From positions 3,968,001-4,032,000 of the forward strand of contig NZ_CP133671.1 in assembly GCF_031326345.1 (NCBI RefSeq): DNA of 64,000 nucleotides. The letters run 5' to 3'. The DNA is from Aureispira sp. CCB-E (GTDB taxonomy: Bacteria > Bacteroidota > Bacteroidia > Chitinophagales > Saprospiraceae). This document shows positions 1 through 64,000 of this stretch, piece after piece. Position 1 is the first letter of the stretch. Every line of letters starts with the position of its first letter. A program made the position numbers and the translations under genes. A model generated the notes under the pieces. The model was given only the letters and a program-made list of their open reading frames with translations. It did no database searches and had not been told where the DNA came from.

Positions 1-375
1 AAGGGGAAGTCTATTGCTGTTGTTACGTATGGTATGGGGGTACACTGGGCATTGAATGCAGCAAAGAATTTGGATGGTCGTGTTGAAATTATTGATTTAC
101 GGACATTGTATCCATTAGATACAGCTACTATTTTTGATGCAGTTAAAAAACATGGTAGGTGTTTGGTGGTAACAGAAGAGGCTGTTAATTGTACCTTTGC
201 TCAAAGTGTTGCTGCTAGAATCCAAGAGAATTGCTTTGAATATTTGGATGCTCCTGTGCGAACACTCGGTTCAATTGACGTTCCTGCAATTCCATTAAAC
301 CAAGTTTTAGAAAAAACAATGTTGCCGTCTACTCAAAAAGTAGAGGACGCTATTCTCAACTTGTTAGAATATTAG
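1..375 (+). CDS. 2-oxoacid dehydrogenase E1 component, beta subunit (3' end only)
   Basis: This is the C-terminal end of a thiamine-diphosphate-dependent E1 subunit (pyruvate or branched-chain 2-oxoacid dehydrogenase). The reading frame is open from base 1, so the gene starts before the window. The visible part is a transketolase C-terminal domain: it opens with SIAVVTYGMGVHWAL, continues with EIIDLRTLYPLD, and includes VVTEEA. This domain helps form the E1 dimer and bind E2. The ending LPSTQKVEDAILNLLEY resembles the single-chain alpha/beta E1 fusions common in Bacteroidota, but the alpha part cannot be seen. The substrate cannot be told from this fragment. Confidence 0.9.
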   Translation, partial: KGKSIAVVTYGMGVHWALNAAKNLDGRVEIIDLRTLYPLDTATIFDAVKKHGRCLVVTEEAVNCTFAQSVAARIQENCFEYLDAPVRTLGSIDVPAIPLNQVLEKTMLPSTQKVEDAILNLLEY

Positions 376-403
376 ATTAAAACTAGTTGGAGACTTTTAT
401 AGC

Positions 404-432
404 GTGGTTTTAAACCAAAAGGGTTTAAAATA
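404..432. terminator. Weak hairpin after the E1 gene
   Basis: TTTTAAACC (408-416) pairs with GGTTTAAAA (422-430) around a 5-base loop, about 30 bases after the E1 stop. The stem is AT-rich and no T-tract follows, so it is only a possible terminator. Confidence 0.25.
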
Positions 433-602
433 AAATTGGAGAAACAACCAATTTAATATTGAAATAAAAAGAAATGAACAGAATGCTAATTTAGTGATTT
501 AAATCATTTTAGGACTTATGAAATGTCTTTTTTTCTTAGTTAGAATAAAGGTAATATTGCATTATAAGAAATATTTAATCATGCTTAATTACTAATAACA
601 TT

Positions 603-1424
603 ATGAAAAAAATACTCGTTCCATTCAATTTTTCAGTTTCATCAAGTTGGGGCTTTTGTTATGCTTATGAATTAGCGGCATCTATTGGTGCTGAGATTAT
701 TGTAGTGAATATGTATACGGCTGCTATGGAGTCTACTTATTCCTTAGAAAAACTGCAAGCCAACGCACATAAAAGAAAGCTAGAAATCTTAGAACATTTA
801 AAAGCAGCAACGCAGTATCCGACAGCTTCTCAATCTGTAAAAGTGTCTTATGATATTGACTATGGTTTGAAGGATGATATTACTTTGTATGCCAAACGCC
901 AAGATGTGGATTTGATTGTGATGGGAACGGATGGCAATGATAAAGTTTTGAATAAGCTTTGGGGAAGTAATACAAGTGCTGTCATTAACAATGCACACTG
1001 TCCTGTATTGGCGATTCCTAATGGGACTAGTTTTAAGTCGGTAAAAACGATAGCGTATGCCACTAATTTTGATGAAAAAGACATAGAGTCAATCACGCAA
1101 TTAGGGCGTGTTGCTGAGGCAACCAATGCAACTTTATTCTGTGTGCATGTCAATCTATTTAGCGAGGCTCCAAAGACCGAGGAGGCAGCAGTTTTTGAAA
1201 CAAAACTACAAGCTAATCTACCTGATTTGCCAATCGTATTTCATGCTTGGAGTGCACATAATGTAGAAGATGGTTTGGAAATTTTTTGTCGGGTAAACCA
1301 AATAGATATGTTAGCTATGTTGACTCACAATCGTTCTACTTGGGACAAGTTGTTTGGAGAGCATAGTGTGACAAAATCAATGGCAATGCGGAATAAACTA
1401 CCTTTGCTAGCGTTTCACGGATAA
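603..1424 (+). CDS. Universal stress protein, tandem UspA domains (copy 1)
   Basis: A cytoplasmic protein of 273 residues made of two UspA folds. The first domain keeps the ATP-binding signature G-x2-G-x9-G(S/T): GTDG, nine residues, then GSNT, followed by CPVLAIP. The second domain has lost the glycines (LTHN...FGEH) and probably does not bind nucleotide. UspA proteins help cells survive starvation or stress, but the specific role here is unknown. A paralogue with the same layout follows 54 bases downstream, so the two probably share a transcript. The ATG at 603 follows an AT-rich leader and puts the usual first strand (KKILVPFNFS) at the N-terminus. Confidence 0.9.
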   Translation: MKKILVPFNFSVSSSWGFCYAYELAASIGAEIIVVNMYTAAMESTYSLEKLQANAHKRKLEILEHLKAATQYPTASQSVKVSYDIDYGLKDDITLYAKRQDVDLIVMGTDGNDKVLNKLWGSNTSAVINNAHCPVLAIPNGTSFKSVKTIAYATNFDEKDIESITQLGRVAEATNATLFCVHVNLFSEAPKTEEAAVFETKLQANLPDLPIVFHAWSAHNVEDGLEIFCRVNQIDMLAMLTHNRSTWDKLFGEHSVTKSMAMRNKLPLLAFHG

Positions 1425-1478
1425 AATATTGTAGTATACGGAAGTGGATTTTTAAGATATAAAAAACATAGGAACATC

Positions 1479-2306
1479 ATGGATAGAATAATTGTACCAG
1501 TCGATTTTTCATCGGCTTCAAGTTGGGGCTTTTATTACGCCTATAATATAGCAAAGGAAATAGGATCAGAACTAGTTGTCGTTCATTTGTACTGGCCTCC
1601 TTATGTGGAGTCAACTTACCCAGTAGATATGATTCAAACGATTATTAACGAGAAAGAAACAGAGGTTCTAAAGCATCTAAAAGCAGCAACGAGACCTCCT
1701 TTGGGAGACAAAGATGATGTTGCAATACGTTACATCGTTCAGTCAGGCTCTGAAAATTCTATTGTAGACATTGCAACTGAAAATGAGGCTGATTTGATTG
1801 TGATGGGCACACATGGATCAGGGAAAGCATTGGACAAGGTGTGGGGAACAAACACAGCTAATGTAATTGAAAGCGCAACTTGTCCTGTATTGGCGATTCC
1901 TATCGGAGCGGATTATAAAGGAGTTGGTAGTATTGCCTATGCTACAGATTTTGATGATAAAGACACTGAATTGTTGTTGCAATTGACTTTAATTGCGACG
2001 GCAATCAAAGCAAAAGTACATTGTGTGCATATCAATCAAGCCGATGCGCCTTATGATGATAAGAAAGAGGTTGCGTTTAGAACTTCTTTTCAAAAGAATT
2101 TTTCCAGTTTGCCTGTAACTTATTCGGTGTGGAGTGCCAACGAAATAGAAGATGGCTTGGAGACATTTTGTCGAGTCAATAAAATAGATGTGTTGGCGAT
2201 GTTGACGCACAAGAAAAGTCTTTGGGGAAAAGTTTTTGGAGGGGCTAGTATTACTAAAAAAATGACAATGCAAACCAAATTACCATTGTTAGCATTTCAT
2301 AAGTAA
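1479..2306 (+). CDS. Universal stress protein, tandem UspA domains (copy 2)
   Basis: A 275-residue paralogue of the preceding gene with two UspA folds. Domain 1 keeps the nucleotide-binding motif GTHG-x9-GTNT and the CPVLAIP strand. Domain 2 is degenerate (LTHKKSLWGKVFGG), as in copy 1. The openings MDRIIVPVDFSSASSWGFYYAYN and MKKILVPFNFSVSSSWGFCYAYE are clearly alike, which indicates a tandem duplication followed by divergence. A strong hairpin about 100 bases past the stop probably ends the pair's transcript. Confidence 0.9.
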   Translation: MDRIIVPVDFSSASSWGFYYAYNIAKEIGSELVVVHLYWPPYVESTYPVDMIQTIINEKETEVLKHLKAATRPPLGDKDDVAIRYIVQSGSENSIVDIATENEADLIVMGTHGSGKALDKVWGTNTANVIESATCPVLAIPIGADYKGVGSIAYATDFDDKDTELLLQLTLIATAIKAKVHCVHINQADAPYDDKKEVAFRTSFQKNFSSLPVTYSVWSANEIEDGLETFCRVNKIDVLAMLTHKKSLWGKVFGGASITKKMTMQTKLPLLAFHK

Positions 2307-2411
2307 TTGTCTAAGAATATAGCATTGCTGTTTTGTGTTCTGATCATCATTAGTCTACTTGAAAAACATACAGTTTTTGAAGACTACTGGAAATAAAAAC
2401 TTAAAGCTTTG

Positions 2412-2444
2412 TAGTCCGCTAATAGTATGAAAATTAGCGGACTA
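2412..2444 (+). terminator. Hairpin after the universal stress protein pair
   Basis: A perfect 12-bp stem, TAGTCCGCTAAT (2412-2423) with ATTAGCGGACTA (2433-2444), has a 9-base loop. Only a loose T-rich tail follows. Its position between the stress genes and paaE fits a terminator. Confidence 0.55.
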
Positions 2445-2584
2445 TTGGCTGTTATTATAAAAGCAAGATAGCAAGCTAATTGCGACTACTTGCGAATCAA
2501 TGATTTTACAATTGAAAATTATTATTTAGAAAAAAAATCTATGCTATTATTAATACGGTGTAGATTTCCTAAGTTACAAGATAA

Positions 2585-3667
2585 ATGAAACCAACATTTC
2601 ACACCTTAAAAGTTAAAGAAGTTCGTAAGGAAACGCGTGATTGCTGTTCTATTGCTTTTGAAATTCCTGAAGAGTTAAAGCTAGCTTATGATTTTACGCA
2701 AGGGCAGTATTTGACCTTAAAAAAAGATATTAACAATGAAGATATTCGCCGTTCGTACAGCATATGCACAAGTCCGAATGACGATGAGTTGAGAGTGGCT
2801 GTGAAACAGGTGCATAATGGTAAATTCTCTACATTTGCCAATCATCAACTAAAAGCTGGTGATACTTTGGATGTAATGACACCAATGGGAAACTTTTATA
2901 CAGAGTTGGACCCAAATCAAGAGAAGCACTATGTTGGTTTTGCCGCAGGTAGTGGTATTACGCCAATTATCTCGATTATGAAAACAGTTTTGGAAACCGA
3001 ACCCAAGAGCCGTTTTACTTTGTTTTATGGAAATAAGAATACAGGTTCAATTATCTTTAAAGAGGAAATTGAAGCCTTAAAAAATAGCTACATGGAGCGT
3101 CTAGTAGTGCATTATTTTTTGAGTCGAGAAATGTTGGATGCTCCCTTGATGAATGGGCGTATTGATAAAGAAAAATGTACCGCTATTTTTGATACTTTGT
3201 TGGATGTATCAGAGATTGACGATTGTTTTTCTTGTGGTCCTGAGTCTATGATTTTTGCTGTAAAAGATGCTTTGTTAGAACGTGACTTTGATGAAGCAAA
3301 AATTCACTTTGAACTATTTACGTCTCCCTTGGGTAAATTAGGAGTTGAAAAGAAAATTGAGGTGAAGGAGACCAACAAAGGAAAGTCCTCTCAAATAACT
3401 GTTAATTTGGATGGAAAGGCTTTTCAGTTTGATTTGCCTTTTGGAACAGACAATTTACTTGATGCAGCGTTGAAACAAGGTGCTGATTTGCCTTTTGCTT
3501 GTAAGGGAGGAGTTTGTTGTACATGCAAAGCAAAAATAAAAGAAGGGACAGTAGATATGGCGCTAAATTATGCTTTGGAAAAGGATGAAGTAGAAGCTGG
3601 TTTTATTTTAACTTGCCAAGCTTATCCAACGACAGATAAGGTAGTTATAGACTTTGACGAAGTCTAA
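2585..3667 (+). CDS. paaE: Phenylacetyl-CoA epoxidase reductase subunit PaaE
   Basis: This subunit passes electrons from NAD(P)H through FAD and a [2Fe-2S] cluster to the diiron PaaA subunit, which epoxidises the ring of phenylacetyl-CoA. It has 360 residues. The FAD motif RRSYSI is at 55-60, the nucleotide-binding AGSGITP at about 121-127, CGPESM follows, and a C-terminal plant-type ferredoxin domain carries Cys306, 311, 314 and 344 (C-x4-C-x2-C-x29-C). It is the first gene of a paaE-A-B-C cluster, 105 bases before paaA. In many bacteria paaE comes last, so this order is notable. Confidence 0.93.
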   Translation: MKPTFHTLKVKEVRKETRDCCSIAFEIPEELKLAYDFTQGQYLTLKKDINNEDIRRSYSICTSPNDDELRVAVKQVHNGKFSTFANHQLKAGDTLDVMTPMGNFYTELDPNQEKHYVGFAAGSGITPIISIMKTVLETEPKSRFTLFYGNKNTGSIIFKEEIEALKNSYMERLVVHYFLSREMLDAPLMNGRIDKEKCTAIFDTLLDVSEIDDCFSCGPESMIFAVKDALLERDFDEAKIHFELFTSPLGKLGVEKKIEVKETNKGKSSQITVNLDGKAFQFDLPFGTDNLLDAALKQGADLPFACKGGVCCTCKAKIKEGTVDMALNYALEKDEVEAGFILTCQAYPTTDKVVIDFDEV

Positions 3668-3772
3668 ACTTATCGTTGAATTTGGCGTTATAATTGTACT
3701 AAAATAGAGATACCAAAGATTGTTTGAAATTATTTTTTGAACAATAATTTGCGGTTTTAAATATAACTTATT

Positions 3773-4720
3773 ATGGAAAATACTATTGAGAATTTAGAGG
3801 CAAAATTTCAAGCTAAAATAGATGCTGAAATTAAAATAGAACCAAAGGATTGGATGCCAGAAAAGTATCGCAAAACTTTGGTACGACAAATCTCACAGCA
3901 TGCACATTCTGAAATTGTCGGAATGCTACCAGAAGGAAACTGGATTACAAGAGCTCCTTCTTTGCGTCGTAAAATTGGCTTGCTTGCCAAGGTTCAAGAC
4001 GAAGGTGGGCACGGTTTGTACTTATATAGTGCTGCCGAAACTCTAGGAACATCTAGAGAGCAAATGTTTGAAGACTTAAATTCTGGAAAAGCAAAGTATT
4101 CTAGCATCTTTAATTATCCGACATTAACGTGGGCGGATATTGGGGCTGTTGGATGGTTGGTTGATGGAGCAGCGATTATGAACCAAGTAATGTTGACACG
4201 TGCCTCTTATGGTCCGTATGCTCGTGCGATGGTGCGTATTTGTAAGGAAGAAAGTTTTCACCAACGTCAAGGTTATGAAATAACAATGGCATTGGCACAA
4301 GGAACACCCGAACAGAAAGAAATGGCACAAGATGCTCTAAATCGTTGGTGGTGGCCTTCTTTGATGATGTTTGGTCCTAACGATGCCGACTCAACCCATT
4401 CAGCGCAATCTATGGCTTGGAAAATTAAGCGAAAATCTAACGATGAGTTGCGTCAAGCTTTTGTAGATGCAACAGTGCCTCAAGCAGAATTTTTAGGCTT
4501 AACGATTCCTGACAAAGATTTAAAATGGAATGAGGAGCGTGGGCATTACGACTTTGGCGAAATCGATTGGGAAGAATTTTGGCAAGTTGTAAAAGGCGGT
4601 GGTCCTTGTAACAAGGATCGTTTAAAAGCTCGCAACAAAGCTTATAAAGAGGGTGCTTGGGTACGCGAAGCAGCCATGGCTCATGCTGAAAAACGTGCTG
4701 AAAGAAGAAAAAATAATTAA
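3773..4720 (+). CDS. paaA: 1,2-phenylacetyl-CoA epoxidase, catalytic subunit PaaA
   Basis: The oxygenase subunit inserts one oxygen atom into phenylacetyl-CoA at a carboxylate-bridged diiron centre. At 315 residues it has the normal family length. Metal-ligand motifs are visible as DEGGH (76-80) and EESFH (159-163, the ExxH pattern). The tract [16 protein letters not shown] and the basic C-terminus are also typical. PaaB starts 30 bases later, consistent with co-transcription. This subunit works as a complex with PaaC and receives electrons from PaaE. Confidence 0.95.
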
Positions 4721-4750
4721 CTATTAGGAACCACTAAAAATAAAACCATT

Positions 4751-5038
4751 ATGTCTAAGAAAGATTGGCCTCTATGGGAGGTGTTTATCAGAAGTAAAGC
4801 GGGGTTGCACCACAAACATGCTGGAAGTTTGCATGCTGCTGATGAAGAAATGGCAATTGAAAACGCTCGTGATGTTTATACTCGTAGACAAGAAGGTGTG
4901 AGTATCTGGGTGGTAGAATCCAAGCATATTACAGCTTCTATACCAGACGATGGCGACATGCTGTTTGAAGCAGCTAAAACAAAACCGTATCGCCATCCTA
5001 CATTCTATGAAATCCCAGATGAAATCGGACATATGTAG
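4751..5038 (+). CDS. paaB: 1,2-phenylacetyl-CoA epoxidase subunit PaaB
   Basis: A small (95-residue) subunit of the phenylacetyl-CoA epoxidase. The sequence WPLWEVFIRSKAGLHHKHAGSLHA and the segment around ARDVYTRRQEGVSIWVV are characteristic of PaaB. The family bridges PaaAC dimers and is required for full activity, although it has no catalytic residues. It lies between paaA and paaC on the same strand. Confidence 0.94.
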   Translation: MSKKDWPLWEVFIRSKAGLHHKHAGSLHAADEEMAIENARDVYTRRQEGVSIWVVESKHITASIPDDGDMLFEAAKTKPYRHPTFYEIPDEIGHM

Positions 5039-5167
5039 GAGGCTTTGATAAAAATAGGTCTATTTCTGAAATGATAACTTGTGTGTATAGTTGGTTGATT
5101 TTTAATAAAATTAGCTAAAGAGAGGAATGGATGGAAGTTATAAAAAATAATTAAACAACAATAGCTT

Positions 5168-5926
5168 GTGGAAAATAAAGAAGCTTTATTCGAATATGTA
5201 TTGCGTATAGCTGATAATGCGCTAATTTTGGGACATCGTGTTTCTGAATGGTGTGGGCATGGTCCTAGTTTAGAAACCGATATTGGGTTGACCAATATTG
5301 CCTTGGATTTAGTAGGGCATGCTCGTGTTTTGTTGCAATATGCTGCACAGGTCGAAGGAAAAGGACGGTCAGAAGATGACTTGGCTTTCTTGCGTGATAT
5401 TCGTGATTTTAAGAACGTTTTATTGGTCGAGCAGCCCAATGGAAATTTTGCCAATACAATCGCTCGTCAATTTTTATTCGATACCTTTAATTATCACTTT
5501 TTTGCTGCTCTAAGCAACAGCAAGGATGAAAAATTGGTCGCCATCGCCAAAAAATCAATTAAGGAATTAACATATCATTACCGATATAGTGCTGAATGGG
5601 TCATCCGCTTGGGAGATGGAACCGAAGAGAGCCATGAGAAAATGCAAGAGGCTTTAGACGATATTTGGGATTATGCTGGTGAATTGTTTGTGGCAGATGA
5701 GGTAGATGCTAAAATGCTTGAAGAGGGAATAGGAGTAGATTTGGAAGCCATCCGACCGCTTTGGGAGGAGCGTGTAAATGCGATTTTAAAAGAAGCTACA
5801 TTAACACGTCCTAAAGATGGGTGGATTCAAAAAGGCGGCAAGCAAGGGAAACATACCGAACAAATGGGGCTTGTCTTAGCAGAAATGCAATGGATGCAGC
5901 GTGCCTATCCTGGGATGGAATGGTAG
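5168..5926 (+). CDS. paaC: 1,2-phenylacetyl-CoA epoxidase structural subunit PaaC (GTG start)
   Basis: PaaC is a ferritin-fold paralogue of PaaA that lacks the metal site and stabilises the catalytic subunit. At 252 residues it is full length. The segments GHRVSEWCGHGPSLETDIGL, YHYRYSAEWVIRLGDGTEES and the ending MQWMQRAYPGMEW are typical. The start is a GTG at 5168, since no in-frame ATG fits the family N-terminus (ENKEALFEYVLRIADNALILG). The 129-base gap after paaB is long for this cluster. No paaD follows; the next gene is on the other strand. Confidence 0.93.
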   Translation: MENKEALFEYVLRIADNALILGHRVSEWCGHGPSLETDIGLTNIALDLVGHARVLLQYAAQVEGKGRSEDDLAFLRDIRDFKNVLLVEQPNGNFANTIARQFLFDTFNYHFFAALSNSKDEKLVAIAKKSIKELTYHYRYSAEWVIRLGDGTEESHEKMQEALDDIWDYAGELFVADEVDAKMLEEGIGVDLEAIRPLWEERVNAILKEATLTRPKDGWIQKGGKQGKHTEQMGLVLAEMQWMQRAYPGMEW

Positions 5927-5936
5927 CAGCTTGCGT

Positions 5937-5983
5937 TTCAAAATCTTAGACTTACTATACAATAGCATGTCTAAGATTTTGAA
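5937..5983. terminator. Bidirectional terminator between paaC and the ROK kinase gene
   Basis: A perfect 15-bp inverted repeat, TTCAAAATCTTAGAC (5937-5951) and GTCTAAGATTTTGAA (5969-5983), lies between two convergent genes. Its A/T-rich outer bases suit termination in both directions. Confidence 0.65.
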
Positions 5984-6009
5984 TTTGTGTTCTCTATAAA
6001 GGGATGTAT

Positions 6010-6963
6010 CTACAAAGCCCCATTGACATTTTTCCACGCCAATGCTCCTGCTCCTAAAATAGCAGCGTGATGTTGAGGAACAGTAGAAACAAGTAGTTTT
6101 ACTTTGTTTTGAAAGATATTGAGCATGTAGGCTTCCATATAATGTTTGGTGGGGGCTGCAATTAAGGCGCCCGAATTGGCTAAACCTCCGAATAAAATAA
6201 TGGCTTCTGGACTCGTAATGGCAACCGTATTAGCTAAGCTGTAGCCTAATTGTTGGGCTGTATAATCAAAAATTTCCAACGCTAATGCATCTCCTTTTTC
6301 TGCACATTCGGCGATGATTCTTGAGCTAATACGCTCTTGTTCTTGTAGCAAGCTTTTTCCTTCATAGTGTTCTAAACGCTCTTTGGCTGTGCGAACAATT
6401 CCCGTGGCAGAAGCATAGGTTTCTAAGCAACCTTTTCGACTACAGCCACAAAGTCTTCCATCTCGTTCTATAATGGTATGTCCTAACTCTCCTGCAAAAG
6501 CATCGTGTCCATAGATCAGTTCGCCATTAACAACAAAACCACTTCCCAAACCAGTTCCTAAAGTAACAACAACAAAGTCTTTCATGCCTTTAGCTGCGCC
6601 AAAAAGCATTTCTCCTATAGCGGCAGCATTGGCATCGTTGGTAATCCAAACAGGCAAATCAAAATGCGTTTGAAACATTTTTTGTAGAGGAACAATGCCT
6701 TTCCATATCAAATTAGGAGCATGTTCTATTGTGCCGTTAAAATAATTTCCATTGGGAGCGCCAACTCCCATTCCTACTAATTCAAACTGGGGGTGTAGTT
6801 GAAGATCTTCTTTAATGTCTAACGCTAATTTGGCAACAAAGTCATTCGGATTCGTATAGTCCTTTGTTCGAATATTACCTTCCAACTGGACTTGCCCTTG
6901 CTCGTCAATGATGCCCCAAACGGTATTGGTTCCTCCTATATCAATTCCTACAGATACTTTCAA
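6010..6963 (-). CDS. ROK-family sugar kinase (glucokinase-like)
   Basis: A cytoplasmic kinase of 317 residues that probably phosphorylates glucose or a related hexose with ATP. Visible features are the phosphate-binding IDIGGTNT (7-14), the TNDANAA loop with the catalytic Asp (108-114), TLGTGLGSG (134-142), GELGH (158-162), and the ROK zinc motif CGCSRKGCLE with Cys172, 174 and 179. ROK proteins can also be repressors, but there is no N-terminal helix-turn-helix here, so a kinase is favoured. It begins 4 bases after the YciI-like lipoprotein gene, so the two are probably one operon. Confidence 0.88.
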   Translation of the reverse strand: MKVSVGIDIGGTNTVWGIIDEQGQVQLEGNIRTKDYTNPNDFVAKLALDIKEDLQLHPQFELVGMGVGAPNGNYFNGTIEHAPNLIWKGIVPLQKMFQTHFDLPVWITNDANAAAIGEMLFGAAKGMKDFVVVTLGTGLGSGFVVNGELIYGHDAFAGELGHTIIERDGRLCGCSRKGCLETYASATGIVRTAKERLEHYEGKSLLQEQERISSRIIAECAEKGDALALEIFDYTAQQLGYSLANTVAITSPEAIILFGGLANSGALIAAPTKHYMEAYMLNIFQNKVKLLVSTVPQHHAAILGAGALAWKNVNGAL

Positions 6964-6967
6964 TTTA

Positions 6968-7474
6968 TTATTTCTTTATTTTATTATGAATTGTATTAAC
7001 ATCAACTAAAGCCGCAGAACCATACCAAGGGTGAAGTTCCATTACCAAGCTACCTGATTGTATGGCCGGATCTGTATTGGTTAACATTTCTGCTTCTTCG
7101 ATAGTTTTTACATTAAAAATATAAATGCCCCGCAGCTCTCCATCGTCCAAAAAAGGTCCTGCAACAACTAGTTTCCCTTCCTCTGCTAGTTTTCCTATAT
7201 TTTCGAGATGTTTGGTTTGTAATCGTTTAGCTTCTTCAGGGTCTTCAGGTCTATTCGGTCCTTTTTTTAGAAACGCCATAACATATTGACGCATTCCATA
7301 GGCATCAGCTCCTAATCGTTGTGCGAGTAAGCTATCGTAACCTGTTTCGGGTTGTTTATCTACGATAGTTGTCTCTGATTCTATTGTTTTTTGAGCCTGT
7401 TCGTTATTGGCACAAGAATACAGAAAATAGACTACAATTACGATAAATAGGAAAGCTGTTTTTTTGTTTAACAT
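6968..7474 (-). CDS. YciI-like domain lipoprotein
   Basis: A 168-residue exported protein. The N-terminus has a lysine-containing start, a hydrophobic stretch (about 7-20) and a lipobox ending in LYSC, so it should be lipid-anchored. The rest is a YciI-related fold: MRQYVMAFLKKGPNR, HLENIGKLAEEGKLVVAGPF, GIYIFNVKTIEEAEML and a final MELHPWY. YciI-like domains are small ferredoxin-like folds of unclear function. A lipid-anchored form is common in Bacteroidota. It lies directly before the ROK kinase gene. Confidence 0.8.
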   Translation of the reverse strand: MLNKKTAFLFIVIVVYFLYSCANNEQAQKTIESETTIVDKQPETGYDSLLAQRLGADAYGMRQYVMAFLKKGPNRPEDPEEAKRLQTKHLENIGKLAEEGKLVVAGPFLDDGELRGIYIFNVKTIEEAEMLTNTDPAIQSGSLVMELHPWYGSAALVDVNTIHNKIKK

Positions 7475-7559
7475 ACTTGTTGTTTCTTGGTACTCTAGTA
7501 GTAAAATTCTTTCATTTTTACAGAGAATTACTGTAAGAGTATATGGTGTTTATAATAAT

Positions 7560-7591
7560 TAAAGGTACAAAACAGACGGTCTAATTTCAAA
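7560..7591 (-). promoter_or_regulatory. Putative Bacteroidota-type promoter for the YciI/ROK operon
   Basis: Read on the minus strand, TTTG (7591-7588) is separated by 20 bases from TACCTTTA (7567-7560). This is close to the Bacteroidota primary sigma consensus TTTG-N19/20-TAnnTTTG. It ends about 85 bases before the lipoprotein start, in the gap after the methylase-kinase gene. Confidence 0.45.
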
Positions 7592-7601
7592 ACTTTAAAT
7601 G

Positions 7602-10295
7602 CTATTTTGTAGATAGAGCAGGCAAGGCAATTTCAAATTGTACTTTGAAGGGATCACGTCGGTCTGTCCGTTTCCTATAATGGATATTTCCGTTATGATT
7701 GTCAATAATTTGGTGAATTAGATAGCCCCCGATTCCAGAGTGCCCTGTTTGCCCTGCATAATTTCCATAACCAATAAAATCTTCGAAAGAAAAGTTATTA
7801 GGAAACTCTTTTCCGTCGTTTTTATAAAGAATAATCACCTCTTGTTGATCAGAAGATAAGCCAACTCTAAATTGAATGGTATACTGCTTGTTGTTTTGCA
7901 CAAAACCATGGCGTTTCGCATTGTCAATAAGGTTGGTGAAAACAGTTGTAAGTTGTGTTTTATCAATGAGGGTATAGATTGGAATTTCTCGGCCTTTGGC
8001 ATCCTCCTCTACTTCAATCTGAATTCTAAAACTTGTTTCTTGCGTATAAAATTGTTGAATTTCTTCTAAAAAATCTTTAATTTTCGTTCGTTCTAGATTG
8101 AGTTTACTTCGATCCGCTTTGATAATATCTCCTGTTGAATCAAGGCTATTGATAGAATGAATGAGTATGGATTCTATTCGTTCTATCGTGGTGGCTAAGG
8201 TGTCAACAGTATCAATATCTTCGTCCTCAAAAACGGGAAACATGGGTTCTGAAAAATTAATTGGTGTTTGATCTTCCTCTTTGTCTTTTAGAAAATATTT
8301 TAAGTTTTTAATTTCTGTAAGAACAGCAGGCAATCGATTGCCTAATTCATGTTGCAGGGAAGAAATAATTTTATATTGTTCATTTTGAGCTCTTTGTTTG
8401 CCTAAATTTAAATCATTTCGCAATTGCTCTACTTTTTCTTCCTCTTCTTGAAGCAAACGAACTTTTGTTTCTTTGATAATTGTCGCCTGTTCTTCTAAAG
8501 GGGGTAAATTGATTTGAAGCCCTTCAAAGTATTCTTCCGTAATCATGTTGTGTTGATAATCCATCTTATACATATTGAGTTGCTGTATAAAAAGATCATC
8601 GTGTAGTTGCAAAATGAGGTATTCAATTAAGAGGCGATCTTCGTCCACTCGAAAGGTCATGATGTCTTCATTAACCAATATAGGAGTACCTTGAAAAACA
8701 AAGTAACTTGTTCTTAATTTTCGACCAGATCGGTTGACCAATAAAATAGATTCATTAATCAGTTGACCAGCAACTTGCTGCACCTCATCAGTGTTGGGAA
8801 TATTTTTAGGGTCAATTAGATAGTTGGTAATGGATTTACCCAAATTCTGAGGGCGTATGTAAGGAATATCTTGATAAGGTGTTTCGTCAAACCACAATGC
8901 TGGGCGTTCGGATCTAAAAATTTCTTTGAGCCGAATTAACTGTCCGTGCGCTTCTAACAATCGAAGTTGTGCAATAAAAGGAGAGGCGTAACGCTTGGCA
9001 TCTAAATTATAATCGTTTAAGATAACTTGATGTAAAGGAATTGTAGAAACGCAAGCCTCCAGTTCTGGTGTGCAGTCGGTGTCTAAGTGATGAAAGACGG
9101 CCCGAATACATTCTACATGTTTGGGAGTTAATTCACGGTTTAGTTTGGATTGCGTTTTGACATCCAAGTTGGCACCGTTTATAAATAAAATTTGCTCTTT
9201 TCGCAAAGTAGTTTTATTTTTATTAATCACCAAAATACAGATGGGAATACCCGTAGAATGCAACAACCCATAAGGCAACGTGATAACAGCTTCTAATAAA
9301 TCTCTACGAATAAGAAATTCTCTCAGTTTTCTATCTTCTTTATCATCTACTAGCGTATTAATTGGCATGATGGTAATTAAGCGCCCTTTGGTGTTTAATT
9401 TGGACAACATGAGTTGTATAAACAGGCTATTGCAAGGAATATGTGGTGTACTTACGTCAAAAGGAATAGAAGTATAGGACTGTTCTTTGATTTTTTCTGT
9501 TGGTGTATATTGACCAAAAGGAAAATGAGCAATGGCAATGTCTACTTTCAAATCTTCTTGTAAGTCATCTACTAAGGTGTTTCCGTTACTGATTTGGGCT
9601 TGATAAGCTCCATTTGCCCATAAATTCATTTTACAGAGTGCCCAGATATGAATATTTTGTTCTTGAGCAAAAATATGCAAGTTGGGCTCTTTGTTTAGAA
9701 ATGCAATCAAACTAGAACCTTGACCAGCAGTAGGATCGTAGACAGATTCGTTGGTTTGGGGATTGGCAAGTTCTACTAATAATTGATTAATTGTTTTTGG
9801 GGTCGTTCGTTTAATCCCAGTATTACTTGCTCGAAGTGCGGTTCTATACAAACTGTCGTTAAAGAAACTGCCAAATTCGGAAATAGAAATGGCTTTGGTT
9901 GAGAAATCTAAATCCTCCAACACTAGAATAACTTGAATGAGTAATTGTAGATTATTTTCTTCTTGTAAAGCGAGCCCCAACGGCGCAAAAATATTTTTGA
10001 GCGAAGTATTTCGCTTGGAAAATTGCGTTAGGGTAGTAATTAGGTCGCGCATGGCTAACTCTGGATCATCAATAACTTTATTTCTAAAATTACTTGACCA
10101 AAGATAGTCTTCTGGCTCTGTTTCAATAAAATCAAAAACGTGCTCTTTTTGGAGGGCTAAAATTCGTTTGAAAAATACTAAAGAAAGTAAGACACTACTT
10201 GCGTTGTTGGCATCCCAAACACCTCGAAGGGAGTCTAAGGTCGAAAAAAAAACAGCTTCTAACTGTTGTGCATGCTCTCTGGTTTTGGTATCCAT
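7602..10295 (-). CDS. Fusion protein: type I DNA methylase-like (HsdM) + HsdS-like recognition region + histidine-kinase-like domain
   Basis: An 897-residue protein with three recognisable parts. Residues 1-600 resemble type I methylation machinery: an HsdM-like helical N-terminus (LDSLRGVWDANNASSVLLS), SAM motif I DPTAGQG (187-193), and a motif IV position reading AHFPFG (256-261) instead of NPPF/Y. HsdS-like sequence then runs from about 430 to 610 (LKEIFRSE...IPYIRPQNLG...INLPPLEEQATII). A coiled coil (605-640) leads to a phospho-acceptor-like box SSLQHELGNRL (His649). An HATPase domain follows with N-box NLIDNAKRHG (788-797), KNDG (825-828) and GHSGIGGYLI (851-860). No membrane segment, restriction subunit or response regulator is adjacent. 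The altered motif IV suggests weak or absent methylation. It may act as a DNA-bound sensor or regulator; its function is unknown. Confidence 0.85.
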   Translation of the reverse strand: MDTKTREHAQQLEAVFFSTLDSLRGVWDANNASSVLLSLVFFKRILALQKEHVFDFIETEPEDYLWSSNFRNKVIDDPELAMRDLITTLTQFSKRNTSLKNIFAPLGLALQEENNLQLLIQVILVLEDLDFSTKAISISEFGSFFNDSLYRTALRASNTGIKRTTPKTINQLLVELANPQTNESVYDPTAGQGSSLIAFLNKEPNLHIFAQEQNIHIWALCKMNLWANGAYQAQISNGNTLVDDLQEDLKVDIAIAHFPFGQYTPTEKIKEQSYTSIPFDVSTPHIPCNSLFIQLMLSKLNTKGRLITIMPINTLVDDKEDRKLREFLIRRDLLEAVITLPYGLLHSTGIPICILVINKNKTTLRKEQILFINGANLDVKTQSKLNRELTPKHVECIRAVFHHLDTDCTPELEACVSTIPLHQVILNDYNLDAKRYASPFIAQLRLLEAHGQLIRLKEIFRSERPALWFDETPYQDIPYIRPQNLGKSITNYLIDPKNIPNTDEVQQVAGQLINESILLVNRSGRKLRTSYFVFQGTPILVNEDIMTFRVDEDRLLIEYLILQLHDDLFIQQLNMYKMDYQHNMITEEYFEGLQINLPPLEEQATIIKETKVRLLQEEEEKVEQLRNDLNLGKQRAQNEQYKIISSLQHELGNRLPAVLTEIKNLKYFLKDKEEDQTPINFSEPMFPVFEDEDIDTVDTLATTIERIESILIHSINSLDSTGDIIKADRSKLNLERTKIKDFLEEIQQFYTQETSFRIQIEVEEDAKGREIPIYTLIDKTQLTTVFTNLIDNAKRHGFVQNNKQYTIQFRVGLSSDQQEVIILYKNDGKEFPNNFSFEDFIGYGNYAGQTGHSGIGGYLIHQIIDNHNGNIHYRKRTDRRDPFKVQFEIALPALSTK

Positions 10296-10589
10296 ATTAA
10301 ATACTGAGGGGCTAATTATATCTGTTTAATGTCGGTAGTTAGTATGATACAGCATATTAGTCAACTTATAGGTTTGATGTACCTAGTCGCGAACTACTGG
10401 ATCAGAAAATTACAATAAATATACTAACATATTCTGAAAAGCTGTACTTTTAAACTTTTACTTCTATAATAGTCTATCAAAAGAACTTAGTAGAAGTAAT
10501 TTTAAATTGTATTAACTTGATTATTAGTAAAATGGGTTTTGTTTATTCCTGTGGTAACATTTTAGTAATCAGTAAATAATAAAATTGAT

Positions 10590-10808
10590 ATGGAAAAACA
10601 GCCGAATAATCCACTTCATGGAAAAACGTTACTGAACATTTTGGAATACTTGGTTGAAATTTATGGCTGGGAGCACTTGGGATATAAAATCAATATTCGT
10701 TGTTTTAATCACGACCCTAGTATCAAATCTAGTTTAAAGTTTTTGCGTAAAACTCCTTGGGCGAGAAAAAAAGTAGAAGCTTTGTATATTCAGACAATTG
10801 AAAGGTAA
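10590..10808 (+). CDS. VF530-type DNA-binding protein (DUF2132)
   Basis: A 72-residue protein that matches the VF530 family along its whole length: [32 protein letters not shown] and [14 protein letters not shown]. The family is small, helical and thought to bind DNA; its role is unknown. Only 3 bases separate its stop from the next start, so it is co-transcribed with the YchJ-like gene. Confidence 0.88.
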
Positions 10809-10811
10809 AAA

Positions 10812-11315
10812 ATGACAACAATGGAAAAATGTCCTTGTGGTAGCCAACAAACTTACTCTAATTGCTGCGCTCCTTTTTTAGAAGGGAGACAAAATGCACC
10901 AACAGCAGAAGCGTTGATGCGTTCAAGGTATACGGCACATGTAAAAGGGGAAATAGATTATATTATCCATACGGTTCACCCTGATAGAAGAGCAGACAGC
11001 GATCGAAAAACAATTGAAAGTTGGGCTAAAGAAGCCGATTGGAAAGGTCTGGAAATTCTTCAAAGAACACAGGGCTCAGAAAAAGATGACGTAGGGCGTG
11101 TTGTTTTTAAAGCACATTACAAATATCAAAATCTCCTGAAAGTACATACAGAAGATTCTTTGTTTAAGAGGGTCGAAGGAAAATGGTATTTTGTGGAAGG
11201 GGTAGAACCTAAGCGAATTTATACTAAAACTTCAAAAATTGGTCGCAATGATCCTTGTTCTTGTGGAAGTGGAAAGAAGTTTAAAAAATGTTGCGCGAAA
11301 AAGGGAGGCTTTTGA
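10812..11315 (+). CDS. YchJ-family protein with two SEC-C zinc motifs
   Basis: A 167-residue protein. An N-terminal SEC-C-like motif ([13 protein letters not shown]) is followed by the YchJ core ([36 protein letters not shown]). A second, classical SEC-C motif closes it ([17 protein letters not shown]). SEC-C motifs bind zinc and are found in SecA and other proteins, often as interaction modules. The cellular role of YchJ is not established. It follows the VF530 gene with a 3-base gap. Confidence 0.88.
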
Positions 11316-11402
11316 GTGAATTATTTTTGTTGAATTGCTGTTGTTTTCGGTACAGTAGTTTGTGATAATTATATTATTTTACTATCTTTTGCTACAAAAT
11401 TG

Positions 11403-11608
11403 CAATAGTTTGTTGAAACCACACAGTAGCAGCGAACCGAACTATGCGAGCGCAAGTAACAAAGCTAGCTAAATGCAAAGCGCTCACGAAGTAACCAACG
11501 ACCACGAAGTAGCAGCGAACCGAGCATAGCGAGCTCACGACCGAAGGGAGTAACAAACCCAGCTTGCTGGCTCATGACCGAAGGGAGTAACTAAGCTAAC
11601 TACTAAAA
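11403..11608. repeat. Dispersed repeat family A, long copy
   Basis: This fills most of the 316-base gap between the YchJ-like gene and the next gene. It opens with CAATAGTTTGTTGAAACCAC and ends with CTAACTACTAA. In between are repeated modules: AGTAGCAGCGAACCGA, GCGAGCTCACGACC and GAAGGGAGTAAC each occur twice or more. The same modules recur at 30321-30449 and 33209-33290, and the ends recur at 16298-16425 and 23484-23537. It is clearly GC-richer than its surroundings and has no coding capacity that I trust. Confidence 0.8.
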
Positions 11609-11631
11609 TTAATAACCTAGAACTTTTAAAG

Positions 11632-12252
11632 ATGACATTTATAGAAGCAATTCAGGCCGATTGGATTTTTTATGTAGTGAATATTTTAGTTTTTATTGTT
11701 GTTGTATTGGTAACTTGGTTGTATGTTCGAGGACAACAAATGGAGGCTATTGCTAAGTTACAAGCTCAACTTCAACAAATCCAATTGCAACAAAATGATA
11801 AACTGTTTTCTTTAGAAGATGAGTACAAGCTCAAAAAAGAACGTTTGCGGTTAATTATCAAAGATATGGAAGCACAATTGCAAGCTAAAGATGTCACCAT
11901 GCTTCAATCTAGGAGAAATGAGTTGAGCAACGTTTTTGTGATGGAATATAGAGAAACGATGCATCGATATGCTCGTTTAGCAGATCAATATTATGAATTG
12001 CATCCACCTAAATATCAAGAATTTGTGCGCAACTATATTTTCCCGTTTTTAGATACAAGTAGAAAAGTACTAGCGGCAACAAATGCGCCTGTTGTTATGT
12101 CTACTTTAGGTGAAACTATCCCCATCCAATACAGTTACAAAGACTTTGATTTTGCCTTTGATATGATTCGAAAACATCCCACGTTTAATTTCAAAAAAGA
12201 AATGATGGCGTATTTAAAGGCTTTGGGTTTTTCTAAAAAAGATTTGGATTAA
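11632..12252 (+). CDS. Membrane-anchored coiled-coil protein of unknown function
   Basis: A 206-residue protein that I do not recognise. One hydrophobic segment near the N-terminus (about 11-33, WIFYVVNILVFIVVVLVTW) is followed by a glutamine/lysine-rich coiled coil (about 36-95). A soluble part ends in FNFKKEMMAYLKALGFSKKDLD. The topology suggests a single inner-membrane anchor with a cytoplasmic coiled coil. It is the first of three same-strand genes for small membrane proteins. Confidence 0.7.
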   Translation: MTFIEAIQADWIFYVVNILVFIVVVLVTWLYVRGQQMEAIAKLQAQLQQIQLQQNDKLFSLEDEYKLKKERLRLIIKDMEAQLQAKDVTMLQSRRNELSNVFVMEYRETMHRYARLADQYYELHPPKYQEFVRNYIFPFLDTSRKVLAATNAPVVMSTLGETIPIQYSYKDFDFAFDMIRKHPTFNFKKEMMAYLKALGFSKKDLD

Positions 12253-12308
12253 AAGTAGGTGCTTGGAATTTAAAAATTGGAGAAGCAACCAAAAGTAATT
12301 TTAATCGC

Positions 12309-12692
12309 ATGGGAATATCCACCAAACAAGCAGTCACAAAGGTTTTATATTGGCAACAAAAGACCATAATTATTTTGACTTTTATAATATTGGTATTTTG
12401 GGGACTTGTGATTAGTGATGTCATTTGGGGCTTTCAATATGACTATATCAAAACATACTACAGATCAACATTGTGTTATATCGTAGCCTGTTCCTTAGCA
12501 ACATATACCAATTATCTCTTATACAAAAGTTGGAGTTCGTTAAAGAATTATCAAGAAAGTGAATATATAGCTGACTTGGAACTTGCCTTTAGAAAACAGC
12601 GTTATTTTTGGATGGTAGGTCCCCTTTTGCTGCTGTTTTTTCTGGTCGTTTTAATTGGCTCAATGATTTTTTCTTTCCTTGCAATTATTTGA
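12309..12692 (+). CDS. Small three-helix membrane protein, unknown function (paralogue 1)
   Basis: A 127-residue protein with hydrophobic segments at about 19-40, 52-72 and 100-125. The loop before the last helix reads LKNYQESEYIADLELAFRKQRYFW. The layout and spacing match the protein encoded at 12899-13312 (YWSYVTFQYTR...WYQPESLSNRMEHLLEQNSHLW, then a last helix). The two look like diverged tandem paralogues. The family is not recognised. It lies 56 bases after the coiled-coil gene. Confidence 0.65.
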   Translation: MGISTKQAVTKVLYWQQKTIIILTFIILVFWGLVISDVIWGFQYDYIKTYYRSTLCYIVACSLATYTNYLLYKSWSSLKNYQESEYIADLELAFRKQRYFWMVGPLLLLFFLVVLIGSMIFSFLAII

Positions 12693-12754
12693 TTTAGTAG
12701 CAGGGCAGCTAACTATTTAAGCATAATGAGACATTAATTTTCTAATAAGTAAGA

Positions 12755-12880
12755 GGTCAGAAAAAATAAGAACAAAAAATGGGATTATTTTTTTGCTAAT
12801 CAAAGAATAAAAAGGAAGGCTTAACGAGCTAAGACAAGTTTTTCTGATGAAGAGTAGCACAAAAAGAAGGCTGTTTTACT
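12755..12880. repeat. Dispersed repeat family B, copy 1
   Basis: The segment running from CAGAAAAAATAAGAAC to GATGAAGAGTAGCACAAAAA and AGAAGGCTGTTTT aligns collinearly, with many differences, to 27303-27446. The best block is GATGAAGAGTAGC(A/G)CAAAAA. It occupies the gap between the two paralogous membrane protein genes. No open frame explains the similarity. Confidence 0.55.
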
Positions 12881-12898
12881 TGCTATTATTACTTATAA

Positions 12899-13312
12899 AT
12901 GGCGAATAATAATTTACTAGATGACAATACAATTCAGTCAGAGCATAAAAGCAGCTGTTTTGTTGAAATCAAACGAGTCGAAGTTTGGTTAAGCATATTA
13001 TCTGCTCTAGGGTTTGTTATTGGCACATTACTTTGCCTGATTGGGCTTTCTATTTTTATAGATGACGACTGGTCTACGATCATAATTGTGCTAGAAATAA
13101 TGGCATTTGTTCAGGGGTGCCTCTTTATTTACTGGAGTTATGTAACCTTTCAATATACAAGACAAGTAAAATGGTATCAACCAGAAAGCCTCTCTAACCG
13201 TATGGAGCATTTGTTGGAACAAAATAGCCATTTGTGGAGGGCAACAGCCTTGCTATTCTTAGGCTTGTTTGCCATGCTGATAGTAGCAGGAATAGGAGGT
13301 CTTTGGGGATAG
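12899..13312 (+). CDS. Small three-helix membrane protein, unknown function (paralogue 2)
   Basis: A 137-residue protein with a polar N-terminus of about 25 residues, then hydrophobic segments near 30-52, 60-82 and 113-135. It shares layout and several positions of its last loop and helix with the preceding small protein. The function is unknown. It ends 2 bases before a hairpin that it probably shares with the convergent small gene. Confidence 0.65.
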   Translation: MANNNLLDDNTIQSEHKSSCFVEIKRVEVWLSILSALGFVIGTLLCLIGLSIFIDDDWSTIIIVLEIMAFVQGCLFIYWSYVTFQYTRQVKWYQPESLSNRMEHLLEQNSHLWRATALLFLGLFAMLIVAGIGGLWG

Positions 13313-13314
13313 TG

Positions 13315-13347
13315 AAAAAGAAGCCAATCAATGGGTGGATTGGCTTC
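13315..13347 (-). terminator. Rho-independent terminator for the 60-residue membrane protein gene
   Basis: GAAGCCAATC (13320-13329) pairs perfectly with GATTGGCTTC (13338-13347). On the minus strand the hairpin is followed by five T's (13319-13315), as expected for a minus-strand transcript. It may also stop the plus-strand gene that ends at 13312. Confidence 0.75.
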
Positions 13348-13361
13348 TATCGATTAGGTAT

Positions 13362-13544
13362 TTACAAGTTTTCAGGTGTTAAATGCCTGAAATGTGTAAA
13401 AGGATAATCGGCGCTTGCCTGATTAGGAGGCAAATGACCTACGTTGCCTTTTCGCATCCAATAAATGAAGCTAAGGATAATAAATCCTAAAAGGAACGTT
13501 CCTACTATCAAGGCAATGGGGGTGATAAAGAACTCCATAAGCAA
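13362..13544 (-). CDS. Small single-pass membrane protein, unknown function
   Basis: A 60-residue ORF: a short N-terminus, one long hydrophobic helix (about 6-29, ITPIALIVGTFLLGFIILSFIYW), then a basic MRKGN stop-transfer and a polar tail. I accept it as a real gene because a canonical minus-strand terminator starts 15 bases after its stop. The family is not recognised. Confidence 0.55.
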   Translation of the reverse strand: MLMEFFITPIALIVGTFLLGFIILSFIYWMRKGNVGHLPPNQASADYPFTHFRHLTPENL

Positions 13545-13838
13545 TGATTTTGAGGGATCAGATAAATGGGAATACGAAACTATACTATGAACTTGTTAGT
13601 AATTCGTTGATTTTTTGATAGTTATATAAAATTAAAACAAAAAAAGCAATTTTCATAGTAATAGCGAATTCTATTTTTATAAAATGTGAACATAAAGTGC
13701 TGAAAAAGAGCTGTATTTGAAAGGTAGCAAGAGCACAAACTCTTTAGTGAGCCTTGTTTGAGTGCCTATTGAGATTGTTTTATGAAATGCTGAATTTATT
13801 TGATGAGAATAAAGAACAGGGAGGTTAGTAAAACATAA
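13545..13838. other. Intergenic region between the small membrane gene and the bioB terminator
   Basis: About 290 bases of AT-rich sequence. I see no credible ORF or RNA gene. It may hold the promoter of the 60-residue membrane protein gene, but no clear TAnnTTTG element was found. Confidence 0.5.
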
Positions 13839-13870
13839 AAAGCACTGCTTTCTAAAAAAAACAGTGCTTT
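13836..13870 (-). terminator. Rho-independent terminator for bioB
   Basis: AAAGCACTG (13839-13847) pairs perfectly with CAGTGCTTT (13862-13870). On the minus strand the stem ends in a T-run. It lies 24 bases past the bioB stop. Confidence 0.8.
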
Positions 13871-13893
13871 GGGATATTTATATAGAATTATTT

Positions 13894-14883
13894 TTAGAAT
13901 TCAGTCGCTTCTAATTCTTTTTCTTGACCTTTAAATGCTGCCATAGGTTTTAATCCTAATAATTCAAACATCATTTTATCTTGGTCTACATCTGGATTTG
14001 GTGTGGTTAATAATTTTTCACCAGCAAATATAGAGCTAGCACCTGCCATAAAGCACAACGCTTGTTCTGTAATAGGCATCTCTTGGCGTCCAGCAGAAAG
14101 GCGAACTTGAGATTTAGGCATGATAATTCTTGCAGTAGCAATCATTCGAACCATGTCCCAAACTGACACTCGTTCTTGATTTTCAAGAGGCGTACCTTTC
14201 ACGGCAACTAATGCATTGACAGGAACAGATTCTGGATGTTTAGGAAGGTTAGCTAGAGTGTGTAGCATAATAATTCTATCCTCTGCGGTTTCTCCCAACC
14301 CAATGATTCCACCACTACAAACATTTAGCCCTGTTTCTCTAACATGTTCTAAGGTATCCAAGCGATCTTGATATGTTCTAGTTGTAATGATTTCTGCGTA
14401 ATGTCCTTCAGAAGTATCTAAGTTGTGGTTGTAAGCGTGTAAGCCAGCTTCTTTTAAGCGTTCGGCTTGCTCTTTGGTCAACATACCTAAAGTACAACAT
14501 ACCTCCATACCTAGAGAATTTACGCCTTTAACCATATCAATAACACGATCAAACTGCTTGTTGTCTTTTACATTTCTCCAAGCAGCTCCCATGCAGAATC
14601 GAGTAGAACCATTTTGACTCGCAATACTTGCTTTTGTCATTACTTCGTCTAATGTTAATAAACGTTCAGGTTCCAAGTCGGTATTATGATGAATCGATTG
14701 TGGACAATAGGAACAGTTTTCAGGACACCCACCTGTTTTAATTGACAAAAGAGTAGATACCTGCACTTCGCTAGGGTCGTTGTTTTCACGATGAATTGTA
14801 GCCGCTTCATAGATTAATTCTAAAATTGGCTTGTTGTAAATGGCTTCGATTTCTTCTCTTGTCCAGTCATTACGTAAACTCAT
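13894..14883 (-). CDS. bioB: Biotin synthase BioB
   Basis: A radical-SAM enzyme that inserts sulfur into dethiobiotin in the last step of biotin synthesis. It has 329 residues. The [4Fe-4S] motif C-x3-C-x2-C is at Cys53, 57 and 60 (CPENCSYC). Further ligands for the sulfur-donating [2Fe-2S] cluster are in [17 protein letters not shown] and [12 protein letters not shown], plus the arginine of VRLSAGR. No other biotin gene is beside it; the bio genes may be scattered. A terminator follows and a likely promoter lies about 250 bases upstream. Confidence 0.97.
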
Positions 14884-15132
14884 AGTACTTATTTTAATTT
14901 GAAGGTTTGATGATTTGATGATTTGGATAGTTATTTACCCATAAACATTCAAATCCGTTAACTAAGACCATTGGTTAAAACACACGGTCTTGTCTAATTT
15001 TCATTATTTTATAAAAATCGTATCTTTTATTGATTAATATCGTCCATTAATTTTTTTTGGAACTCTATTAGATAGCATCATAACAATGTTTATTGAAATG
15101 GTGCTTCCATCGATTTTTTCAACTTCGTCAGA

Positions 15133-15162
15133 CAAAAGTAATTAATAAAATTCAACTTGCAA
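15133..15162 (-). promoter_or_regulatory. Putative Bacteroidota-type promoter for bioB
   Basis: On the minus strand TTG (15162-15160), 19 bases, then TACTTTTG (15140-15133) fits the TTTG-N19/20-TAnnTTTG consensus. It would give bioB an untranslated leader of roughly 245 bases. No known riboswitch or biotin-repressor operator was recognised in that leader. Confidence 0.45.
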
Positions 15163-15181
15163 CAAGTTTTTTCTTGATATT

Positions 15182-15820
15182 TTACTCATCTCGTTGAGAC
15201 AGCAAATCTTTTAAAGGTAAGTTACCTGGAAAATAGTCGTGATACAAAATTCGTTGAGCTTGGACAATATGCCTTTCTGTATGATAAACTAAGATTTTGA
15301 GCATATCACCCAACTGTATGCTTACTAGTCCTAAGAAAGCTGCATAAACACGAGTTTTTTGCAAATTGATTAAACGAGCATCTTGAAGCATAGAATAGAG
15401 GGTATCTTGATTCGCTAAAAATTCTTGAACAATCGCTTTGCCTTCCAATTGGCTAGATGAAATACTTCTTGGATTATATTTAGAAGGCGATTCAATTTTG
15501 CTTTTCATTTGATTATCAAGGTTAAGGCGAAACTTGCTAGCGTAATAATGTCCTAGCCATCCTCTAGTAAATTTTGCTTGTGGTTTGCTTTTTTTTGACT
15601 TTGAATTTTTAATAGCTTTGAGTGTTGCAGGAAAATAATAATCAGCAACATAGTTTAAGTGCAGCAAGCATTCTGCGATGCTCCATTTTTCTTCATGCTC
15701 TCGCCAATTCAATTGTTCCGAGCTCAAATTGGCAAAGTCTCTAGCAACAATTTCAGATAAACGTTGATTCAATCGCTCTAATTCTCGCAACAGTGTTATG
15801 GTCTGTACAGTTTTCGGCAT
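15182..15820 (-). CDS. DinB-like four-helix-bundle protein
   Basis: A 212-residue protein of the DinB/YfiT superfamily. Its N-terminal half has WSIAECLLHLNYVADYY (a metal-ligand His on helix 2). Its C-terminal end has YHTERHIVQAQRIL (the HxxxH pattern of the last helix). Such proteins often bind a divalent metal and some act as thiol transferases, for example with bacillithiol. The substrate is unknown. It starts 17 bases after the membrane protein gene upstream, so the two are probably one operon. Confidence 0.8.
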   Translation of the reverse strand: MPKTVQTITLLRELERLNQRLSEIVARDFANLSSEQLNWREHEEKWSIAECLLHLNYVADYYFPATLKAIKNSKSKKSKPQAKFTRGWLGHYYASKFRLNLDNQMKSKIESPSKYNPRSISSSQLEGKAIVQEFLANQDTLYSMLQDARLINLQKTRVYAAFLGLVSIQLGDMLKILVYHTERHIVQAQRILYHDYFPGNLPLKDLLSQRDE

Positions 15821-15837
15821 AAATTTTTAGACTAGTA

Positions 15838-16257
15838 TTAAAATATAATTCCTATTACTAATAAATACAAACCAGTACCCATTGCAACAAGTCCTGATGT
15901 TACTTTGTAAGGAGTAAGTCGTTCGTACATTTCTGCACTTTTAGCTCTTGTATCTTCACTTAGTTCATCCAATAATAAATCTTGAAGTACAGGATAACCT
16001 AAAAGAAATCCCATTACAATACAAGAGGCAACACAAGATATATATACAAGTCCCCAAATCAAACCTATTCTAAATGCTAGCGCAATATTTAGTAGTTTCA
16101 GAATGCCAAGAATAAGAGATGCAGCCCCAATTCCAGCTTCATAAGGTTTGATTTTTTTTATAAGATTGGCTGCGTCTGGAGATTTTTTGACAACAACAGA
16201 TGCAGCGGCCAGCATTCCTGTGATAATTGCTAATAAGGGAAGGAGTAATCCACTCAT
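15838..16257 (-). CDS. Four-helix membrane protein, unknown function
   Basis: A 139-residue protein with hydrophobic segments at about 4-22, 43-62, 64-90 and 119-139. Between them are polar loops, one with LLLDELSEDTRAKSAEMYERL. The glycine-rich helix starts (GIGAASLILGILKLLNIALA) and (GLVAMGTGLYLLVIGIIF) look like an internal duplication of a two-helix unit. The family is not recognised. It is followed by the DinB-like gene. Confidence 0.65.
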   Translation of the reverse strand: MSGLLLPLLAIITGMLAAASVVVKKSPDAANLIKKIKPYEAGIGAASLILGILKLLNIALAFRIGLIWGLVYISCVASCIVMGFLLGYPVLQDLLLDELSEDTRAKSAEMYERLTPYKVTSGLVAMGTGLYLLVIGIIF

Positions 16258-16297
16258 GAGATAACATTATTTTAAGTTATAATAAGAAAATAATTAA

Positions 16298-16425
16298 CAA
16301 TAGTTCGTTGAAACCACGAAGTAGTAGCGCAGTTAACTAAAAGCGCAGCGCCCACGAAGTACCACATAGTAGTAGCGAAGCTAACTAAAAGCAAAGCGCT
16401 CACGAACTAATCAACGAACTACTAA
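16298..16425. repeat. Dispersed repeat family A, copy with inverted ends
   Basis: The left end CAATAGTTCGTTGAAACC and the right end TCAACGAACTACTAA are imperfect inverted repeats. The interior carries two copies of a unit containing CACGAAGTA...AGTAGTAGCG, (A/T)AACTAAAAGC and GCGC(C/T)CACGAA. The element is compact and non-coding, like a MITE or REP-type sequence. Confidence 0.8.
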
Positions 16426-17050
16426 ATTAAGTAGTACGAGTAATAACGATTATTACAAAACGTAGTACCTACAATAAACCTATAATGAAGTTGTATGGTT
16501 CGCGACACGGTCTTTTTTCCTTTTATTAACATGATTAAAAAATCGAACAGTTCGCTTTTTATAAATTCTATGATCGTTTCGTGGCAATCGTTAATGGTTT
16601 CATTTTTAGAGCACAATAAAAGCCTACGCATAAAACAACACTATTCTGCTCTAAAAAGACCTCATATTTAAGCCCCAAATTACAAAATTATATACTGGAA
16701 GTTAGGAATAAACTATTTACTTTCCAATACTTAATGGATTAGAAATCTTTTCAAAAGATTTTTTTGAGCAATAAAATAGACCTAAAACGTTATAGACGTT
16801 ATTTTTTAGATAAAAATGTCACTTTAAAAAAATAAGCTTCTATGATTATTTTAAAGAATAGATAGAAAAGGTTTAAATTTTTATGGCAAACTGTTTTTTT
16901 TATACTACTTTTGCGGCACATTTAAACCATTTTTGCGAGAAGATAGCCACTTTTAGTAATTCAAATAGTGTTGTATGTGCATTTTGAAGAATGAATTTAA
17001 AAATATAATACTATTTAAATGCGTGGGAAAAAGAACATTAAATTAGAAGT
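16426..17050. other. AT-rich intergenic region before the glycosyltransferase pair
   Basis: About 625 bases with no convincing ORF. A 69-codon minus-strand frame exists but looks accidental. The right part holds a candidate promoter (-7 element at 16906-16913) for the GT2 genes. No RNA gene was recognised. Confidence 0.5.
16906..16914 (+). promoter_or_regulatory. Putative -7 promoter element for the glycosyltransferase operon
   Basis: TACTTTTGC matches the Bacteroidota TAnnTTTGC -7 element. It lies about 137 bases before the GT2 start. No good -33 TTTG is visible at the usual distance, so the call is tentative. Confidence 0.35.
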
Positions 17051-17737
17051 ATGGCAAGAATAGTGGTCATCATTCCTGCTTACAACGAAGAAAATTCAGT
17101 GGGACGTGTTATTCAAGATATTCCAATGGATCTTGTTCAGGAAGTTATTGTGGTGAACAATAATTCGAATGATGAGACGGCAACAGTCGCAAAATCAGCA
17201 GGTGCAACAGTACTGCATGAGCAACAACAAGGATACGGTTTTGCTTGCCTAAAAGGAATCGATTATCTCAAAAAAATGGAGCAAAAACCAGATATTGTGG
17301 TTTTTCTGGATGCAGACTATTCAGATCATCCTGAAGAGCTACCACAAATAGTGGCACCAATTTTGAAAAGCGATGTAGAGATGGTTATTGGTTCAAGAGC
17401 GTTGGGAGACAAGGAACAAGGTTCGATGACTCCGCAACAAGTTTTTGGCAATTGGCTAGCAACAATGCTCATTAAATGGTTTTACGGAGTCGTTTATACC
17501 GACTTGGGACCCTTTAGAGCAATAAAATATGACAGACTGATAGACTTGAATATGTGTGATGAAACCTATGGTTGGACAGTAGAAATGCAAGTAAAGGCAG
17601 CAAAACAAGGACTTAAAACTACTGAAATTCCAGTCTCTTATCGAGTACGAGTAGGAAAATCTAAAATCTCAGGAACTATCAAAGGAACTATTTTAGCAGG
17701 TTATAAAATTATTACAACAATATTCAAATACAAATAA
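17051..17737 (+). CDS. GT2 glycosyltransferase, DPM1/polyprenyl-phosphate type
   Basis: A 228-residue family 2 glycosyltransferase domain without membrane segments. It begins VVIIPAYNEENSVGRVI, has the nucleotide-diphosphate binding acidic motif in FLDADYSDHPEEL, then VIGSRALG, GPFRAIKY and YGWTVEMQVKAA. This pattern is typical of enzymes that load a sugar onto a polyprenyl phosphate carrier. The next gene, a processive-type GT2, begins 2 bases after its stop, so they are one operon. The sugar cannot be told. Confidence 0.87.
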   Translation: MARIVVIIPAYNEENSVGRVIQDIPMDLVQEVIVVNNNSNDETATVAKSAGATVLHEQQQGYGFACLKGIDYLKKMEQKPDIVVFLDADYSDHPEELPQIVAPILKSDVEMVIGSRALGDKEQGSMTPQQVFGNWLATMLIKWFYGVVYTDLGPFRAIKYDRLIDLNMCDETYGWTVEMQVKAAKQGLKTTEIPVSYRVRVGKSKISGTIKGTILAGYKIITTIFKYK

Positions 17738-17739
17738 AC

Positions 17740-19230
17740 GTGGAAATATTTATCATTGCGTTGTACGTGCTTCCCCTCATTTTTATCTTTCTTTATAGCT
17801 GTGTGCAATTGCACCTTGCCATTAGCTTTTGGTGGAGACGCCGAAAAGAGAATAACAATGCCGTAATGACGGACGATTTTGTGCCTACAGTAACGATTCA
17901 GCTACCTGTTTACAACGAATTATACGTTGTAGAACGCCTTTTAGATGCTATTGTTTTGTTAGACTACCCTAAAGAAAAAGTAGAAATCCAAGTCTTGGAC
18001 GATTCTACAGACGAGACAGTTCAAATTATTGCCAATAAAATCAAAGCGTTGGAGCCTTATGGGTGGAACATACAACATGTTCGCCGCCCAGAGCGAGTTG
18101 GCTTTAAAGCTGGTGCGCTTGCCTATGGTTTGACCATTTCTAAAGGTGAATTTGTGGCTGTATTTGATGCTGACTTTATTCCTCATGCAGATTTCTTGAA
18201 GCGCACAATTCCTTATTTTAAAAATGAGAAAATTGGTGTGGTTCAAACGCGTTGGGAACACATGAATAAAAACTATTCGTTTTTGACTCAAATGCAAGCT
18301 TTGGCATTGGATGCGCATTTTGTGGTAGAGCAAATGGGACGTAACATGTCAGGACACTTCATGAACTTTAATGGCACGGCTGGTCTTTGGAGACGTGCTT
18401 GTATTGAAGATGCAGGTGGTTGGTCTTCCGATACTTTGACAGAAGATTTGGATTTGAGTTACCGTGCTCAGCTAAAAGGTTGGGTATTCAAGTATTTGGG
18501 AGATGTAACAACTCCAGCAGAGTTGCCTGTGGCAATGAATGCCTTCAAAAGTCAACAGTTTAGATGGACAAAAGGAGCAGCAGAATGTGCTGTTAAGAAT
18601 TTGCCTAGAGTTATGAAAGCCAAAGATTTAGGCTTTGTAGATAAGTTGCACGCTATTTCGCATTTGATGAATACGGGTATCTTTATTTGTATTTTGCTAC
18701 TTTCTTTGAGCAGTATTCCTTTAGTTTGGGTACAACACGTTCATCAAGGAGATACCTCAATTTATAATGATATCTTGGGATATGCCGCTTTGGGATCGTT
18801 AAATATGATTATGGTTTCTCTATTTTTCTGGTTGTCTTATGAGCATACCAGAGGTGGATTTTCGATTAAAAACTTATTCTCTTTTGTCATTCGTTTTCCT
18901 TTCTTTTTAGCCTTATCAATGGGAATGGCATTGCACAATGCAATGGCAGCCTTTGAAGGATATATTGGTAAAAAAACACCTTTCGTTCGTACGCCTAAAT
19001 TTAATTTGGAAGACAAAAAGCAAAAAGGTTGGGGAGCTAATAAATACCTATCTAAAGGAGTGAGCCCAATTGCTAAAGTAGAATTATTATTAGCTTTGCT
19101 ATTCTTGTCAACAATTGTTGTTTCAGTTTCTTATGGAATAGTAGGTATGTTGCCATTCCATATCTTAGTGTTCATAGGATATACTATCATTAGTGGTTAT
19201 TCTTTTGTACATGCGAGAATGATGGGATAG
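17740..19230 (+). CDS. Membrane GT2 glycosyltransferase, cellulose-synthase-like (GTG start)
   Basis: A 496-residue inner-membrane protein. It has an N-terminal helix (about 3-28), a catalytic domain with D,D,D,QxxRW motifs (LDDSTDET, FDADF, TEDLDLSYR, QQFRW), and four or five C-terminal membrane helices from about 305 onward. This is the layout of beta-glycan synthases and related processive transferases. The GTG at 17740 is the first in-frame start after the upstream stop, and the reading VEIFIIALYVLPLIF gives a proper first helix. It probably makes or exports a surface glycan together with the preceding gene. Confidence 0.88.
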   Translation: MEIFIIALYVLPLIFIFLYSCVQLHLAISFWWRRRKENNNAVMTDDFVPTVTIQLPVYNELYVVERLLDAIVLLDYPKEKVEIQVLDDSTDETVQIIANKIKALEPYGWNIQHVRRPERVGFKAGALAYGLTISKGEFVAVFDADFIPHADFLKRTIPYFKNEKIGVVQTRWEHMNKNYSFLTQMQALALDAHFVVEQMGRNMSGHFMNFNGTAGLWRRACIEDAGGWSSDTLTEDLDLSYRAQLKGWVFKYLGDVTTPAELPVAMNAFKSQQFRWTKGAAECAVKNLPRVMKAKDLGFVDKLHAISHLMNTGIFICILLLSLSSIPLVWVQHVHQGDTSIYNDILGYAALGSLNMIMVSLFFWLSYEHTRGGFSIKNLFSFVIRFPFFLALSMGMALHNAMAAFEGYIGKKTPFVRTPKFNLEDKKQKGWGANKYLSKGVSPIAKVELLLALLFLSTIVVSVSYGIVGMLPFHILVFIGYTIISGYSFVHARMMG

Positions 19231-19270
19231 AAGAAAAGAACTTACAGAAGATTTTTATATAAAAAATACA

Positions 19271-19307
19271 ATAAACACTAGCTTTTTTAAGGCTAGTGTT
19301 TATTTTT
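19271..19307 (+). terminator. Rho-independent terminator after the GT2 operon
   Basis: ATAAACACTAGC (19271-19282) pairs with GCTAGTGTTTAT (19292-19303). A T-rich tail (ATTTTTG) follows. It lies 40 bases after the GT2 stop. Confidence 0.85.
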
Positions 19308-19525
19308 GCCCCTATGGGAACTAAAATGGCGCTGTATTGTTAAGTAAAGGGTCGAAAGAAGCCGTAAAATATTTTAGTCAGCTTCTGGATAATTACTTAA
19401 AATTTCAATCGAAAATTACTCAGAAAGAATAATTCCATTCTGAATACTTTTCTATAGAAGTATGTCTATTTAAGAAATGCTTGTAAAGTGCTATATTTCT
19501 TGGGTTATGATTTAAAACAATAAGA

Positions 19526-21706
19526 ATGAACAACAAAAAACACACGATAACGGCAGCTCTACCGTATGCAAATGGAGCATTGCATTTAGGACATTTGGCA
19601 GGTGCTTATTTGCCAGCAGATATTTATGCACGCTTTCTACGGTTGCAAGGAAAAGACGTTGTGTTTATTTGTGGTTCAGACGAGCATGGTGCTGCGATTA
19701 CAATTCGTGCCAAACAAGAAGGGAGAACACCACAAGATATTATAGATACTTACCACAATTTGAATAAGGAGACTTTTGAGCGTTTAGGAATTTCCTTTGA
19801 TAAGTATCACCGTACTAGTGCTCCATTGCACCACGAAACGGCACAAGACTTTTTCAAGAAGTTGCTTGAAAAGGGAGGTGAGTTTGATGTTAAAGAGTCA
19901 GAGCAATATTACGACGAAGCTTTTGATCAATTCTTAGCCGATCGATATATTATTGGGACTTGTCCTAAGTGTAATCACACAGAAGCTTATGGCGATCAGT
20001 GCGAAAACTGTGGATCGACTTTGTCACCAACCGATTTGATCGAACCTCGCTCTACTATGAGTGGAAAAACACCAGTTCTAAGAAAAACAAAGCATTGGTA
20101 TTTTAGATTGGATAAACACGGTGATTGGTTGAAAGAATGGGTTAAAACAGGAAAGGTAGATGGAGTGCAATTGCATGATCCCAAAACTTGGAAGTCACAT
20201 GTAATTGGACAATGCAATTCTTGGTTGAATGATGGGGAAGGCTTGCAGCCTAGAGCGATTACTAGAGATTTGAGTTGGGGGATTCCTGTGCCTGTAGAAG
20301 GAGGAGAGGGGAAGGTGCTGTATGTTTGGTTTGATGCTCCAATAGGGTATATTTCTGCGACAAAGCAATGGGCTCTGGAGAATAATACGGACTGGGAATC
20401 CTATTGGAAAGGAGATGATGTAGAGCTAGTGCATTTTATTGGGAAAGATAATATTGTTTTTCATTGCATTGTGTTCCCTGCCATGTTGCATGCTCATGGA
20501 GATTATGTATTGCCTAAAGCAGTTCCTGCCAATCAATTTTTGAACTTAGAAGGACGAAAATTTTCTAAATCTAAGGGCTGGGTAATTGAGCAGCATGAAT
20601 ATTTGAAAGATTTTGAAGCTTTCCCAAATAAGGAAGATGCCTTGCGTTATGCTTTGATTCGTACTTTGCCAGAAAACAAAGATGGTGATTTTAAGTGGGA
20701 CGAATTTGTGGCATTGCATGATAATGAATTAGTGGCTAATTTGGGGAATTTAATCAACCGAGTCATTAACTTAACACATAGTTATTATAAAGGAGAGGTG
20801 CCAGCAGCAGATGCTTCCATATCTATTAAAGATGTAGAGGATGAAAAAACTATAACACTAGGGGATGCCTATAAAGTTTTGTTGTCTAAAGTAGCGCATT
20901 TAGAAACTTGTATTTTGAATTATGAGTTTAAAAATGGCGTGCAAGCTCTTATGGATATTTCTGCTTATGCTAATATTTTATTGCAGCGTAATGAACCTTG
21001 GAAAGTTTGGAAAACAGAGCCAGATTCGGATTTGGTGAAAGGCGTTATGAATTTAAGCTTACAGATTGCAACGGTCTTGAGCGTTGTGAGTCAACCATTT
21101 TTGCCTTTTACAGCAGCTAAATTGAGAACCTTATTGGCTTTAGAACCATTACAGTCTGGTGATTTTGATGTGTTGAAACAAGTCTTGAAGCAAGGAGGGC
21201 ATTTAATTCCTGGAGGACATAAAATTAATGCACCCGAATTGTTATTTGCTAAAATCAATGATAGAAAAGATAAATCTAGGTTAGCGTTGATTGAATTGCA
21301 AAAACAAAAATTGGAAGTGTTAAAAAAGAAAATGGAGGCATTAAAAGCACAAGCAGAAAAAGAGCCTGAGCAAGTAAAAGAAACGTGCGCATTTGATGAT
21401 TTTACAAAAATAGATTTCCGAGTAGGAACTATTACTGCCGCAGAAAAAATTAAAAAAGCTAAGAAGTTACTTAAGCTGACCGTTGATTTAGGGTTTGAGA
21501 CTAGAACAGTTGTGTCTGGTATCGCGTTGCATTATGAACCTGAAGAGGTTATTGGGCAACAAGTGACTCTAGTCGCTAATTTGGCACCACGCAAAATGAT
21601 GGGAATTGAGTCGCAAGGAATGATTCTAATGGCAGAAAATGAAGCGGGCAAGTTGATTTTTGTGGGACCTCAAGAAGCAGCAATTAACGGAGGTGTAGTC
21701 CGATAA
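19526..21706 (+). CDS. metG: Methionyl-tRNA synthetase
   Basis: Charges tRNA-Met with methionine. It has 726 residues. The class I HIGH motif appears as HLGH (20-23) and KMSKS as KFSKS (near 345). A knuckle zinc site CPKCNHTEAYGDQCENC lies near 147-163. The anticodon-binding helical domain follows. A lysine-rich linker leads to a C-terminal tRNA-binding EMAPII-like domain from about 620 (FDDFTKIDFRVGTITAAEKI...GIESQGMILMA). This long form with the appended domain is usual in Bacteroidota. Confidence 0.97.
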   Translation: MNNKKHTITAALPYANGALHLGHLAGAYLPADIYARFLRLQGKDVVFICGSDEHGAAITIRAKQEGRTPQDIIDTYHNLNKETFERLGISFDKYHRTSAPLHHETAQDFFKKLLEKGGEFDVKESEQYYDEAFDQFLADRYIIGTCPKCNHTEAYGDQCENCGSTLSPTDLIEPRSTMSGKTPVLRKTKHWYFRLDKHGDWLKEWVKTGKVDGVQLHDPKTWKSHVIGQCNSWLNDGEGLQPRAITRDLSWGIPVPVEGGEGKVLYVWFDAPIGYISATKQWALENNTDWESYWKGDDVELVHFIGKDNIVFHCIVFPAMLHAHGDYVLPKAVPANQFLNLEGRKFSKSKGWVIEQHEYLKDFEAFPNKEDALRYALIRTLPENKDGDFKWDEFVALHDNELVANLGNLINRVINLTHSYYKGEVPAADASISIKDVEDEKTITLGDAYKVLLSKVAHLETCILNYEFKNGVQALMDISAYANILLQRNEPWKVWKTEPDSDLVKGVMNLSLQIATVLSVVSQPFLPFTAAKLRTLLALEPLQSGDFDVLKQVLKQGGHLIPGGHKINAPELLFAKINDRKDKSRLALIELQKQKLEVLKKKMEALKAQAEKEPEQVKETCAFDDFTKIDFRVGTITAAEKIKKAKKLLKLTVDLGFETRTVVSGIALHYEPEEVIGQQVTLVANLAPRKMMGIESQGMILMAENEAGKLIFVGPQEAAINGGVVR

Positions 21707-21742
21707 TATCGTAAACTTTTTTATAGTCTAACTGTTTAGTTA

Positions 21743-21775
21743 AGGAATGATTACTCTTTTGGAGTAGTCATTCTT
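21743..21775 (+). terminator. Probable terminator after metG
   Basis: GAATGATTACTC and GAGTAGTCATTC (ending 21773) form a stem with one G-T wobble around a short loop. A weak T-rich tail follows, about 40 bases after the metG stop. Confidence 0.55.
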
Positions 21776-21819
21776 GCTTAACATAAGTTGGGCAACACTC
21801 CAAAATACAGATTCCCGCA

Positions 21820-22623
21820 ATGAAGAAAGTTTTTCTTGTTCTTATTAATTTATTCCTATTTAGCCAGATAATGTCGGCGCAATTATTGAAAGAATATGTA
21901 CGCTCTTTTTCCCTAAGAAATAGCGATACGATTTTGATTGATTTGCAGATTCCCTATGAAATTATTGATTGGGATCGAAAAATTGTGCGGACATTCACGC
22001 AGATAGAATCTTTTAGTATGTCCGATGAGTTGCTACGAAAGTTGGCACATAAAGGACATTATAGTGTTCGAGGGAGACGAAAGAACGAAATTTTGAGGAT
22101 TTATATGCCCAAAGTAGATCAGAGAATTACGGTAAAAGGAGAGGTGCTAACAGATCAAGTTATTGCTCAGATTTATGTGCCAGAAGGATTTCCTGTTCGA
22201 GTGATTTGCAATAGCAAAACTCCAACAGAGCAGTTGCAAGATTTATGGTTACAGCAAGAAGTGTTAACTCGTCGTTTGAATTACCCTATTCGCAGGGCTA
22301 TTAATGCAGATTATTATGCAGAAGTAAGCTTTCAAGAAGGGCAAATTATTGAGGCAACTGAGATAAAAGGAACCAAACGTTTTATTGCTTTGACGGTACT
22401 TGCTGATGGTCAAGAATATAAAACAGTTAGCCGAATTGGACGCTTATATGATGTAGAAGAATTGGTTAATCAAGAAGTCGTTTTTGTAGCACATAGCTTT
22501 GCAAAAGAGCTAAGAAATCGTCCCAATGAAGGTATGGTTTTGATCCATGAAAATGAAATAGGTGATTTGGTGTTGATGCAAAAGTCAGATGTACCAGATT
22601 TTCTTTTTTCTGCGGGCTTGTAG
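21820..22623 (+). CDS. Secreted protein of unknown function
   Basis: A 267-residue protein with a clear signal peptide (MKKVFLVLINLFLFSQIMSAQ, probable cleavage after SAQ or at about residue 20). The mature part is rich in beta-prone segments, with several R/K-rich stretches, and has no motif that I recognise. It lies 113 bases after metG and converges on a gene of the opposite strand 27 bases later. It may act in the periplasm or at the outer membrane. Confidence 0.65.
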   Translation: MKKVFLVLINLFLFSQIMSAQLLKEYVRSFSLRNSDTILIDLQIPYEIIDWDRKIVRTFTQIESFSMSDELLRKLAHKGHYSVRGRRKNEILRIYMPKVDQRITVKGEVLTDQVIAQIYVPEGFPVRVICNSKTPTEQLQDLWLQQEVLTRRLNYPIRRAINADYYAEVSFQEGQIIEATEIKGTKRFIALTVLADGQEYKTVSRIGRLYDVEELVNQEVVFVAHSFAKELRNRPNEGMVLIHENEIGDLVLMQKSDVPDFLFSAGL

Positions 22624-22650
22624 TGATTAAAGAGATTCGGAATGGCATCT

Positions 22651-23469
22651 TTATTTTTTTACAACAATTGTTTCCCAGCCATCGTATTCTCCATCATATT
22701 TCTTTGCTAATACTTGCAAACTGGAGGTTTCAGCACTAATATTCTCCATATCAGGCAAGCCATTTTTCCAAATTTGGATACTATATAAATTTTCTCGTTC
22801 TTCTACTTTTTTATAGCCTTCGATTGTATAACCTAGTTGCTCAAGTTCAGATATACACTCTTTTAATTTTGTTTCATCATGAAACCAAAGCCAATGATCA
22901 ATTCTTCTTTTTTCTGTTAATAGATCCCCTGCATCGTAAAGAGCTTTTACAACTTTCTTATTGTACATATAACCCAATATTTCTTCACTAGGGTATAAAA
23001 ATTCAGTATAAGCCTTCCATTCAATGTCCTCTTTAATGGTGATCTGCGATTTAAAGCCAGGGTAATTTTTTTTATAAAATTTTTGAAGCTTTTTCTCTAA
23101 GTTCTTATCTGATTTGATATAATAATATCCTAATCTTTCATAATTATATGTAAAACTGCCAACATAGATAATTTCAAAATGCTTTTTTAATAAAGCTTCT
23201 AGTTTATCATTTATCTCATAAAGCGTTTGAAGCATCTCCTTGTCGGGAAACCCATCTTCTCTATTGCTTTTGTAAGTAACGCCTGTTATTAATAACTTAG
23301 AGTATTCTTTTAATGGAGCTTTTTCTATTAAGTCCATTCGCAATATTGTAGAACCGGGGTTGTCATCTTCGTAAGCAGCCATATAAGCATCCCAAGTTCC
23401 TTCATCATCTTGAGCAGATAGAAGAAATGTAGAAAAAAGGCATAAGACTGCAAGGAAAATAGTTTTCAT
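22651..23469 (-). CDS. Exported DUF695 / RraB-like two-domain protein
   Basis: A 272-residue protein with an N-terminal signal peptide (MKTIFLAVLCLFSTFLLSAQ). The first half resembles DUF695 (WDAYMAAYEDDNPGSTILRMDL, then EDGFPDKEMLQTLYEINDKLEA, then YVGSFTYNYERLGYYYI). The second half resembles the RraB/ribonuclease-inhibitor-like fold (RRIDHWLWFHDETKLKECISELEQLGY). This domain pair is known in bacteria but usually cytoplasmic, so the apparent export is a Bacteroidota-type variation. Its function is unknown. Confidence 0.7.
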   Translation of the reverse strand: MKTIFLAVLCLFSTFLLSAQDDEGTWDAYMAAYEDDNPGSTILRMDLIEKAPLKEYSKLLITGVTYKSNREDGFPDKEMLQTLYEINDKLEALLKKHFEIIYVGSFTYNYERLGYYYIKSDKNLEKKLQKFYKKNYPGFKSQITIKEDIEWKAYTEFLYPSEEILGYMYNKKVVKALYDAGDLLTEKRRIDHWLWFHDETKLKECISELEQLGYTIEGYKKVEERENLYSIQIWKNGLPDMENISAETSSLQVLAKKYDGEYDGWETIVVKK

Positions 23470-23483
23470 AGGTTTAGATTTAG

Positions 23484-23537
23484 CAATAGTTCGTTGAAAC
23501 CACGGAGTAGTGGCGAAGCTAATTAACGAACTACTAA
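23484..23537. repeat. Dispersed repeat family A, minimal hairpin copy
   Basis: The smallest copy. TAGTTCGTT (23487-23495) pairs perfectly with AACGAACTA (23525-23533), and an inner CCAC/GTGG stem (23500-23503 with 23510-23513) sits inside. It directly precedes the DUF695 gene start on the minus strand, so it may lie in that gene's leader. The rest of the 314-base gap holds only the ytxJ terminator. Confidence 0.8.
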
Positions 23538-23712
23538 TTTAAGATAGACAGAATATTGTAACGATAATTTTTTTTAAGGATTCTCAGAGTTTAAATAAAT
23601 CTGTTTTGCCTTCAATTCAAGAATATTTGATATTAGGTGTAAATGTAACAAGATTTTGAATTTTCCAAATCAAAATTTTAACAACTGGGCTCTTTAGAGG
23701 GATCTAAACATA

Positions 23713-23746
23713 TAAAAAGGCAGCGAAAACAATTTCAACTGCCTAA
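23713..23746 (-). terminator. Rho-independent terminator for ytxJ
   Basis: AGGCAG (23718-23723) pairs with CTGCCT (23739-23744), with further pairing GAAA/TTTC inside. On the minus strand a T-run (TGCCTTTTTATA) follows. It lies 40 bases past the ytxJ stop. Confidence 0.75.
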
Positions 23747-23783
23747 TATATGGATCGTTAACATTTTAAAAAAAATAGCAGCG

Positions 23784-24107
23784 CTATAACAAATCTCCCA
23801 TAGTATCAACATCAATAGAACCATGCGAGGCATTATAAATAGCTTTTCCCTCTTTGACTAGAATCATTTGAGGCGATTGATGCTCTATATTTAGTTGATC
23901 TGCAATAGCGTTCGACACATCTCTGTGGGCGATTAAATCCAAGTAATAAGCGTCAATATCCAAATCCCAAAAACGTTCTACACTCTTTTTAGCCATCAAA
24001 CTAACAGAGCAACGTGTACTGTGCTTGAATAGGGCAACAGGTTGTTCATAAGAGGCTTTTAAAGCAGTTTCTAGATCATTGATATTGTTAAGCTCTTTCC
24101 ATTTCAT
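23784..24107 (-). CDS. ytxJ: Bacillithiol-system redox protein YtxJ (monothiol bacilliredoxin)
   Basis: A 107-residue thioredoxin-fold protein that removes bacillithiol from modified proteins. It begins MKWKELNNINDLETAL, has the active-site region FKHSTRCSVSLMAKKS with a single cysteine, and continues AHRDVSNAIADQLNIEHQSPQMILVKEGKAIYNASHGSI with the cis-proline SPQ. The frame is open further upstream to 24206. That extension carries no family sequence and begins in what looks like decayed repeat DNA, so I place the start at 24107, which gives the normal family length. It implies that the cell uses bacillithiol. Confidence 0.88.
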   Translation of the reverse strand: MKWKELNNINDLETALKASYEQPVALFKHSTRCSVSLMAKKSVERFWDLDIDAYYLDLIAHRDVSNAIADQLNIEHQSPQMILVKEGKAIYNASHGSIDVDTMGDLL

Positions 24108-24525
24108 TGACTTATTGGTTTTAAATGCGATACGCTGTGATAAAAAGTTCTGATTTTCTTGATATAGTACTGTACTGGCACCTAAGGAGTGTAGCAAGTT
24201 AATCAACGAAATACTACGATAAAGTATCTAGTAATAATTGAAATTCTGATTTGAATCAGAATGGATCTACTGTCTTTTATTAGACATTATTACGAATTAA
24301 TTTGTATGGCTAAAAAATAGCATTTTCCAATTTCTCTGCGTTGAAAAAAGACTCAAAGCCCTACGAGTATGCTCGTTTTTTTCGCCTTGATAAATTGGAA
24401 AATCAGTATTTTTATTAAAAAATAAACAAGACACTATACAAAGATACGCAAGTATTTTTAATCTTTGTAAGCATAATTATAACAAAAATAAAATAGAAAG
24501 GTTTTATAAAATTATTAGAGCGAAA
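24108..24525. other. Intergenic region between ytxJ and rimM
   Basis: A 418-base gap. From left to right it holds a decayed end of repeat family A (TCAACGAAATACTACG near 24203), a nested palindrome (24322-24403), and a minus-strand TATCTTTG (24446-24439) that could be the ytxJ -7 element. If that promoter is used, the palindrome is inside the ytxJ leader RNA. No ORF is credible. Confidence 0.5.
24322..24403. repeat. Nested palindromic element (REP/MITE-like)
   Basis: ATTTTCCAATTT (24322-24333) pairs perfectly with AAATTGGAAAAT (24392-24403). Inside, GCG and AAAAAA pair with TTTTTTCGC (24338-24350 with 24377-24385), and at the centre ACGAG/CTCGT (24363-24367 with 24372-24376) form a tetraloop hairpin. 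The three nested stems indicate selection or mobility of a folded element. It is unlike repeat families A and B and occurs once in this window. Confidence 0.7.
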
Positions 24526-25041
24526 ATGGATTACGTTGAAATTGGACGTTTTAGAAAACCACATGGTTTAAACGGTGAAATCAAAGGAGATATTGACGAG
24601 CGTTTTTGGAATGATGTGGCAGATGTAGAGGCGTTTTTTGTTGAAATTAAGGGCGAAAAAACACCTTATTTTATTGAGTATTTGAGAGGGAAAGGAACCC
24701 TGATTTTTAAGTTTGAAGATATTGATACCAAAGAAGCGGCAAGCCTATTCACTAGTCAGCCGTTATATTTGCGTCGAGACGATATTTCTTTGACAGAAGA
24801 AGAAATTAATGACACAGGATTAGAATTTGGCTACTTAGAAGGCTATGAGTTGCACTTAGAAGCTATTGGGAAAGCTGGAGTTATAAAATATGTCGATGAG
24901 TATCCTCAGCAAGAAATGGCAACTGTGCACGATGGTGAAAAAGAAATTTTAGTCCCTCTGAGAGCAGCTTGGATTATCTCTGTTGATAAAAGTGAGAAAG
25001 TTGTCATCATGGATTTACCAGAAGGGTTGTTAGATATTTAA
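24526..25041 (+). CDS. rimM: Ribosome maturation factor RimM
   Basis: Assists assembly of the 30S ribosomal subunit head by binding S19. It has 171 residues: an N-terminal RimM beta-barrel (VEIGRFRKPHGLNGEIKGDI, FIEYLRGKGTLIFKFEDIDTKEAA, LYLRRDD) and a C-terminal PRC-type barrel (EILVPLRAAWIISVDKSEKVVIMDLPEGLL). The usual neighbours rpsP and trmD are not beside it here. A DUF1294 gene follows 69 bases later. Confidence 0.94.
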   Translation: MDYVEIGRFRKPHGLNGEIKGDIDERFWNDVADVEAFFVEIKGEKTPYFIEYLRGKGTLIFKFEDIDTKEAASLFTSQPLYLRRDDISLTEEEINDTGLEFGYLEGYELHLEAIGKAGVIKYVDEYPQQEMATVHDGEKEILVPLRAAWIISVDKSEKVVIMDLPEGLLDI

Positions 25042-25110
25042 GAACAGAATGGTTTTTAATTTCTATATGTGAAATTTTATATTGCTAATGATTGAAATGA
25101 CTAAAAACAA

Positions 25111-25389
25111 ATGACGCTATTTACCTTGAGTTTAATTTGGATTGGAACCTCCTCTTTGTATTCTTTTGTAAGAATGGGGTGGGACAAACAAAAAGCAAAT
25201 CAAAAAGAATGGCGAACTTCTGAAAAACACTTCTTTATTGCTGCTGCGGTTGGAGGAAGTCTAGGGGTATTGTTAGGCATGCAGGTTTGGAGGCATAAAA
25301 CGCAAAAATGGGCGTTTAAATTGCCTATTTATGGTATTGTTACCATTCAATTAATACTATTGTATTTCTATTGGTTTGTATGGCAATAA
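25111..25389 (+). CDS. DUF1294 membrane protein
   Basis: A 92-residue protein with three hydrophobic segments (about 3-22, 41-60, 70-90). It carries the DUF1294 pattern: MGWDKQKANQKEWRTSEKHFF, GGSLGVLLGMQVWRHKTQKWAFKLP. The family is small and inner-membrane, with unknown function. It ends just before a strong hairpin shared with the convergent gene. Confidence 0.85.
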   Translation: MTLFTLSLIWIGTSSLYSFVRMGWDKQKANQKEWRTSEKHFFIAAAVGGSLGVLLGMQVWRHKTQKWAFKLPIYGIVTIQLILLYFYWFVWQ

Positions 25390-25430
25390 AAAATTAGGCG
25401 ATATAACGTTATGGTTGGTTATATCGCCTA
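25388..25430 (-). terminator. Terminator between convergent DUF1294 and CxxCH-protein genes
   Basis: TAGGCGATATAAC (25395-25407) pairs perfectly with GTTATATCGCCTA (25418-25430), a 13-bp stem. On the minus strand it is followed by a T-run (25393-25388), so it is strongest for the minus-strand gene. It may work in both directions. Confidence 0.8.
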
Positions 25431-25448
25431 GAGTAAAAATCACCTATT

Positions 25449-26909
25449 CTATTGAATAGGATTTCCTTGGTCGTCAATCATATTACCTTCAATACTCCAA
25501 GCAAAATCTAAGGTGACGGTGCTTTTAAAGTAAGGAGCTTGCATATCAACATATTGATCGGCAACATAGCCCGCACCACCTTGTACGGTAGCCTGTATAT
25601 GGCAGCTCATGCAGTTGGTTTGCATACCCCAGTTGTTTAAATTACCTTGAATTTTGGCATAATCTGGACCATAGGTATCTGAGATGACTTGATTACCATG
25701 TGTAAATTGGCTACTAGAAAAACCAGCTTCTAAATAAGGGTTGTAAGCATAAACAGAAGTTACATCTTGATTGGAACCCCCTGTGTCTGGCTGTGCTTTT
25801 TGCACCATATTATAAGCAACAGCCATTGCGTAATGATTTGCTGCGGCATCTAATCCCGCATTAGTTCTAAGCCCTGCAATCAAAGGAGAACTTGGTGTCT
25901 GTGGTTGATCTGCATTTTCAGACCACCAGAAAGTTTGCCAAGTCCAACGAACGTTTTCTTTAGAAGTCACATGCATACCAACTAAAATAGCATAGTTCCC
26001 TTTTTGAGGGTTTTCACCAGGCAATTGAGGATTGTTTTTAATTTCAGCAGCTTGTGTAGAGTCTATTCTAAAATGAATAAAGTCATTGATCGAATAGATA
26101 CGATTGGCAACATCCGTTTGACCATCAATCGTAACTTCTACTGTGTTTCCCCAATCAGAGGGTCTCCAAGAGCGTTCATTGTTACCACCTTCACCAGGCC
26201 AGACTTGCAAAACATAGTTCCCAGTAGCAGGATTAATCGTATCTAGGGTAGAGAACACTGGTTTTAAGGCAATGCCACCCAACGGAAATTCTGGAATAGC
26301 AGCCAACTCACCTTCTTTTTTATAACTTTCTAAAACAGATTTATAAAACAGCTTCTTTTCGTAAAGATGTTCTGCGGCTGCGGGATCGTATTTTACAAAA
26401 CCAAGCACACTAGCATCTGAAGGGTCCATTTTGTTGCTTCCATGTGTAAATTGGTTGAAATGCGTCAGTTTACCTCTATTGCGTTTTACATGGATTAATT
26501 GCGCATCCGAATTTTTATTTTTTAAGTTATACGCATTGATAATGTCTTCTGGAGTGTACCAAGTTTCAAAACGCCTTAATGGTTGACCATCGTGTATTTC
26601 GGAGGTTATTTCTGTTAAAGCTTGCCACAGCCCCCAACCGTGTTGGATAATACTTTCATTAGTTTCTAAATTATTGCCATCAACTTCAGATTTTAAAACC
26701 CAACCGTTGACAGTAGTAGAATCTGTCGGAAATGGCTCACCTGTGCTTAGTGTTGCTGGCATTGGAACAGGTGCAAAGCCATTGGCAGTTAATGTTAGTT
26801 TAGGAGGAGGAGTTTCCTTATTGGGTTTTTCTGGAGTTTCGTTGCAAGCGGCTAATGCTACAAATAGAAAAAATAGTGCGCTTCCGATTTTAATTGTGAT
26901 GTTGTTCAT
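25449..26909 (-). CDS. Exported lipoprotein with a single CxxCH haem-like motif
   Basis: A 486-residue protein that I do not recognise. Its lipoprotein signal ends FLFVALAAC, with Cys22 as the likely lipid-anchored residue, then a proline/threonine-rich linker. The long body is rich in W, G and N (WPGEGGNNERSWRPSDWGNT, WTWQTFWWSEN). Near the C-terminus is NCMSCHIQATV, a single CxxCH that could bind one c-type haem. No distal methionine pattern is obvious, so a metal or disulfide role is also possible. It is transcribed alone and ends at a strong terminator. Confidence 0.65.
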   Translation of the reverse strand: MNNITIKIGSALFFLFVALAACNETPEKPNKETPPPKLTLTANGFAPVPMPATLSTGEPFPTDSTTVNGWVLKSEVDGNNLETNESIIQHGWGLWQALTEITSEIHDGQPLRRFETWYTPEDIINAYNLKNKNSDAQLIHVKRNRGKLTHFNQFTHGSNKMDPSDASVLGFVKYDPAAAEHLYEKKLFYKSVLESYKKEGELAAIPEFPLGGIALKPVFSTLDTINPATGNYVLQVWPGEGGNNERSWRPSDWGNTVEVTIDGQTDVANRIYSINDFIHFRIDSTQAAEIKNNPQLPGENPQKGNYAILVGMHVTSKENVRWTWQTFWWSENADQPQTPSSPLIAGLRTNAGLDAAANHYAMAVAYNMVQKAQPDTGGSNQDVTSVYAYNPYLEAGFSSSQFTHGNQVISDTYGPDYAKIQGNLNNWGMQTNCMSCHIQATVQGGAGYVADQYVDMQAPYFKSTVTLDFAWSIEGNMIDDQGNPIQ

Positions 26910-27239
26910 AGTAGTTGGTTGTTGGTTGAAGAATAGGTGGTTGGGTTTTAGTTATCTAGTTGTTAATAAGTAGTATATGTATTGTTAAAATAATAAAAAT
27001 ATACTATACTATTATTAGTAGTTGGTTGATTTTTTACTTCTCTTAGCAAAAACCCAAGAAAGTTTATTTGTATTTAGTTGATAATTAGTGTTTTATGTTT
27101 TAAGTGTTATCGATTTTTAATCGATTAATTATCAGTATGTTAGAACAGTGAAGGTCTGTTTTATATTTGAGATGTGGTAGGAGAAAAATACTTGTTTTGG
27201 AAAAGTAGGTATTTTTACGGAGTGTGTCAGAAATAAAAA
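26910..27239. other. Intergenic region upstream of the CxxCH lipoprotein gene
   Basis: About 330 bases, very AT-rich, with short inverted repeats near 26972-27005 (AGTATAT and ATATACT). No ORF or RNA gene is credible. It presumably contains the lipoprotein promoter, which I could not place. Confidence 0.4.
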
Positions 27240-27265
27240 AGCCCTGTCTCTAGTGAGGCAAGGCT
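27234..27265 (-). terminator. Rho-independent terminator, minus strand
   Basis: AGCCCTGTCTC (27240-27250) pairs with GAGGCAAGGCT (27255-27265) with one mismatch and one wobble around a TAGT loop. On the minus strand a T-run follows. It lies about 230 bases past the TPR-like gene and could end that transcript. Confidence 0.6.
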
Positions 27266-27302
27266 ATGAAGGATATAATGTATTTTTATTTAAGTAAGTG
27301 GG

Positions 27303-27446
27303 CAGAAAAAAATATAGCTAAAAAAATAGACTTATTTTTAGTGCTAGTCAAAGAGAAAAAGTGCAGATTTACCTGCGGTGCTACTGCGTGGTAGCGGGCT
27401 AAAGCAAGATGTTTCGATGAAGAGTAGCGCAAAAAGAAGGTTGTTT
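27303..27446. repeat. Dispersed repeat family B, copy 2
   Basis: Collinear with 12755-12880 at reduced identity. Shared blocks include CAGAAAAAA, the TAGTCAAAGA-like segment and GATGAAGAGTAGCGCAAAAAGAAGG. The interior also shows family A-like words (GTGCTACTGCGTGGTAGCG). Just after it, TTTTTCTGAACGATTA (near 27456-27472) recurs exactly at 29244-29259. Confidence 0.55.
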
Positions 27447-27497
27447 TTTATATAGTTTTTTCTGAACGATTATTTATTAGAGCAATAAACAAGAACT

Positions 27498-28433
27498 TTA
27501 TTTAAAAGCATCTAGCTGCTCACAAGTAGTTCTAACCAACTCTGATTTGTCGGATAAACAACTACGTTTTACTTTTTTAGAGCTAGTAGATTTTACTTCG
27601 GTGCAAGTACAAAGTCGAATAGCCTCTTGGTCATTGGCGAGCAAATCAAGTACCTGTTTGTCTGAAAGAGGAAGCAATGTGAGTAAAGCTCCAAGACGGA
27701 TATCAAGAGAGTTGTTGGTATCATTAAAAGCAGCTTTTGCTGTGGTAGCTTGGGATTCGAGCTGTCTATCAATATCGTGATCTGCTAAATTAAATTTAAT
27801 TTCTACAGGTGTTTTAGAGCTGTTATAACTGCATTTCCATATCTCATAAGTCCCTTTGTACTGTCGATTGCCAACATGAAGGAATTGACCTTTATCATCA
27901 CGAATATTTTTAACAATCAATTCTTGTTCTGTAATTGTTTTAACCTCATATTCTTTGTGGGCAACAGTGCTACTTAGATAGTTTTTGGGAAAATCTAAAT
28001 GATTAATAAAATAAGACCATTTGCAGACTTCTTTAAATTCCTCTATCAATGTTTTATTGCCAGGATATTTTTGTAACGCATCCCAAGCAGTGGCATAAGC
28101 GGCAGCGAAATCTAATTGACGCAATTGTATGCGAATCAGATTATCCCAAGCAGCTAATTGAGGCTTTTTAGGACTGTTTTGGATACACGTTTTGTAATAA
28201 AAAATAGCAGAGTCTGGTTGTTCCTCAAGGTCATAAGCCATTGCCAACCAGTAGCAACACAAGGGGCGAGGCATTTCTTTATAAACATTTAATAAGTAAG
28301 GTTTGGCTTGGGTATATTCTTGGGCATTACAAAGTTCTTTAGCTTGGTTCCATGCCACTCGTATGGCTTCACTTTGAGCGTTCAGCGTCTCCCAAGAGAT
28401 CAAGAAAGAAAGAATAATGAATATTATTTTCAT
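27498..28433 (-). CDS. Exported TPR-like protein, unknown function
   Basis: The frame is open to 28469. The Met at 28433 starts a convincing signal peptide (MKIIFIILSFLISWETLNAQ), so I use it (311 residues). The first half has tetratricopeptide-like helices (YTQAKPYLLNVYKEM, DSAIFYYKTCIQNSP, FAAAYATAWDALQKYPG). The second half has beta-rich segments and a Cys-containing tail (CTCTEVKSTSSKKVKRSC). It follows a TetR gene by about 45 bases and may be co-transcribed. The function is unknown. Confidence 0.65.
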   Translation of the reverse strand: MKIIFIILSFLISWETLNAQSEAIRVAWNQAKELCNAQEYTQAKPYLLNVYKEMPRPLCCYWLAMAYDLEEQPDSAIFYYKTCIQNSPKKPQLAAWDNLIRIQLRQLDFAAAYATAWDALQKYPGNKTLIEEFKEVCKWSYFINHLDFPKNYLSSTVAHKEYEVKTITEQELIVKNIRDDKGQFLHVGNRQYKGTYEIWKCSYNSSKTPVEIKFNLADHDIDRQLESQATTAKAAFNDTNNSLDIRLGALLTLLPLSDKQVLDLLANDQEAIRLCTCTEVKSTSSKKVKRSCLSDKSELVRTTCEQLDAFK

Positions 28434-28477
28434 AACAGCTACTATTTGTATCAACAATGAATAGGGCAAGGGATCAT

Positions 28478-29161
28478 CTAAACGGCAGCGGCAATAGATG
28501 CAAAGGCAAAATGCTCTAACAAACGCTGAACTTCTTCTAACTCTCCGTTATCAGGAATTTTAATATCAGTAAGAGCGGGCAAGTGCTGTGCAAAATAAAT
28601 ATTATTATTTGCCATTTCAATTAGAGTAGAAGCCAAGGCTTTGGGATAAGGATAAGAAGGACTTTTCTCTAAAATAATTTTAGAAATACTCTCACACAGC
28701 ACTTTGTAATTGGTAAAATATCCCTCTTTATTCTCTTTGTCCACAAGTTTGGTGTGGTAAGCCTTACTAGATTCAGCTACCACAATATTATGCAATAGAT
28801 TTTCATCGACATAACTAATTGCAGGGTTTTTGCGAGAGGATTCAACCAAAACAGACAAAGCTATTTTTAAACGTTTATCAACATCTTCGATGTTCATTGT
28901 ATTAAAGTCAATTTGGTATTTCATCCATTCCCAATACCAAGAAACCAAATAAATTAAGAGTTTGTGTTTGTTCTTAAAGTATCTATAAATGGAGGCTTCT
29001 GTAGATTCTATTTGAGTAGCTAGTTTTTTAAACGTAAATTTCTCAAATCCCAGTTTATCAATTAAGATAATGCTATGCTCAATAATTCTTTTGCCTAACT
29101 TTGTTTCTTGAGGGTCTCTAAGGTATAAGTTGGCATTTAGTTGGATTTGTATTGCAATCAT
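28478..29161 (-). CDS. TetR/AcrR-family transcriptional regulator
   Basis: A 227-residue repressor-type protein. The N-terminal helix-turn-helix reads FTFKKLATQIESTEASIYRYFKNKHKLLIYLVSW, typical of TetR. The C-terminal ligand domain is not recognisable. The next gene on the same strand encodes a secreted TPR-like protein, which could be a target, but no palindromic operator was seen nearby. The ligand is unknown. Confidence 0.85.
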   Translation of the reverse strand: MIAIQIQLNANLYLRDPQETKLGKRIIEHSIILIDKLGFEKFTFKKLATQIESTEASIYRYFKNKHKLLIYLVSWYWEWMKYQIDFNTMNIEDVDKRLKIALSVLVESSRKNPAISYVDENLLHNIVVAESSKAYHTKLVDKENKEGYFTNYKVLCESISKIILEKSPSYPYPKALASTLIEMANNNIYFAQHLPALTDIKIPDNGELEEVQRLLEHFAFASIAAAV

Positions 29162-29540
29162 AAATCTTCTATCAACTTTCTTTTAACTAGCGGTTTACAA
29201 ATAAAAGGTCACAAAAATTATCCCTCAAAGAAGGACATGGTAATTTTTCTGAACGATTACTTGTATCTGTATATCGAAAAGGCAACGAGCATTACTAAAC
29301 TTGCTTGATGATGGAGGATGAAATCCACGATTTAGAGCAAAGCGATCTAAGATGTTGATGCTTAAAAAAATCATCAGGGAAAGTAAAGGTAATGGTTGCT
29401 ATAAAAATTATAAATTTGGTTTAGGCAATAAAGTTCAAATATAATAAAAAAGAAGTGAAAAGCAGTGCTTGGTACCAGCTAGTTTAGAATTCAAAATTTC
29501 TCTAATTTTTTTTCTTTAGCGGAATTCTAAATCGAAGGAC
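29162..29540. other. Intergenic region between the RNase H and TetR genes
   Basis: A 379-base gap. It holds an exact 16-base word shared with the end of family B (29244-29259) and a 10-bp inverted repeat TTTAGAATTC/GAATTCTAAA (29483-29492 with 29522-29531) close to the RNase H stop, possibly a weak terminator. No ORF is convincing. Confidence 0.45.
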
Positions 29541-30164
29541 TTATTTTCGACCAAAATCGGCAGGAATTTCCCCCCAAGCTTTGGTTTCCCACTTTAAAAT
29601 TTCTGTTTCAAAACTATTGTTTTTTAACCAATTTTCGCCACGAGTAATCAAATCAAAAATTTTAACATTGGCTTTGGTTTTGGCAACTTTGGTGCGGCAT
29701 TTTTTTGCTTTAATCCATCCCATAGCAATTTTTGAATCGGTGTAAATCGGTAGATTGCTATTGTGTTGTTTTAGGAAGGCAAGCCCATGGACCAAAGCTA
29801 AAAATTCTCCAATATTATTGGTTCCCTGTTGCAGAGGTCCTACGTGGAATAATCGTTTGCCAGTACTTGTATCAACACCTTGATATTCCATCAATCCAGG
29901 ATTGCCACTACAAGCAGCATCAACGGCAATACTTTTCCAAATTGGCGTTCCTGCCAAACTAGGGTCAATTGTTTTCTTTTTACTAGGAGTGATTGCGTCA
30001 AAGTAACTGCCCGCAAAAGCATCTTCCGCTTCTCTTAAACTGCCAAAAGATTTGTACTTGGCACCTGCATAACCTTTGATGTGTTTTTGGCATTCTTTCC
30101 AAGTCTTAAAAATTCCAGTTTCATGCCCTTCCCATACTACATAAAATTTGTTCTTTTTTGCCAT
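29541..30164 (-). CDS. Ribonuclease H with N-terminal viroplasmin (RNA/DNA hybrid-binding) domain
   Basis: Cleaves the RNA strand of RNA-DNA hybrids. It has 207 residues. The N-terminal hybrid-binding domain is KFYVVWEGHETGIFKTWKECQKHIKGYAGAKYKSF. A flexible linker leads to the RNase H fold with acidic active-site positions in AVDAACSGNPG (Asp), NIGEFLAL (Glu) and IYTDSKIAMGW (Asp). The domain order is that of eukaryote-type RNase H1 and is common in Bacteroidota. A -7-like TACCTTTG lies 89 bases upstream. Confidence 0.92.
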   Translation of the reverse strand: MAKKNKFYVVWEGHETGIFKTWKECQKHIKGYAGAKYKSFGSLREAEDAFAGSYFDAITPSKKKTIDPSLAGTPIWKSIAVDAACSGNPGLMEYQGVDTSTGKRLFHVGPLQQGTNNIGEFLALVHGLAFLKQHNSNLPIYTDSKIAMGWIKAKKCRTKVAKTKANVKIFDLITRGENWLKNNSFETEILKWETKAWGEIPADFGRK

Positions 30165-30252
30165 ATGATTTTATCTGTAAACTTGCTTAAGGATTAAAAA
30201 TCGGGATTTGGGATCATAGTTACATTACTACGATGAGTGAAGTAACAACAGA

Positions 30253-30260
30253 CAAAGGTA
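30253..30260 (-). promoter_or_regulatory. Putative -7 promoter element for the RNase H gene
   Basis: On the minus strand TACCTTTG matches TAnnTTTG exactly, 89 bases before the RNase H start. No matching -33 TTTG was found at the usual distance. Confidence 0.35.
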
Positions 30261-30320
30261 TTTATTTTTAGTGGAAAAGAAAATGCAGTGAAAAAGTTCT
30301 AACAATATAGCACAAAAGTC

Positions 30321-30449
30321 CAAGGTCATGAGCGAACCGAGCATAGCGAGCTCACGACCAAAGGGAGTAACAAAGCGAACGACCACGAAGTAGCAGCGAA
30401 CCGAGCTATGCGAGCTCACGACCGTAGGGAGTAACAATGCTAACTACTA
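30321..30449. repeat. Dispersed repeat family A, modular copy
   Basis: Two tandem units containing AGCGAACCGAGC, GCGAGCTCACGACC and GGGAGTAACAA, joined by AACGACCACGAAGTAGCAGCG, then TAACTACTA. Nearly the same units occur at 11403-11608. It fills much of the 359-base gap upstream of the RNase H gene. A minus-strand frame crosses it but is not a gene. Confidence 0.75.
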
Positions 30450-30523
30450 TTCTAAGCAACGATAAAAAAATAATCTTTCGATTTGCCTAATCTTGCCGCC
30501 AATTGTTGAAATATTGAACATGA

Positions 30524-32167
30524 CTAAACTCTATAAAGGCTAAAAAAGCCATAATCAGTACGAACGCCAAGTAAGTCACCAACAAACTTAATAGAGGCTT
30601 TTTTGATCGAATGTTCAAACTGAAACTCGTGCAAAAACTGTTGGGTTTGAAAATCAAAAATTTTGACTGTATTTCTATAAGTAATGGCTAATTTTGAATT
30701 GTCTGAATTGAAGGCAAAATAAAACGCATATTCATATGGTGGAATTTGGATGTCTTTAAAAAACAGTTCTTGTTGTGTTTCCAAACTAAAGAAGCGAACG
30801 TTCCAGTAGCCTTCCATGTCAATGAATACTACCATTTTGTTATCTTTTGTAAAAGCCATTTGACCGATGGATTTAGTGCTGACGTCTAGGGTTATAATTG
30901 TTTGTAAGGAATTACAATCTATGATATCTAGCGTTTTTTGTCGGCGTTGAATGGCTAATAATTGAGCATCGGAAGAAAGAGTTAAGGCAAAAGAAGGATT
31001 GCTTCTGGGGATGGTTAAGTCAAATTTTTTCTGATGGAGATTTGAAATATTGTTGGTCAATAAAAGTTGTTGTTTAGTGCTAAACGCAAGACAATTAGCA
31101 GCCGTTGAAAGTTGCTTGTGTTCCCAATCTTTGGCGGCACTTAATGGCGTAAATGTTTGTTGATGGATATTGTATTGATAAATACGTTTGTCTAAATAGA
31201 TAAACAAGGAATGATGCAAGGCATTGTAACAAATATCCCAAGGAAGCGCAGCTGGCAAATCTATTTCTTCTTTAATAACGCCAGATCTGTTTATCAAAAT
31301 AAGTGTGTCCTTAATCAATTCTTTTGGAGTTTTGTTGTTCCAACCAACTTTGGAAACGTAAATCCCATCTGTACTAGGTTCAAAAGAAAGTGCCCCAGTA
31401 TACCCTGTTCCAATAAAACGATGCATGGTAGCCATGCCCGCCATAGCATTGGGGTTTCTATAAATATACCCTTTTTTTAGCCACTCTACTTCTTTCTTTT
31501 TCCAGTGCTGAATCGCTTCTGCTGGTGTAGAAAATGTTTTAATTGTAATTTTTGTCTTTGGCGGCTTTCCAATTTCCACCCAGACACTTTTATCTTTATA
31601 AGCAATCCGACAAATCTTTTCTGTGTTTGTTTGTTCTAATTGTCTGAAAATAGGATATGCTGTTGGCTCTAAGCTTGTTATGTCAGGAGTTGTTTGTTTC
31701 GGCTTTAAGGAGACTTTATAAGCTTTAATTTTTGCAGCTGTAGAAGGATGATTGGTGTAAAAATTCTTATATTTTTTATTTTCTACACCATTAAAAATAC
31801 GTTTGCCTCCTTTGTGTCCCGCAATTATAAAATAATCCAAAGCCTCTATTTTTTGACCACGATCAAAGGCAAGTTTACCGGCTAAGAATTCGCTCTCGCC
31901 ATAATTTCTATTTTGTTGGTCGCAACGCATGAAGGTTGGTAAATAGGCTATGGCTTGCTCTATATTTTTACCTTGGAGATACGCATGAATGATATTTTGA
32001 GCGATATAATAACTCTCTTGCCAGTTTTCTTTGGGGAGTGGGAGTAAGTCCCAAGCTTTTTCTAATAACTGCAAACTTGGGGTCGTATTTTCTTTGTCAA
32101 ACACATGATAAGATTGTTGAATTAAATCATCAATTGTCTTAGCAAGTTCTTTTTCTAAAGAAGGCAT
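30524..32167 (-). CDS. Large cytoplasmic protein with TPR-like N-terminus and WD40-like propeller
   Basis: A 547-residue protein without a signal peptide. Residues 1-130 look helical and repeat-like (LLEKAWDLLPLPKENWQESYYIAQNII). A middle basic linker is followed from about 240 by beta-propeller-like blades ending in short strands (DGIYVSKVGWNNK, LLAIQRRQKTLDIIDCNSLQTI, KMVVFIDMEGYWNVRFFSLETQQELF, LAITYRNTVKIFDFQTQQFLHEF). The last two resemble WD40 repeats. Related proteins sit beside MoxR/VWA-type ternary systems in some Bacteroidota, but no such partner is here. The function is unknown. Confidence 0.65.
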   Translation of the reverse strand: MPSLEKELAKTIDDLIQQSYHVFDKENTTPSLQLLEKAWDLLPLPKENWQESYYIAQNIIHAYLQGKNIEQAIAYLPTFMRCDQQNRNYGESEFLAGKLAFDRGQKIEALDYFIIAGHKGGKRIFNGVENKKYKNFYTNHPSTAAKIKAYKVSLKPKQTTPDITSLEPTAYPIFRQLEQTNTEKICRIAYKDKSVWVEIGKPPKTKITIKTFSTPAEAIQHWKKKEVEWLKKGYIYRNPNAMAGMATMHRFIGTGYTGALSFEPSTDGIYVSKVGWNNKTPKELIKDTLILINRSGVIKEEIDLPAALPWDICYNALHHSLFIYLDKRIYQYNIHQQTFTPLSAAKDWEHKQLSTAANCLAFSTKQQLLLTNNISNLHQKKFDLTIPRSNPSFALTLSSDAQLLAIQRRQKTLDIIDCNSLQTIITLDVSTKSIGQMAFTKDNKMVVFIDMEGYWNVRFFSLETQQELFFKDIQIPPYEYAFYFAFNSDNSKLAITYRNTVKIFDFQTQQFLHEFQFEHSIKKASIKFVGDLLGVRTDYGFFSLYRV

Positions 32168-32237
32168 ATCATTTAATTGGAAAGAATTGTATAAAGATTA
32201 AAACTTCTTTTTACGAGAGATTACTCAAAACGTTACA

Positions 32238-32271
32238 ATAAAAAAGATTCACCCTAAATAAGAGTGAATCT
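32238..32271 (-). terminator. Rho-independent terminator after the 32.4-33.2 kb lipoprotein gene
   Basis: AGATTCACCCT (32245-32255) pairs with AGAGTGAATCT (32261-32271) with one mismatch. On the minus strand the stem is followed by six T's. It lies 156 bases past that gene's stop. Confidence 0.7.
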
Positions 32272-32426
32272 GTTATTGCACATTGTTGTGCTACCAAATA
32301 CATAAAACAACAATGGCATGTAAATTTTGATCAGCTCCAACCACTTGAATAAACAAGTTGGGGTTGTTATACTACAAGGGTTAAGCGAACAAATGGGGCT
32401 AGGGAGAGAGTACTGAGGTTAGAAAA

Positions 32427-33161
32427 TTACTGAACAGTAACAGAAAGTTGTTGTACCATTTCTTTGCCAAAACAGATGGTTTTGCCTCCAAAAACAGCCG
32501 AACTATAAGTGTAAGGAACGATTTGAACTAGATTGGTTCCATTGTCTAAGGTGCTCAACTCGTTTGCTGTGAATGTACAAGAAGTAGCGTTAGGTCCCAT
32601 TGTCTTGTGTACTCCACCAACTAAAAATAGAACAGAATCGGCACCCGACACAGTGTTACAAGTTAGTGTATAGCCAGAAGATTTGGTAACGACATCGCCA
32701 CTAGTAATTTCGGTAACAGTAGGAAAGTTATTGGTTGGCGTGTGAGTAAAGGCTGGATAGCCATTGTCTCCAGTTGCCTCCCATGAAACGCCATTAGACC
32801 AGTCAATACCTGTTGCTTGGGAGGCACTTGCTGTTGCAAGATAGGTTTCTCCTTGATAGTCCATTTTGGTACCGTTGACTTTTATGTCACCGATAGAAAC
32901 ACGAGTGGGAGTAGCAGCAGAAAGCCCGTTGGAAGTGAAAAAACCAACGCCTGTTCCAACTGTAATTTCAAAGGCTGGAACATTTGGAACAGATTGTTGT
33001 TTGGTGACTGATTTTACAGCCCACAATGCTCCATCAGCGTTAGGACAAGCATTTGGAGTAGCAGGTGTACCATTGTTGTTGTTGGTAGTAGGGGCAAAAG
33101 GATCTTTGATACAGGCGATAAATAGAACACTGATTGCCAAGAAAAAAAATACGTTCTTCAT
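32427..33161 (-). CDS. Lipoprotein of unknown function
   Basis: A 244-residue protein with lipoprotein signal MKNVFFFLAISVLFIAC (Cys17), then a low-complexity N/T/P linker. The mature region is beta-rich and threonine/serine/glycine-rich (GVGFFTSNGLSAATPTRVSIGDIKVNG), consistent with a surface-exposed beta-sandwich. No family is recognised. It is flanked by a terminator downstream and by a family A repeat and a -7-like element upstream. Confidence 0.6.
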   Translation of the reverse strand: MKNVFFFLAISVLFIACIKDPFAPTTNNNNGTPATPNACPNADGALWAVKSVTKQQSVPNVPAFEITVGTGVGFFTSNGLSAATPTRVSIGDIKVNGTKMDYQGETYLATASASQATGIDWSNGVSWEATGDNGYPAFTHTPTNNFPTVTEITSGDVVTKSSGYTLTCNTVSGADSVLFLVGGVHKTMGPNATSCTFTANELSTLDNGTNLVQIVPYTYSSAVFGGKTICFGKEMVQQLSVTVQ

Positions 33162-33208
33162 TTTAGGTAATTTTTGGTTGTAAATAGCATGCTTTATGTG
33201 GTAGCTTT

Positions 33209-33290
33209 GTGTGAGCTCGCATAGCTCGGTTCGTTGCTACTGTGTCGTGGTTTTAACGACCACGAAGTAGCAGCGCAACTAACTATTGTA
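33209..33290. repeat. Dispersed repeat family A, head-to-head copy
   Basis: The left half (GTGAGCTCGCATAGCTCGGTTCGTTGCTACTG) is the reverse complement of the module seen at 30321-30449. The right half (CGACCACGAAGTAGCAGCGCAACTAACTATTG) is in direct orientation. TCGTGGT and ACCACGA form a stem at the junction, so the whole copy can fold as one long hairpin. Confidence 0.75.
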
Positions 33291-33334
33291 AAAAGCAACT
33301 ATTTAAAAGAATATGTAATTGGTATTTGTTATTA

Positions 33335-33342
33335 CAAAGATA
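33335..33342 (-). promoter_or_regulatory. Putative -7 promoter element for the lipoprotein gene
   Basis: TATCTTTG on the minus strand matches TAnnTTTG, 174 bases before the lipoprotein start. A transcript from here would include the family A hairpin in its leader. Confidence 0.35.
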
Positions 33343-33446
33343 TAGCAAGATGCACAACCAAAAAATAGGGCATTTGCCCCATTTTGATATTTACAAACGA
33401 ATTTTTTAAAACTTGTGGAGATTATTGGGCACAAGTAGCCTTGTAT

Positions 33447-34043
33447 CTAATCGTATATTTTGCCTTGGGGATTAATTTTGAAATGAGCTTTTTGAGCATC
33501 GACAAAATTATTAATAGTTGTTTTTTGACCTAATTCAATTTCACAAAAGGCTTGTAGCATCTGGTTGGCAGAAACACTAGGAGACATTCTTCCTACGCCT
33601 GTGCAAAAACCAGGAATACCAATAGAATTAATGGATGGATGGTTCTTAGCTGCAATCAAAGCAGCTTTCATCGCCAAATACGCATTGACAGAGGTAGCAA
33701 TATTAAAACTCATGGGCACTCGCATTGTTGGAGCAGATATCAAATAAGGAATGTGAGCATCTCCTGTTTTTAAGGTAAGGGATTTGCCTACTAATAGTTC
33801 TCCTTCAGGTAATGCTTGGATTTCCTTTTGAAGTCTACGATGAAAATCCCACCCTAAACGGACTGAAATAGCGTAGTCAACTCCTCCGTCCATGAAGCCA
33901 AAGGAATTTGCAGGGCTTACTAGTGCATCGCATTTTATAGTTGTAATATCTCCTTCAAGTATTTGAACATTTTTAAACGAATCAAAGGCTATTTTCCAAG
34001 CCTCAATCATAAGTGGATTTTTATCAACAAATAGATAATTCAT
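33447..34043 (-). CDS. Macrodomain protein
   Basis: A 198-residue protein made of one macrodomain, a fold that binds ADP-ribose and often removes it from proteins or nucleic acids. The motifs are VQILEGDITTIKCDALVSPANS, FGFMDGGVDYAIS, PYLISAPTMRVP and SIGIPGFCTGVGRMSP (phosphate-binding loop). It may reverse ADP-ribosylation or clear nucleotide by-products. No ADP-ribosyltransferase is adjacent. It lies 60 bases after the response regulator gene on the same strand. Confidence 0.88.
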   Translation of the reverse strand: MNYLFVDKNPLMIEAWKIAFDSFKNVQILEGDITTIKCDALVSPANSFGFMDGGVDYAISVRLGWDFHRRLQKEIQALPEGELLVGKSLTLKTGDAHIPYLISAPTMRVPMSFNIATSVNAYLAMKAALIAAKNHPSINSIGIPGFCTGVGRMSPSVSANQMLQAFCEIELGQKTTINNFVDAQKAHFKINPQGKIYD

Positions 34044-34103
34044 GAGTATTTTTAAAGTTTATAGAAATCTTTTTATATGGTTATTTATAATTCTACAGCA
34101 ATC

Positions 34104-34760
34104 TTAAATAATAAAATTATTTCTAGCTTTTTGAACCGCTTCAAGTTTAGAATGCACTTGTAGCTTTTTGTAGATTCGTTCAATGTGATTGCGAACGGTT
34201 TTGGGAGAACGATTTAAATTAGTAGCAATTTTTGTATTAGAAAGACCATGACTGAGCTGTTCTAAAATTTCAACTTCTCGCTTGGTTAGTTTGATCTCTT
34301 CTTGATTAAAATTAGCTTTTTTTAGATTGGGGTTTCGCAATAGTTGCAAAGCTTTTTGAGCAATAACTGGTGTCATTGCAGCACCTCCATCTATGGTTTC
34401 CAAGATACTTTTGTGCAAATCAGAAGCATTGATTTCTTTTAACAAATAGCCGTTGGCACCTGCCTGTATGGCTTTAAAAATACTATCATAATCGTCTAAA
34501 ACCGTTAACATAACAATCTTAATTTGTGGGTATTTCTTTTTGACATTAGCCGTTGCTTCAATGCCATTTATAATAGGCATTTCAATATCCATTAAGATCA
34601 AATCCAAGTGAAAGTTGCCCTCCAATTTTTCCATTAATTCTTTGCCATTGGTAGCAATGGTAACTACTTGTAAGTCATCAAAAAAAGATAATTTTTCTTT
34701 AATATTTTGTAACAAGAAGATATTATCTTCTGCGATAGCAATTTGAATGGGCATTGTCAA
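34104..34760 (-). CDS. Two-component response regulator, NarL/LuxR type
   Basis: A 218-residue DNA-binding regulator. The receiver domain has acidic pocket AEDN (10-13) and phospho-acceptor Asp58 in LILMDIEMP. The LuxR-type helix-turn-helix is at about 155-210 (LTKREVEILEQLSHGLSNTKIATNLNRSPKTVRNHIERIYKKL). Its partner is the TPR histidine kinase encoded just upstream on the same strand (72-base gap). Targets are unknown. Confidence 0.94.
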   Translation of the reverse strand: MTMPIQIAIAEDNIFLLQNIKEKLSFFDDLQVVTIATNGKELMEKLEGNFHLDLILMDIEMPIINGIEATANVKKKYPQIKIVMLTVLDDYDSIFKAIQAGANGYLLKEINASDLHKSILETIDGGAAMTPVIAQKALQLLRNPNLKKANFNQEEIKLTKREVEILEQLSHGLSNTKIATNLNRSPKTVRNHIERIYKKLQVHSKLEAVQKARNNFII

Positions 34761-34832
34761 TAATTATCGGTTAAAAACAAATTACGTGGCTTCTAGGGGC
34801 TCTGTTGACAAAATGAGATAAGAAGCCGTTTC

Positions 34833-36776
34833 TTAATGCACAACGTGTTTTAGAGTGACAAAAGTTCCTACGTTCAGTTGAGAGTTTATTTCTAAATCAG
34901 CGCCCATTTCTTGGGCACGTTTGCGCATATTGTGTAAGCCATTGCTTAAGGTGGCATTAGCTACGTCAAAACCTTTGCCATTATCACAAATTTTAAAATA
35001 GAGCGTACCGTTTGTTTTATTAATACTAATTTCTATTTGATCTGCTTCGGCATATTTTAAGGCATTGTTCAAGGCCTCTTGGATGATTCTATAAATATTC
35101 ATTCCTTCAACCGAAGACAAAGTGCCGTTAACAGGCAGTTGATCGTTGATGATAAAACGAAAATCAATATGCTGCGTGGCATCCTTAGCAGCGACTAGGA
35201 AAGTATTAATGCGTTGTTTTAAATCATAGAAGCTAATGGCATCTTTGTTCATTGCCCAAATGGTATCTCGCAAATCTTGAATGGTATTTGAGGTAAAGGT
35301 TGTAATTTTTTTAAGCTTTTTGCTCAATGAATTTTCTAATTGAAAGGCATACTTTAGGTTGTCAATAGAGGAAATAATAAAAGTTAATTGAGCTCCAATA
35401 TTGTCGTGCAAATCTCTAGAAATTTGATACCGTTGTTGGGCTAATTTTTTCTGAGTTTCTATTTTTCCCATGGCCTCTTTCAGTTGATGTTCCTTTTGAA
35501 GCTGTAGATTGCGTTGTCTCAAATAGTTAAAAATTAAAACTCCAATCAAGATCAAAATAACAGCCATACTCCCCAAGGAAAGCAGCTGGATATTTTTTTG
35601 GTTAATCTCTAAGGCTTGTTGATCAATTTGTGCTTGTTGCAATAAAATTTCTTTTTCCTTTTTTTCGGCTTGGTATTTTGATTCAGCTTCAGCAATAGCT
35701 TGGGTGCTTTGCTCATTAATCATGGAATCTTTGGCATTAATATGCAAATTAAGATACTCATTTGCCTTTTGGAATTGCTGCTGTTCGCTCCATAATTGGG
35801 CTAAGCTTTTATAGGTTTCCATTTCAATTTCTCTCAAGCTTTTCTCTTTTGACAAAGCCAAGCTTTTTAAGTAAAACCTTTCTGCTTCTTTGGGTTTGCC
35901 TTGATCTTTACTAACAGCCGCAAAATTATGGTACGAGTAAGCTGCCCCTCTGTTGTCTCCTAATTTTTCTCGCAATTGTATAGATTGATTGTGATAAATA
36001 ACCGCAGAGTCCAAATTTCTTAAACTATGATGGGCGACAGCTATATTGTTAAGATTAATAGACATTTCCTGTTTGTCCTTTAATTTTTGGCTAAGCGTAT
36101 AGGATTTTTTATAGTAACTTAGAGCCTTTTGGTACTTCTTTTGGTAGTTGTACAATGCTCCAATATTGTTATAACCTTTAGTTAAAATTTCAATATCTCC
36201 TAGACGTTCTTCAATGGCGATTGCTTTTTCAAAATATTCTAATGTTTTATCTATGTTTTTTTGATAATAATAAACAATCCCAATATTGTTATATGCTTGA
36301 GCAATTCCTTTAGGGTTGTTGGTTTGTTCTTCGGCTTTTAATGCTTCAAAATAAAGTGCTAATGCCTTTTCGTGTGCTCCTGTTCTGGTATGTATAATCG
36401 CAATATTGTTGAGTACAATAGCAAAACCTGCCGTGTAGTCGTGTTGTTCACAAATTTCTAGTGCTTCGTTATAATAATCTAAAGCGGTAGGATAATCTGT
36501 TTTGCGTTCGTAGTAATTGCCTGTTACATTTAAACAACGGATAATTCCTTGATAAAGACCTAGTTTTTTTGCCAACTGAAGCCCCTGCTTAGCGTAAACA
36601 ACAGAAGAGTCCAAATGAGTCGTTAAATATTGTTGTGCAATTGTTTGATAAGCAATTACTTTATTGCTATCATTAGGCATACTGGGCAAGGCTTGAACAA
36701 GGCTGTCAGTATTATTTTGAGCTTGTGTATATATGGTCCAAAATAGAAGTAGGACAAGGGAAAATTTGGATGGCAT
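34833..36776 (-). CDS. TPR-containing sensor histidine kinase (HisKA_3 type)
   Basis: A 647-residue inner-membrane kinase. A signal sequence (1-19) precedes about seven tetratricopeptide repeats (about 80-350) that should lie in the periplasm. A coiled coil (360-395), one membrane helix (398-418) and a second coiled coil follow. The HisKA_3 box is YQISRDLHDNIGAQL with His457. The HATPase domain has the N-box (IIQEALNNALKYAEADQ), DNGKGFD (598-604) and GLHNMRKRAQEMGA. This is the NarX/DesK-like class that pairs with LuxR-type regulators, such as the one next to it. The signal is unknown. Confidence 0.93.
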   Translation of the reverse strand: MPSKFSLVLLLFWTIYTQAQNNTDSLVQALPSMPNDSNKVIAYQTIAQQYLTTHLDSSVVYAKQGLQLAKKLGLYQGIIRCLNVTGNYYERKTDYPTALDYYNEALEICEQHDYTAGFAIVLNNIAIIHTRTGAHEKALALYFEALKAEEQTNNPKGIAQAYNNIGIVYYYQKNIDKTLEYFEKAIAIEERLGDIEILTKGYNNIGALYNYQKKYQKALSYYKKSYTLSQKLKDKQEMSINLNNIAVAHHSLRNLDSAVIYHNQSIQLREKLGDNRGAAYSYHNFAAVSKDQGKPKEAERFYLKSLALSKEKSLREIEMETYKSLAQLWSEQQQFQKANEYLNLHINAKDSMINEQSTQAIAEAESKYQAEKKEKEILLQQAQIDQQALEINQKNIQLLSLGSMAVILILIGVLIFNYLRQRNLQLQKEHQLKEAMGKIETQKKLAQQRYQISRDLHDNIGAQLTFIISSIDNLKYAFQLENSLSKKLKKITTFTSNTIQDLRDTIWAMNKDAISFYDLKQRINTFLVAAKDATQHIDFRFIINDQLPVNGTLSSVEGMNIYRIIQEALNNALKYAEADQIEISINKTNGTLYFKICDNGKGFDVANATLSNGLHNMRKRAQEMGADLEINSQLNVGTFVTLKHVVH

Positions 36777-37092
36777 GAGCGTGTTAATCTAAATTAGAAA
36801 TAAGAGAACTAAGATAGGTAATATTGTCTCGTTTACAATAAGTTCTACCGTATAATTCTATCAAATTAGCAAAGAAGTATATTGGTTTTGTAACAGTACT
36901 CAAAGGAATCAACTTTATTGAGTAATTTGAAGAGAGAGAGGGTAAAGCAAAAAATCCACGAACTACTAATTTTATAAGCGGTTTTATTTTAGTATATTCG
37001 AAAATTAATAGTTGGTTTACTATTTTCGAAGCAAAATAGGTTAGTAGACTCTAAAAAATATTAAGCAAATCAATCAAATTTTTACATTATTT
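36777..37092. other. Divergent intergenic region between the sensor kinase and the conserved unknown gene
   Basis: A 316-base gap that should hold promoters for both directions. It contains a decayed family A end (CCACGAACTACTAA near 36957-36970) and a palindrome at 36997-37030. I see no ORF. Confidence 0.45.
36997..37030. promoter_or_regulatory. Inverted repeat upstream of the 37.1 kb gene (possible operator)
   Basis: TTCGAAAAT (36997-37005) and ATTTTCGAA (37022-37030) are perfect inverted repeats, and AATAGT/ACTATT extend the pairing inward. The centre lies about 80 bases before the start of the conserved unknown gene. It may be an operator or a stem in the leader RNA. Confidence 0.4.
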
Positions 37093-38517
37093 ATGGCAGT
37101 ACAAATTCTTGAAACCCGTCAAAAAGCACTTGAAATAAACTTAGACAGCAACACCTATGGTTCTTTTGCAGAAATCGGTGCAGGGCAAGAAGTGGCGCAG
37201 TATTTTTTCAAGGCAGGGGCTTCCTCAGGAACAATTGCAAAAACAATTTCGGCTTACGACAAGTTAGTTAGTGATGATATTTATGGAGCAGAGCAATCGG
37301 GGCGTTATGTTTGCGAATCTAGATTGTACAAAATGTTAGACCATGAATATGATTTAATGCTTGACCGTTTGAGTAACACGCGCCCTGAGTCTCGTTTGTT
37401 TGCGTTTGCCGATACCGTAGAAACAATTAATTATCACAAAACAAACAAAGGTCAAGGTTGGCTTGGGTTGCGCTTTCAGCTTCATCCGCAAGCAGAACCT
37501 AATGATATTGTAATGCACATTGAATTGTTGGATAATGATATTGCTTTGCAACAACAAGCAGTGGGAATGCTGGGCGTTAATTTGATATATGGGTCTTATT
37601 ACTATTATGGAGATTATACCAAATTAATGGCTTCTTTGTTAGAGGGAATCCAAAACCGAGTCAAAATAGATATGTTGAGGTTGACAGGACCGCAATTTAT
37701 AGACATAGACAATCGCCTAGTTACTTTGGAGCTGGTCAAGCAAAAAATGACGGATGTGGCTATGTTTAATAATAAAGGCGTGCCTGTTCATCCTTCAGAA
37801 TTTATGTATAAGCACAATGCTTTGGTTGTTCGAGGTAGTTTCAGACCTGCTACTTTGAGGACGTTAGATCGGTTTGAGTCGGCTACAAAACAATTTAGTG
37901 CAGAGGCAGATTTGTCAACAAGGGGAACTAGCATACTGGCTGAAATTACGTTAAAAGATTTGTGTCGAGATACAGGGAAAGTAGAGGAACAGGATTTTTT
38001 AGATCGGGCTTCTTTGCTCAATCATCTGGGAAAATGTGTGATGATTACAAACTGTAACGAATACAAGCGTTTGATTAATTACTTGGCAGATTATAGAGTG
38101 GCCAAGTTGGGGATTGTCATTAGTGCAAAGGGCTTGTTAGATATTGTAAATAGCAAATATTATCGAAATAAAGATGGTCGGTTGATTACTTCTTATGGAG
38201 AAATTTTTACACGCAATGTTCGGGTTTATGTTTATCCTGCTTACAACGAGGGAGGAAGCGAATTGATGACGTGCCGCAATTTACCTATTCCTGATGGGAT
38301 TCGATATTTGTACAAGCATATTGTAGAAAATAGGCATGTCGTTGATATCGAAAGTTATAATGAAGATTTATTGCAAATATACTCCATCAAAGCTTTGAGA
38401 ATGTTGCGAGAGAACGAGAAAGGATGGACAAAATTTGTTTCTCAAAAAGTAGCCAAATACATTCGAGAAAAGCACCTGTTTGGTTTTCCCAAACCCAATA
38501 TGGAATTTGAATATTAA
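37093..38517 (+). CDS. Conserved protein of unknown function, Bacteroidota type
   Basis: A 474-residue soluble protein that starts MAVQILETRQKALEINLD and continues YGSFAEIGAGQEVAQYFFKAGASSGTIAKTISAYDK and ESRLYKMLDHEY. I recognise it as a widely conserved, long, uncharacterised family, for which automatic names vary and seem unreliable. No nucleotidyltransferase HxGH motif, signal peptide or membrane helix is visible. It is a single gene that ends in a hairpin shared with the convergent MBL gene. The function is unknown. Confidence 0.8.
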   Translation: MAVQILETRQKALEINLDSNTYGSFAEIGAGQEVAQYFFKAGASSGTIAKTISAYDKLVSDDIYGAEQSGRYVCESRLYKMLDHEYDLMLDRLSNTRPESRLFAFADTVETINYHKTNKGQGWLGLRFQLHPQAEPNDIVMHIELLDNDIALQQQAVGMLGVNLIYGSYYYYGDYTKLMASLLEGIQNRVKIDMLRLTGPQFIDIDNRLVTLELVKQKMTDVAMFNNKGVPVHPSEFMYKHNALVVRGSFRPATLRTLDRFESATKQFSAEADLSTRGTSILAEITLKDLCRDTGKVEEQDFLDRASLLNHLGKCVMITNCNEYKRLINYLADYRVAKLGIVISAKGLLDIVNSKYYRNKDGRLITSYGEIFTRNVRVYVYPAYNEGGSELMTCRNLPIPDGIRYLYKHIVENRHVVDIESYNEDLLQIYSIKALRMLRENEKGWTKFVSQKVAKYIREKHLFGFPKPNMEFEY

Positions 38518-38530
38518 AACAATTTAGAAT

Positions 38531-38559
38531 ATTAGCTCGTTAATTGCCAACGAGCTAAT
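38531..38559. terminator. Bidirectional hairpin between convergent genes
   Basis: ATTAGCTCGTT (38531-38541) pairs perfectly with AACGAGCTAAT (38549-38559). It lies between the stops of the conserved unknown gene and the MBL hydrolase gene, which are 53 bases apart. Confidence 0.6.
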
Positions 38560-38570
38560 GTTGTACTATA

Positions 38571-39512
38571 TTACAACGCAGCTTTAAATTCTTGTATCAA
38601 TAGCTCGATATCTTCTGGACCATATTTTCTAGAAAAATGAACGGGAACAGGCTGCAAAACATTTGCTTCTCGCATTACTTTTCCTGACATAGCAGCATAA
38701 CTGTGGTAGTTTGTTTCGGCAAAAGCTTTATCTTCATTTTTGTAAAAACATTCTATAAAAACTTGGCGGCAGTCGGAAAAATGACTTGTAATTTTCCTGT
38801 GATTTTCTGCATGAGCAGCATGATCCATAATAATTCCCAATGAATCACCCTTTTGTAGATGCAACAAATGAAATAAGTCTTTGGCCTGATATTGATGGTC
38901 TTCAACAATAATTATTCTTTCTGTTTGCTTTTGTTCAAAGGCTTCTTTTAGTTCTCGAACCCATTTGCCACCACGAAACCCACTGGCTTGAATGTCGATT
39001 TTGACGGTATCTATTTCTTTGAACAAATAAGCTAAAGTTGGAATTTTGTGGTCGAGTAAAATGCCAGTGACAGTAAAATTTTTTTCTTGGAAAATAATAT
39101 TGCTATAGAGAGGATTTTTTTCTACTAATTCCCAAACGGGTGGTTCCAATTCAAATACCTTAATTTCATTTTCAGAAATTAGCTCTCGAATTTCATATAC
39201 AACCGCCCCCGACTCAATTAAATTCCAAGTATAGCTTTTTAATTTGGCTTGAACTTGCTGTGCAATATCCTTAGGACCACAAATAACAACTTTGCGCTGA
39301 ATTCCAATTTGATGTCGAATGACCATATCAAAATTTACAAAATGATCAATGTGCGTGTGGCTAATAAAAACGGCATTGATATTTTGAACTTCTTTAACAG
39401 TCCAATTGCTAGCGTCACCACATTCACAAAGGTAATTCCAAGAGTGGTTATCTAGTTGCACTAAAATAGATATGTCTTCGTTGATCTGGTTTTTTAGAGT
39501 TGCTTGAAACAT
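38571..39512 (-). CDS. Metallo-beta-lactamase-fold hydrolase (RNase Z-like)
   Basis: A 313-residue protein with the metal motif HTHIDH (52-57) and later ligand-type residues in IMDHAAHAEN and CFYKNEDKAFAETNYHSYAAMSG, as in the RNase Z/ElaC-like branch of the superfamily. The sequence is a divergent form, so tRNA 3' processing is not certain; it could act on another phosphodiester. The fold and two-zinc site are well supported. It lies alone between a convergent gene and the PP2C gene. Confidence 0.82.
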   Translation of the reverse strand: MFQATLKNQINEDISILVQLDNHSWNYLCECGDASNWTVKEVQNINAVFISHTHIDHFVNFDMVIRHQIGIQRKVVICGPKDIAQQVQAKLKSYTWNLIESGAVVYEIRELISENEIKVFELEPPVWELVEKNPLYSNIIFQEKNFTVTGILLDHKIPTLAYLFKEIDTVKIDIQASGFRGGKWVRELKEAFEQKQTERIIIVEDHQYQAKDLFHLLHLQKGDSLGIIMDHAAHAENHRKITSHFSDCRQVFIECFYKNEDKAFAETNYHSYAAMSGKVMREANVLQPVPVHFSRKYGPEDIELLIQEFKAAL

Positions 39513-39630
39513 GAAAATAAAATGATGTTAATATGATTTTTTACGTCTTCTTAAAAGAAGAATTGCTCTAGAAAGTTCCCAAGCCTTCATCATTTTTAGA
39601 GTTTTGAGCCCTCCGAAAGCCTTATTGGAT

Positions 39631-40368
39631 TTAAAATAGCCGAATAATTGCTACATCGTCATTAGGTTTTAATCCATACTCTTGTTCTAGATAAAGACAT
39701 TTTCGGTCAAGCATATTGTCTTGTTGACTGAAATCTGTATCAAGCATTAAATACCTAATAGGGTCAATTTCGTAGACTGTTTCCGTATTGTTTTTCGCAA
39801 AACTCAGAATACCATCTGTTGAAATGGCTAGGTTAGTTACTTGCTCAAAGCTATATTGAGTGGTATGATTGGTCAGCCACTGATCAAATGTTTTATGTAA
39901 GTGATAAGCTAAATAATCAGGTTTGTCATTTTGTTCTATCACTATAATTTGATCGTTGATGGCTACAACGCCATCTCCACTGACGGTTATCAAAGCCTTT
40001 TGAGTTGGGTAATGATAAACTAAGATAAGACAAGTAGCGACTAGTTCTTCTATTTCCAAAAAAAGATTATTTTTTTCAGTTTGAATGAGCGAAAAAAATT
40101 GACAAAGTACTTGATGAGATAGTTGCTGTATTGAAAGCTGTTCCAATTCCCATTTGGCGTTCTTAAGTGCTAGATAAGGAAATTCTTGTAGGATTTTTTT
40201 TAATATTTTGCCAAATAGAGTCGCCGCAAAATGACTGTCTTTGCCAGAAGAACATCCATCCATGACTCCAGCAACTAACCAGTCTTGATGAATTTGTTTT
40301 GAGTATAAAAAATCTTCACAAAAAACAGGATGAAATTCGCCTAATTGTAATGTTGAGTATACTTGCAT
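39631..40368 (-). CDS. PP2C-family protein phosphatase
   Basis: A 245-residue phosphatase core. Metal-binding aspartates are visible in GVMDGCSSG (where classical enzymes have DGxGG), VSGDGVVAI, ISTDGILSF and KPNDDVAII. PP2C enzymes remove phosphate from Ser/Thr, or regulate anti-sigma systems. No Ser/Thr kinase is next to it. No regulatory domain is attached. Confidence 0.85.
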   Translation of the reverse strand: MQVYSTLQLGEFHPVFCEDFLYSKQIHQDWLVAGVMDGCSSGKDSHFAATLFGKILKKILQEFPYLALKNAKWELEQLSIQQLSHQVLCQFFSLIQTEKNNLFLEIEELVATCLILVYHYPTQKALITVSGDGVVAINDQIIVIEQNDKPDYLAYHLHKTFDQWLTNHTTQYSFEQVTNLAISTDGILSFAKNNTETVYEIDPIRYLMLDTDFSQQDNMLDRKCLYLEQEYGLKPNDDVAIIRLF

Positions 40369-40462
40369 ACTCTAAAGTAATTCTTTTTTGTCATAGAACA
40401 AAAAAGATTTCTTATTCCAAGAATTTTGAGGCAATTGCTAAATTTGATAACTCGCTACTAAC

Positions 40463-40498
40463 AAAAAAAAGCGAACAACCCTAAGAAGTTGCTCGCCT
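40463..40498 (-). terminator. Rho-independent terminator for nrdA
   Basis: GCGAACAAC (40472-40480) pairs with GTTGCTCGC (40489-40497) with one mismatch. On the minus strand it is followed by eight T's. It lies 53 bases past the nrdA stop. Confidence 0.85.
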
Positions 40499-40549
40499 TT
40501 ATATGGTGCGTTTTAATTCTTGTTTGCTATCAAAACAAAAGACATTTTA

Positions 40550-42919
40550 TTAAGAACCACACATTAGACAATCGTCAGGATTATCTAGGCTACAAGAAAT
40601 ACCTTCATCCGTATTGGCAGGATCAACTGTTTCCGCCTTAACAAATTTTTGTTGGTGTTTAGCTGATAATGTAAATTTGATAGGATCAACAGCTGCCTTA
40701 CTTCTTAGGTAATACATGCCTGTTTTTAATCCTTTTTTCCATGCATAGAAATGCATAGATGTTAATTTAGCAAATGTTGGATTTTCTACAAATAAATTCA
40801 AGCTTTGCGATTGACAAATAAATGCCCCTCTATCTGCCGACATGTCAATAATATGACGTTGCTTAATTTCATACGCTGTTTTGTAGAGCGCTTTGATATC
40901 GTCTGGAATTTCTTTGATATTTTGGATAGATCCGTTAGCAGCCATCAATTGCTCTTTGATTTCTTCTGTCCATAAGCCCAGCTCAATCAAATCTTTCAGC
41001 AGATGCTTGTTAACAATAATATACTCACCCGAAAGTGTTCTGCGAGTGTAGATATTAGAAGTATAGGGTTCAAAACATTCGTTGTTACCTAAGATCTGAG
41101 ATGTTGAGGCTGTTGGCATTGGAGCCAATAATAAACTGTTGCGAACACCATATTTTTTGATGTTAGCGCGAAGTTTATCCCAATCCCATTTTGAGGAAGG
41201 AGTTTGATCCCACATATCAAATTGCAAAATTCCTTGACTAATAGGAGAGCCTTCATAAGATTGGTAAGGACCTTCTTCTTTTGCTAGTTCAGCAGATTCT
41301 GTTACGGCAGCATAGTACATCGTTTCAAAAATAGCTCTATTAAGCATTTTTCCTTCTGTACTATCAAATGGATAGCGCATTAAAATCAAGGCATCTGCCA
41401 AACCTTGCACACCAATACCAATTGGACGGTGGCGCATGTTAGAATTGTAGGCTTCTTGTACAGGATAATAGTTAATGTCGATAACCTTGTTCAAGTTGCG
41501 AGTAACTATTCTAGTAATTTCGTATAGTTTGTCAAAATCGAACTTACCATTAATCACAAATTTAGGTAAAGAGATAGAAGCTAAGTTACAAACAGCCACT
41601 TCGTCTTTAGAGGTATATTCCATAATCTCAGTACAAAGATTACTAGAACGAATAACACCTAAATTCTTTTGGTTTGACTTTGAGTTAGCGTGATCCTTGT
41701 ACAACATGTAAGGCGTTCCAGTCTCAATTTGAGACTCAAGAATTTTGGTCCACAATTCACGCGCTTTGATTGTTTTTCTTCCTTTTCCTTCTGCTTCGTA
41801 TTTTTGATATAATTTTTCGAATTCTTCACCATACGTATTGTACAAGTCAGGACATTCATTAGGACACATCAACGTCCATTCTACATCTTCTTCTACACGT
41901 TGCATGAATAAATCAGAAATCCACATAGCATAGAATAAATCTCTAGCACGTTTTTCTTCTTTACCGTGATTCTTTTTAAGATCTAAGAAATCAAAAATGT
42001 CAGCATGCCAAGGTTCTAGATAAACCGCAAAAGCACCTTTCCGCTTCCCACCTCCTTGGTCAACATAACGAGCCGTATCATTATATACTCTCAACATAGG
42101 AACAATACCATTGGAAGTACCCCCTGTTCCTTTAATATAACTACCTTGTGCACGAACATTGTGAATGCTCAATCCAATTCCACCGGCAGACTGAGAAATC
42201 TTGGCACAACGTGTTAGGGTTTCAAAAATACCAGAAATGGAATCTTCGGTAGCACTCAACAAAAAGCAAGAAGACAATTGAGGTTTTGGAGTTCCAGCAT
42301 TAAACAAAGTTGGGGTAGCATGGATAAACCACTTTTCGGACATCAAACTATAGGTTTGGATTGCAGAAACAATATCCTGTCCATGAATGCCAATGGCAGC
42401 ACGCATCAACATATATTGAGGACGTTCTACGATTTTACCATCCATGCGCAACAAATAAGAGCGTTCCAAGGTTTTAAAACCAAAGTAGTCAAATTCATAA
42501 TCATTCTCATGTTTGATAGCCGTATCAAACACTTTGCGATTTTTCCAAATAATATCAAATGTTTCATTGGATATTAACTGGGCATTTTCTCCTGTTTTAG
42601 GATCAATATACTCATGCAATGCTTTCATTGTTTTAGAGAAAGAATTGTTAGAGTTTTTGTGTAAGTTAGAAACCGATATACGGGCTGCCAAAATTGCGTA
42701 ATCAGGATGTTGAGTAGCCATAGTAGCAGCAGTCTCAGAAGCCAAATTATCTAAGATAGTTGTACTAACACCATCGTATAAACCTTGGATAACCTTTTTG
42801 CAAATTTCAATAGAATCTACATAACGAAGGTCAAGACCGTTACATAGATACTCAATGCGTTTTTTGATTTTATCAAAAGAGACATCTTCTTTTTTTCCAT
42901 TTCTTTTTAGTACTTGCAT
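40550..42919 (-). CDS. nrdA: Ribonucleoside-diphosphate reductase, alpha subunit (class Ia)
   Basis: Reduces ribonucleotides to deoxyribonucleotides. It has an N-terminal ATP-cone ([22 protein letters not shown]), the catalytic barrel with [12 protein letters not shown] and SSNLCTEI (active-site Cys, Asn and Glu), [15 protein letters not shown], and a C-terminal redox pair CLMCGS. The frame is open to 43036. I choose the Met at 42919 because the ATP-cone begins there and an A-rich tract precedes it. The Met at 42940 (MDIKTKK...) is nearly as good. nrdB lies upstream on the same strand across about 300 bases. Confidence 0.95.
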
Positions 42920-43236
42920 TTTTTTTGTTTTGATGTCCATGCGCTTCTTCACGCATGTATTTTGGTGGAACAATCTAGTAGTGAATACTAGTAATACTTT
43001 GGGACGCCCAATAATCAAACCTTTGGTATAGGGCAAAGATTGGACGAGTGACTATTCTAAAGAAAGCTTTCAGCTGCTTCAATAGCCACTTAACAAGTTG
43101 ATCTGTTTCTTTTTGTTATAATTATAGCCTGCCCAACAAACTAGTGCTTACGTGAAGTCAGTTGGCAGACTATGAGAAGTTGTGTAAGAAAAAATAGATA
43201 GCGTTTAAAACAATGATTTCTTACCAATTCATTTTG
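42920..43236. other. Gap between nrdB and nrdA
   Basis: About 317 bases (less if nrdA starts upstream). No hairpin or ORF of note is visible, so nrdA could be read through from nrdB or have its own promoter. I saw no NrdR-box pair. Confidence 0.4.
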
Positions 43237-44211
43237 CTAAAAATCTTCGTCTAGAGAGAACGTTTGCTTTTCACGATCTGCCATTACGCCAGCTTTTTGA
43301 TAATCGCCCACACGTTTTTCGAAGAAATTGGTTTTTCCTTGCAAGGAAATTAAGTCCATCCAAGAGAAAGGATTTGCCGTGCCATAAACCTTATCGTTGC
43401 CCAAGGAAACCAACAAGCGATCTGCTACAAATTCGATGTATTCGTTCATCAGACCTGAGTTCATTCCAATTAAAGAAACAGGAAGCGCATCGGTTACAAA
43501 TTCTTTTTCAAATTCAACCGCTTCAGTAATAATATCTTGAAGTTCTCTTTTGTCTAGTTTGTTTTCTAACATAGAGTACAACAAGCAAGCAAAATCACAG
43601 TGCATCCCTTCGTCTCTACTGATAAGCTCATTAGAGAACGTCAAACCAGGCATTAGACCACGTTTTTTAAGCCAGTAAATAGCACAGAAGCTACCTGAAA
43701 AGAAAATACCTTCTACCGCAGCAAAAGCAATCAAGCGATGAGCAAAAGATGGTGCTTCATCAATCCATTTTAAAGCCCATTTAGCTTTTTTCTGAACACA
43801 AGGAAGGGTGTTCATGGCTTTGAATAGACCATTTTTTTCTTCGGTATCTCTGATGTAGGTATCTATTAAAAGGCTATACGTTTCTGCATGTATATCTTCA
43901 ATCTGTATCTGGGTAGAGTAGAAAGAACGCGCTTCCGCAATTTGCACGTCCTTGTAGAAATTTAAAACTAAATTCTCATTAACAATGCCATCACTAGCTG
44001 CAAAAAATGCTAAGACATGTTTAATGAAATGGCGCTCATTGTCATTTAGCTTTTCATTCCAATCAACGATGTCTGCTTCTAGATCAATTTCGTCTGTAGT
44101 CCAAAAACAAGCCAAGGCTTTTTTTCGCATTTCCCATACTGCATCATGTTGAATTGGAAACAAAACAAAACGATCGTCACTCTCTGTAAGAATTAATTCT
44201 TTATTATTCAT
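43237..44211 (-). CDS. nrdB: Ribonucleoside-diphosphate reductase, beta subunit (class Ia)
   Basis: The diiron/tyrosyl-radical partner of NrdA. It has 324 residues. The ligand pattern is [10 protein letters not shown] (Asp), [11 protein letters not shown] (Glu-x2-His-x3-Tyr, the last being the radical tyrosine), EGIFFSGSF (Glu) and [11 protein letters not shown] (Glu and His). The C-terminal tail that docks on NrdA is FSLDEDF. It lies upstream of nrdA. An AT-rich region with DnaA-box-like sites precedes it, which may link its expression to replication. Confidence 0.96.
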
Positions 44212-44776
44212 TTGATTTAAAACAATTTGTTGTGGATAAGTCTCTGTGAAATGATCTCGTGAATAAGTTAAAAAGGAATATTTAACAGGTACTTGTCCGG
44301 GTTAATTTTTGTGCTTATCAAATTTATAGTTTTTATTCCAATCGCCCAAATTGGCTTTTGGTGTTATTTTAATGTTAAGAGTTTATTGGTTTGATTATCA
44401 ATTATTTAAAACTTAAATAAAAATATTCTTCAAATGATATGCTCAAAAAACACTTATCAACAGATATTTTGTGAATAACTAACTTAGTACCTTGATTTCG
44501 CTATGTTTTTTGCCATTTTCATACTAAAAGATCTAAAAAGTTTCATACTAAAAAAAGGGTGTAAAAACAAAAATATTCATTAATTTTTTGAAACTTTTTT
44601 TTGTAAAAGAAAATAGTATTGTTGTAAAATGTGGATAACTTTTTTGAAAGGGAAATTTTATACCCCCAAAAGAAGGATAACAGTCTTTGAGATAAGAATA
44701 AAAATAGGGAAAATAAGCGGCTAGCAAATCTAACCAGTAATGATTGGCAAAATTGAACAAGCGCAACAAAAATAGC
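44212..44776. other. AT-rich region with four DnaA-box-like sites (possible regulatory region or origin)
   Basis: A 565-base gap upstream of nrdB. TGTGGATAA (perfect TTATCCACA on the other strand) is at 44231-44239 and again at 44630-44638. TTATCAACA is at 44454-44462 and TGTGAATAA at 44470-44478. A direct repeat TTTCATACTAAAA occurs at 44517-44529 and 44541-44553. Very AT-rich tracts surround 44380-44640. These traits fit an oriC-like region or DnaA control of nrd. A short minus-strand ORF overlapping it is not believed. Confidence 0.45.
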
Positions 44777-45919
44777 TTAGCTTTGCATGGCGATAGTATA
44801 CCATAGTTGAATCCCAATTTCGAGACAATCTTCGTCTAAATCAAAGTAAGGACTATGCAGCATAGCGGTAATGCCTTTGGCTTCGTTTCGGCATCCTAAG
44901 AAAATAAAACAAGCGGGGATTTTCTGAGAATAATAACCAAAATCTTCCCCTGCCATAGAGGGAGGATGAGGGTATATCAAGTTTTTTGGATCTAGCAAAT
45001 GAACTAATTTTTGGGTCAAATCAGGATGATTGTAGGTCAGTGCATGCCCATCGGAGTAATTGAACTCAAAATGAGCATCGTGAGCCAAGCAAGTTTGTTC
45101 GAGTAATTGATACAAGCGTTTCTTTAGATTTGTTTTGACGCTAAGAGATAGCGTACGAATAGAAGCTGAAAGCTTTATAGTTTCAGGAATAATATTATGT
45201 GCTGTTCCTGCTTCGATGATAGTAAAAGAAACAACAGCGGCATCTAAGGCAGAAACATTTCTTGCTACAATTGCTTGAACTGCATTGATATATTGCGCCG
45301 CAATAATGATAGGATCAATAGTGTCGTGTGGGTAAGCTGCGTGCCCGCCTTTGCCTGTGATGGTTATTTCTAAAATATCAGGCTGTCCCATTGTAGGACC
45401 AGTACACAATCCTATTTTTCCTGTCTCTAAGGTTGGCCAAACATGTTGACCATAAATAGCATCAACACCTTCTAGAACGCCATCTTCAATCATGGGAATT
45501 GCTCCGCCAGGAATGTTTTCTTCGTCGGCTTGAAAAATAAAGCGGATATTATGTTGAAGTCGATCTTTGTATTGAACAATTAATTTAGCAGCGCCCAAAA
45601 GCATGGCTGTATGAGCATCGTGCCCACACATGTGTGCAATACCTTTGATGGTAGATTGATAGCTTTTATCTCCTAATTCTTGAATTGGAAGGGCATCCAT
45701 ATCTGCTCTCAATGCAATTCTTTTTCCTGCATTAGGAACATTTAAATCGGCATATAAACCATTTTTACCTATATTGGAATGAACTTCTAAGCCCAACGCA
45801 AGTAATTCTTGTCGAACTAATGCAACTGTTTGATAAACCTCTGAGCCAAGTTCTGGATATTGGTGAATGTGTCGACGAGTTTGTACAGTTTCTGTAAGAA
45901 TATTTGTAGGTATAAGCAT
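44777..45919 (-). CDS. M20-family amidohydrolase (N-acyl-amino-acid or hippurate hydrolase-like)
   Basis: A 380-residue cytoplasmic metallopeptidase-like enzyme of the IAA-amino-acid hydrolase/AmhX branch. Visible features are RRHIHQYPELGSEVYQT, LRADMDALPIQE, AHMCGHDAHTAMLLGAA (Cys-Gly-His-Asp metal cluster), FQADEENIPGGA and MAGEDFGYYSQKIPACFIFLG. It should remove acyl groups from N-acylated amino acids. The substrate is unknown. It is the last of the minus-strand run before the MutS-like gene. Confidence 0.92.
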   Translation of the reverse strand: MLIPTNILTETVQTRRHIHQYPELGSEVYQTVALVRQELLALGLEVHSNIGKNGLYADLNVPNAGKRIALRADMDALPIQELGDKSYQSTIKGIAHMCGHDAHTAMLLGAAKLIVQYKDRLQHNIRFIFQADEENIPGGAIPMIEDGVLEGVDAIYGQHVWPTLETGKIGLCTGPTMGQPDILEITITGKGGHAAYPHDTIDPIIIAAQYINAVQAIVARNVSALDAAVVSFTIIEAGTAHNIIPETIKLSASIRTLSLSVKTNLKKRLYQLLEQTCLAHDAHFEFNYSDGHALTYNHPDLTQKLVHLLDPKNLIYPHPPSMAGEDFGYYSQKIPACFIFLGCRNEAKGITAMLHSPYFDLDEDCLEIGIQLWYTIAMQS

Positions 45920-46117
45920 GTTTTGAGATATTGAGGATTTTTAAAATTGAATGCATGCACAATAGTTTGTTATAGTAATAGGGGAAACTGCTATACAACT
46001 AACTATACATTAGGGTAAATTTGGAGCAAGTATCAACTGATTGTGATTTCATACTTAACCAAACTAATACGATTTTCAACGGAGTAATATTAGATATTAT
46101 TAGGATAATAAATAAAA

Positions 46118-47920
46118 ATGAATTTAGAAAAAATATATCAAGAACGTTTAAATGATTTCTTGAAACAGCAAAAAGAGAAAGCAAGTAAGATGTTCCAAAT
46201 TGGAAATATTCGAGTTGCTTTGTTTGTTTTGATGGTGTATTGTTTGGTCCAATTTTTTAGTTCAGAGTTTGAAACGATGTATTGGTGGTGGGGATTCTTG
46301 GGAGTGCTGCCTGTTTTTATATTTTTCATTCGTTTGCATCAACGTCACTTTGATGAAAAAAGAAGGATTGATGAGTTGGTTGTTATTAATGAGAAAGAGC
46401 TTAAGGCATTAGAAACCAATCGACCGCAGTTTGAAGGAGGAGGTGAATTTGATGATCCTAGACACGATTATTGTTCAGATTTAGATTTGTTTGGTTCGGC
46501 AGGATTATTTGCTTTTGTCAATCGAACTTCAACCGCAAAAGGAAAAGAACGGCTGGCAAATTTATTTAAACAACCTTTTGAAAACCCCAAAACCATTTAT
46601 ACACAGCAAGAAGCAGTGAAGGTGTTGAGTCCTAAGGTTGATTTTCGCCAAGCTTTTATGGCAAATGGTAGAATTACAGAAGATACTTTGGATGACATTG
46701 CTTACTTGCAAGCTTGGACGGAAGCTCCTGTTGCTTTTTTAGAATCAATTCCTTGGAGAATTGCTCGTATTATCTTGCCTTTGTTGTCTATTGTCGCATT
46801 GGTTTATTTTATCATAACTTTTAATCACCTTCCATTGGTGGTAATGGGGACGTTGAACTTTGCCTTATTAGGCGTAAAAAGCAAATATGTAGGAAAAGAA
46901 CACACAGAAATAGGGAAGCGCCAAGAAATTTTAAGAATGTATGTTTCCTTGCTAGACTTAGCAAATCAAGAAGATTTTGGAGATGCTGCGATATTGAATG
47001 AAATTAAAGAAACGGCTAAAGCCGCACAGTCTGGTTTTGGTCGATTGACTAAGATTGTGGATTATTTCGATCAACGGTTAAATATATTTGTAGGTTTAGG
47101 GCTAAATCTACTTATTTTGTACGATGTGCATTGCTTGTTTGCTTTAGAAGCTTGGAAGAAAAAACACAAACAATTTTTGACAAAGTGGTTGGATAGTGTA
47201 GCGGAGTTGGACGGATTGATTAGTCTAGCTACTTTTAATTATAATAATCCTGAATTGAATTTTCCTCAGTTAGAAAAATCCGACAAATTGTATGTGCATG
47301 CAGAAGCCTTAGGGCATCCTTTAATTCCTGTGCAAGAACGGGTGTGTAATGATACAAAACTAGGAAGCCAACACAAAGTTTTTGTCGTGACAGGATCAAA
47401 CATGGCGGGCAAGAGTACTTTTTTACGTTGTGTAGCGATAAATTTGTTGTTAGCAAAATGTGGTGCACCCGTTTGTGCAACTTCATTTAAGTGTTCTATA
47501 ATGGATATTATGACATCTATGCGGGTGCAGGATTCTATCAGCCAGCAGACTTCTTATTTTCAAGCGGAATTGTTGCGTTTGCAGTATATAATTCAATCCT
47601 TAAAAGAAGGGAAGCCTACATTTATTATTTTAGATGAAATATTGAAAGGAACGAACTCTGAAGATAAATTGCTTGGGTCTCAATTGTTAGTGCAACACTT
47701 TTTAGACTTTAATTGCTTAGCGATGGTTGCTACACATGATCTAGAATTAGGAAATATGCAAGACGATTTACCGGATCAAGTCGAAAATCTTTGTTTCGAA
47801 AGTATTATTGAAAATGATGAATTGAGTTTTGATTACAAACTAAATAGAGGCATTGCCAAAAATAAGAATGCAACATTTCTAATGCGTAAGATGGAGATTG
47901 TTCCCAAGGAGTTGTTTTAA
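46118..47920 (+). CDS. Membrane-anchored MutS-like ATPase
   Basis: A 600-residue protein of the MutS family without the mismatch-recognition domain. Two hydrophobic helices near the N-terminus (about 30-46 and 53-72) suggest membrane attachment. A helical lever region is followed by the ATPase: Walker A TGSNMAGKST (near 423-432), then Walker B FIILDEILKGTNSED (near 502-515) and VATHDLELG. Such proteins are common in Bacteroidota and their role is not established; it need not be mismatch repair. It is preceded by a divergent M20 gene. Confidence 0.88.
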   Translation: MNLEKIYQERLNDFLKQQKEKASKMFQIGNIRVALFVLMVYCLVQFFSSEFETMYWWWGFLGVLPVFIFFIRLHQRHFDEKRRIDELVVINEKELKALETNRPQFEGGGEFDDPRHDYCSDLDLFGSAGLFAFVNRTSTAKGKERLANLFKQPFENPKTIYTQQEAVKVLSPKVDFRQAFMANGRITEDTLDDIAYLQAWTEAPVAFLESIPWRIARIILPLLSIVALVYFIITFNHLPLVVMGTLNFALLGVKSKYVGKEHTEIGKRQEILRMYVSLLDLANQEDFGDAAILNEIKETAKAAQSGFGRLTKIVDYFDQRLNIFVGLGLNLLILYDVHCLFALEAWKKKHKQFLTKWLDSVAELDGLISLATFNYNNPELNFPQLEKSDKLYVHAEALGHPLIPVQERVCNDTKLGSQHKVFVVTGSNMAGKSTFLRCVAINLLLAKCGAPVCATSFKCSIMDIMTSMRVQDSISQQTSYFQAELLRLQYIIQSLKEGKPTFIILDEILKGTNSEDKLLGSQLLVQHFLDFNCLAMVATHDLELGNMQDDLPDQVENLCFESIIENDELSFDYKLNRGIAKNKNATFLMRKMEIVPKELF

Positions 47921-47936
47921 TTTCAAAGAAAGAATA

Positions 47937-47981
47937 CTTGCTACACTCGAACGGGCTAAGTGTTTGTTTGAGTGTAGCAAG
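47937..47981. terminator. Hairpin between convergent MutS-like and lipoprotein genes
   Basis: CTTGCTACACTC (47937-47948) pairs perfectly with GAGTGTAGCAAG (47970-47981), a 12-bp stem. It sits between the MutS-like stop and the stop of the convergent lipoprotein gene. No strong T-run is present on either side. Confidence 0.6.
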
Positions 47982-48042
47982 TGGTTTAATCTAATTTCAA
48001 TAGACGTAGTGACAGTGTAGCTAACGGGCAACTGAATTCTTT

Positions 48043-48699
48043 CTACACTTTTTCAAAAATATAACGTTGTATGTATTCTGGAGGAATAGGATAGTAATCT
48101 ACAGCCGACCAGCCAACTTCATAGCTATCTAAGATCAGTACATTATTACTTAATCTAAAAATTCTGAAACGCCCATATTGAGGAGGACCGCATCGAGCGG
48201 CTAGTGGACTAGGATCAGAGCAATACAATGCTGCTACATCCAACAAATAATCAGTGCAATTTACTTGATACATGCCATGATAGCATTCATGTGGAATGTT
48301 GGGGGTGTAATCTAGTAAATGAAAGCCAGTCGCATCAATCCAATTTAAGCGAATGTTATGATTATAGGTAAAACTTAGCGTGTCGGGAAGGTGTGCGTAA
48401 ATCATGTCACAACTAGTGCTGTTGCCTTCGTGGTCCAATACGTCAGTAAGTACCCAAGTGCCCTGGAGTCTTACTGGGCAGTCTCCATCAGAAGCACTTG
48501 GTTTTGCAGTGGCGGTATTGAGATTGGAAAGTGCTGGTGCAATTGATTGATTGGTAATCGTATTTGAAGTATTTGAAGGGGTGTTGGAAGTGCCTATGGC
48601 AGATGTAGTTGGGGTTGGACTAATAATTTCGTTGTTTTGGCAACCAATTACAAGGGTCAGTAGTAAGCCAATGGAACCCAATAAGATACTTTTTTTCAT
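48043..48699 (-). CDS. Lipoprotein of unknown function, lipocalin-like mature part
   Basis: A 218-residue protein. Signal MKKSILLGSIGLLLTLVIGC ends in a lipobox Cys20, then a serine/threonine-rich linker. The mature domain begins CPVRLQGTWVLTDVLD and ends FRIFRLSNNVLILDSYEV, which loosely resembles lipocalin-like small barrels. Six cysteines in the mature region (CPVR, SCDM, ECYH, VNCT, YCSD, RCGP) suggest disulfides. The function is unknown. A -7-like element lies about 110 bases upstream. Confidence 0.6.
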   Translation of the reverse strand: MKKSILLGSIGLLLTLVIGCQNNEIISPTPTTSAIGTSNTPSNTSNTITNQSIAPALSNLNTATAKPSASDGDCPVRLQGTWVLTDVLDHEGNSTSCDMIYAHLPDTLSFTYNHNIRLNWIDATGFHLLDYTPNIPHECYHGMYQVNCTDYLLDVAALYCSDPSPLAARCGPPQYGRFRIFRLSNNVLILDSYEVGWSAVDYYPIPPEYIQRYIFEKV

Positions 48700-48807
48700 A
48701 TAATTATATTGTTATAGTTATTAAAATAAGTAGATGGTTTAAGTAAATGATTAGCAAAATTTAACTGCCAATAATTGCTTATTTCGATCTATCATTTGAT
48801 TACAATA

Positions 48808-48815
48808 CAAAGGTA
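48808..48815 (-). promoter_or_regulatory. Putative -7 promoter element for the lipocalin-like lipoprotein gene
   Basis: TACCTTTG on the minus strand matches TAnnTTTG, about 109 bases before the start. No -33 element was found at standard spacing. Confidence 0.35.
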
Positions 48816-48926
48816 TATGAATAAGGATGGGAAGTCGATGCAAAAAATGATACAAGACTTGCAAAAAAAAGTAAAATACGATAGGTTATCATAAAATTGT
48901 ATAAAATCTATCTGATTAGGTGCTTG

Positions 48927-50018
48927 TTAGAAATGAAATGGTTCAAACTGTTTTCCATTGTAACAATAAATACCTGAATCATGTGTCGTAAGCCAAAGTT
49001 TGCCTTGCTTGTCTTGGTAAATCGAGAAAATTAAAGGAGTTTTCTTAGAACGTTTAATTGGATAATGGGTTAGTTGGTCGTGCTGTTTGCACCAAACACC
49101 ATCATCATAAGTAGCCATCCATAAAGCGCCATTATTATCTTCAACGATAGACATGTAATAAATAGTAGCTTTATCGTTGGGTAATATCTCATTTTCTCTC
49201 TGATAGTCTAGAGTTGTCCTGTTGGATGTTGTTGGAGAAATTTTATATCGATAACGATTGTTAGAAAACCAAAAATAGCCTTCTTGATCTTCGATAATTG
49301 CTCGGATTCCAAATTCACCTCCTTCTGGGGTTAAGGATAAATGTTCTTCATAAAGCCATTGGAGAGTTGAACCGTCAAATCGGCAAAGTCCTAATGAGCT
49401 TGTGCCAAACCAAAGGTGTCCGTTGCGGTCCTTATACATCGAATAAATGCCATAAGGAGAATAAGAAGGAGTGGGGTGTTTAGCATAGAATGTTTCTGCA
49501 AGTTTAGGTGGAGGAAATTCTAAATAATATAAATGTTTGCCATCGTAACGATAGGGACCTTTTTTAGACCAACCCATCCTAAACCATAGATCAGTAGAGG
49601 TTAATTTCCATTGGTGCTTAGAAGAATCGTTTTCTATGACAGTTAAGGTAGTAAATCGGTGACCATCAAATTTAGAAACGCCTTCTGGAGTATCAAAGTA
49701 TACATTTCCTAAATGATCTTCTTGTATTCCAATGATAGCATGGCTGCATAAGCCATCTTCTTTGGTAAAACGCATCAACTTTTCACCATCATATTTGTAT
49801 AGCCCTTTTTCATTACCTCCAAACCAATAGTTTTCTTGTTTATCTTGGAAAATAAGCATTGCCTTGTAGTCAAAGTCGGATGTTATTTGCCCGAAGGTAC
49901 TTTCTTTTGTAGAGGAAGTACTATCATTAGAAGAGGAGGCTCCTTTGCAAGAGACCAATAGAAAAGGTAAAATGATTGGCAAAAGGGAAAATTTAAAAAA
50001 AGAATTAAACAAGAACAT
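48927..50018 (-). CDS. Lipoprotein with two-component-regulator-type propeller repeats
   Basis: A 363-residue exported lipoprotein (signal MFLFNSFFKFSLLPIILPFLLVSC, Cys24). The mature part is a seven-bladed-like propeller with Reg_prop-type repeats: QDKQENYWFGGNEKGLYKYDG, EDHLGNVYFDTPEGVSKFDG, KDRNGHLWFGTSSLGLCRFDG, EDNNGALWMATYDDGVWCK, QDKQGKLWLTTHDSGIYCYNG. In hybrid two-component systems this propeller is the sensor part. Here it stands alone, 26 bases after an AraC-type gene, so it may serve as a detached periplasmic sensor. Confidence 0.85.
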   Translation of the reverse strand: MFLFNSFFKFSLLPIILPFLLVSCKGASSSNDSTSSTKESTFGQITSDFDYKAMLIFQDKQENYWFGGNEKGLYKYDGEKLMRFTKEDGLCSHAIIGIQEDHLGNVYFDTPEGVSKFDGHRFTTLTVIENDSSKHQWKLTSTDLWFRMGWSKKGPYRYDGKHLYYLEFPPPKLAETFYAKHPTPSYSPYGIYSMYKDRNGHLWFGTSSLGLCRFDGSTLQWLYEEHLSLTPEGGEFGIRAIIEDQEGYFWFSNNRYRYKISPTTSNRTTLDYQRENEILPNDKATIYYMSIVEDNNGALWMATYDDGVWCKQHDQLTHYPIKRSKKTPLIFSIYQDKQGKLWLTTHDSGIYCYNGKQFEPFHF

Positions 50019-50044
50019 ATTTGGGATTACATTTGGTTGATGTA

Positions 50045-50854
50045 TTATCGAAACTTTATTCTAAAAGTACTGGGAGTCATTCCTAAGTGTTTTTTAAAAA
50101 AATTGGAGAAGTGAGCAGGTTCTAAAAAGTCGAGTTGGTAAGCAATTTCTTTAACGGTTTTTTCACTATGAATAATCAAACGTTTGGCTTCCAACAAAAC
50201 TCTAGTAATGAGAAATTTTTTAGCGGTCATGCCTGTTCTTTCCTTTACAATGCCATTTAGCCTATTGAGAGAGAGGTTCATTGCTTGGGTGTAAAAGTCT
50301 GTGCTTTTTTCAATGTGATAATTTTGTTCTACCAAATCCAAGAATTGATTGAAGTATTCGTTGTTGGGACTTGTTTCTGCTTGTTTGCTTAATTTTTGAT
50401 ATTTTTTAAGAATGGATATGTATAAATTAAGTGCCGACAAGGCAGCAAAAATAGAGTCATTAGAATTGTTGTTATTGTACGATTTTAAAAACAAATAACT
50501 ATCTTTTAATAACCTAGCTTCTTGTTTATTTATAGCGACACCAGCCTCAAAATGTTGATTGTATTGAATGAAATTAAAGAAATTATTCAAAAAGGGATTG
50601 GAGGCAATTAGAGTTGGTTGAATTTTGATAACATAACCTTGAGAATCCCTTGAATGTTTGACTTGATGCAGCTGGTGAGGACCAACTAGTTGAATACTAG
50701 GAGGTTTGATGTCGAAATCTTTAAAGTCAATAAGATGGGTGCCACTTCCTGCAAAAAAGAAGAAGAGTTCATAATAAAGATGGCGATGGGGTTCCAAGTC
50801 ACGATCTTCGTTACTAGTTTTTATTTGTACGATTTGATAATGTTTAAATTCCAA
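50045..50854 (-). CDS. AraC-family transcriptional regulator
   Basis: A 269-residue regulator. The N-terminal cupin-like part has EPHRHLYYELFFFFAGSGTHLI. The C-terminal double helix-turn-helix (about 170-269) reads MNLSLNRLNGIVKERTGMTAKKFLITRVLLEAKRLI then KEIAYQLDFLEPAHFSNFFKKHLGMTPSTFR. It is first in an apparent two-gene operon with the propeller lipoprotein. The effector is unknown. Confidence 0.92.
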   Translation of the reverse strand: MEFKHYQIVQIKTSNEDRDLEPHRHLYYELFFFFAGSGTHLIDFKDFDIKPPSIQLVGPHQLHQVKHSRDSQGYVIKIQPTLIASNPFLNNFFNFIQYNQHFEAGVAINKQEARLLKDSYLFLKSYNNNNSNDSIFAALSALNLYISILKKYQKLSKQAETSPNNEYFNQFLDLVEQNYHIEKSTDFYTQAMNLSLNRLNGIVKERTGMTAKKFLITRVLLEAKRLIIHSEKTVKEIAYQLDFLEPAHFSNFFKKHLGMTPSTFRIKFR

Positions 50855-51315
50855 TAGATATTTTTATTTGTAGATGGTATGATTGTATAATTACTTAATT
50901 AGCAAGGAGGATAAAAGAACAAAAGCTTAATTTTTTTTAGATAAAAAAAATAGATTATTAATGAATAAAGTGATTTTATATTGCTTTTTTTTGTAAGTTT
51001 AGTCTGCTTTTTAAGGCATGATCTGGTTTTTTACCTTTTCTTGAAAAAACTTTTTAATGAAATTAAGAGAAAATTTCTAAAAAAGGCATACAAGAAAATA
51101 CGAAAAAGATGCAAAAATGGAGTTTTAGAAAAAAACTTTTTTTGGCTTTTTTTGACATTGCAGGTAACATTTGAATCATTCAAGTCATATACTTTTGTGG
51201 AAATAGGACTTTGTTTTAAAGTCTTAGAGCCCTAGTTCTTATATTCTACACATCTCTAGCAAAATTCTATGAATAAATAGAATGTATAATCCCATAAAAT
51301 AAACATCACCTTCTT
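50855..51315. other. Divergent intergenic region upstream of the VWA lipoprotein
   Basis: A 461-base gap, strongly AT-rich, with many A- and T-tracts around 50930-51160. An 84-codon plus-strand frame (50981-51235) has skewed, low-complexity composition and is not accepted. A candidate -7 element TACTTTTG (51190-51197) lies 119 bases before the VWA gene. Confidence 0.45.
51190..51197 (+). promoter_or_regulatory. Putative -7 promoter element for the VWA lipoprotein gene
   Basis: TACTTTTG matches TAnnTTTG. A TTTG sits 16 bases upstream rather than 19-20, so the match is partial. Confidence 0.35.
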
Positions 51316-52566
51316 ATGAAAAAAATACAATACTTGACATGTGGTATCGCTCTTTTTTCTTTAGTGAGCTGTTCTTTTGATACAGAAAGTTCTAGTGCCG
51401 ATATCGTTGTTGATCCCTATAAAATAAATGCATTGACGATTCGAGGCAATGGAGGAGATGATATTGCTGTTGATAATGGTAATCATGGCTCAATTTCAGG
51501 AGATGATATTAATGCGGAAGCTGGCACTTTGACGGCAGGAGAATGGAATGATTTGAATAACTGGAAATTTTGGCAGTCATTAATGCAAAAGAAGAATTTT
51601 TCAGAATATCAGCAAGAGTGGCAATTTTTTCCTTCTCAACGCTATTCGGTTCGAATAACAGATAATATGGGGCAATCTGTAATGGATTGTCGGGTGGAAT
51701 TGTTAGGAAAAGATAATCGAAAAATATGGGAAGCAAGAACAAATAATTCGGGAATTGCTGAGTTGTGGGCGCAACCATTTTCAGAAGGTAAAGATTTAAA
51801 GAATACTATAGTTATTGATTACAAAGGAAAAAAGCAGACCTTAAACTCTCCCCAAACATTCATGGAAGGGATTAATGATATTAAGTTGAAAATGACATCA
51901 ACCATGCCTGAAAATCGCGCTGATGTCATGTTTGTTGTAGATGCAACAGGATCAATGGAAGATGAAATTGCATACCTTAAAAAAGAATTGGAAGATGTTG
52001 TGGCGCAGGTGAAAACAGAACAACCTGATTTAGCCCTTCAAATTGGGTCCGTTTTTTATAGAGATGAAGGCGACAAGTATGTAACTCGCTCTAGTGCCTT
52101 GTCTGCCAATACTGATGCGACTATCAATTTTATCAATGGTCAGTCAGCAGATGGTGGCGGTGATTATCCGGAGGCAGTTGATGTAGCTTTGGAAGAAGCT
52201 GTTTCCATGCAAAATTGGTCTAAATCAGCTAGAACTCGTATCGTTTTCTTGTTGTTAGATGCTCCACCACACCATGATAGTAAGAGCCTCAAAAGCATTC
52301 AAAAAAGCATTACTAGCGCTGCCGAAAAAGGAATAAAATTAATTCCTATTGCTTCTAGTGGAATTGATAAAAAGACAGAATTTTTGATGCGCTTTTTCTC
52401 ATTAACAACAAATGGTTCTTATGTATTTATGACCGATCATAGTGGCGTTGGAAATGGGCATGTTGAGCCAACAGTAGGAGAGTATAGAGTAGAATATTTG
52501 AATGAGTTGCTAACTCGAATCATTACACAATCAACGCAACCTGCAACCGCAACGTTGTTAGAGTAA
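51316..52566 (+). CDS. von Willebrand factor A domain lipoprotein
   Basis: A 416-residue exported protein with lipobox LVSC (Cys19). After a Gly/Asp-rich region comes a carboxypeptidase-regulatory-like beta-sandwich (RVELLGKDNRKIWEARTNNSGIAELWAQ, about 125-190). A vWA domain follows (about 200-400) with MIDAS start VVDATGSMEDE and later GGGDYPEAVDVAL and LLLDAPPHH. The vWA fold binds a metal and usually mediates protein binding. The ligand is unknown. It ends in a strong terminator. Confidence 0.87.
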   Translation: MKKIQYLTCGIALFSLVSCSFDTESSSADIVVDPYKINALTIRGNGGDDIAVDNGNHGSISGDDINAEAGTLTAGEWNDLNNWKFWQSLMQKKNFSEYQQEWQFFPSQRYSVRITDNMGQSVMDCRVELLGKDNRKIWEARTNNSGIAELWAQPFSEGKDLKNTIVIDYKGKKQTLNSPQTFMEGINDIKLKMTSTMPENRADVMFVVDATGSMEDEIAYLKKELEDVVAQVKTEQPDLALQIGSVFYRDEGDKYVTRSSALSANTDATINFINGQSADGGGDYPEAVDVALEEAVSMQNWSKSARTRIVFLLLDAPPHHDSKSLKSIQKSITSAAEKGIKLIPIASSGIDKKTEFLMRFFSLTTNGSYVFMTDHSGVGNGHVEPTVGEYRVEYLNELLTRIITQSTQPATATLLE

Positions 52567-52610
52567 AATAAAATCACGAATCCCCAAAATGTTCCTTTTA
52601 TTAAGGTAAG

Positions 52611-52647
52611 AATAAGCTCAACACAACCTGTTGAGCTTATTTTTTTA
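52611..52647 (+). terminator. Rho-independent terminator for the VWA lipoprotein gene
   Basis: AATAAGCTCAACA (52611-52623) pairs perfectly with TGTTGAGCTTATT (52629-52641), followed by seven T's. It is a textbook structure, 45 bases after the stop. Confidence 0.93.
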
Positions 52648-52720
52648 TCAGAGATGTTTATTTTGACAAAAACTATAAATTTGCTCAGATTGCTAATTTT
52701 TAAAAGCATTAGAAACTTTG

Positions 52721-52728
52721 TATCTTTG
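52721..52728 (+). promoter_or_regulatory. Putative -7 promoter element for dusB
   Basis: TATCTTTG matches TAnnTTTG exactly, 72 bases before the dusB start. No -33 TTTG lies at standard spacing. Confidence 0.35.
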
Positions 52729-52800
52729 TGCATTTAGAAAAAGTACAAAATGAACTTTTATTAAACAAAAAATCATAGACGATATAAATAATATAGAATA

Positions 52801-53778
52801 ATGGTTAAAATTGGAGATATAGAATTAGGAGATTTTCCACTATTGTTGGCCCCAATGGAAGATGTTAGTGATCCCCCTTTTCGAGCGTTGTGCAAAAAAC
52901 AAGGCTGTGATATGATGTATTCTGAATTTATCTCAGTAGAGGGATTGATTCGAGATGCAACCAAAAGTGTTGAAAAATTAGATATCTTTGATTATGAGCG
53001 ACCAATAGGAATCCAAATATTTGGATCTAATATGGATTCGATGATTCGCGCAACAGAAATTGTAGAAGAAGCAAATCCCGAAGTAATAGACATCAATTTT
53101 GGTTGCCCTGTCAAAAAAGTTGTCTGTAAAATGGCTGGAGCAGGAATTCTTCAAGATATTCCTAGGATGGTTAAATTGACAGAAGCGGTTGTGAAAGCAA
53201 CGAATAAACCTGTCACAGTGAAAACACGTCTAGGGTGGGATGATAATACAATTTTTATAGAGGATGTTGCAGAGCGTTTGCAGGATGTCGGCATACAAGC
53301 TTTGTCTATTCATGGTCGGACTCGAAAACAAATGTACAAAGGAGAGGCAGATTGGACAAAAATTGGCAATATCAAAAGAAATCCAAGGGTTAAAATTCCT
53401 ATTTTTGGAAATGGGGATATCAACAGTCCCGAAAAAGCAGCTTTGTATAGAGATAAATATGGGGTAGATGGAATTATGATTGGACGTGCTGCTATTGGAT
53501 ATCCTTGGATATTTAGAGAAATTAAACATTATTTTAAAACAGGCGAACATTTGCCACCACCAACAATTCAAGAACGTGTTGCGGCAGCTAAAGAGCACTT
53601 GGAAAAGTCTGTGATTTGGAAAGGAGAAAAATTAGGAATTTTGGAAATGCGCCGACACTATACCAACTATTTTCGAGGATTAAAAGGAGTGAAAGCCTAC
53701 CGTGCTCAACTAGTACAAGCAGATGAGGCTGCTATGGTATTTGATTTATTGGATGAGGTAGAACAAGTATATTCTTAA
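52801..53778 (+). CDS. dusB: tRNA-dihydrouridine synthase
   Basis: An FMN enzyme that reduces uridine to dihydrouridine in tRNA. It has 325 residues: LLAPMEDVSDPPFRALCKKQGCDMMYSEF, INFGCPVKKVVCKMAGAGIL (catalytic Cys), VKTRLGW, IHGRTRKQMYKGEADW, IFGNGDI, GIMIGRAAIGYPWIF, then the helical tRNA-binding end MRRHYTNYFRGLKG. The DusB subtype is assigned by length and motif style. A large secreted-protein gene follows 70 bases later. Confidence 0.94.
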   Translation: MVKIGDIELGDFPLLLAPMEDVSDPPFRALCKKQGCDMMYSEFISVEGLIRDATKSVEKLDIFDYERPIGIQIFGSNMDSMIRATEIVEEANPEVIDINFGCPVKKVVCKMAGAGILQDIPRMVKLTEAVVKATNKPVTVKTRLGWDDNTIFIEDVAERLQDVGIQALSIHGRTRKQMYKGEADWTKIGNIKRNPRVKIPIFGNGDINSPEKAALYRDKYGVDGIMIGRAAIGYPWIFREIKHYFKTGEHLPPPTIQERVAAAKEHLEKSVIWKGEKLGILEMRRHYTNYFRGLKGVKAYRAQLVQADEAAMVFDLLDEVEQVYS

Positions 53779-53848
53779 TTTTTAAATATAGAATAATTTA
53801 GTATATTGTTTAGCAGTAGACTGAGAAGCACTAGAAGATCATTTCACT

Positions 53849-56116
53849 ATGAAGCAACTATTACACCTTTTACTATTGTCTCTTCCCTTTGTGTCAATAT
53901 TGGGACAGTCTCTTAATGCAAATTTTGAGTTCAAAAATCCTCAGCTTCAAAAAGATGTTTATCGTGCTGATTATGGGACAAAAGGTCTGTTGCTGACATT
54001 CGAGTATTTGTATACAAACACTAGTAGCCGTTTGACTTCTATTGTTCCTACTGTAACATTAGAAAAAAATGGAATGCAAGTTTATGCCAACGAAACAAAA
54101 ATATTGGTTCTGTCTCATAATGTGTGGTCAACAGCGCAGGTCTTTATTCCTTATCGGGGCATCAATCTACTCAATGGCTTTCATGAAGGACTACAATTAA
54201 ATATTACTTTAGAGAATTTGCTAGACTATGGAGGAACGTTGAGCATACAGCAACCGCTTCGGTATAAAGTAGAGATAAATCTCAAAGGTGCTGCTGTCAA
54301 AGAGCAATTGGTGCATTATGATGAGGGTTCTAATCCTAAAGAATGGCTCCCAGATGTGTATTATACCTTTACAACCAATGAAGGTTCAGAGCCTGTTTAT
54401 CGTTCAGAAGTACAACATAATCAATATTCAATAGCACCTAAAAAACTGTCTTTCTATGTTTTGGAAGGAGAACAGTTGACATGGTCTTTTTATGATAGAG
54501 ATGGTAGTAATGATTTGTTATTGGGAACTTATACGAAGCTAAATCCTAATGGTGAATACGTTGACAATGTTTACGGACAAATGTTTGGAAATATTAAAAA
54601 CTTAGAATTTGACTATGCGCAACGTGCACAAGCTCGGCAGTCCATTTCAATTTATAGCGATCCCAATTATTTGTATAGTAAAAAAGAAGGGGTTGCCATT
54701 ACGATCGAATATGATTTGGCAAAAGCTTACCAAGGTGAAAAAGCAACCATTCATCTAAATTGTTACGATAAAAATGGGATTCGTTTAGATGTGCCAGTGT
54801 TGTATCCTATAGAAGAAACACCCGCTGTAGATGCCAAGATAGATTTAAAGGTAAAGGGTAAGTTAAAATATTTTATTCCTTTTTATGTATGGAAAGAGGC
54901 TTGTAAAAATGTCGAATTTTATTTTGAATTGGATAATAAAGAGCAAATACAAGCTGCTCGCCATACGCTTTACAAGCCTATTCAGTTCGAGGATTGGGTG
55001 ATAGATGCTGGGATGAAAGTAGAGCATGATTATAAGTATCAAGGTGCCAAGGGAATTCAGCTTCAAGTATATTATGAATTGCTCAATGTCTATGATAACG
55101 CTCCATTGTATGTGAAGTTTTATCAAGCTAATGGCGATGCTTTGACTTTTCCAGTTTATCATATCATGGGGGATGATTTATCAGCAGTTATAAAAAAAGA
55201 GCATATCACAGAAAATCCTAGAATAGCAGATAAGTTGTTTTACTTTATCCCTTATGCTAGCTTAACAGATGAAATAATAGCTGTTCAAGTAGATTTAGTC
55301 CCTGACGTGGCGATGAATATTTTACAAAAGTTTACAGAACCATTGTCTAATCGTTCTCAAGGAACAGACGTGTCTTTAGAGTTGGTGAAAGCTGGAGAGC
55401 GATTTTGGTTGGAGAATTATGGACAGGTCATAGAGCTGAAGCTAGAAGTACCTACATTTTTTGTAAATAAAACGAAGTTAAAACTTGATATTCAGAAAAA
55501 TGGAACTTCTTCTCAAGCTTTTCTTTTGGATGGGATGTTGACACACGAAAAAGATGATTTTATATTGACAAGAGACAGTGGACGTGTCTATGTCGTTTTT
55601 TCGCATAGAAATATAGTAGGCGGAACTCGTTTGTCATTAAATGCAGTGGTGACAGATCTGGAGGGGAATATCGTCATGAGTAATGCAGTGGAGTGGAAAT
55701 GGCAGGCTCCTAATGAGTTATTTAACACAACGATTGAGGTTGCTCTGACAACCTGTAAGTTTGACCGAAAGATCATTCAAGATACTCTTTTGAACACAGA
55801 TTTTCCGTGGAATTATGTCGTTGAAGCAGGAGGTGCTGTTTTGGTGGAAGAGACGTTGTCAAAAAAAATGGGCGCCAAAGAATTAAAAGAACAATTTAAG
55901 CACAGAGTATTAGTTAATCGAGAAGATAACATTACGGTAAAAATTGTTGATACAAAAAGCAAAAAAGCCGTTGTGTTGTGGCATGGTGATTTGGGCAAAT
56001 GGGAACAAGATAACTTTAAATCAGAGGTTACTAATAAATTTCCCCTAAAGTTGATCAAAGTAGGGGCAAAAGTAGACAAAAACTATAAAGCACATAAGGA
56101 AAATGGCGCATTGTAG
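53849..56116 (+). CDS. Large secreted protein with repeated beta-sandwich-like units, unknown function
   Basis: A 755-residue protein with a signal peptide (MKQLLHLLLLSLPFVSILGQ). The mature part alternates beta-prone segments and looks modular. Each unit contains phrases like KGLLLTFEYLY, EGVAITIEYDLAKAYQGEKA and AKGIQLQVYYELLNVYDNAPL, followed by YVKFYQANG or LNCYDKNGIRL. I read this as at least three similar domains. No known family is recognised. It is probably periplasmic or surface-associated. Confidence 0.65.
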   Translation: MKQLLHLLLLSLPFVSILGQSLNANFEFKNPQLQKDVYRADYGTKGLLLTFEYLYTNTSSRLTSIVPTVTLEKNGMQVYANETKILVLSHNVWSTAQVFIPYRGINLLNGFHEGLQLNITLENLLDYGGTLSIQQPLRYKVEINLKGAAVKEQLVHYDEGSNPKEWLPDVYYTFTTNEGSEPVYRSEVQHNQYSIAPKKLSFYVLEGEQLTWSFYDRDGSNDLLLGTYTKLNPNGEYVDNVYGQMFGNIKNLEFDYAQRAQARQSISIYSDPNYLYSKKEGVAITIEYDLAKAYQGEKATIHLNCYDKNGIRLDVPVLYPIEETPAVDAKIDLKVKGKLKYFIPFYVWKEACKNVEFYFELDNKEQIQAARHTLYKPIQFEDWVIDAGMKVEHDYKYQGAKGIQLQVYYELLNVYDNAPLYVKFYQANGDALTFPVYHIMGDDLSAVIKKEHITENPRIADKLFYFIPYASLTDEIIAVQVDLVPDVAMNILQKFTEPLSNRSQGTDVSLELVKAGERFWLENYGQVIELKLEVPTFFVNKTKLKLDIQKNGTSSQAFLLDGMLTHEKDDFILTRDSGRVYVVFSHRNIVGGTRLSLNAVVTDLEGNIVMSNAVEWKWQAPNELFNTTIEVALTTCKFDRKIIQDTLLNTDFPWNYVVEAGGAVLVEETLSKKMGAKELKEQFKHRVLVNREDNITVKIVDTKSKKAVVLWHGDLGKWEQDNFKSEVTNKFPLKLIKVGAKVDKNYKAHKENGAL

Positions 56117-56233
56117 TGCTTAGGTATTAATGATTTTGACATTGCTTTTTTTGCTACCTCTTACTTATTCAGTATAAAAAACAGACAATTTTTTATTCAA
56201 AACTTGCTTTTATAGTTTCGATGGCTTATAATT

Positions 56234-56265
56234 GTGACTATGTAGTCATGTGACTATATAGTCAC
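56234..56265. promoter_or_regulatory. Tandem palindromic operator for the TetR/ABC operon
   Basis: Two adjacent 16-bp palindromes. GTGACTATGTAGTCAT (56234-56249) is nearly perfect. GTGACTATATAGTCAC (56250-56265) is a perfect palindrome. They end 21 bases before the TetR start, which is where a self-regulating TetR repressor would bind. Confidence 0.8.
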
Positions 56266-56286
56266 TTATATTTAAATGTATAAATA

Positions 56287-56952
56287 ATGCCAAAACCAAC
56301 ATTTGAAAAATTGCCTTTAGATAAACGGGAAGCTTTTATAAAAGGATTTTTAGAAGAATTTGCTGCCAAAAATTACGACAAAGCGTCAGTTTCAGTTGTG
56401 GTCAAAAAGCTAAATATAGCCAAAGGTTCGGTTTATCAATACTTTGAAAACAAACTTGATTTGTACCTCTATTTAAAATCTCGTTGTGAAGAAACAAAAA
56501 TGCATTATGTCTTGGGAATTAGACGAGCAGATTATCCTACATTTTGGGATTATTATAGAGCACAATACAAAGCAGGAATTCAATTTGATTTAGAACATCC
56601 ACTAGAGAGTCGTTTCTTATATAGAATAGGAGAGAAAGAAACTTCTGAAGCTCTTCAGGATTATATGAAAGAATGGAAGCATCAAGCGATTCAGGCGTAT
56701 ATTAATGTTATTCAAGCAGAAGTTGATTTGGGACATTTCAGAAAAGATATTTCAGCAGAAGCAATGACTTACTTTTTGGTGTCGGTAAGCATGGGGACTG
56801 GTGATGTATTAAGGGATCGTTACCACATCGATTTCGATGGAAATATAAAGGATGGAAAACCTGTTTTTGCTTTGGACAAAGCAGCTTTGATGGAAGCTGT
56901 AGATGAGCAAATTGCTCTGTTAAAAGGGGCTTTAAACGCTAAAAATAATTGA
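56287..56952 (+). CDS. TetR/AcrR-family repressor of the ABC exporter operon
   Basis: A 221-residue regulator. The N-terminal helix-turn-helix reads YDKASVSVVVKKLNIAKGSVYQYFENKLDLYLYL. The C-terminal part is a helical ligand pocket. It is first in a run with an ABC ATPase and two membrane proteins. Two tandem palindromes just upstream make self-repression and control of the exporter very likely. The ligand is unknown. Confidence 0.93.
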   Translation: MPKPTFEKLPLDKREAFIKGFLEEFAAKNYDKASVSVVVKKLNIAKGSVYQYFENKLDLYLYLKSRCEETKMHYVLGIRRADYPTFWDYYRAQYKAGIQFDLEHPLESRFLYRIGEKETSEALQDYMKEWKHQAIQAYINVIQAEVDLGHFRKDISAEAMTYFLVSVSMGTGDVLRDRYHIDFDGNIKDGKPVFALDKAALMEAVDEQIALLKGALNAKNN

Positions 56953-56954
56953 AT

Positions 56955-57806
56955 ATGATAGCAGTAGAAAAACTTAGTTATAGTTACAAAGGAGCCAAGA
57001 GCTTTGCTTTGGATAACCTTAATTTTTCCATCGAGAGTGGAGAAATATTTGGTTTTTTAGGACCATCTGGTGCAGGAAAAAGTACGACTCAAAAGATTTT
57101 GTACAAAATCTTGACCGACTATCAAGGAGAGGTCTTAATAGATGGTGTATCTTTGGATACTTTGGGTAAAGACTATTATACTAGGATTGGTGTGGGGTTT
57201 GAACTGCCCAATCATTACATGAAATTGACCGCTAGAGAGAACTTAACCTTGTTCGGCTCTTTTTACCCAGAAGAAAAGCTACAAAAGTTGGAAACATTAT
57301 TTGAAGCGGTTGGGATGGAAGAACATATCGACAAAAGAGTAGAGGATTATTCGAAAGGAATGAAAATGCGGTTAAATTTTATTCGGTCGATTATGCACAA
57401 TCCTGATATTATCTTTTTTGACGAACCAACTTCAGGTTTAGACCCCATCAATGCACACAAAGTTAAAGAGCAAATAAAAAATCTAAAAGCGCAAGGAAAG
57501 ACGATTTTTATTACTACTCATGATATGACGACGGCCGATGAATTGTGCGATCGAGTCTCCTTTATTGTTGATGGAAAAATTGTTTTGACAGATACGCCTT
57601 CTAATTTAAAGCACATTCACGGTAAAGAATGTATTCAAGTAACGATGAATAATTGGGAAAAGACAGAGTTTCCTGTGAAAAATATTGGGCACAATCAAAT
57701 GTTTTTGGAGTTGATAAAAAGAGAAGATCTAATGAAAATAGAAACTTTAGAAGCTACTCTAGAGGAAGTATTTATTAAAGTAACGGGTACCAGTTTAAAA
57801 ATCTAG
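56955..57806 (+). CDS. ABC transporter ATP-binding protein
   Basis: A 283-residue ATPase. Walker A is GPSGAGKST (36-44), the Q-loop region is GVGFELPNHYMKLTARENL, the signature is YSKGMKMRL (a variant of LSGGQ), Walker B is IIFFDEPTSGLDP and the H-loop is TTHDM. A TTG at 56949 overlaps the upstream stop and is in frame, but the ATG at 56955 gives the normal N-terminus MIAVEKLSYSY, so I prefer it. It forms an exporter with the two following membrane proteins. Confidence 0.93.
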   Translation: MIAVEKLSYSYKGAKSFALDNLNFSIESGEIFGFLGPSGAGKSTTQKILYKILTDYQGEVLIDGVSLDTLGKDYYTRIGVGFELPNHYMKLTARENLTLFGSFYPEEKLQKLETLFEAVGMEEHIDKRVEDYSKGMKMRLNFIRSIMHNPDIIFFDEPTSGLDPINAHKVKEQIKNLKAQGKTIFITTHDMTTADELCDRVSFIVDGKIVLTDTPSNLKHIHGKECIQVTMNNWEKTEFPVKNIGHNQMFLELIKREDLMKIETLEATLEEVFIKVTGTSLKI

Positions 57807-57810
57807 AGAC

Positions 57811-58515
57811 ATGGACAACTTAAAACATTTGGCGGAGCAGTTAAAGTGGCAGTTTGTTATCTTACAGCGCAACAATTTGATCAATATAAGTGTCGGTGTA
57901 ACAGTTCTATATGCCATCATTTTCTATATTTTTAAGGATTTTGCTTATATGGAAAAAGCATTAACATTGCTAGTTTATAACGACCCTAGTTTAATTGGGT
58001 TACTATTTTTTGGTTTGGCTGTTATTTTGGAAAAAAACCAGCAAGTATTGCCTGCTTTTTTGGTTACACCAATGAGTATTCACCATTATTTATTGTCAAG
58101 AACAATTGCTCTAACAATAATCGGTTGGTTTTGTGCTTTGGGAATGGTCGTTGCCGCTTTGGGCTTTTCATTTAACTGGTTGCACTGCTCAATGGGAGTA
58201 ATTGGTATTTGTTTTATTTTTAGCTTGGCGGGTGTATTTTTAATTAGTTATACAAGTGAGTTTTTAAACTATATGCTGTTGTCTATTCCTGTTATGATGC
58301 TGTTAAGTTTACCTTTGTTAAATTATTACCATCTAACCGATATAGCTTGGTTCAAGCTGATTCCAACACAAGGAGCAACAGATTTGCTAATAAGTTCGTA
58401 TGAAAGCCCCTTGGCGACTGGTGAATTGCTGTTCGCTTATGGTTCTACGATTTTTTGGATAGTTGTTCTTTACTGGGGAGCATTTAAGGTATTTTATAAA
58501 TCTGTTCGGACTTAA
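57811..58515 (+). CDS. ABC transporter membrane subunit 1
   Basis: A 234-residue membrane protein with about six hydrophobic segments (first near 24-42, others around 60-75, 85-115, 125-150, 155-180 and 205-225). It starts 4 bases after the ATPase stop, and the overall shape fits ABC-2-type permeases. Sequence similarity is low, as usual for these subunits. The exported substrate is unknown. Confidence 0.82.
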   Translation: MDNLKHLAEQLKWQFVILQRNNLINISVGVTVLYAIIFYIFKDFAYMEKALTLLVYNDPSLIGLLFFGLAVILEKNQQVLPAFLVTPMSIHHYLLSRTIALTIIGWFCALGMVVAALGFSFNWLHCSMGVIGICFIFSLAGVFLISYTSEFLNYMLLSIPVMMLLSLPLLNYYHLTDIAWFKLIPTQGATDLLISSYESPLATGELLFAYGSTIFWIVVLYWGAFKVFYKSVRT

Positions 58516-58548
58516 TTAAAGGGCAATCGCCTATTAAACAAAACGATT

Positions 58549-59256
58549 ATGAGACAATTTTTAACCACCGCAGTCAACGATTTTAGGCTTATATTTAGAG
58601 ATGCCTCTTTAAGAGTTTTCTTAGTAATGCCTATTTTAATTTTATTAGTTGTCTGCTTTTTGTGCCCTTATTTGAAAGAAACGTATCCCGAAATAAGTGA
58701 TTATGTTGTGTATATCGTCATCATGTCTTGCACCCAAGCATCAACAATGTATGGATTTATATATAGCGTTGTGTTTTTGGATGAAAGGGATACTGAAGTA
58801 GCGAAAATGTATGGCATCTTACCCATCTCTAAAAATGGCTTTTTACTTACCCGATTATTAGCACCGTATTTATTATCTACGATTACAACATTCATTATTT
58901 TAATTCTACAGCCTTTATACAGCCTAAATCCTTTGGGAACTTTTTTATTTGCTGCTTTATTTGGCTTGTTGGCTCCTGTGCTGGCCTTGTCTGTAGCGGG
59001 ATTGGCAAACAACAAAATAGAAGGTATGACTTGGTTCAAAGGACTTAATTTAGTGGTTAGTTTGCCCTTAGCAGCCTTTTTTGTGCCAGATTATAAATAT
59101 GCTTTTTCTTTTATTCCTACATTTTGGGCTTATACAGGAATGTATGAGCTAATCATCGAAGGAAGCTATATGTTGTTTTTAATCGTAGGATTCACATTTA
59201 CATCAATTACTTTAGGAGCTCTGATGCGTTTTTTTATAAAACGACATTTTACTTAG
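58549..59256 (+). CDS. ABC transporter membrane subunit 2
   Basis: A 235-residue membrane protein with about six hydrophobic segments, starting MRQFLTTAVNDFRLIFRDASLRVFLVMPILILLVV. It contains the ABC-2-like motif VFLDERDTEVAKMYGILPISKNGFLLTRLLAPYLL. It follows subunit 1 by 33 bases. The two membrane proteins probably form the pore together with the shared ATPase. Confidence 0.84.
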   Translation: MRQFLTTAVNDFRLIFRDASLRVFLVMPILILLVVCFLCPYLKETYPEISDYVVYIVIMSCTQASTMYGFIYSVVFLDERDTEVAKMYGILPISKNGFLLTRLLAPYLLSTITTFIILILQPLYSLNPLGTFLFAALFGLLAPVLALSVAGLANNKIEGMTWFKGLNLVVSLPLAAFFVPDYKYAFSFIPTFWAYTGMYELIIEGSYMLFLIVGFTFTSITLGALMRFFIKRHFT

Positions 59257-59313
59257 AAGTAGTTTATTTTTTCATATATTGCAACCGTTAAAATACAAAA
59301 ATATAGATGATAT

Positions 59314-59772
59314 ATGAAATTATTAAAGGCTATTGAGGAATTGGAATCCTATGTAGATAAAGCATCTTTGGTTAATGAAAAAATTTCCAAGTCTACTATT
59401 GGATGGCAAATAGGACATATGTTAAAAGTGATCTATGGAGTCGCAAAGACAGTTGAAAAATCCGATCCCAAGAAGTATAAGCGAAAGTTCAATCTTACAC
59501 GCACAATTATCTTTTTGACCAATAAAATACCAAGAGGAAAGGGAAAGTCTCCTAAGACCGTTCGCCCGAAAGAAGAAGAAATGACTAAGGAAGCTTTGCT
59601 GAATTTGACAAAAGAATGCAAAGAAGCTTTAAGGTCGATGCAAAATGTGGCTCCTAATGCGTATTTTGATCATCCTTATTTTGGTCTATTGAATAAAAAT
59701 CAAGCGTTTCGTTTCTTGGAAATTCATACAGAACATCACTTAAAAATTATTCGAGATATTACACGTTCGTAA
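59314..59772 (+). CDS. DinB-like protein (DUF1569)
   Basis: A 152-residue helical protein: STIGWQIGHMLKVIYGVAKT (His on helix 2), a basic loop RGKGKSPKTVRPKEEEM, and FDHPYFGLLNKNQAFRFLEIHTEHHLKIIRDI (the C-terminal HTEHH metal-type motif). It belongs to the DUF1569/DinB superfamily. It is the second DinB-like protein in the window. It follows the exporter genes by 57 bases. Confidence 0.85.
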   Translation: MKLLKAIEELESYVDKASLVNEKISKSTIGWQIGHMLKVIYGVAKTVEKSDPKKYKRKFNLTRTIIFLTNKIPRGKGKSPKTVRPKEEEMTKEALLNLTKECKEALRSMQNVAPNAYFDHPYFGLLNKNQAFRFLEIHTEHHLKIIRDITRS

Positions 59773-59801
59773 ATATTAGACAACTATTAACTTTCCAGTC
59801 G

Positions 59802-60620
59802 TTATTGTGCTCTCCAGTAGCGACTGCGATAGCGACTTCTAGGTTGGTAAAACATACTATCAGATTGTAATCTATAGGTTAGACCAATGTTCAAGCCAAC
59901 CATTAAACCGTGTGTGTGACGGCGAACCAAAATGTAATCATTGGGTGTCACTGCACGAAAATCAGAAGGAAAATACCGAGGGGCACTTTCGCCTTCTAAA
60001 TTGGTTAAAGAACTTTCAAAATGTGCTAAAATAAGCAAATCAAACAACTCACTAAGTTGAATTTTGGCCCCCAAATCAATAGATGCCCCAAAAACAAAAT
60101 TATTGAAAATGTTTAAGGGCTGTTCGGTGCTGCCGTATTGATCCCTATAATCTATTTTTTTATCCGAACGCCCTGAATTGAAAGGATATTTAGTTCGTCC
60201 TCTTGCCGTTATTAAAGCATCTAAATGTGGTCCCAAGCGCATGAAAAACTGAACAGGAGCATTAGGTGAGCTGCTAATTCTAAACAGGAGAGGAAGTCTA
60301 ATGTAAGTTAAGGCTCTAAAGCTAGTTTCTTGCAATATTTTTAACTGCTTAGCAGTAGTCGTTTGGACGTAGTTTTGTTGTAAATAAGTAAACCCCAATC
60401 CTGTTGCAATGCCTAGGGTTTTACTAAAATTATGACCAACTGTTACCAAACTAGTGTTTCCAATACTAGTTCTAGAAAGTATAGAGGCTTCTTGTTGATC
60501 ATTTTGATTGAGTATAAATGAAAAATTGATGCTATTGTTAATAGTTAGCTCTAAACCTTTTTGAGAAAATGAAAAAAAAGGGTAGCTAAAAGCACAAATG
60601 ACTAAAAATAAAATACGCAT
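59802..60620 (-). CDS. Outer-membrane beta-barrel protein (PorT-like)
   Basis: A 272-residue protein with a signal peptide (MRILFLVICAFSYPFFSFSQ). Alternating hydrophobic strands end with aromatic residues (ITNN..., LGIATGLGFTYLQQNYV, YIRLPLLFRIS, FFMRLGPHLDALI, GASIDLGAKIQL, LMVGLNIGLTYRL), as in PorT-family barrels. The C-terminus has a basic tail (YRSRYWRAQ). Its role is unknown, probably in the outer membrane. Confidence 0.82.
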   Translation of the reverse strand: MRILFLVICAFSYPFFSFSQKGLELTINNSINFSFILNQNDQQEASILSRTSIGNTSLVTVGHNFSKTLGIATGLGFTYLQQNYVQTTTAKQLKILQETSFRALTYIRLPLLFRISSSPNAPVQFFMRLGPHLDALITARGRTKYPFNSGRSDKKIDYRDQYGSTEQPLNIFNNFVFGASIDLGAKIQLSELFDLLILAHFESSLTNLEGESAPRYFPSDFRAVTPNDYILVRRHTHGLMVGLNIGLTYRLQSDSMFYQPRSRYRSRYWRAQ

Positions 60621-60860
60621 AAGCAGGACGTTTGGTGTGAAATTACTTTGTAGTTTTTTTTTATTCTTATGAGAAAAATCAAAAATCCACGAAGCATCAG
60701 TGTAAAATAGTAGCTGTTTTATGCTTCAATTATTAGAAGATAAAACTCGGTACCTGCTCTCTCAATTTATGTTATTCTGAAGAGAATAGTATACCTACCT
60801 TACTATAATAAACGAATCCTACTCTATAGGCAAGTTCAAAAAAATCAATTTATCAAAATA
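60621..60860. other. Intergenic region between pfaD terminator and the barrel gene
   Basis: About 240 bases (part of a 348-base gap). No ORF or RNA gene is credible. A family A-like fragment CCACGAAG is near 60689. Confidence 0.4.
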
Positions 60861-60942
60861 AAAAGGGTTGTTTTTTTTTGTGAAAGGCTTGATAACAAGG
60901 TGTTAAAGCCTGTGAATTCCCAAAAAAAATAACCCTTTTGCT
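60858..60942 (-). terminator. Long hairpin after pfaD (probable terminator)
   Basis: AAAAGGGTTGTTTTTTTTTG (from 60861) pairs with CAAAAAAAATAACCCTTTT (ending 60939). An inner stem AGGCTT/AAGCCT sits in the loop. Read on the minus strand the stem ends in CCCTTTTTATTTTG, a T-tract. It lies 30 bases past the pfaD stop. Confidence 0.75.
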
Positions 60943-60968
60943 TAAAAGATATTATAATTGGACTAGTA

Positions 60969-62594
60969 TTAGCTAAGCAGAGCAGCAACGTGTTTTTCGT
61001 TAGGAACATAAGTTGCCCACTCGATTGGTAAGTGTATTCCTTGCGTTTGTAAGGCTTGAACACGATAAAGATAAGCAGCGCCTTCCATGATATGCCCAGC
61101 AATATCGGCTGCTGTACGATTTTCGTAGGCCTCCAAATAAGTACCTTTTGCCCAATCATTAAAAGCACCCATTGCAGGACCACACCAGATTTGCATATCA
61201 CTTACTCGCTCTTTGATACCTGCGTTTGCCCAGTTTGAAGACAAGCCTAAGTACCAACGGAAAATTAAAGCCATTTTTCGTTTAGGATTGTTTTGAGCTC
61301 GTTCAATTTGATGAGGGTCACGCTCTTGAAAGAACTCAATACAACCTTGCCAAACCTCTTCCAAAGGCTTTCTAAATGTCTGTTTTTCTAGTTTTTCTCG
61401 TTCTGCTGCTGGAATATCATCAATAGATTCATACTTCATATAATATTCATACAATTTTTTGGCTCTGGGACCGAACAAAGTACCACGTTTCAGAACTTGT
61501 AGTTCAACCCCCATTTCAAACATATCAGAAGCAGGAGCCATCATGACATCCGTTTGAGAGACATTAGCCAATAATTTGCGCACATGCTCAGACGTTCCAG
61601 CTTCTACACAAGCTTGATTTACAGAACCAGTTACAATATAAGCAGCTCCCATCATAAATGCAGATAAGGCAGATTCAGGAGTAGAAATTCCACCAGCTGC
61701 TCCAACACGAATGGCTGTCTTGAATTGATGGATTAATTGCAATTCATCACGCAAACGAATGATAGAAGGCAACAAAGCAACCAATGGACGATTGTCGGTA
61801 TGCCCGCCAGAATCTGCTTCAACGGTAATGTCATCAGCCATAGGAACTTTAGCTGCCAATTCTGCTTGTAGAGCTGTGATTTTTCCAGCTGCCAACAATT
61901 TATCTAGATATTTTTTAGGAGCGGGTTGCATAAAGTGCTTTGCCACTTCTTTGCGTGAAATTTTGGCGATGACGCGATTGTTGATAACCACATTTCCCTC
62001 TGCATCTTGTGTCAAACCAGCTACACGATAGTGTACAATATTGATCGTTAAGTTTAAGAAAGCAGAAGCCTCTACAACTTGTACACCTCTAGCTAAAAAA
62101 TGCTTAACAGCACCTTCTTCCAAAGCAGGCTCATTAGGACTGTGAATTAAGTTAAACGCATAATGTTCTTTTTTTAAGGCATCTTGTATTGTATTAATAG
62201 CTTGTTCTACTCGATTAGGAACCAAGCCTGCTGCCCCAAAAGATCCCAATAATCCAGCCTTGCCCATTGCAATAACCAAAGCCTCAGAGGCAATCCCATT
62301 TGCCATAGCTCCTGTTTTATAAGCGTACTTTAGTTGGTAATCTCTTCTAAAGGTAGGATCTCCCAATTGTTGAGCAGTCATAGGAGCTACCATACCTAAA
62401 ACTTGTAGACCATTACCATCGGTGGTCAATTCCCCTGCATTGGCTACTCCAATTCTATCTGCATGATCTAAAACAACAAAACAGTTGTCGCTTGTGTTTT
62501 TTAGCTTTTGCTCCATGCCAGCAGCATCAAAGGAAATTGCTCTAGGAGAGCCTTTCCAATACAATTTTTGCTTTATTCCTGTGAAGTTAATCAT
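60969..62594 (-). CDS. pfaD: PfaD-type enoyl reductase of polyunsaturated fatty acid synthesis
   Basis: An FMN-dependent TIM-barrel protein of 541 residues that works as the trans-acting enoyl reductase of PUFA/polyketide synthases. Visible are LYWKGSPRAISFDAAGMEQKL, GVANAGELTTDGNGL, GLLGSFGAAGLVPN, HSPNEPALEEGAVKHFLARG, ADDITVEADSGGHTDNRPL, GAAGGISTPESALSAFMMGA and WCGPAMGAFNDWAKGTYLE. The frame is open to 62645 from a TTG. The ATG at 62594 fits the family N-terminus and has an A-rich leader. The rest of the PUFA synthase (pfaA-C) is not in the window. Confidence 0.92.
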   Translation of the reverse strand: MINFTGIKQKLYWKGSPRAISFDAAGMEQKLKNTSDNCFVVLDHADRIGVANAGELTTDGNGLQVLGMVAPMTAQQLGDPTFRRDYQLKYAYKTGAMANGIASEALVIAMGKAGLLGSFGAAGLVPNRVEQAINTIQDALKKEHYAFNLIHSPNEPALEEGAVKHFLARGVQVVEASAFLNLTINIVHYRVAGLTQDAEGNVVINNRVIAKISRKEVAKHFMQPAPKKYLDKLLAAGKITALQAELAAKVPMADDITVEADSGGHTDNRPLVALLPSIIRLRDELQLIHQFKTAIRVGAAGGISTPESALSAFMMGAAYIVTGSVNQACVEAGTSEHVRKLLANVSQTDVMMAPASDMFEMGVELQVLKRGTLFGPRAKKLYEYYMKYESIDDIPAAEREKLEKQTFRKPLEEVWQGCIEFFQERDPHQIERAQNNPKRKMALIFRWYLGLSSNWANAGIKERVSDMQIWCGPAMGAFNDWAKGTYLEAYENRTAADIAGHIMEGAAYLYRVQALQTQGIHLPIEWATYVPNEKHVAALLS

Positions 62595-62641
62595 CTTGTT
62601 GTATTTAATTTTAAGTATGTATTTGCATTCGTCAACTAGTG

Positions 62642-63943
62642 TCAAAGAATGTGTTTTTTTAATAATTTTTTGAATGTTTTAACATAAGCGTCTACTTCCT
62701 TCTTAGAAGATACATGGCCATCATAGCACAGTCCAATTCGCATCTTATTGTTGTAAGTATAAACACTAATATAGTGCTCAATTGTCATTGCAGAAGATAC
62801 CACAACCGGAAGATAGTGCTTGACATGATATTTTTTTGTCTGATCAGAATTTAAGCGACCATAATTGGTTAGAATAAAAGCGGTGTTAATCCGAGTTAAA
62901 TCTAGTTTTTTGATCAATTTTTGAATGAACCAATCGTTACGAATATTGTATTTGTTCAAATTAGCAATATCAATAAAACTTGGGCTAATGCCTTCCATAT
63001 TGATAACCCCAAACAAATCAGGAGAGTCAAACCATTGACTTATCTTTTGTTGCAGTCCTCCTGCAAAAGCTTTGAAGGGGATCTGAGTGTTTTTAGGCAA
63101 GTCAAATTTCATAGAACTCACGTAAAGTCCCATATTGTGCCCAGGGTCTACTTTTAGCTTTTTTCGAAGATTGACAGTAACAATATAATTGTAAACCGAA
63201 GGGTATTTTTTAGGGAGATCAGCCCTTGTATACAAGAACAATGTTGCCAAAAAAGTATTGACAGAATAAGCATTTTGCTTGCAATGTTGAACAAGCTTTG
63301 TTGTTTCTTCTTCTGTTAACTCTTCTATCCACAAGCTCGTTTTTCGATTTTCCCAATAATTGGCATACATCGTATCAATCATATCTTGAGTGAGCAAAAA
63401 ATCTTTTTTGCCTAACAAGCGATTGACGAGAGACATCGCCCAATCTAGCGACTTTGGGGCTGTGGTTTCTGGGATCAACTCTTTTAAAATGCCTACAGGT
63501 CGGAGAGGCGCAAGTGCATCTCCATTTAAGACAGCAATTAAGTCATGCAAGATATGATTCAAAGAAATCCCATCACAAATAGCATGATTAGCAACGACAA
63601 TCAAATCACTATAACCACGGTGTTGATTTAAGACAAAATGTATTAGAACGTTTTCGTTAAGTCGATGAACTGTTTGTAAATTTTCCTGCGCCAAAGTGGT
63701 ATAAGAAACATCTTCATAGACTTTAATGATGGGGGTTGCTGTTGGCTTAAAAACAAGATAAACATCATTTTTTTGATCAACAGTAGGAACCATCTGAAGA
63801 ACAGGTTGCTGTTCAAGAATGGGAATCAAGGCTTGGCTTAGTTGTTCTTTGGTAACCAGAGTATTTAATTCAATTCCTGTAACAATATTAGCATTGGGAG
63901 AAGAAATAAAAAAACGGGTGATACCAGATAGTTTTATCTTCAT
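62642..63943 (-). CDS. Condensation/acyltransferase-fold protein (PapA/WES-like)
   Basis: A 433-residue protein of the CoA-dependent acyltransferase/condensation superfamily. The catalytic HxxxDG motif is VANHAICDGISLNH (His120, Asp124). The second half has NYIVTVNLRKKLKVDP and a structural region like the DFGWG segment (AFAGGLQQKISQWF...). Such proteins join an acyl group to an alcohol or amine. It lies 47 bases upstream of the pfaD start on the same strand, so it may use a PUFA product. It ends near the window edge but is complete. Confidence 0.8.
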   Translation of the reverse strand: MKIKLSGITRFFISSPNANIVTGIELNTLVTKEQLSQALIPILEQQPVLQMVPTVDQKNDVYLVFKPTATPIIKVYEDVSYTTLAQENLQTVHRLNENVLIHFVLNQHRGYSDLIVVANHAICDGISLNHILHDLIAVLNGDALAPLRPVGILKELIPETTAPKSLDWAMSLVNRLLGKKDFLLTQDMIDTMYANYWENRKTSLWIEELTEEETTKLVQHCKQNAYSVNTFLATLFLYTRADLPKKYPSVYNYIVTVNLRKKLKVDPGHNMGLYVSSMKFDLPKNTQIPFKAFAGGLQQKISQWFDSPDLFGVINMEGISPSFIDIANLNKYNIRNDWFIQKLIKKLDLTRINTAFILTNYGRLNSDQTKKYHVKHYLPVVVSSAMTIEHYISVYTYNNKMRIGLCYDGHVSSKKEVDAYVKTFKKLLKKHIL

Positions 63944-64000
63944 AGGTGAATACCTGTAATAATCAGTAATATATTTTTTAAAACCACCTTACAATAAGCA
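63944..64000. other. Right edge upstream of the acyltransferase gene
   Basis: 57 bases, AT-rich, presumably part of the acyltransferase promoter region. Nothing else is visible. Confidence 0.4.

Follow-up and report, generated by a model that had tools for sequence, protein, structure and literature searches.

A methylase–histidine kinase fusion in Aureispira and its unlinked receiver-like partner suggest a signalling pathway that may read DNA

The fusion gene and its relatives

The window analysed here is a 64,000-nucleotide stretch (G000:C1:3968001-4032000) of the genome of the marine bacterium Aureispira sp. CCB-E, which comprises 7.39 Mb in 2 contigs. One unbroken ORF of 897 aa on the minus strand (7602-10295) combines an HsdM-like methylase, an HsdS-like recognition domain and a histidine-kinase module. 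This make-up had been proposed from the letters of the sequence, and Pfam matched all three parts: N6_Mtase at residues 162-439 (8979-9812, E = 1.5e-49), Methylase_S in the target-recognition domain at residues 454-608 (8472-8936, E = 5.4e-9) and HATPase_c at residues 778-883 (7647-7964, E = 7.8e-9), all on the minus strand, as are the features below. HsdM_N reached only E = 0.014, below the Pfam cut-off, and HisKA was not matched by Pfam at E ≤ 1. The motifs also lie where they were first described, with the SAM motif I-like DPTAGQG at residues 187-193 (9717-9737), a degenerate catalytic motif IV, HFPF, at residues 257-260 (9516-9527) and His649, the candidate phosphorylation site (8349-8351), within SSLQHELGNRL.

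An assembly error had been named as a possible source of the join. This was rejected because the fusion recurs in other Bacteroidota, with other genomes carrying it at full length. One other genome of the species (G127; Aureispira sp. CCB-QB1, L137) has it at 99.8-100% identity, and the kinase region of the window is 100% identical to that strain. More distant genomes, including Saprospira grandis, contain full-length fusions at 43-67% identity, and further full-length fusions at 20-27% identity were found among 199 genomes of the same taxonomic family. Of ten candidate proteins submitted to Pfam, eight contained both N6_Mtase and HATPase_c. The other two (L020 and L022) are methylases without a kinase and were left out of the counts, as were stretches L048-L051, L054 and L057, which also have no kinase. 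Genome contigs searched with the kinase module yielded 22 loci, all Bacteroidota by title, from which L158, an ordinary kinase, was excluded to leave 21 relatives.

The methylase and kinase parts

The two catalytic motifs of the methylase part were aligned across 32 fusions and 18 HsdM controls, the latter taken from the same loci or from the window's genome. All 18 controls have NPPF/Y at motif IV, whereas NPPF, NPPY or NPPW is found in only 3 of the 32 fusions (L152, L017, L128). With HFPF at this position the window's protein departs from the type I HsdM sequence; the doubt first cast on methyl transfer therefore stands, and judging from the alignment the methylase part is probably without this activity. 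HFPF had been put forward for a test of its conservation among homologues, and it is not conserved. The ten sequences of the window's own lineage show five variants, namely HFPF (5), NFPF (2), HFAF, HFQF and NCLF. Because motif IV varies inside this lineage HFPF is not fixed, and its candidacy as a fixed new catalytic motif was rejected. An ordinary restriction-modification (R-M) gene was likewise rejected, as motif IV is lost and no hsdR lies nearby. Motif I (DPTAGQG) differs from the DPxxG(S/T) of the 18 controls and is degenerate in several relatives. Several more HsdM genes occur in the window's genome (L002-L006), with NPPF at motif IV in 5/5 checked.

Loss of motif IV has not been accompanied by general decay. 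Compared with two other Aureispira genomes (L138, L139), dN was 0.037-0.128 across five segments of the gene, while dS was ~1.2 or more, or saturated, which makes the dN/dS ratios unusable as numbers. Low dN in every segment, with dS high or saturated, argues against simple decay of the methylase part.

The original prediction had also placed an ATP-dependent domain at the C-terminus. The HATPase_c match bears this out, and further comparison refines it to the histidine-kinase type. The H-box histidine, His649, is kept in 32/32 aligned fusions. Aligned to an ordinary kinase by hhalign (E = 6.9e-13, 239 columns), the fusion places His649 on the histidine of that kinase's SHELKTP box and matches it at the N and G2 boxes. 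In a profile search of PDB sequences at E ≤ 0.001, 25/25 matches were histidine kinases, and proteins of the MutL, MORC or topoisomerase type were not found as closest solved GHKL relatives. These comparisons assign the ATP domain to the histidine kinases and not to generic GHKL ATPases. Within it the N box (N788/N792), the G1-like N826/G828 and the G2 box (G854/G856/G857) are invariant columns in 20 sequences. The N and G2 boxes are thus present, but the G1-box aspartate is replaced by Asn826 in 20/20 aligned fusions, which calls for caution on ATP use. From its sequence features, ATP-dependent signalling by the fusion is likely.

A structure prediction had been proposed as a check, and an AlphaFold2 model was built on 20 homologues (mean pLDDT 81.7, pTM 0.65). 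The model contains a single helix at residues 600-675 (8271-8498) that leads from the HsdS part into the first DHp-like helix and bears His649, a second DHp-like helix at residues 700-725 (8121-8198) and then an ATPase-like domain. Foldseek gave PacII M1M2S as the best structural match (E = 5.1e-23), in line with the HsdM-like domain. Mean pLDDT of 10-residue blocks along the first helix ranged from 52 to 92, and the lowest blocks (52, 57) fall at 631-650, just around His649; confidence was also low (53) in the ATP-lid region at 841-850. In the model, the HsdS coiled coil appears to run as one helix into the phosphotransfer helix, with low confidence near His649.

The receiver-like partner and the gene neighbourhoods

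In ten relatives, the next downstream gene on the same strand encodes a protein of 290-390 aa with a receiver-like start. None of the ten matched a Pfam receiver family. However, the second aspartate of the acidic pair, the acceptor aspartate and the lysine are invariant in 23/23 aligned partners, and the Thr/Ser was found by reading 25 sequences. The Saprospira grandis member, modelled from 13 sequences (pLDDT 83.1), shows five strand/helix alternations of the (beta-alpha)5 kind followed by a helical domain. The response regulators PorX, RssB and FixJ headed the Foldseek matches in the PDB, which span the receiver part only, with a TM-score of about 0.3 of the query. The corresponding profile search of PDB sequences was weak, with a non-receiver as top match (E = 0.0052) and the best receiver at E = 0.014. 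On its residues and predicted fold, the partner has the features of a response regulator and is best described as receiver-like.

The C-terminal domain of eight members matched no Pfam family over its cut-off. An R-x3-E...H pattern prompted consideration of a HEPN/DUF4145-like output domain, which was supported by neither hhalign (probability 0.4% against three DUF4145 sequences) nor Pfam. Two variants were seen elsewhere. At L136 1-6686 (G482) the receiver is fused to SLFN_AlbA_2 in place of the helical output domain and is followed by AAA and McrC genes. At L145 10893-11834, one of four receivers submitted to PADLOC, the receiver part aligns weakly with the N-terminal part of the profile for the Shedu protein SduA (E = 0.0015).

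Kinase and receiver occur in the same genomes. In the 199 genomes the kinase profile gave a match at E < 1e-76 in 16, with the next match at 6e-20, and the receiver profile (A1) matched at E ≤ 1e-15 in the same 16 and in no other; at most 11-12 candidates were scored per genome. As A1 was built from 10 of 11 adjacent partners, those ten match by construction; the five unlinked partners, G152 and the lack of a match in the remaining 183 genomes owe nothing to its construction. The pair is adjacent in 11 of the 16 genomes and unlinked in five (G000, G127, G021, G076, G056). The only strong match to the partner family in the window's genome (G000) falls outside the window, at G000:C1:3241003-3241923, ~734 kb from the fusion. 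When the receiver profile alone was run against 395 genomes of the phylum, 13 gave a match, 11 of them new, and in all 11 a kinase of the fusion type adjoins the receiver, with the M-like part present by profile in ten and absent in one. Within the genus Aureispira the receiver was found in 9/9 genomes and the fusion in 8/9. The exception is G593, a draft of ~270 contigs and 96% completeness, in which the receiver is present and the whole fusion, used as query, gave no match. In this genus the pair is near-fixed and unlinked. Kinase and receiver distances were strongly correlated (r = 0.90, 31 pairs; at most 0.48 in 5000 permutations), and remained so with the core lineage cut to the window (r = 0.73, 26 pairs), a correlation partly expected from joint inheritance; nearest neighbours of the two proteins agree in only 15/31. 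The kinase has a dedicated receiver-like partner, distant from it in the window's genome and next to it in most relatives.

Gene context was tabulated for a selection of 39 of the retrieved loci, each from a different genome, comprising 37 fusions and two M-less kinases; the further Aureispira genomes of the later search are not part of this table. The context profiles for WYL, HsdM, HsdR and HsdS derive from proteins of the tabulated loci themselves. The receiver directly follows the kinase (within 18 bp or overlapping) in 30/39 loci, and adjoins it in 13 of the 21 relatives from the contig scan. The nine loci without an adjacent receiver are the window, six other loci with Aureispira or Saprospiraceae titles, a Chitinophagales MAG and a further Aureispira MAG. 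At L139 the contig ends 122 bases past the fusion, so that adjacency cannot be judged. The genes co-occurring with homologues, which the original prediction had proposed to collect, include the receiver-like gene. Of the 39 loci, 17 have a WYL-type regulator within 4 kb and 13 have hsdM downstream within 2.2 kb. Pfam examination of ten proteins from selected loci confirmed WYL (three proteins), HsdM, HsdS, HsdR and GmrSD, while one matched NOV_C alone.

In relatives the pair is often found inside type I R-M operons. The mobilizable Myroides odoratimimus plasmid pFM-G13 (L159 5502-18915) carries a whole cassette in the order WYL, fusion, receiver, methyltransferase, specificity subunit, two more genes and HsdR. 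Its annotation calls the kinase an 'N-6 DNA methylase' and the receiver a 'hypothetical protein'. As these labels name neither role, public annotation can hide a kinase-receiver system. The receiver family was found in 3 of 72,556 plasmid records, all three from Myroides. Carriage of the pair by phages was rejected, as no relative of the kinase was found in viral contigs and no member of the receiver family in 50,697 phage records. A different setting was seen at L135 6259-9474 (G262), where an M-less kinase and a receiver of the same family lie inside a type III CRISPR locus with Cas10, Csm4, RAMPs and Cas6; the pair follows a RAMP gene and precedes a gene that weakly matches CARF. Similarity gave no support to the idea that the fusion and a neighbouring HsdS read the same site: the recognition domain had its own neighbour as best match in 1/13 cases (E = 0.52).

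As first described, neither HsdR nor a response regulator adjoins the window's fusion, and no match to the HsdR profile was found in the first 22 kb. In the Aureispira relatives L038, L138 and L141 the fusion is flanked, by reading, by bioB with a SEC-C protein and, at its other end, by a ROK kinase. Although the relatives' pair is often placed in type I R-M operons, this housekeeping neighbourhood means that location lends no support to the originally suggested defence role for this copy. Two other features of the window were noted by reading. A stretch at 3773-5926, near the fusion, resembles a phenylacetate degradation (paa) cluster, and ~24 kb away, at 34104-36776, an ordinary-looking response regulator (34104-34760, minus strand; judged by its start) lies beside a 647-aa ORF resembling a sensor kinase. 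This regulator is outside the partner family. Rfam gave no match at gathering score, and promoter- and terminator-like matches were no more numerous than in shuffles.

A candidate two-component system with a methylase-derived input

Taken together, these data make it probable that the fusion and its partner form a two-component system, in which the sensor is a dead type I methylase reading DNA and the partner is a dedicated receiver-like protein. The original interpretation holds for a real fusion with doubtful methyl transfer and likely ATP-dependent signalling; what changes is the type of the ATP domain and the existence of a dedicated partner. The fusion would act as the sensor histidine kinase. 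Its input domain would be the modification unit of a type I R-M system, HsdM with one HsdS-type recognition domain, which has probably lost methyl transfer while still binding DNA and perhaps SAM. The coiled coil of the HsdS part would continue into the dimerisation and phosphotransfer helix with His649. Given this continuity, a dimer engaging DNA, or its methylation state, would be expected to alter kinase activity, and, provided that the stretch modelled with low confidence is correct, the helix would couple DNA engagement physically to the kinase. The phosphoryl group would then pass to the dedicated receiver-like protein with its helical output domain. We infer the DNA reading, the phosphotransfer between the two proteins, the dimer geometry and the output, whereas the computed results are the domain architecture, the missing motif IV, the conserved residues of kinase and receiver, their co-occurrence and the predicted folds.

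The fusion shares N6_Mtase and Methylase_S with type I R-M systems (HsdM2S; PacII M1M2S, EcoKI, EcoR124I). It differs from them in being one chain with one recognition domain, in having lost motif IV and gained a kinase, and in the absence of hsdR beside it. It resembles two-component sensor kinases in its H, N and G2 boxes, predicted DHp helices and coiled-coil input, but not in its methylase-derived input, divergent H box and asparagine at the G1 aspartate. Detocs is a defensive two-component system whose sensor has a TPR-type input. The two have in common a two-component logic tied to defence; the fusion differs in its methylase-like input (no TPR was matched by Pfam at E ≤ 1) and in that the receiver's output domain matches no Pfam family over its cut-off. 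The methylation-associated defence system MADS includes MAD2, and MAD2-type profiles match the methylase part of the fusion, but at 27.5 bits, below the NCBIfam cut-off of 720. A literature search, with most subscription papers and preprints outside its reach, returned no description of the kinase-receiver system, and the fusion is not described in the accessible portions of PMC7641849, PMC2292703 and PMC7159879.

GHKL ATPases of the MORC/paraMORC kind occur with R-M genes, according to PMC2292703. The fusion is similar in tying a GHKL-type ATP domain to R-M genes, and hsdM directly downstream in 13/39 loci would suit an ATPase that remodels DNA or protein complexes and in which the histidine is incidental. 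However, the fusion has a histidine-kinase subtype of this domain, with 25/25 PDB profile matches being histidine kinases, a histidine kept in 32/32 fusions and a receiver-like protein with which it co-occurs, so that we regard a remodeller as very unlikely. A working adenine methyltransferase with the kinase module merely as its regulator would be consistent with the retained N6_Mtase domain and motif I-like glycines, with the low dN in five segments against two other Aureispira genomes and with the NPPF/Y/W of 3/32 fusions. Motif IV argues against it, since HFPF varies to HFAF, HFQF, NFPF and NCLF while the controls are NPPF/Y in 18/18, and we consider this explanation quite unlikely.

The pair could also be a kinase and receiver whose M-S part has left DNA and serves as a scaffold or as a sensor of SAM or a metabolite. 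The recognition domain has diverged faster than the kinase, with identities of 30-32% compared with 59-60% for Saprospira and the Chitinophagales MAG, and motif I is degenerate in several relatives, both of which would fit such a change. On the other hand, the window's recognition domain still matches Methylase_S and relatives are located in R-M operons, and for these reasons we think it unlikely.

Within the preferred reading of a two-component system, a more specific and tentative proposal, to which we give slightly less than even chances, is that the fusion belongs to a class of kinases built on a decommissioned methylase, an R-M guard or regulator module domesticated as a near-fixed epigenetic or DNA-status sensor in Aureispira and Saprospira. 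Such a sensor would read a DNA site or its methylation inside the cell and phosphorylate the dedicated receiver. The possibility, held with the same reserve, is that this phosphorelay arose in mobile R-M operons.

The usual inputs of two-component sensors are small molecules, membranes or light, and to our knowledge no such sensor has been established with DNA sequence or methylation in that place. The finding of the missing partner elsewhere in the genome suggests a signalling pathway that may read DNA. If this is true, restriction-modification would be linked to phosphorelay signalling, a role would be explained for the receiver-like genes in many such type I operons of Bacteroidota, and cells could sense foreign or under-methylated DNA.
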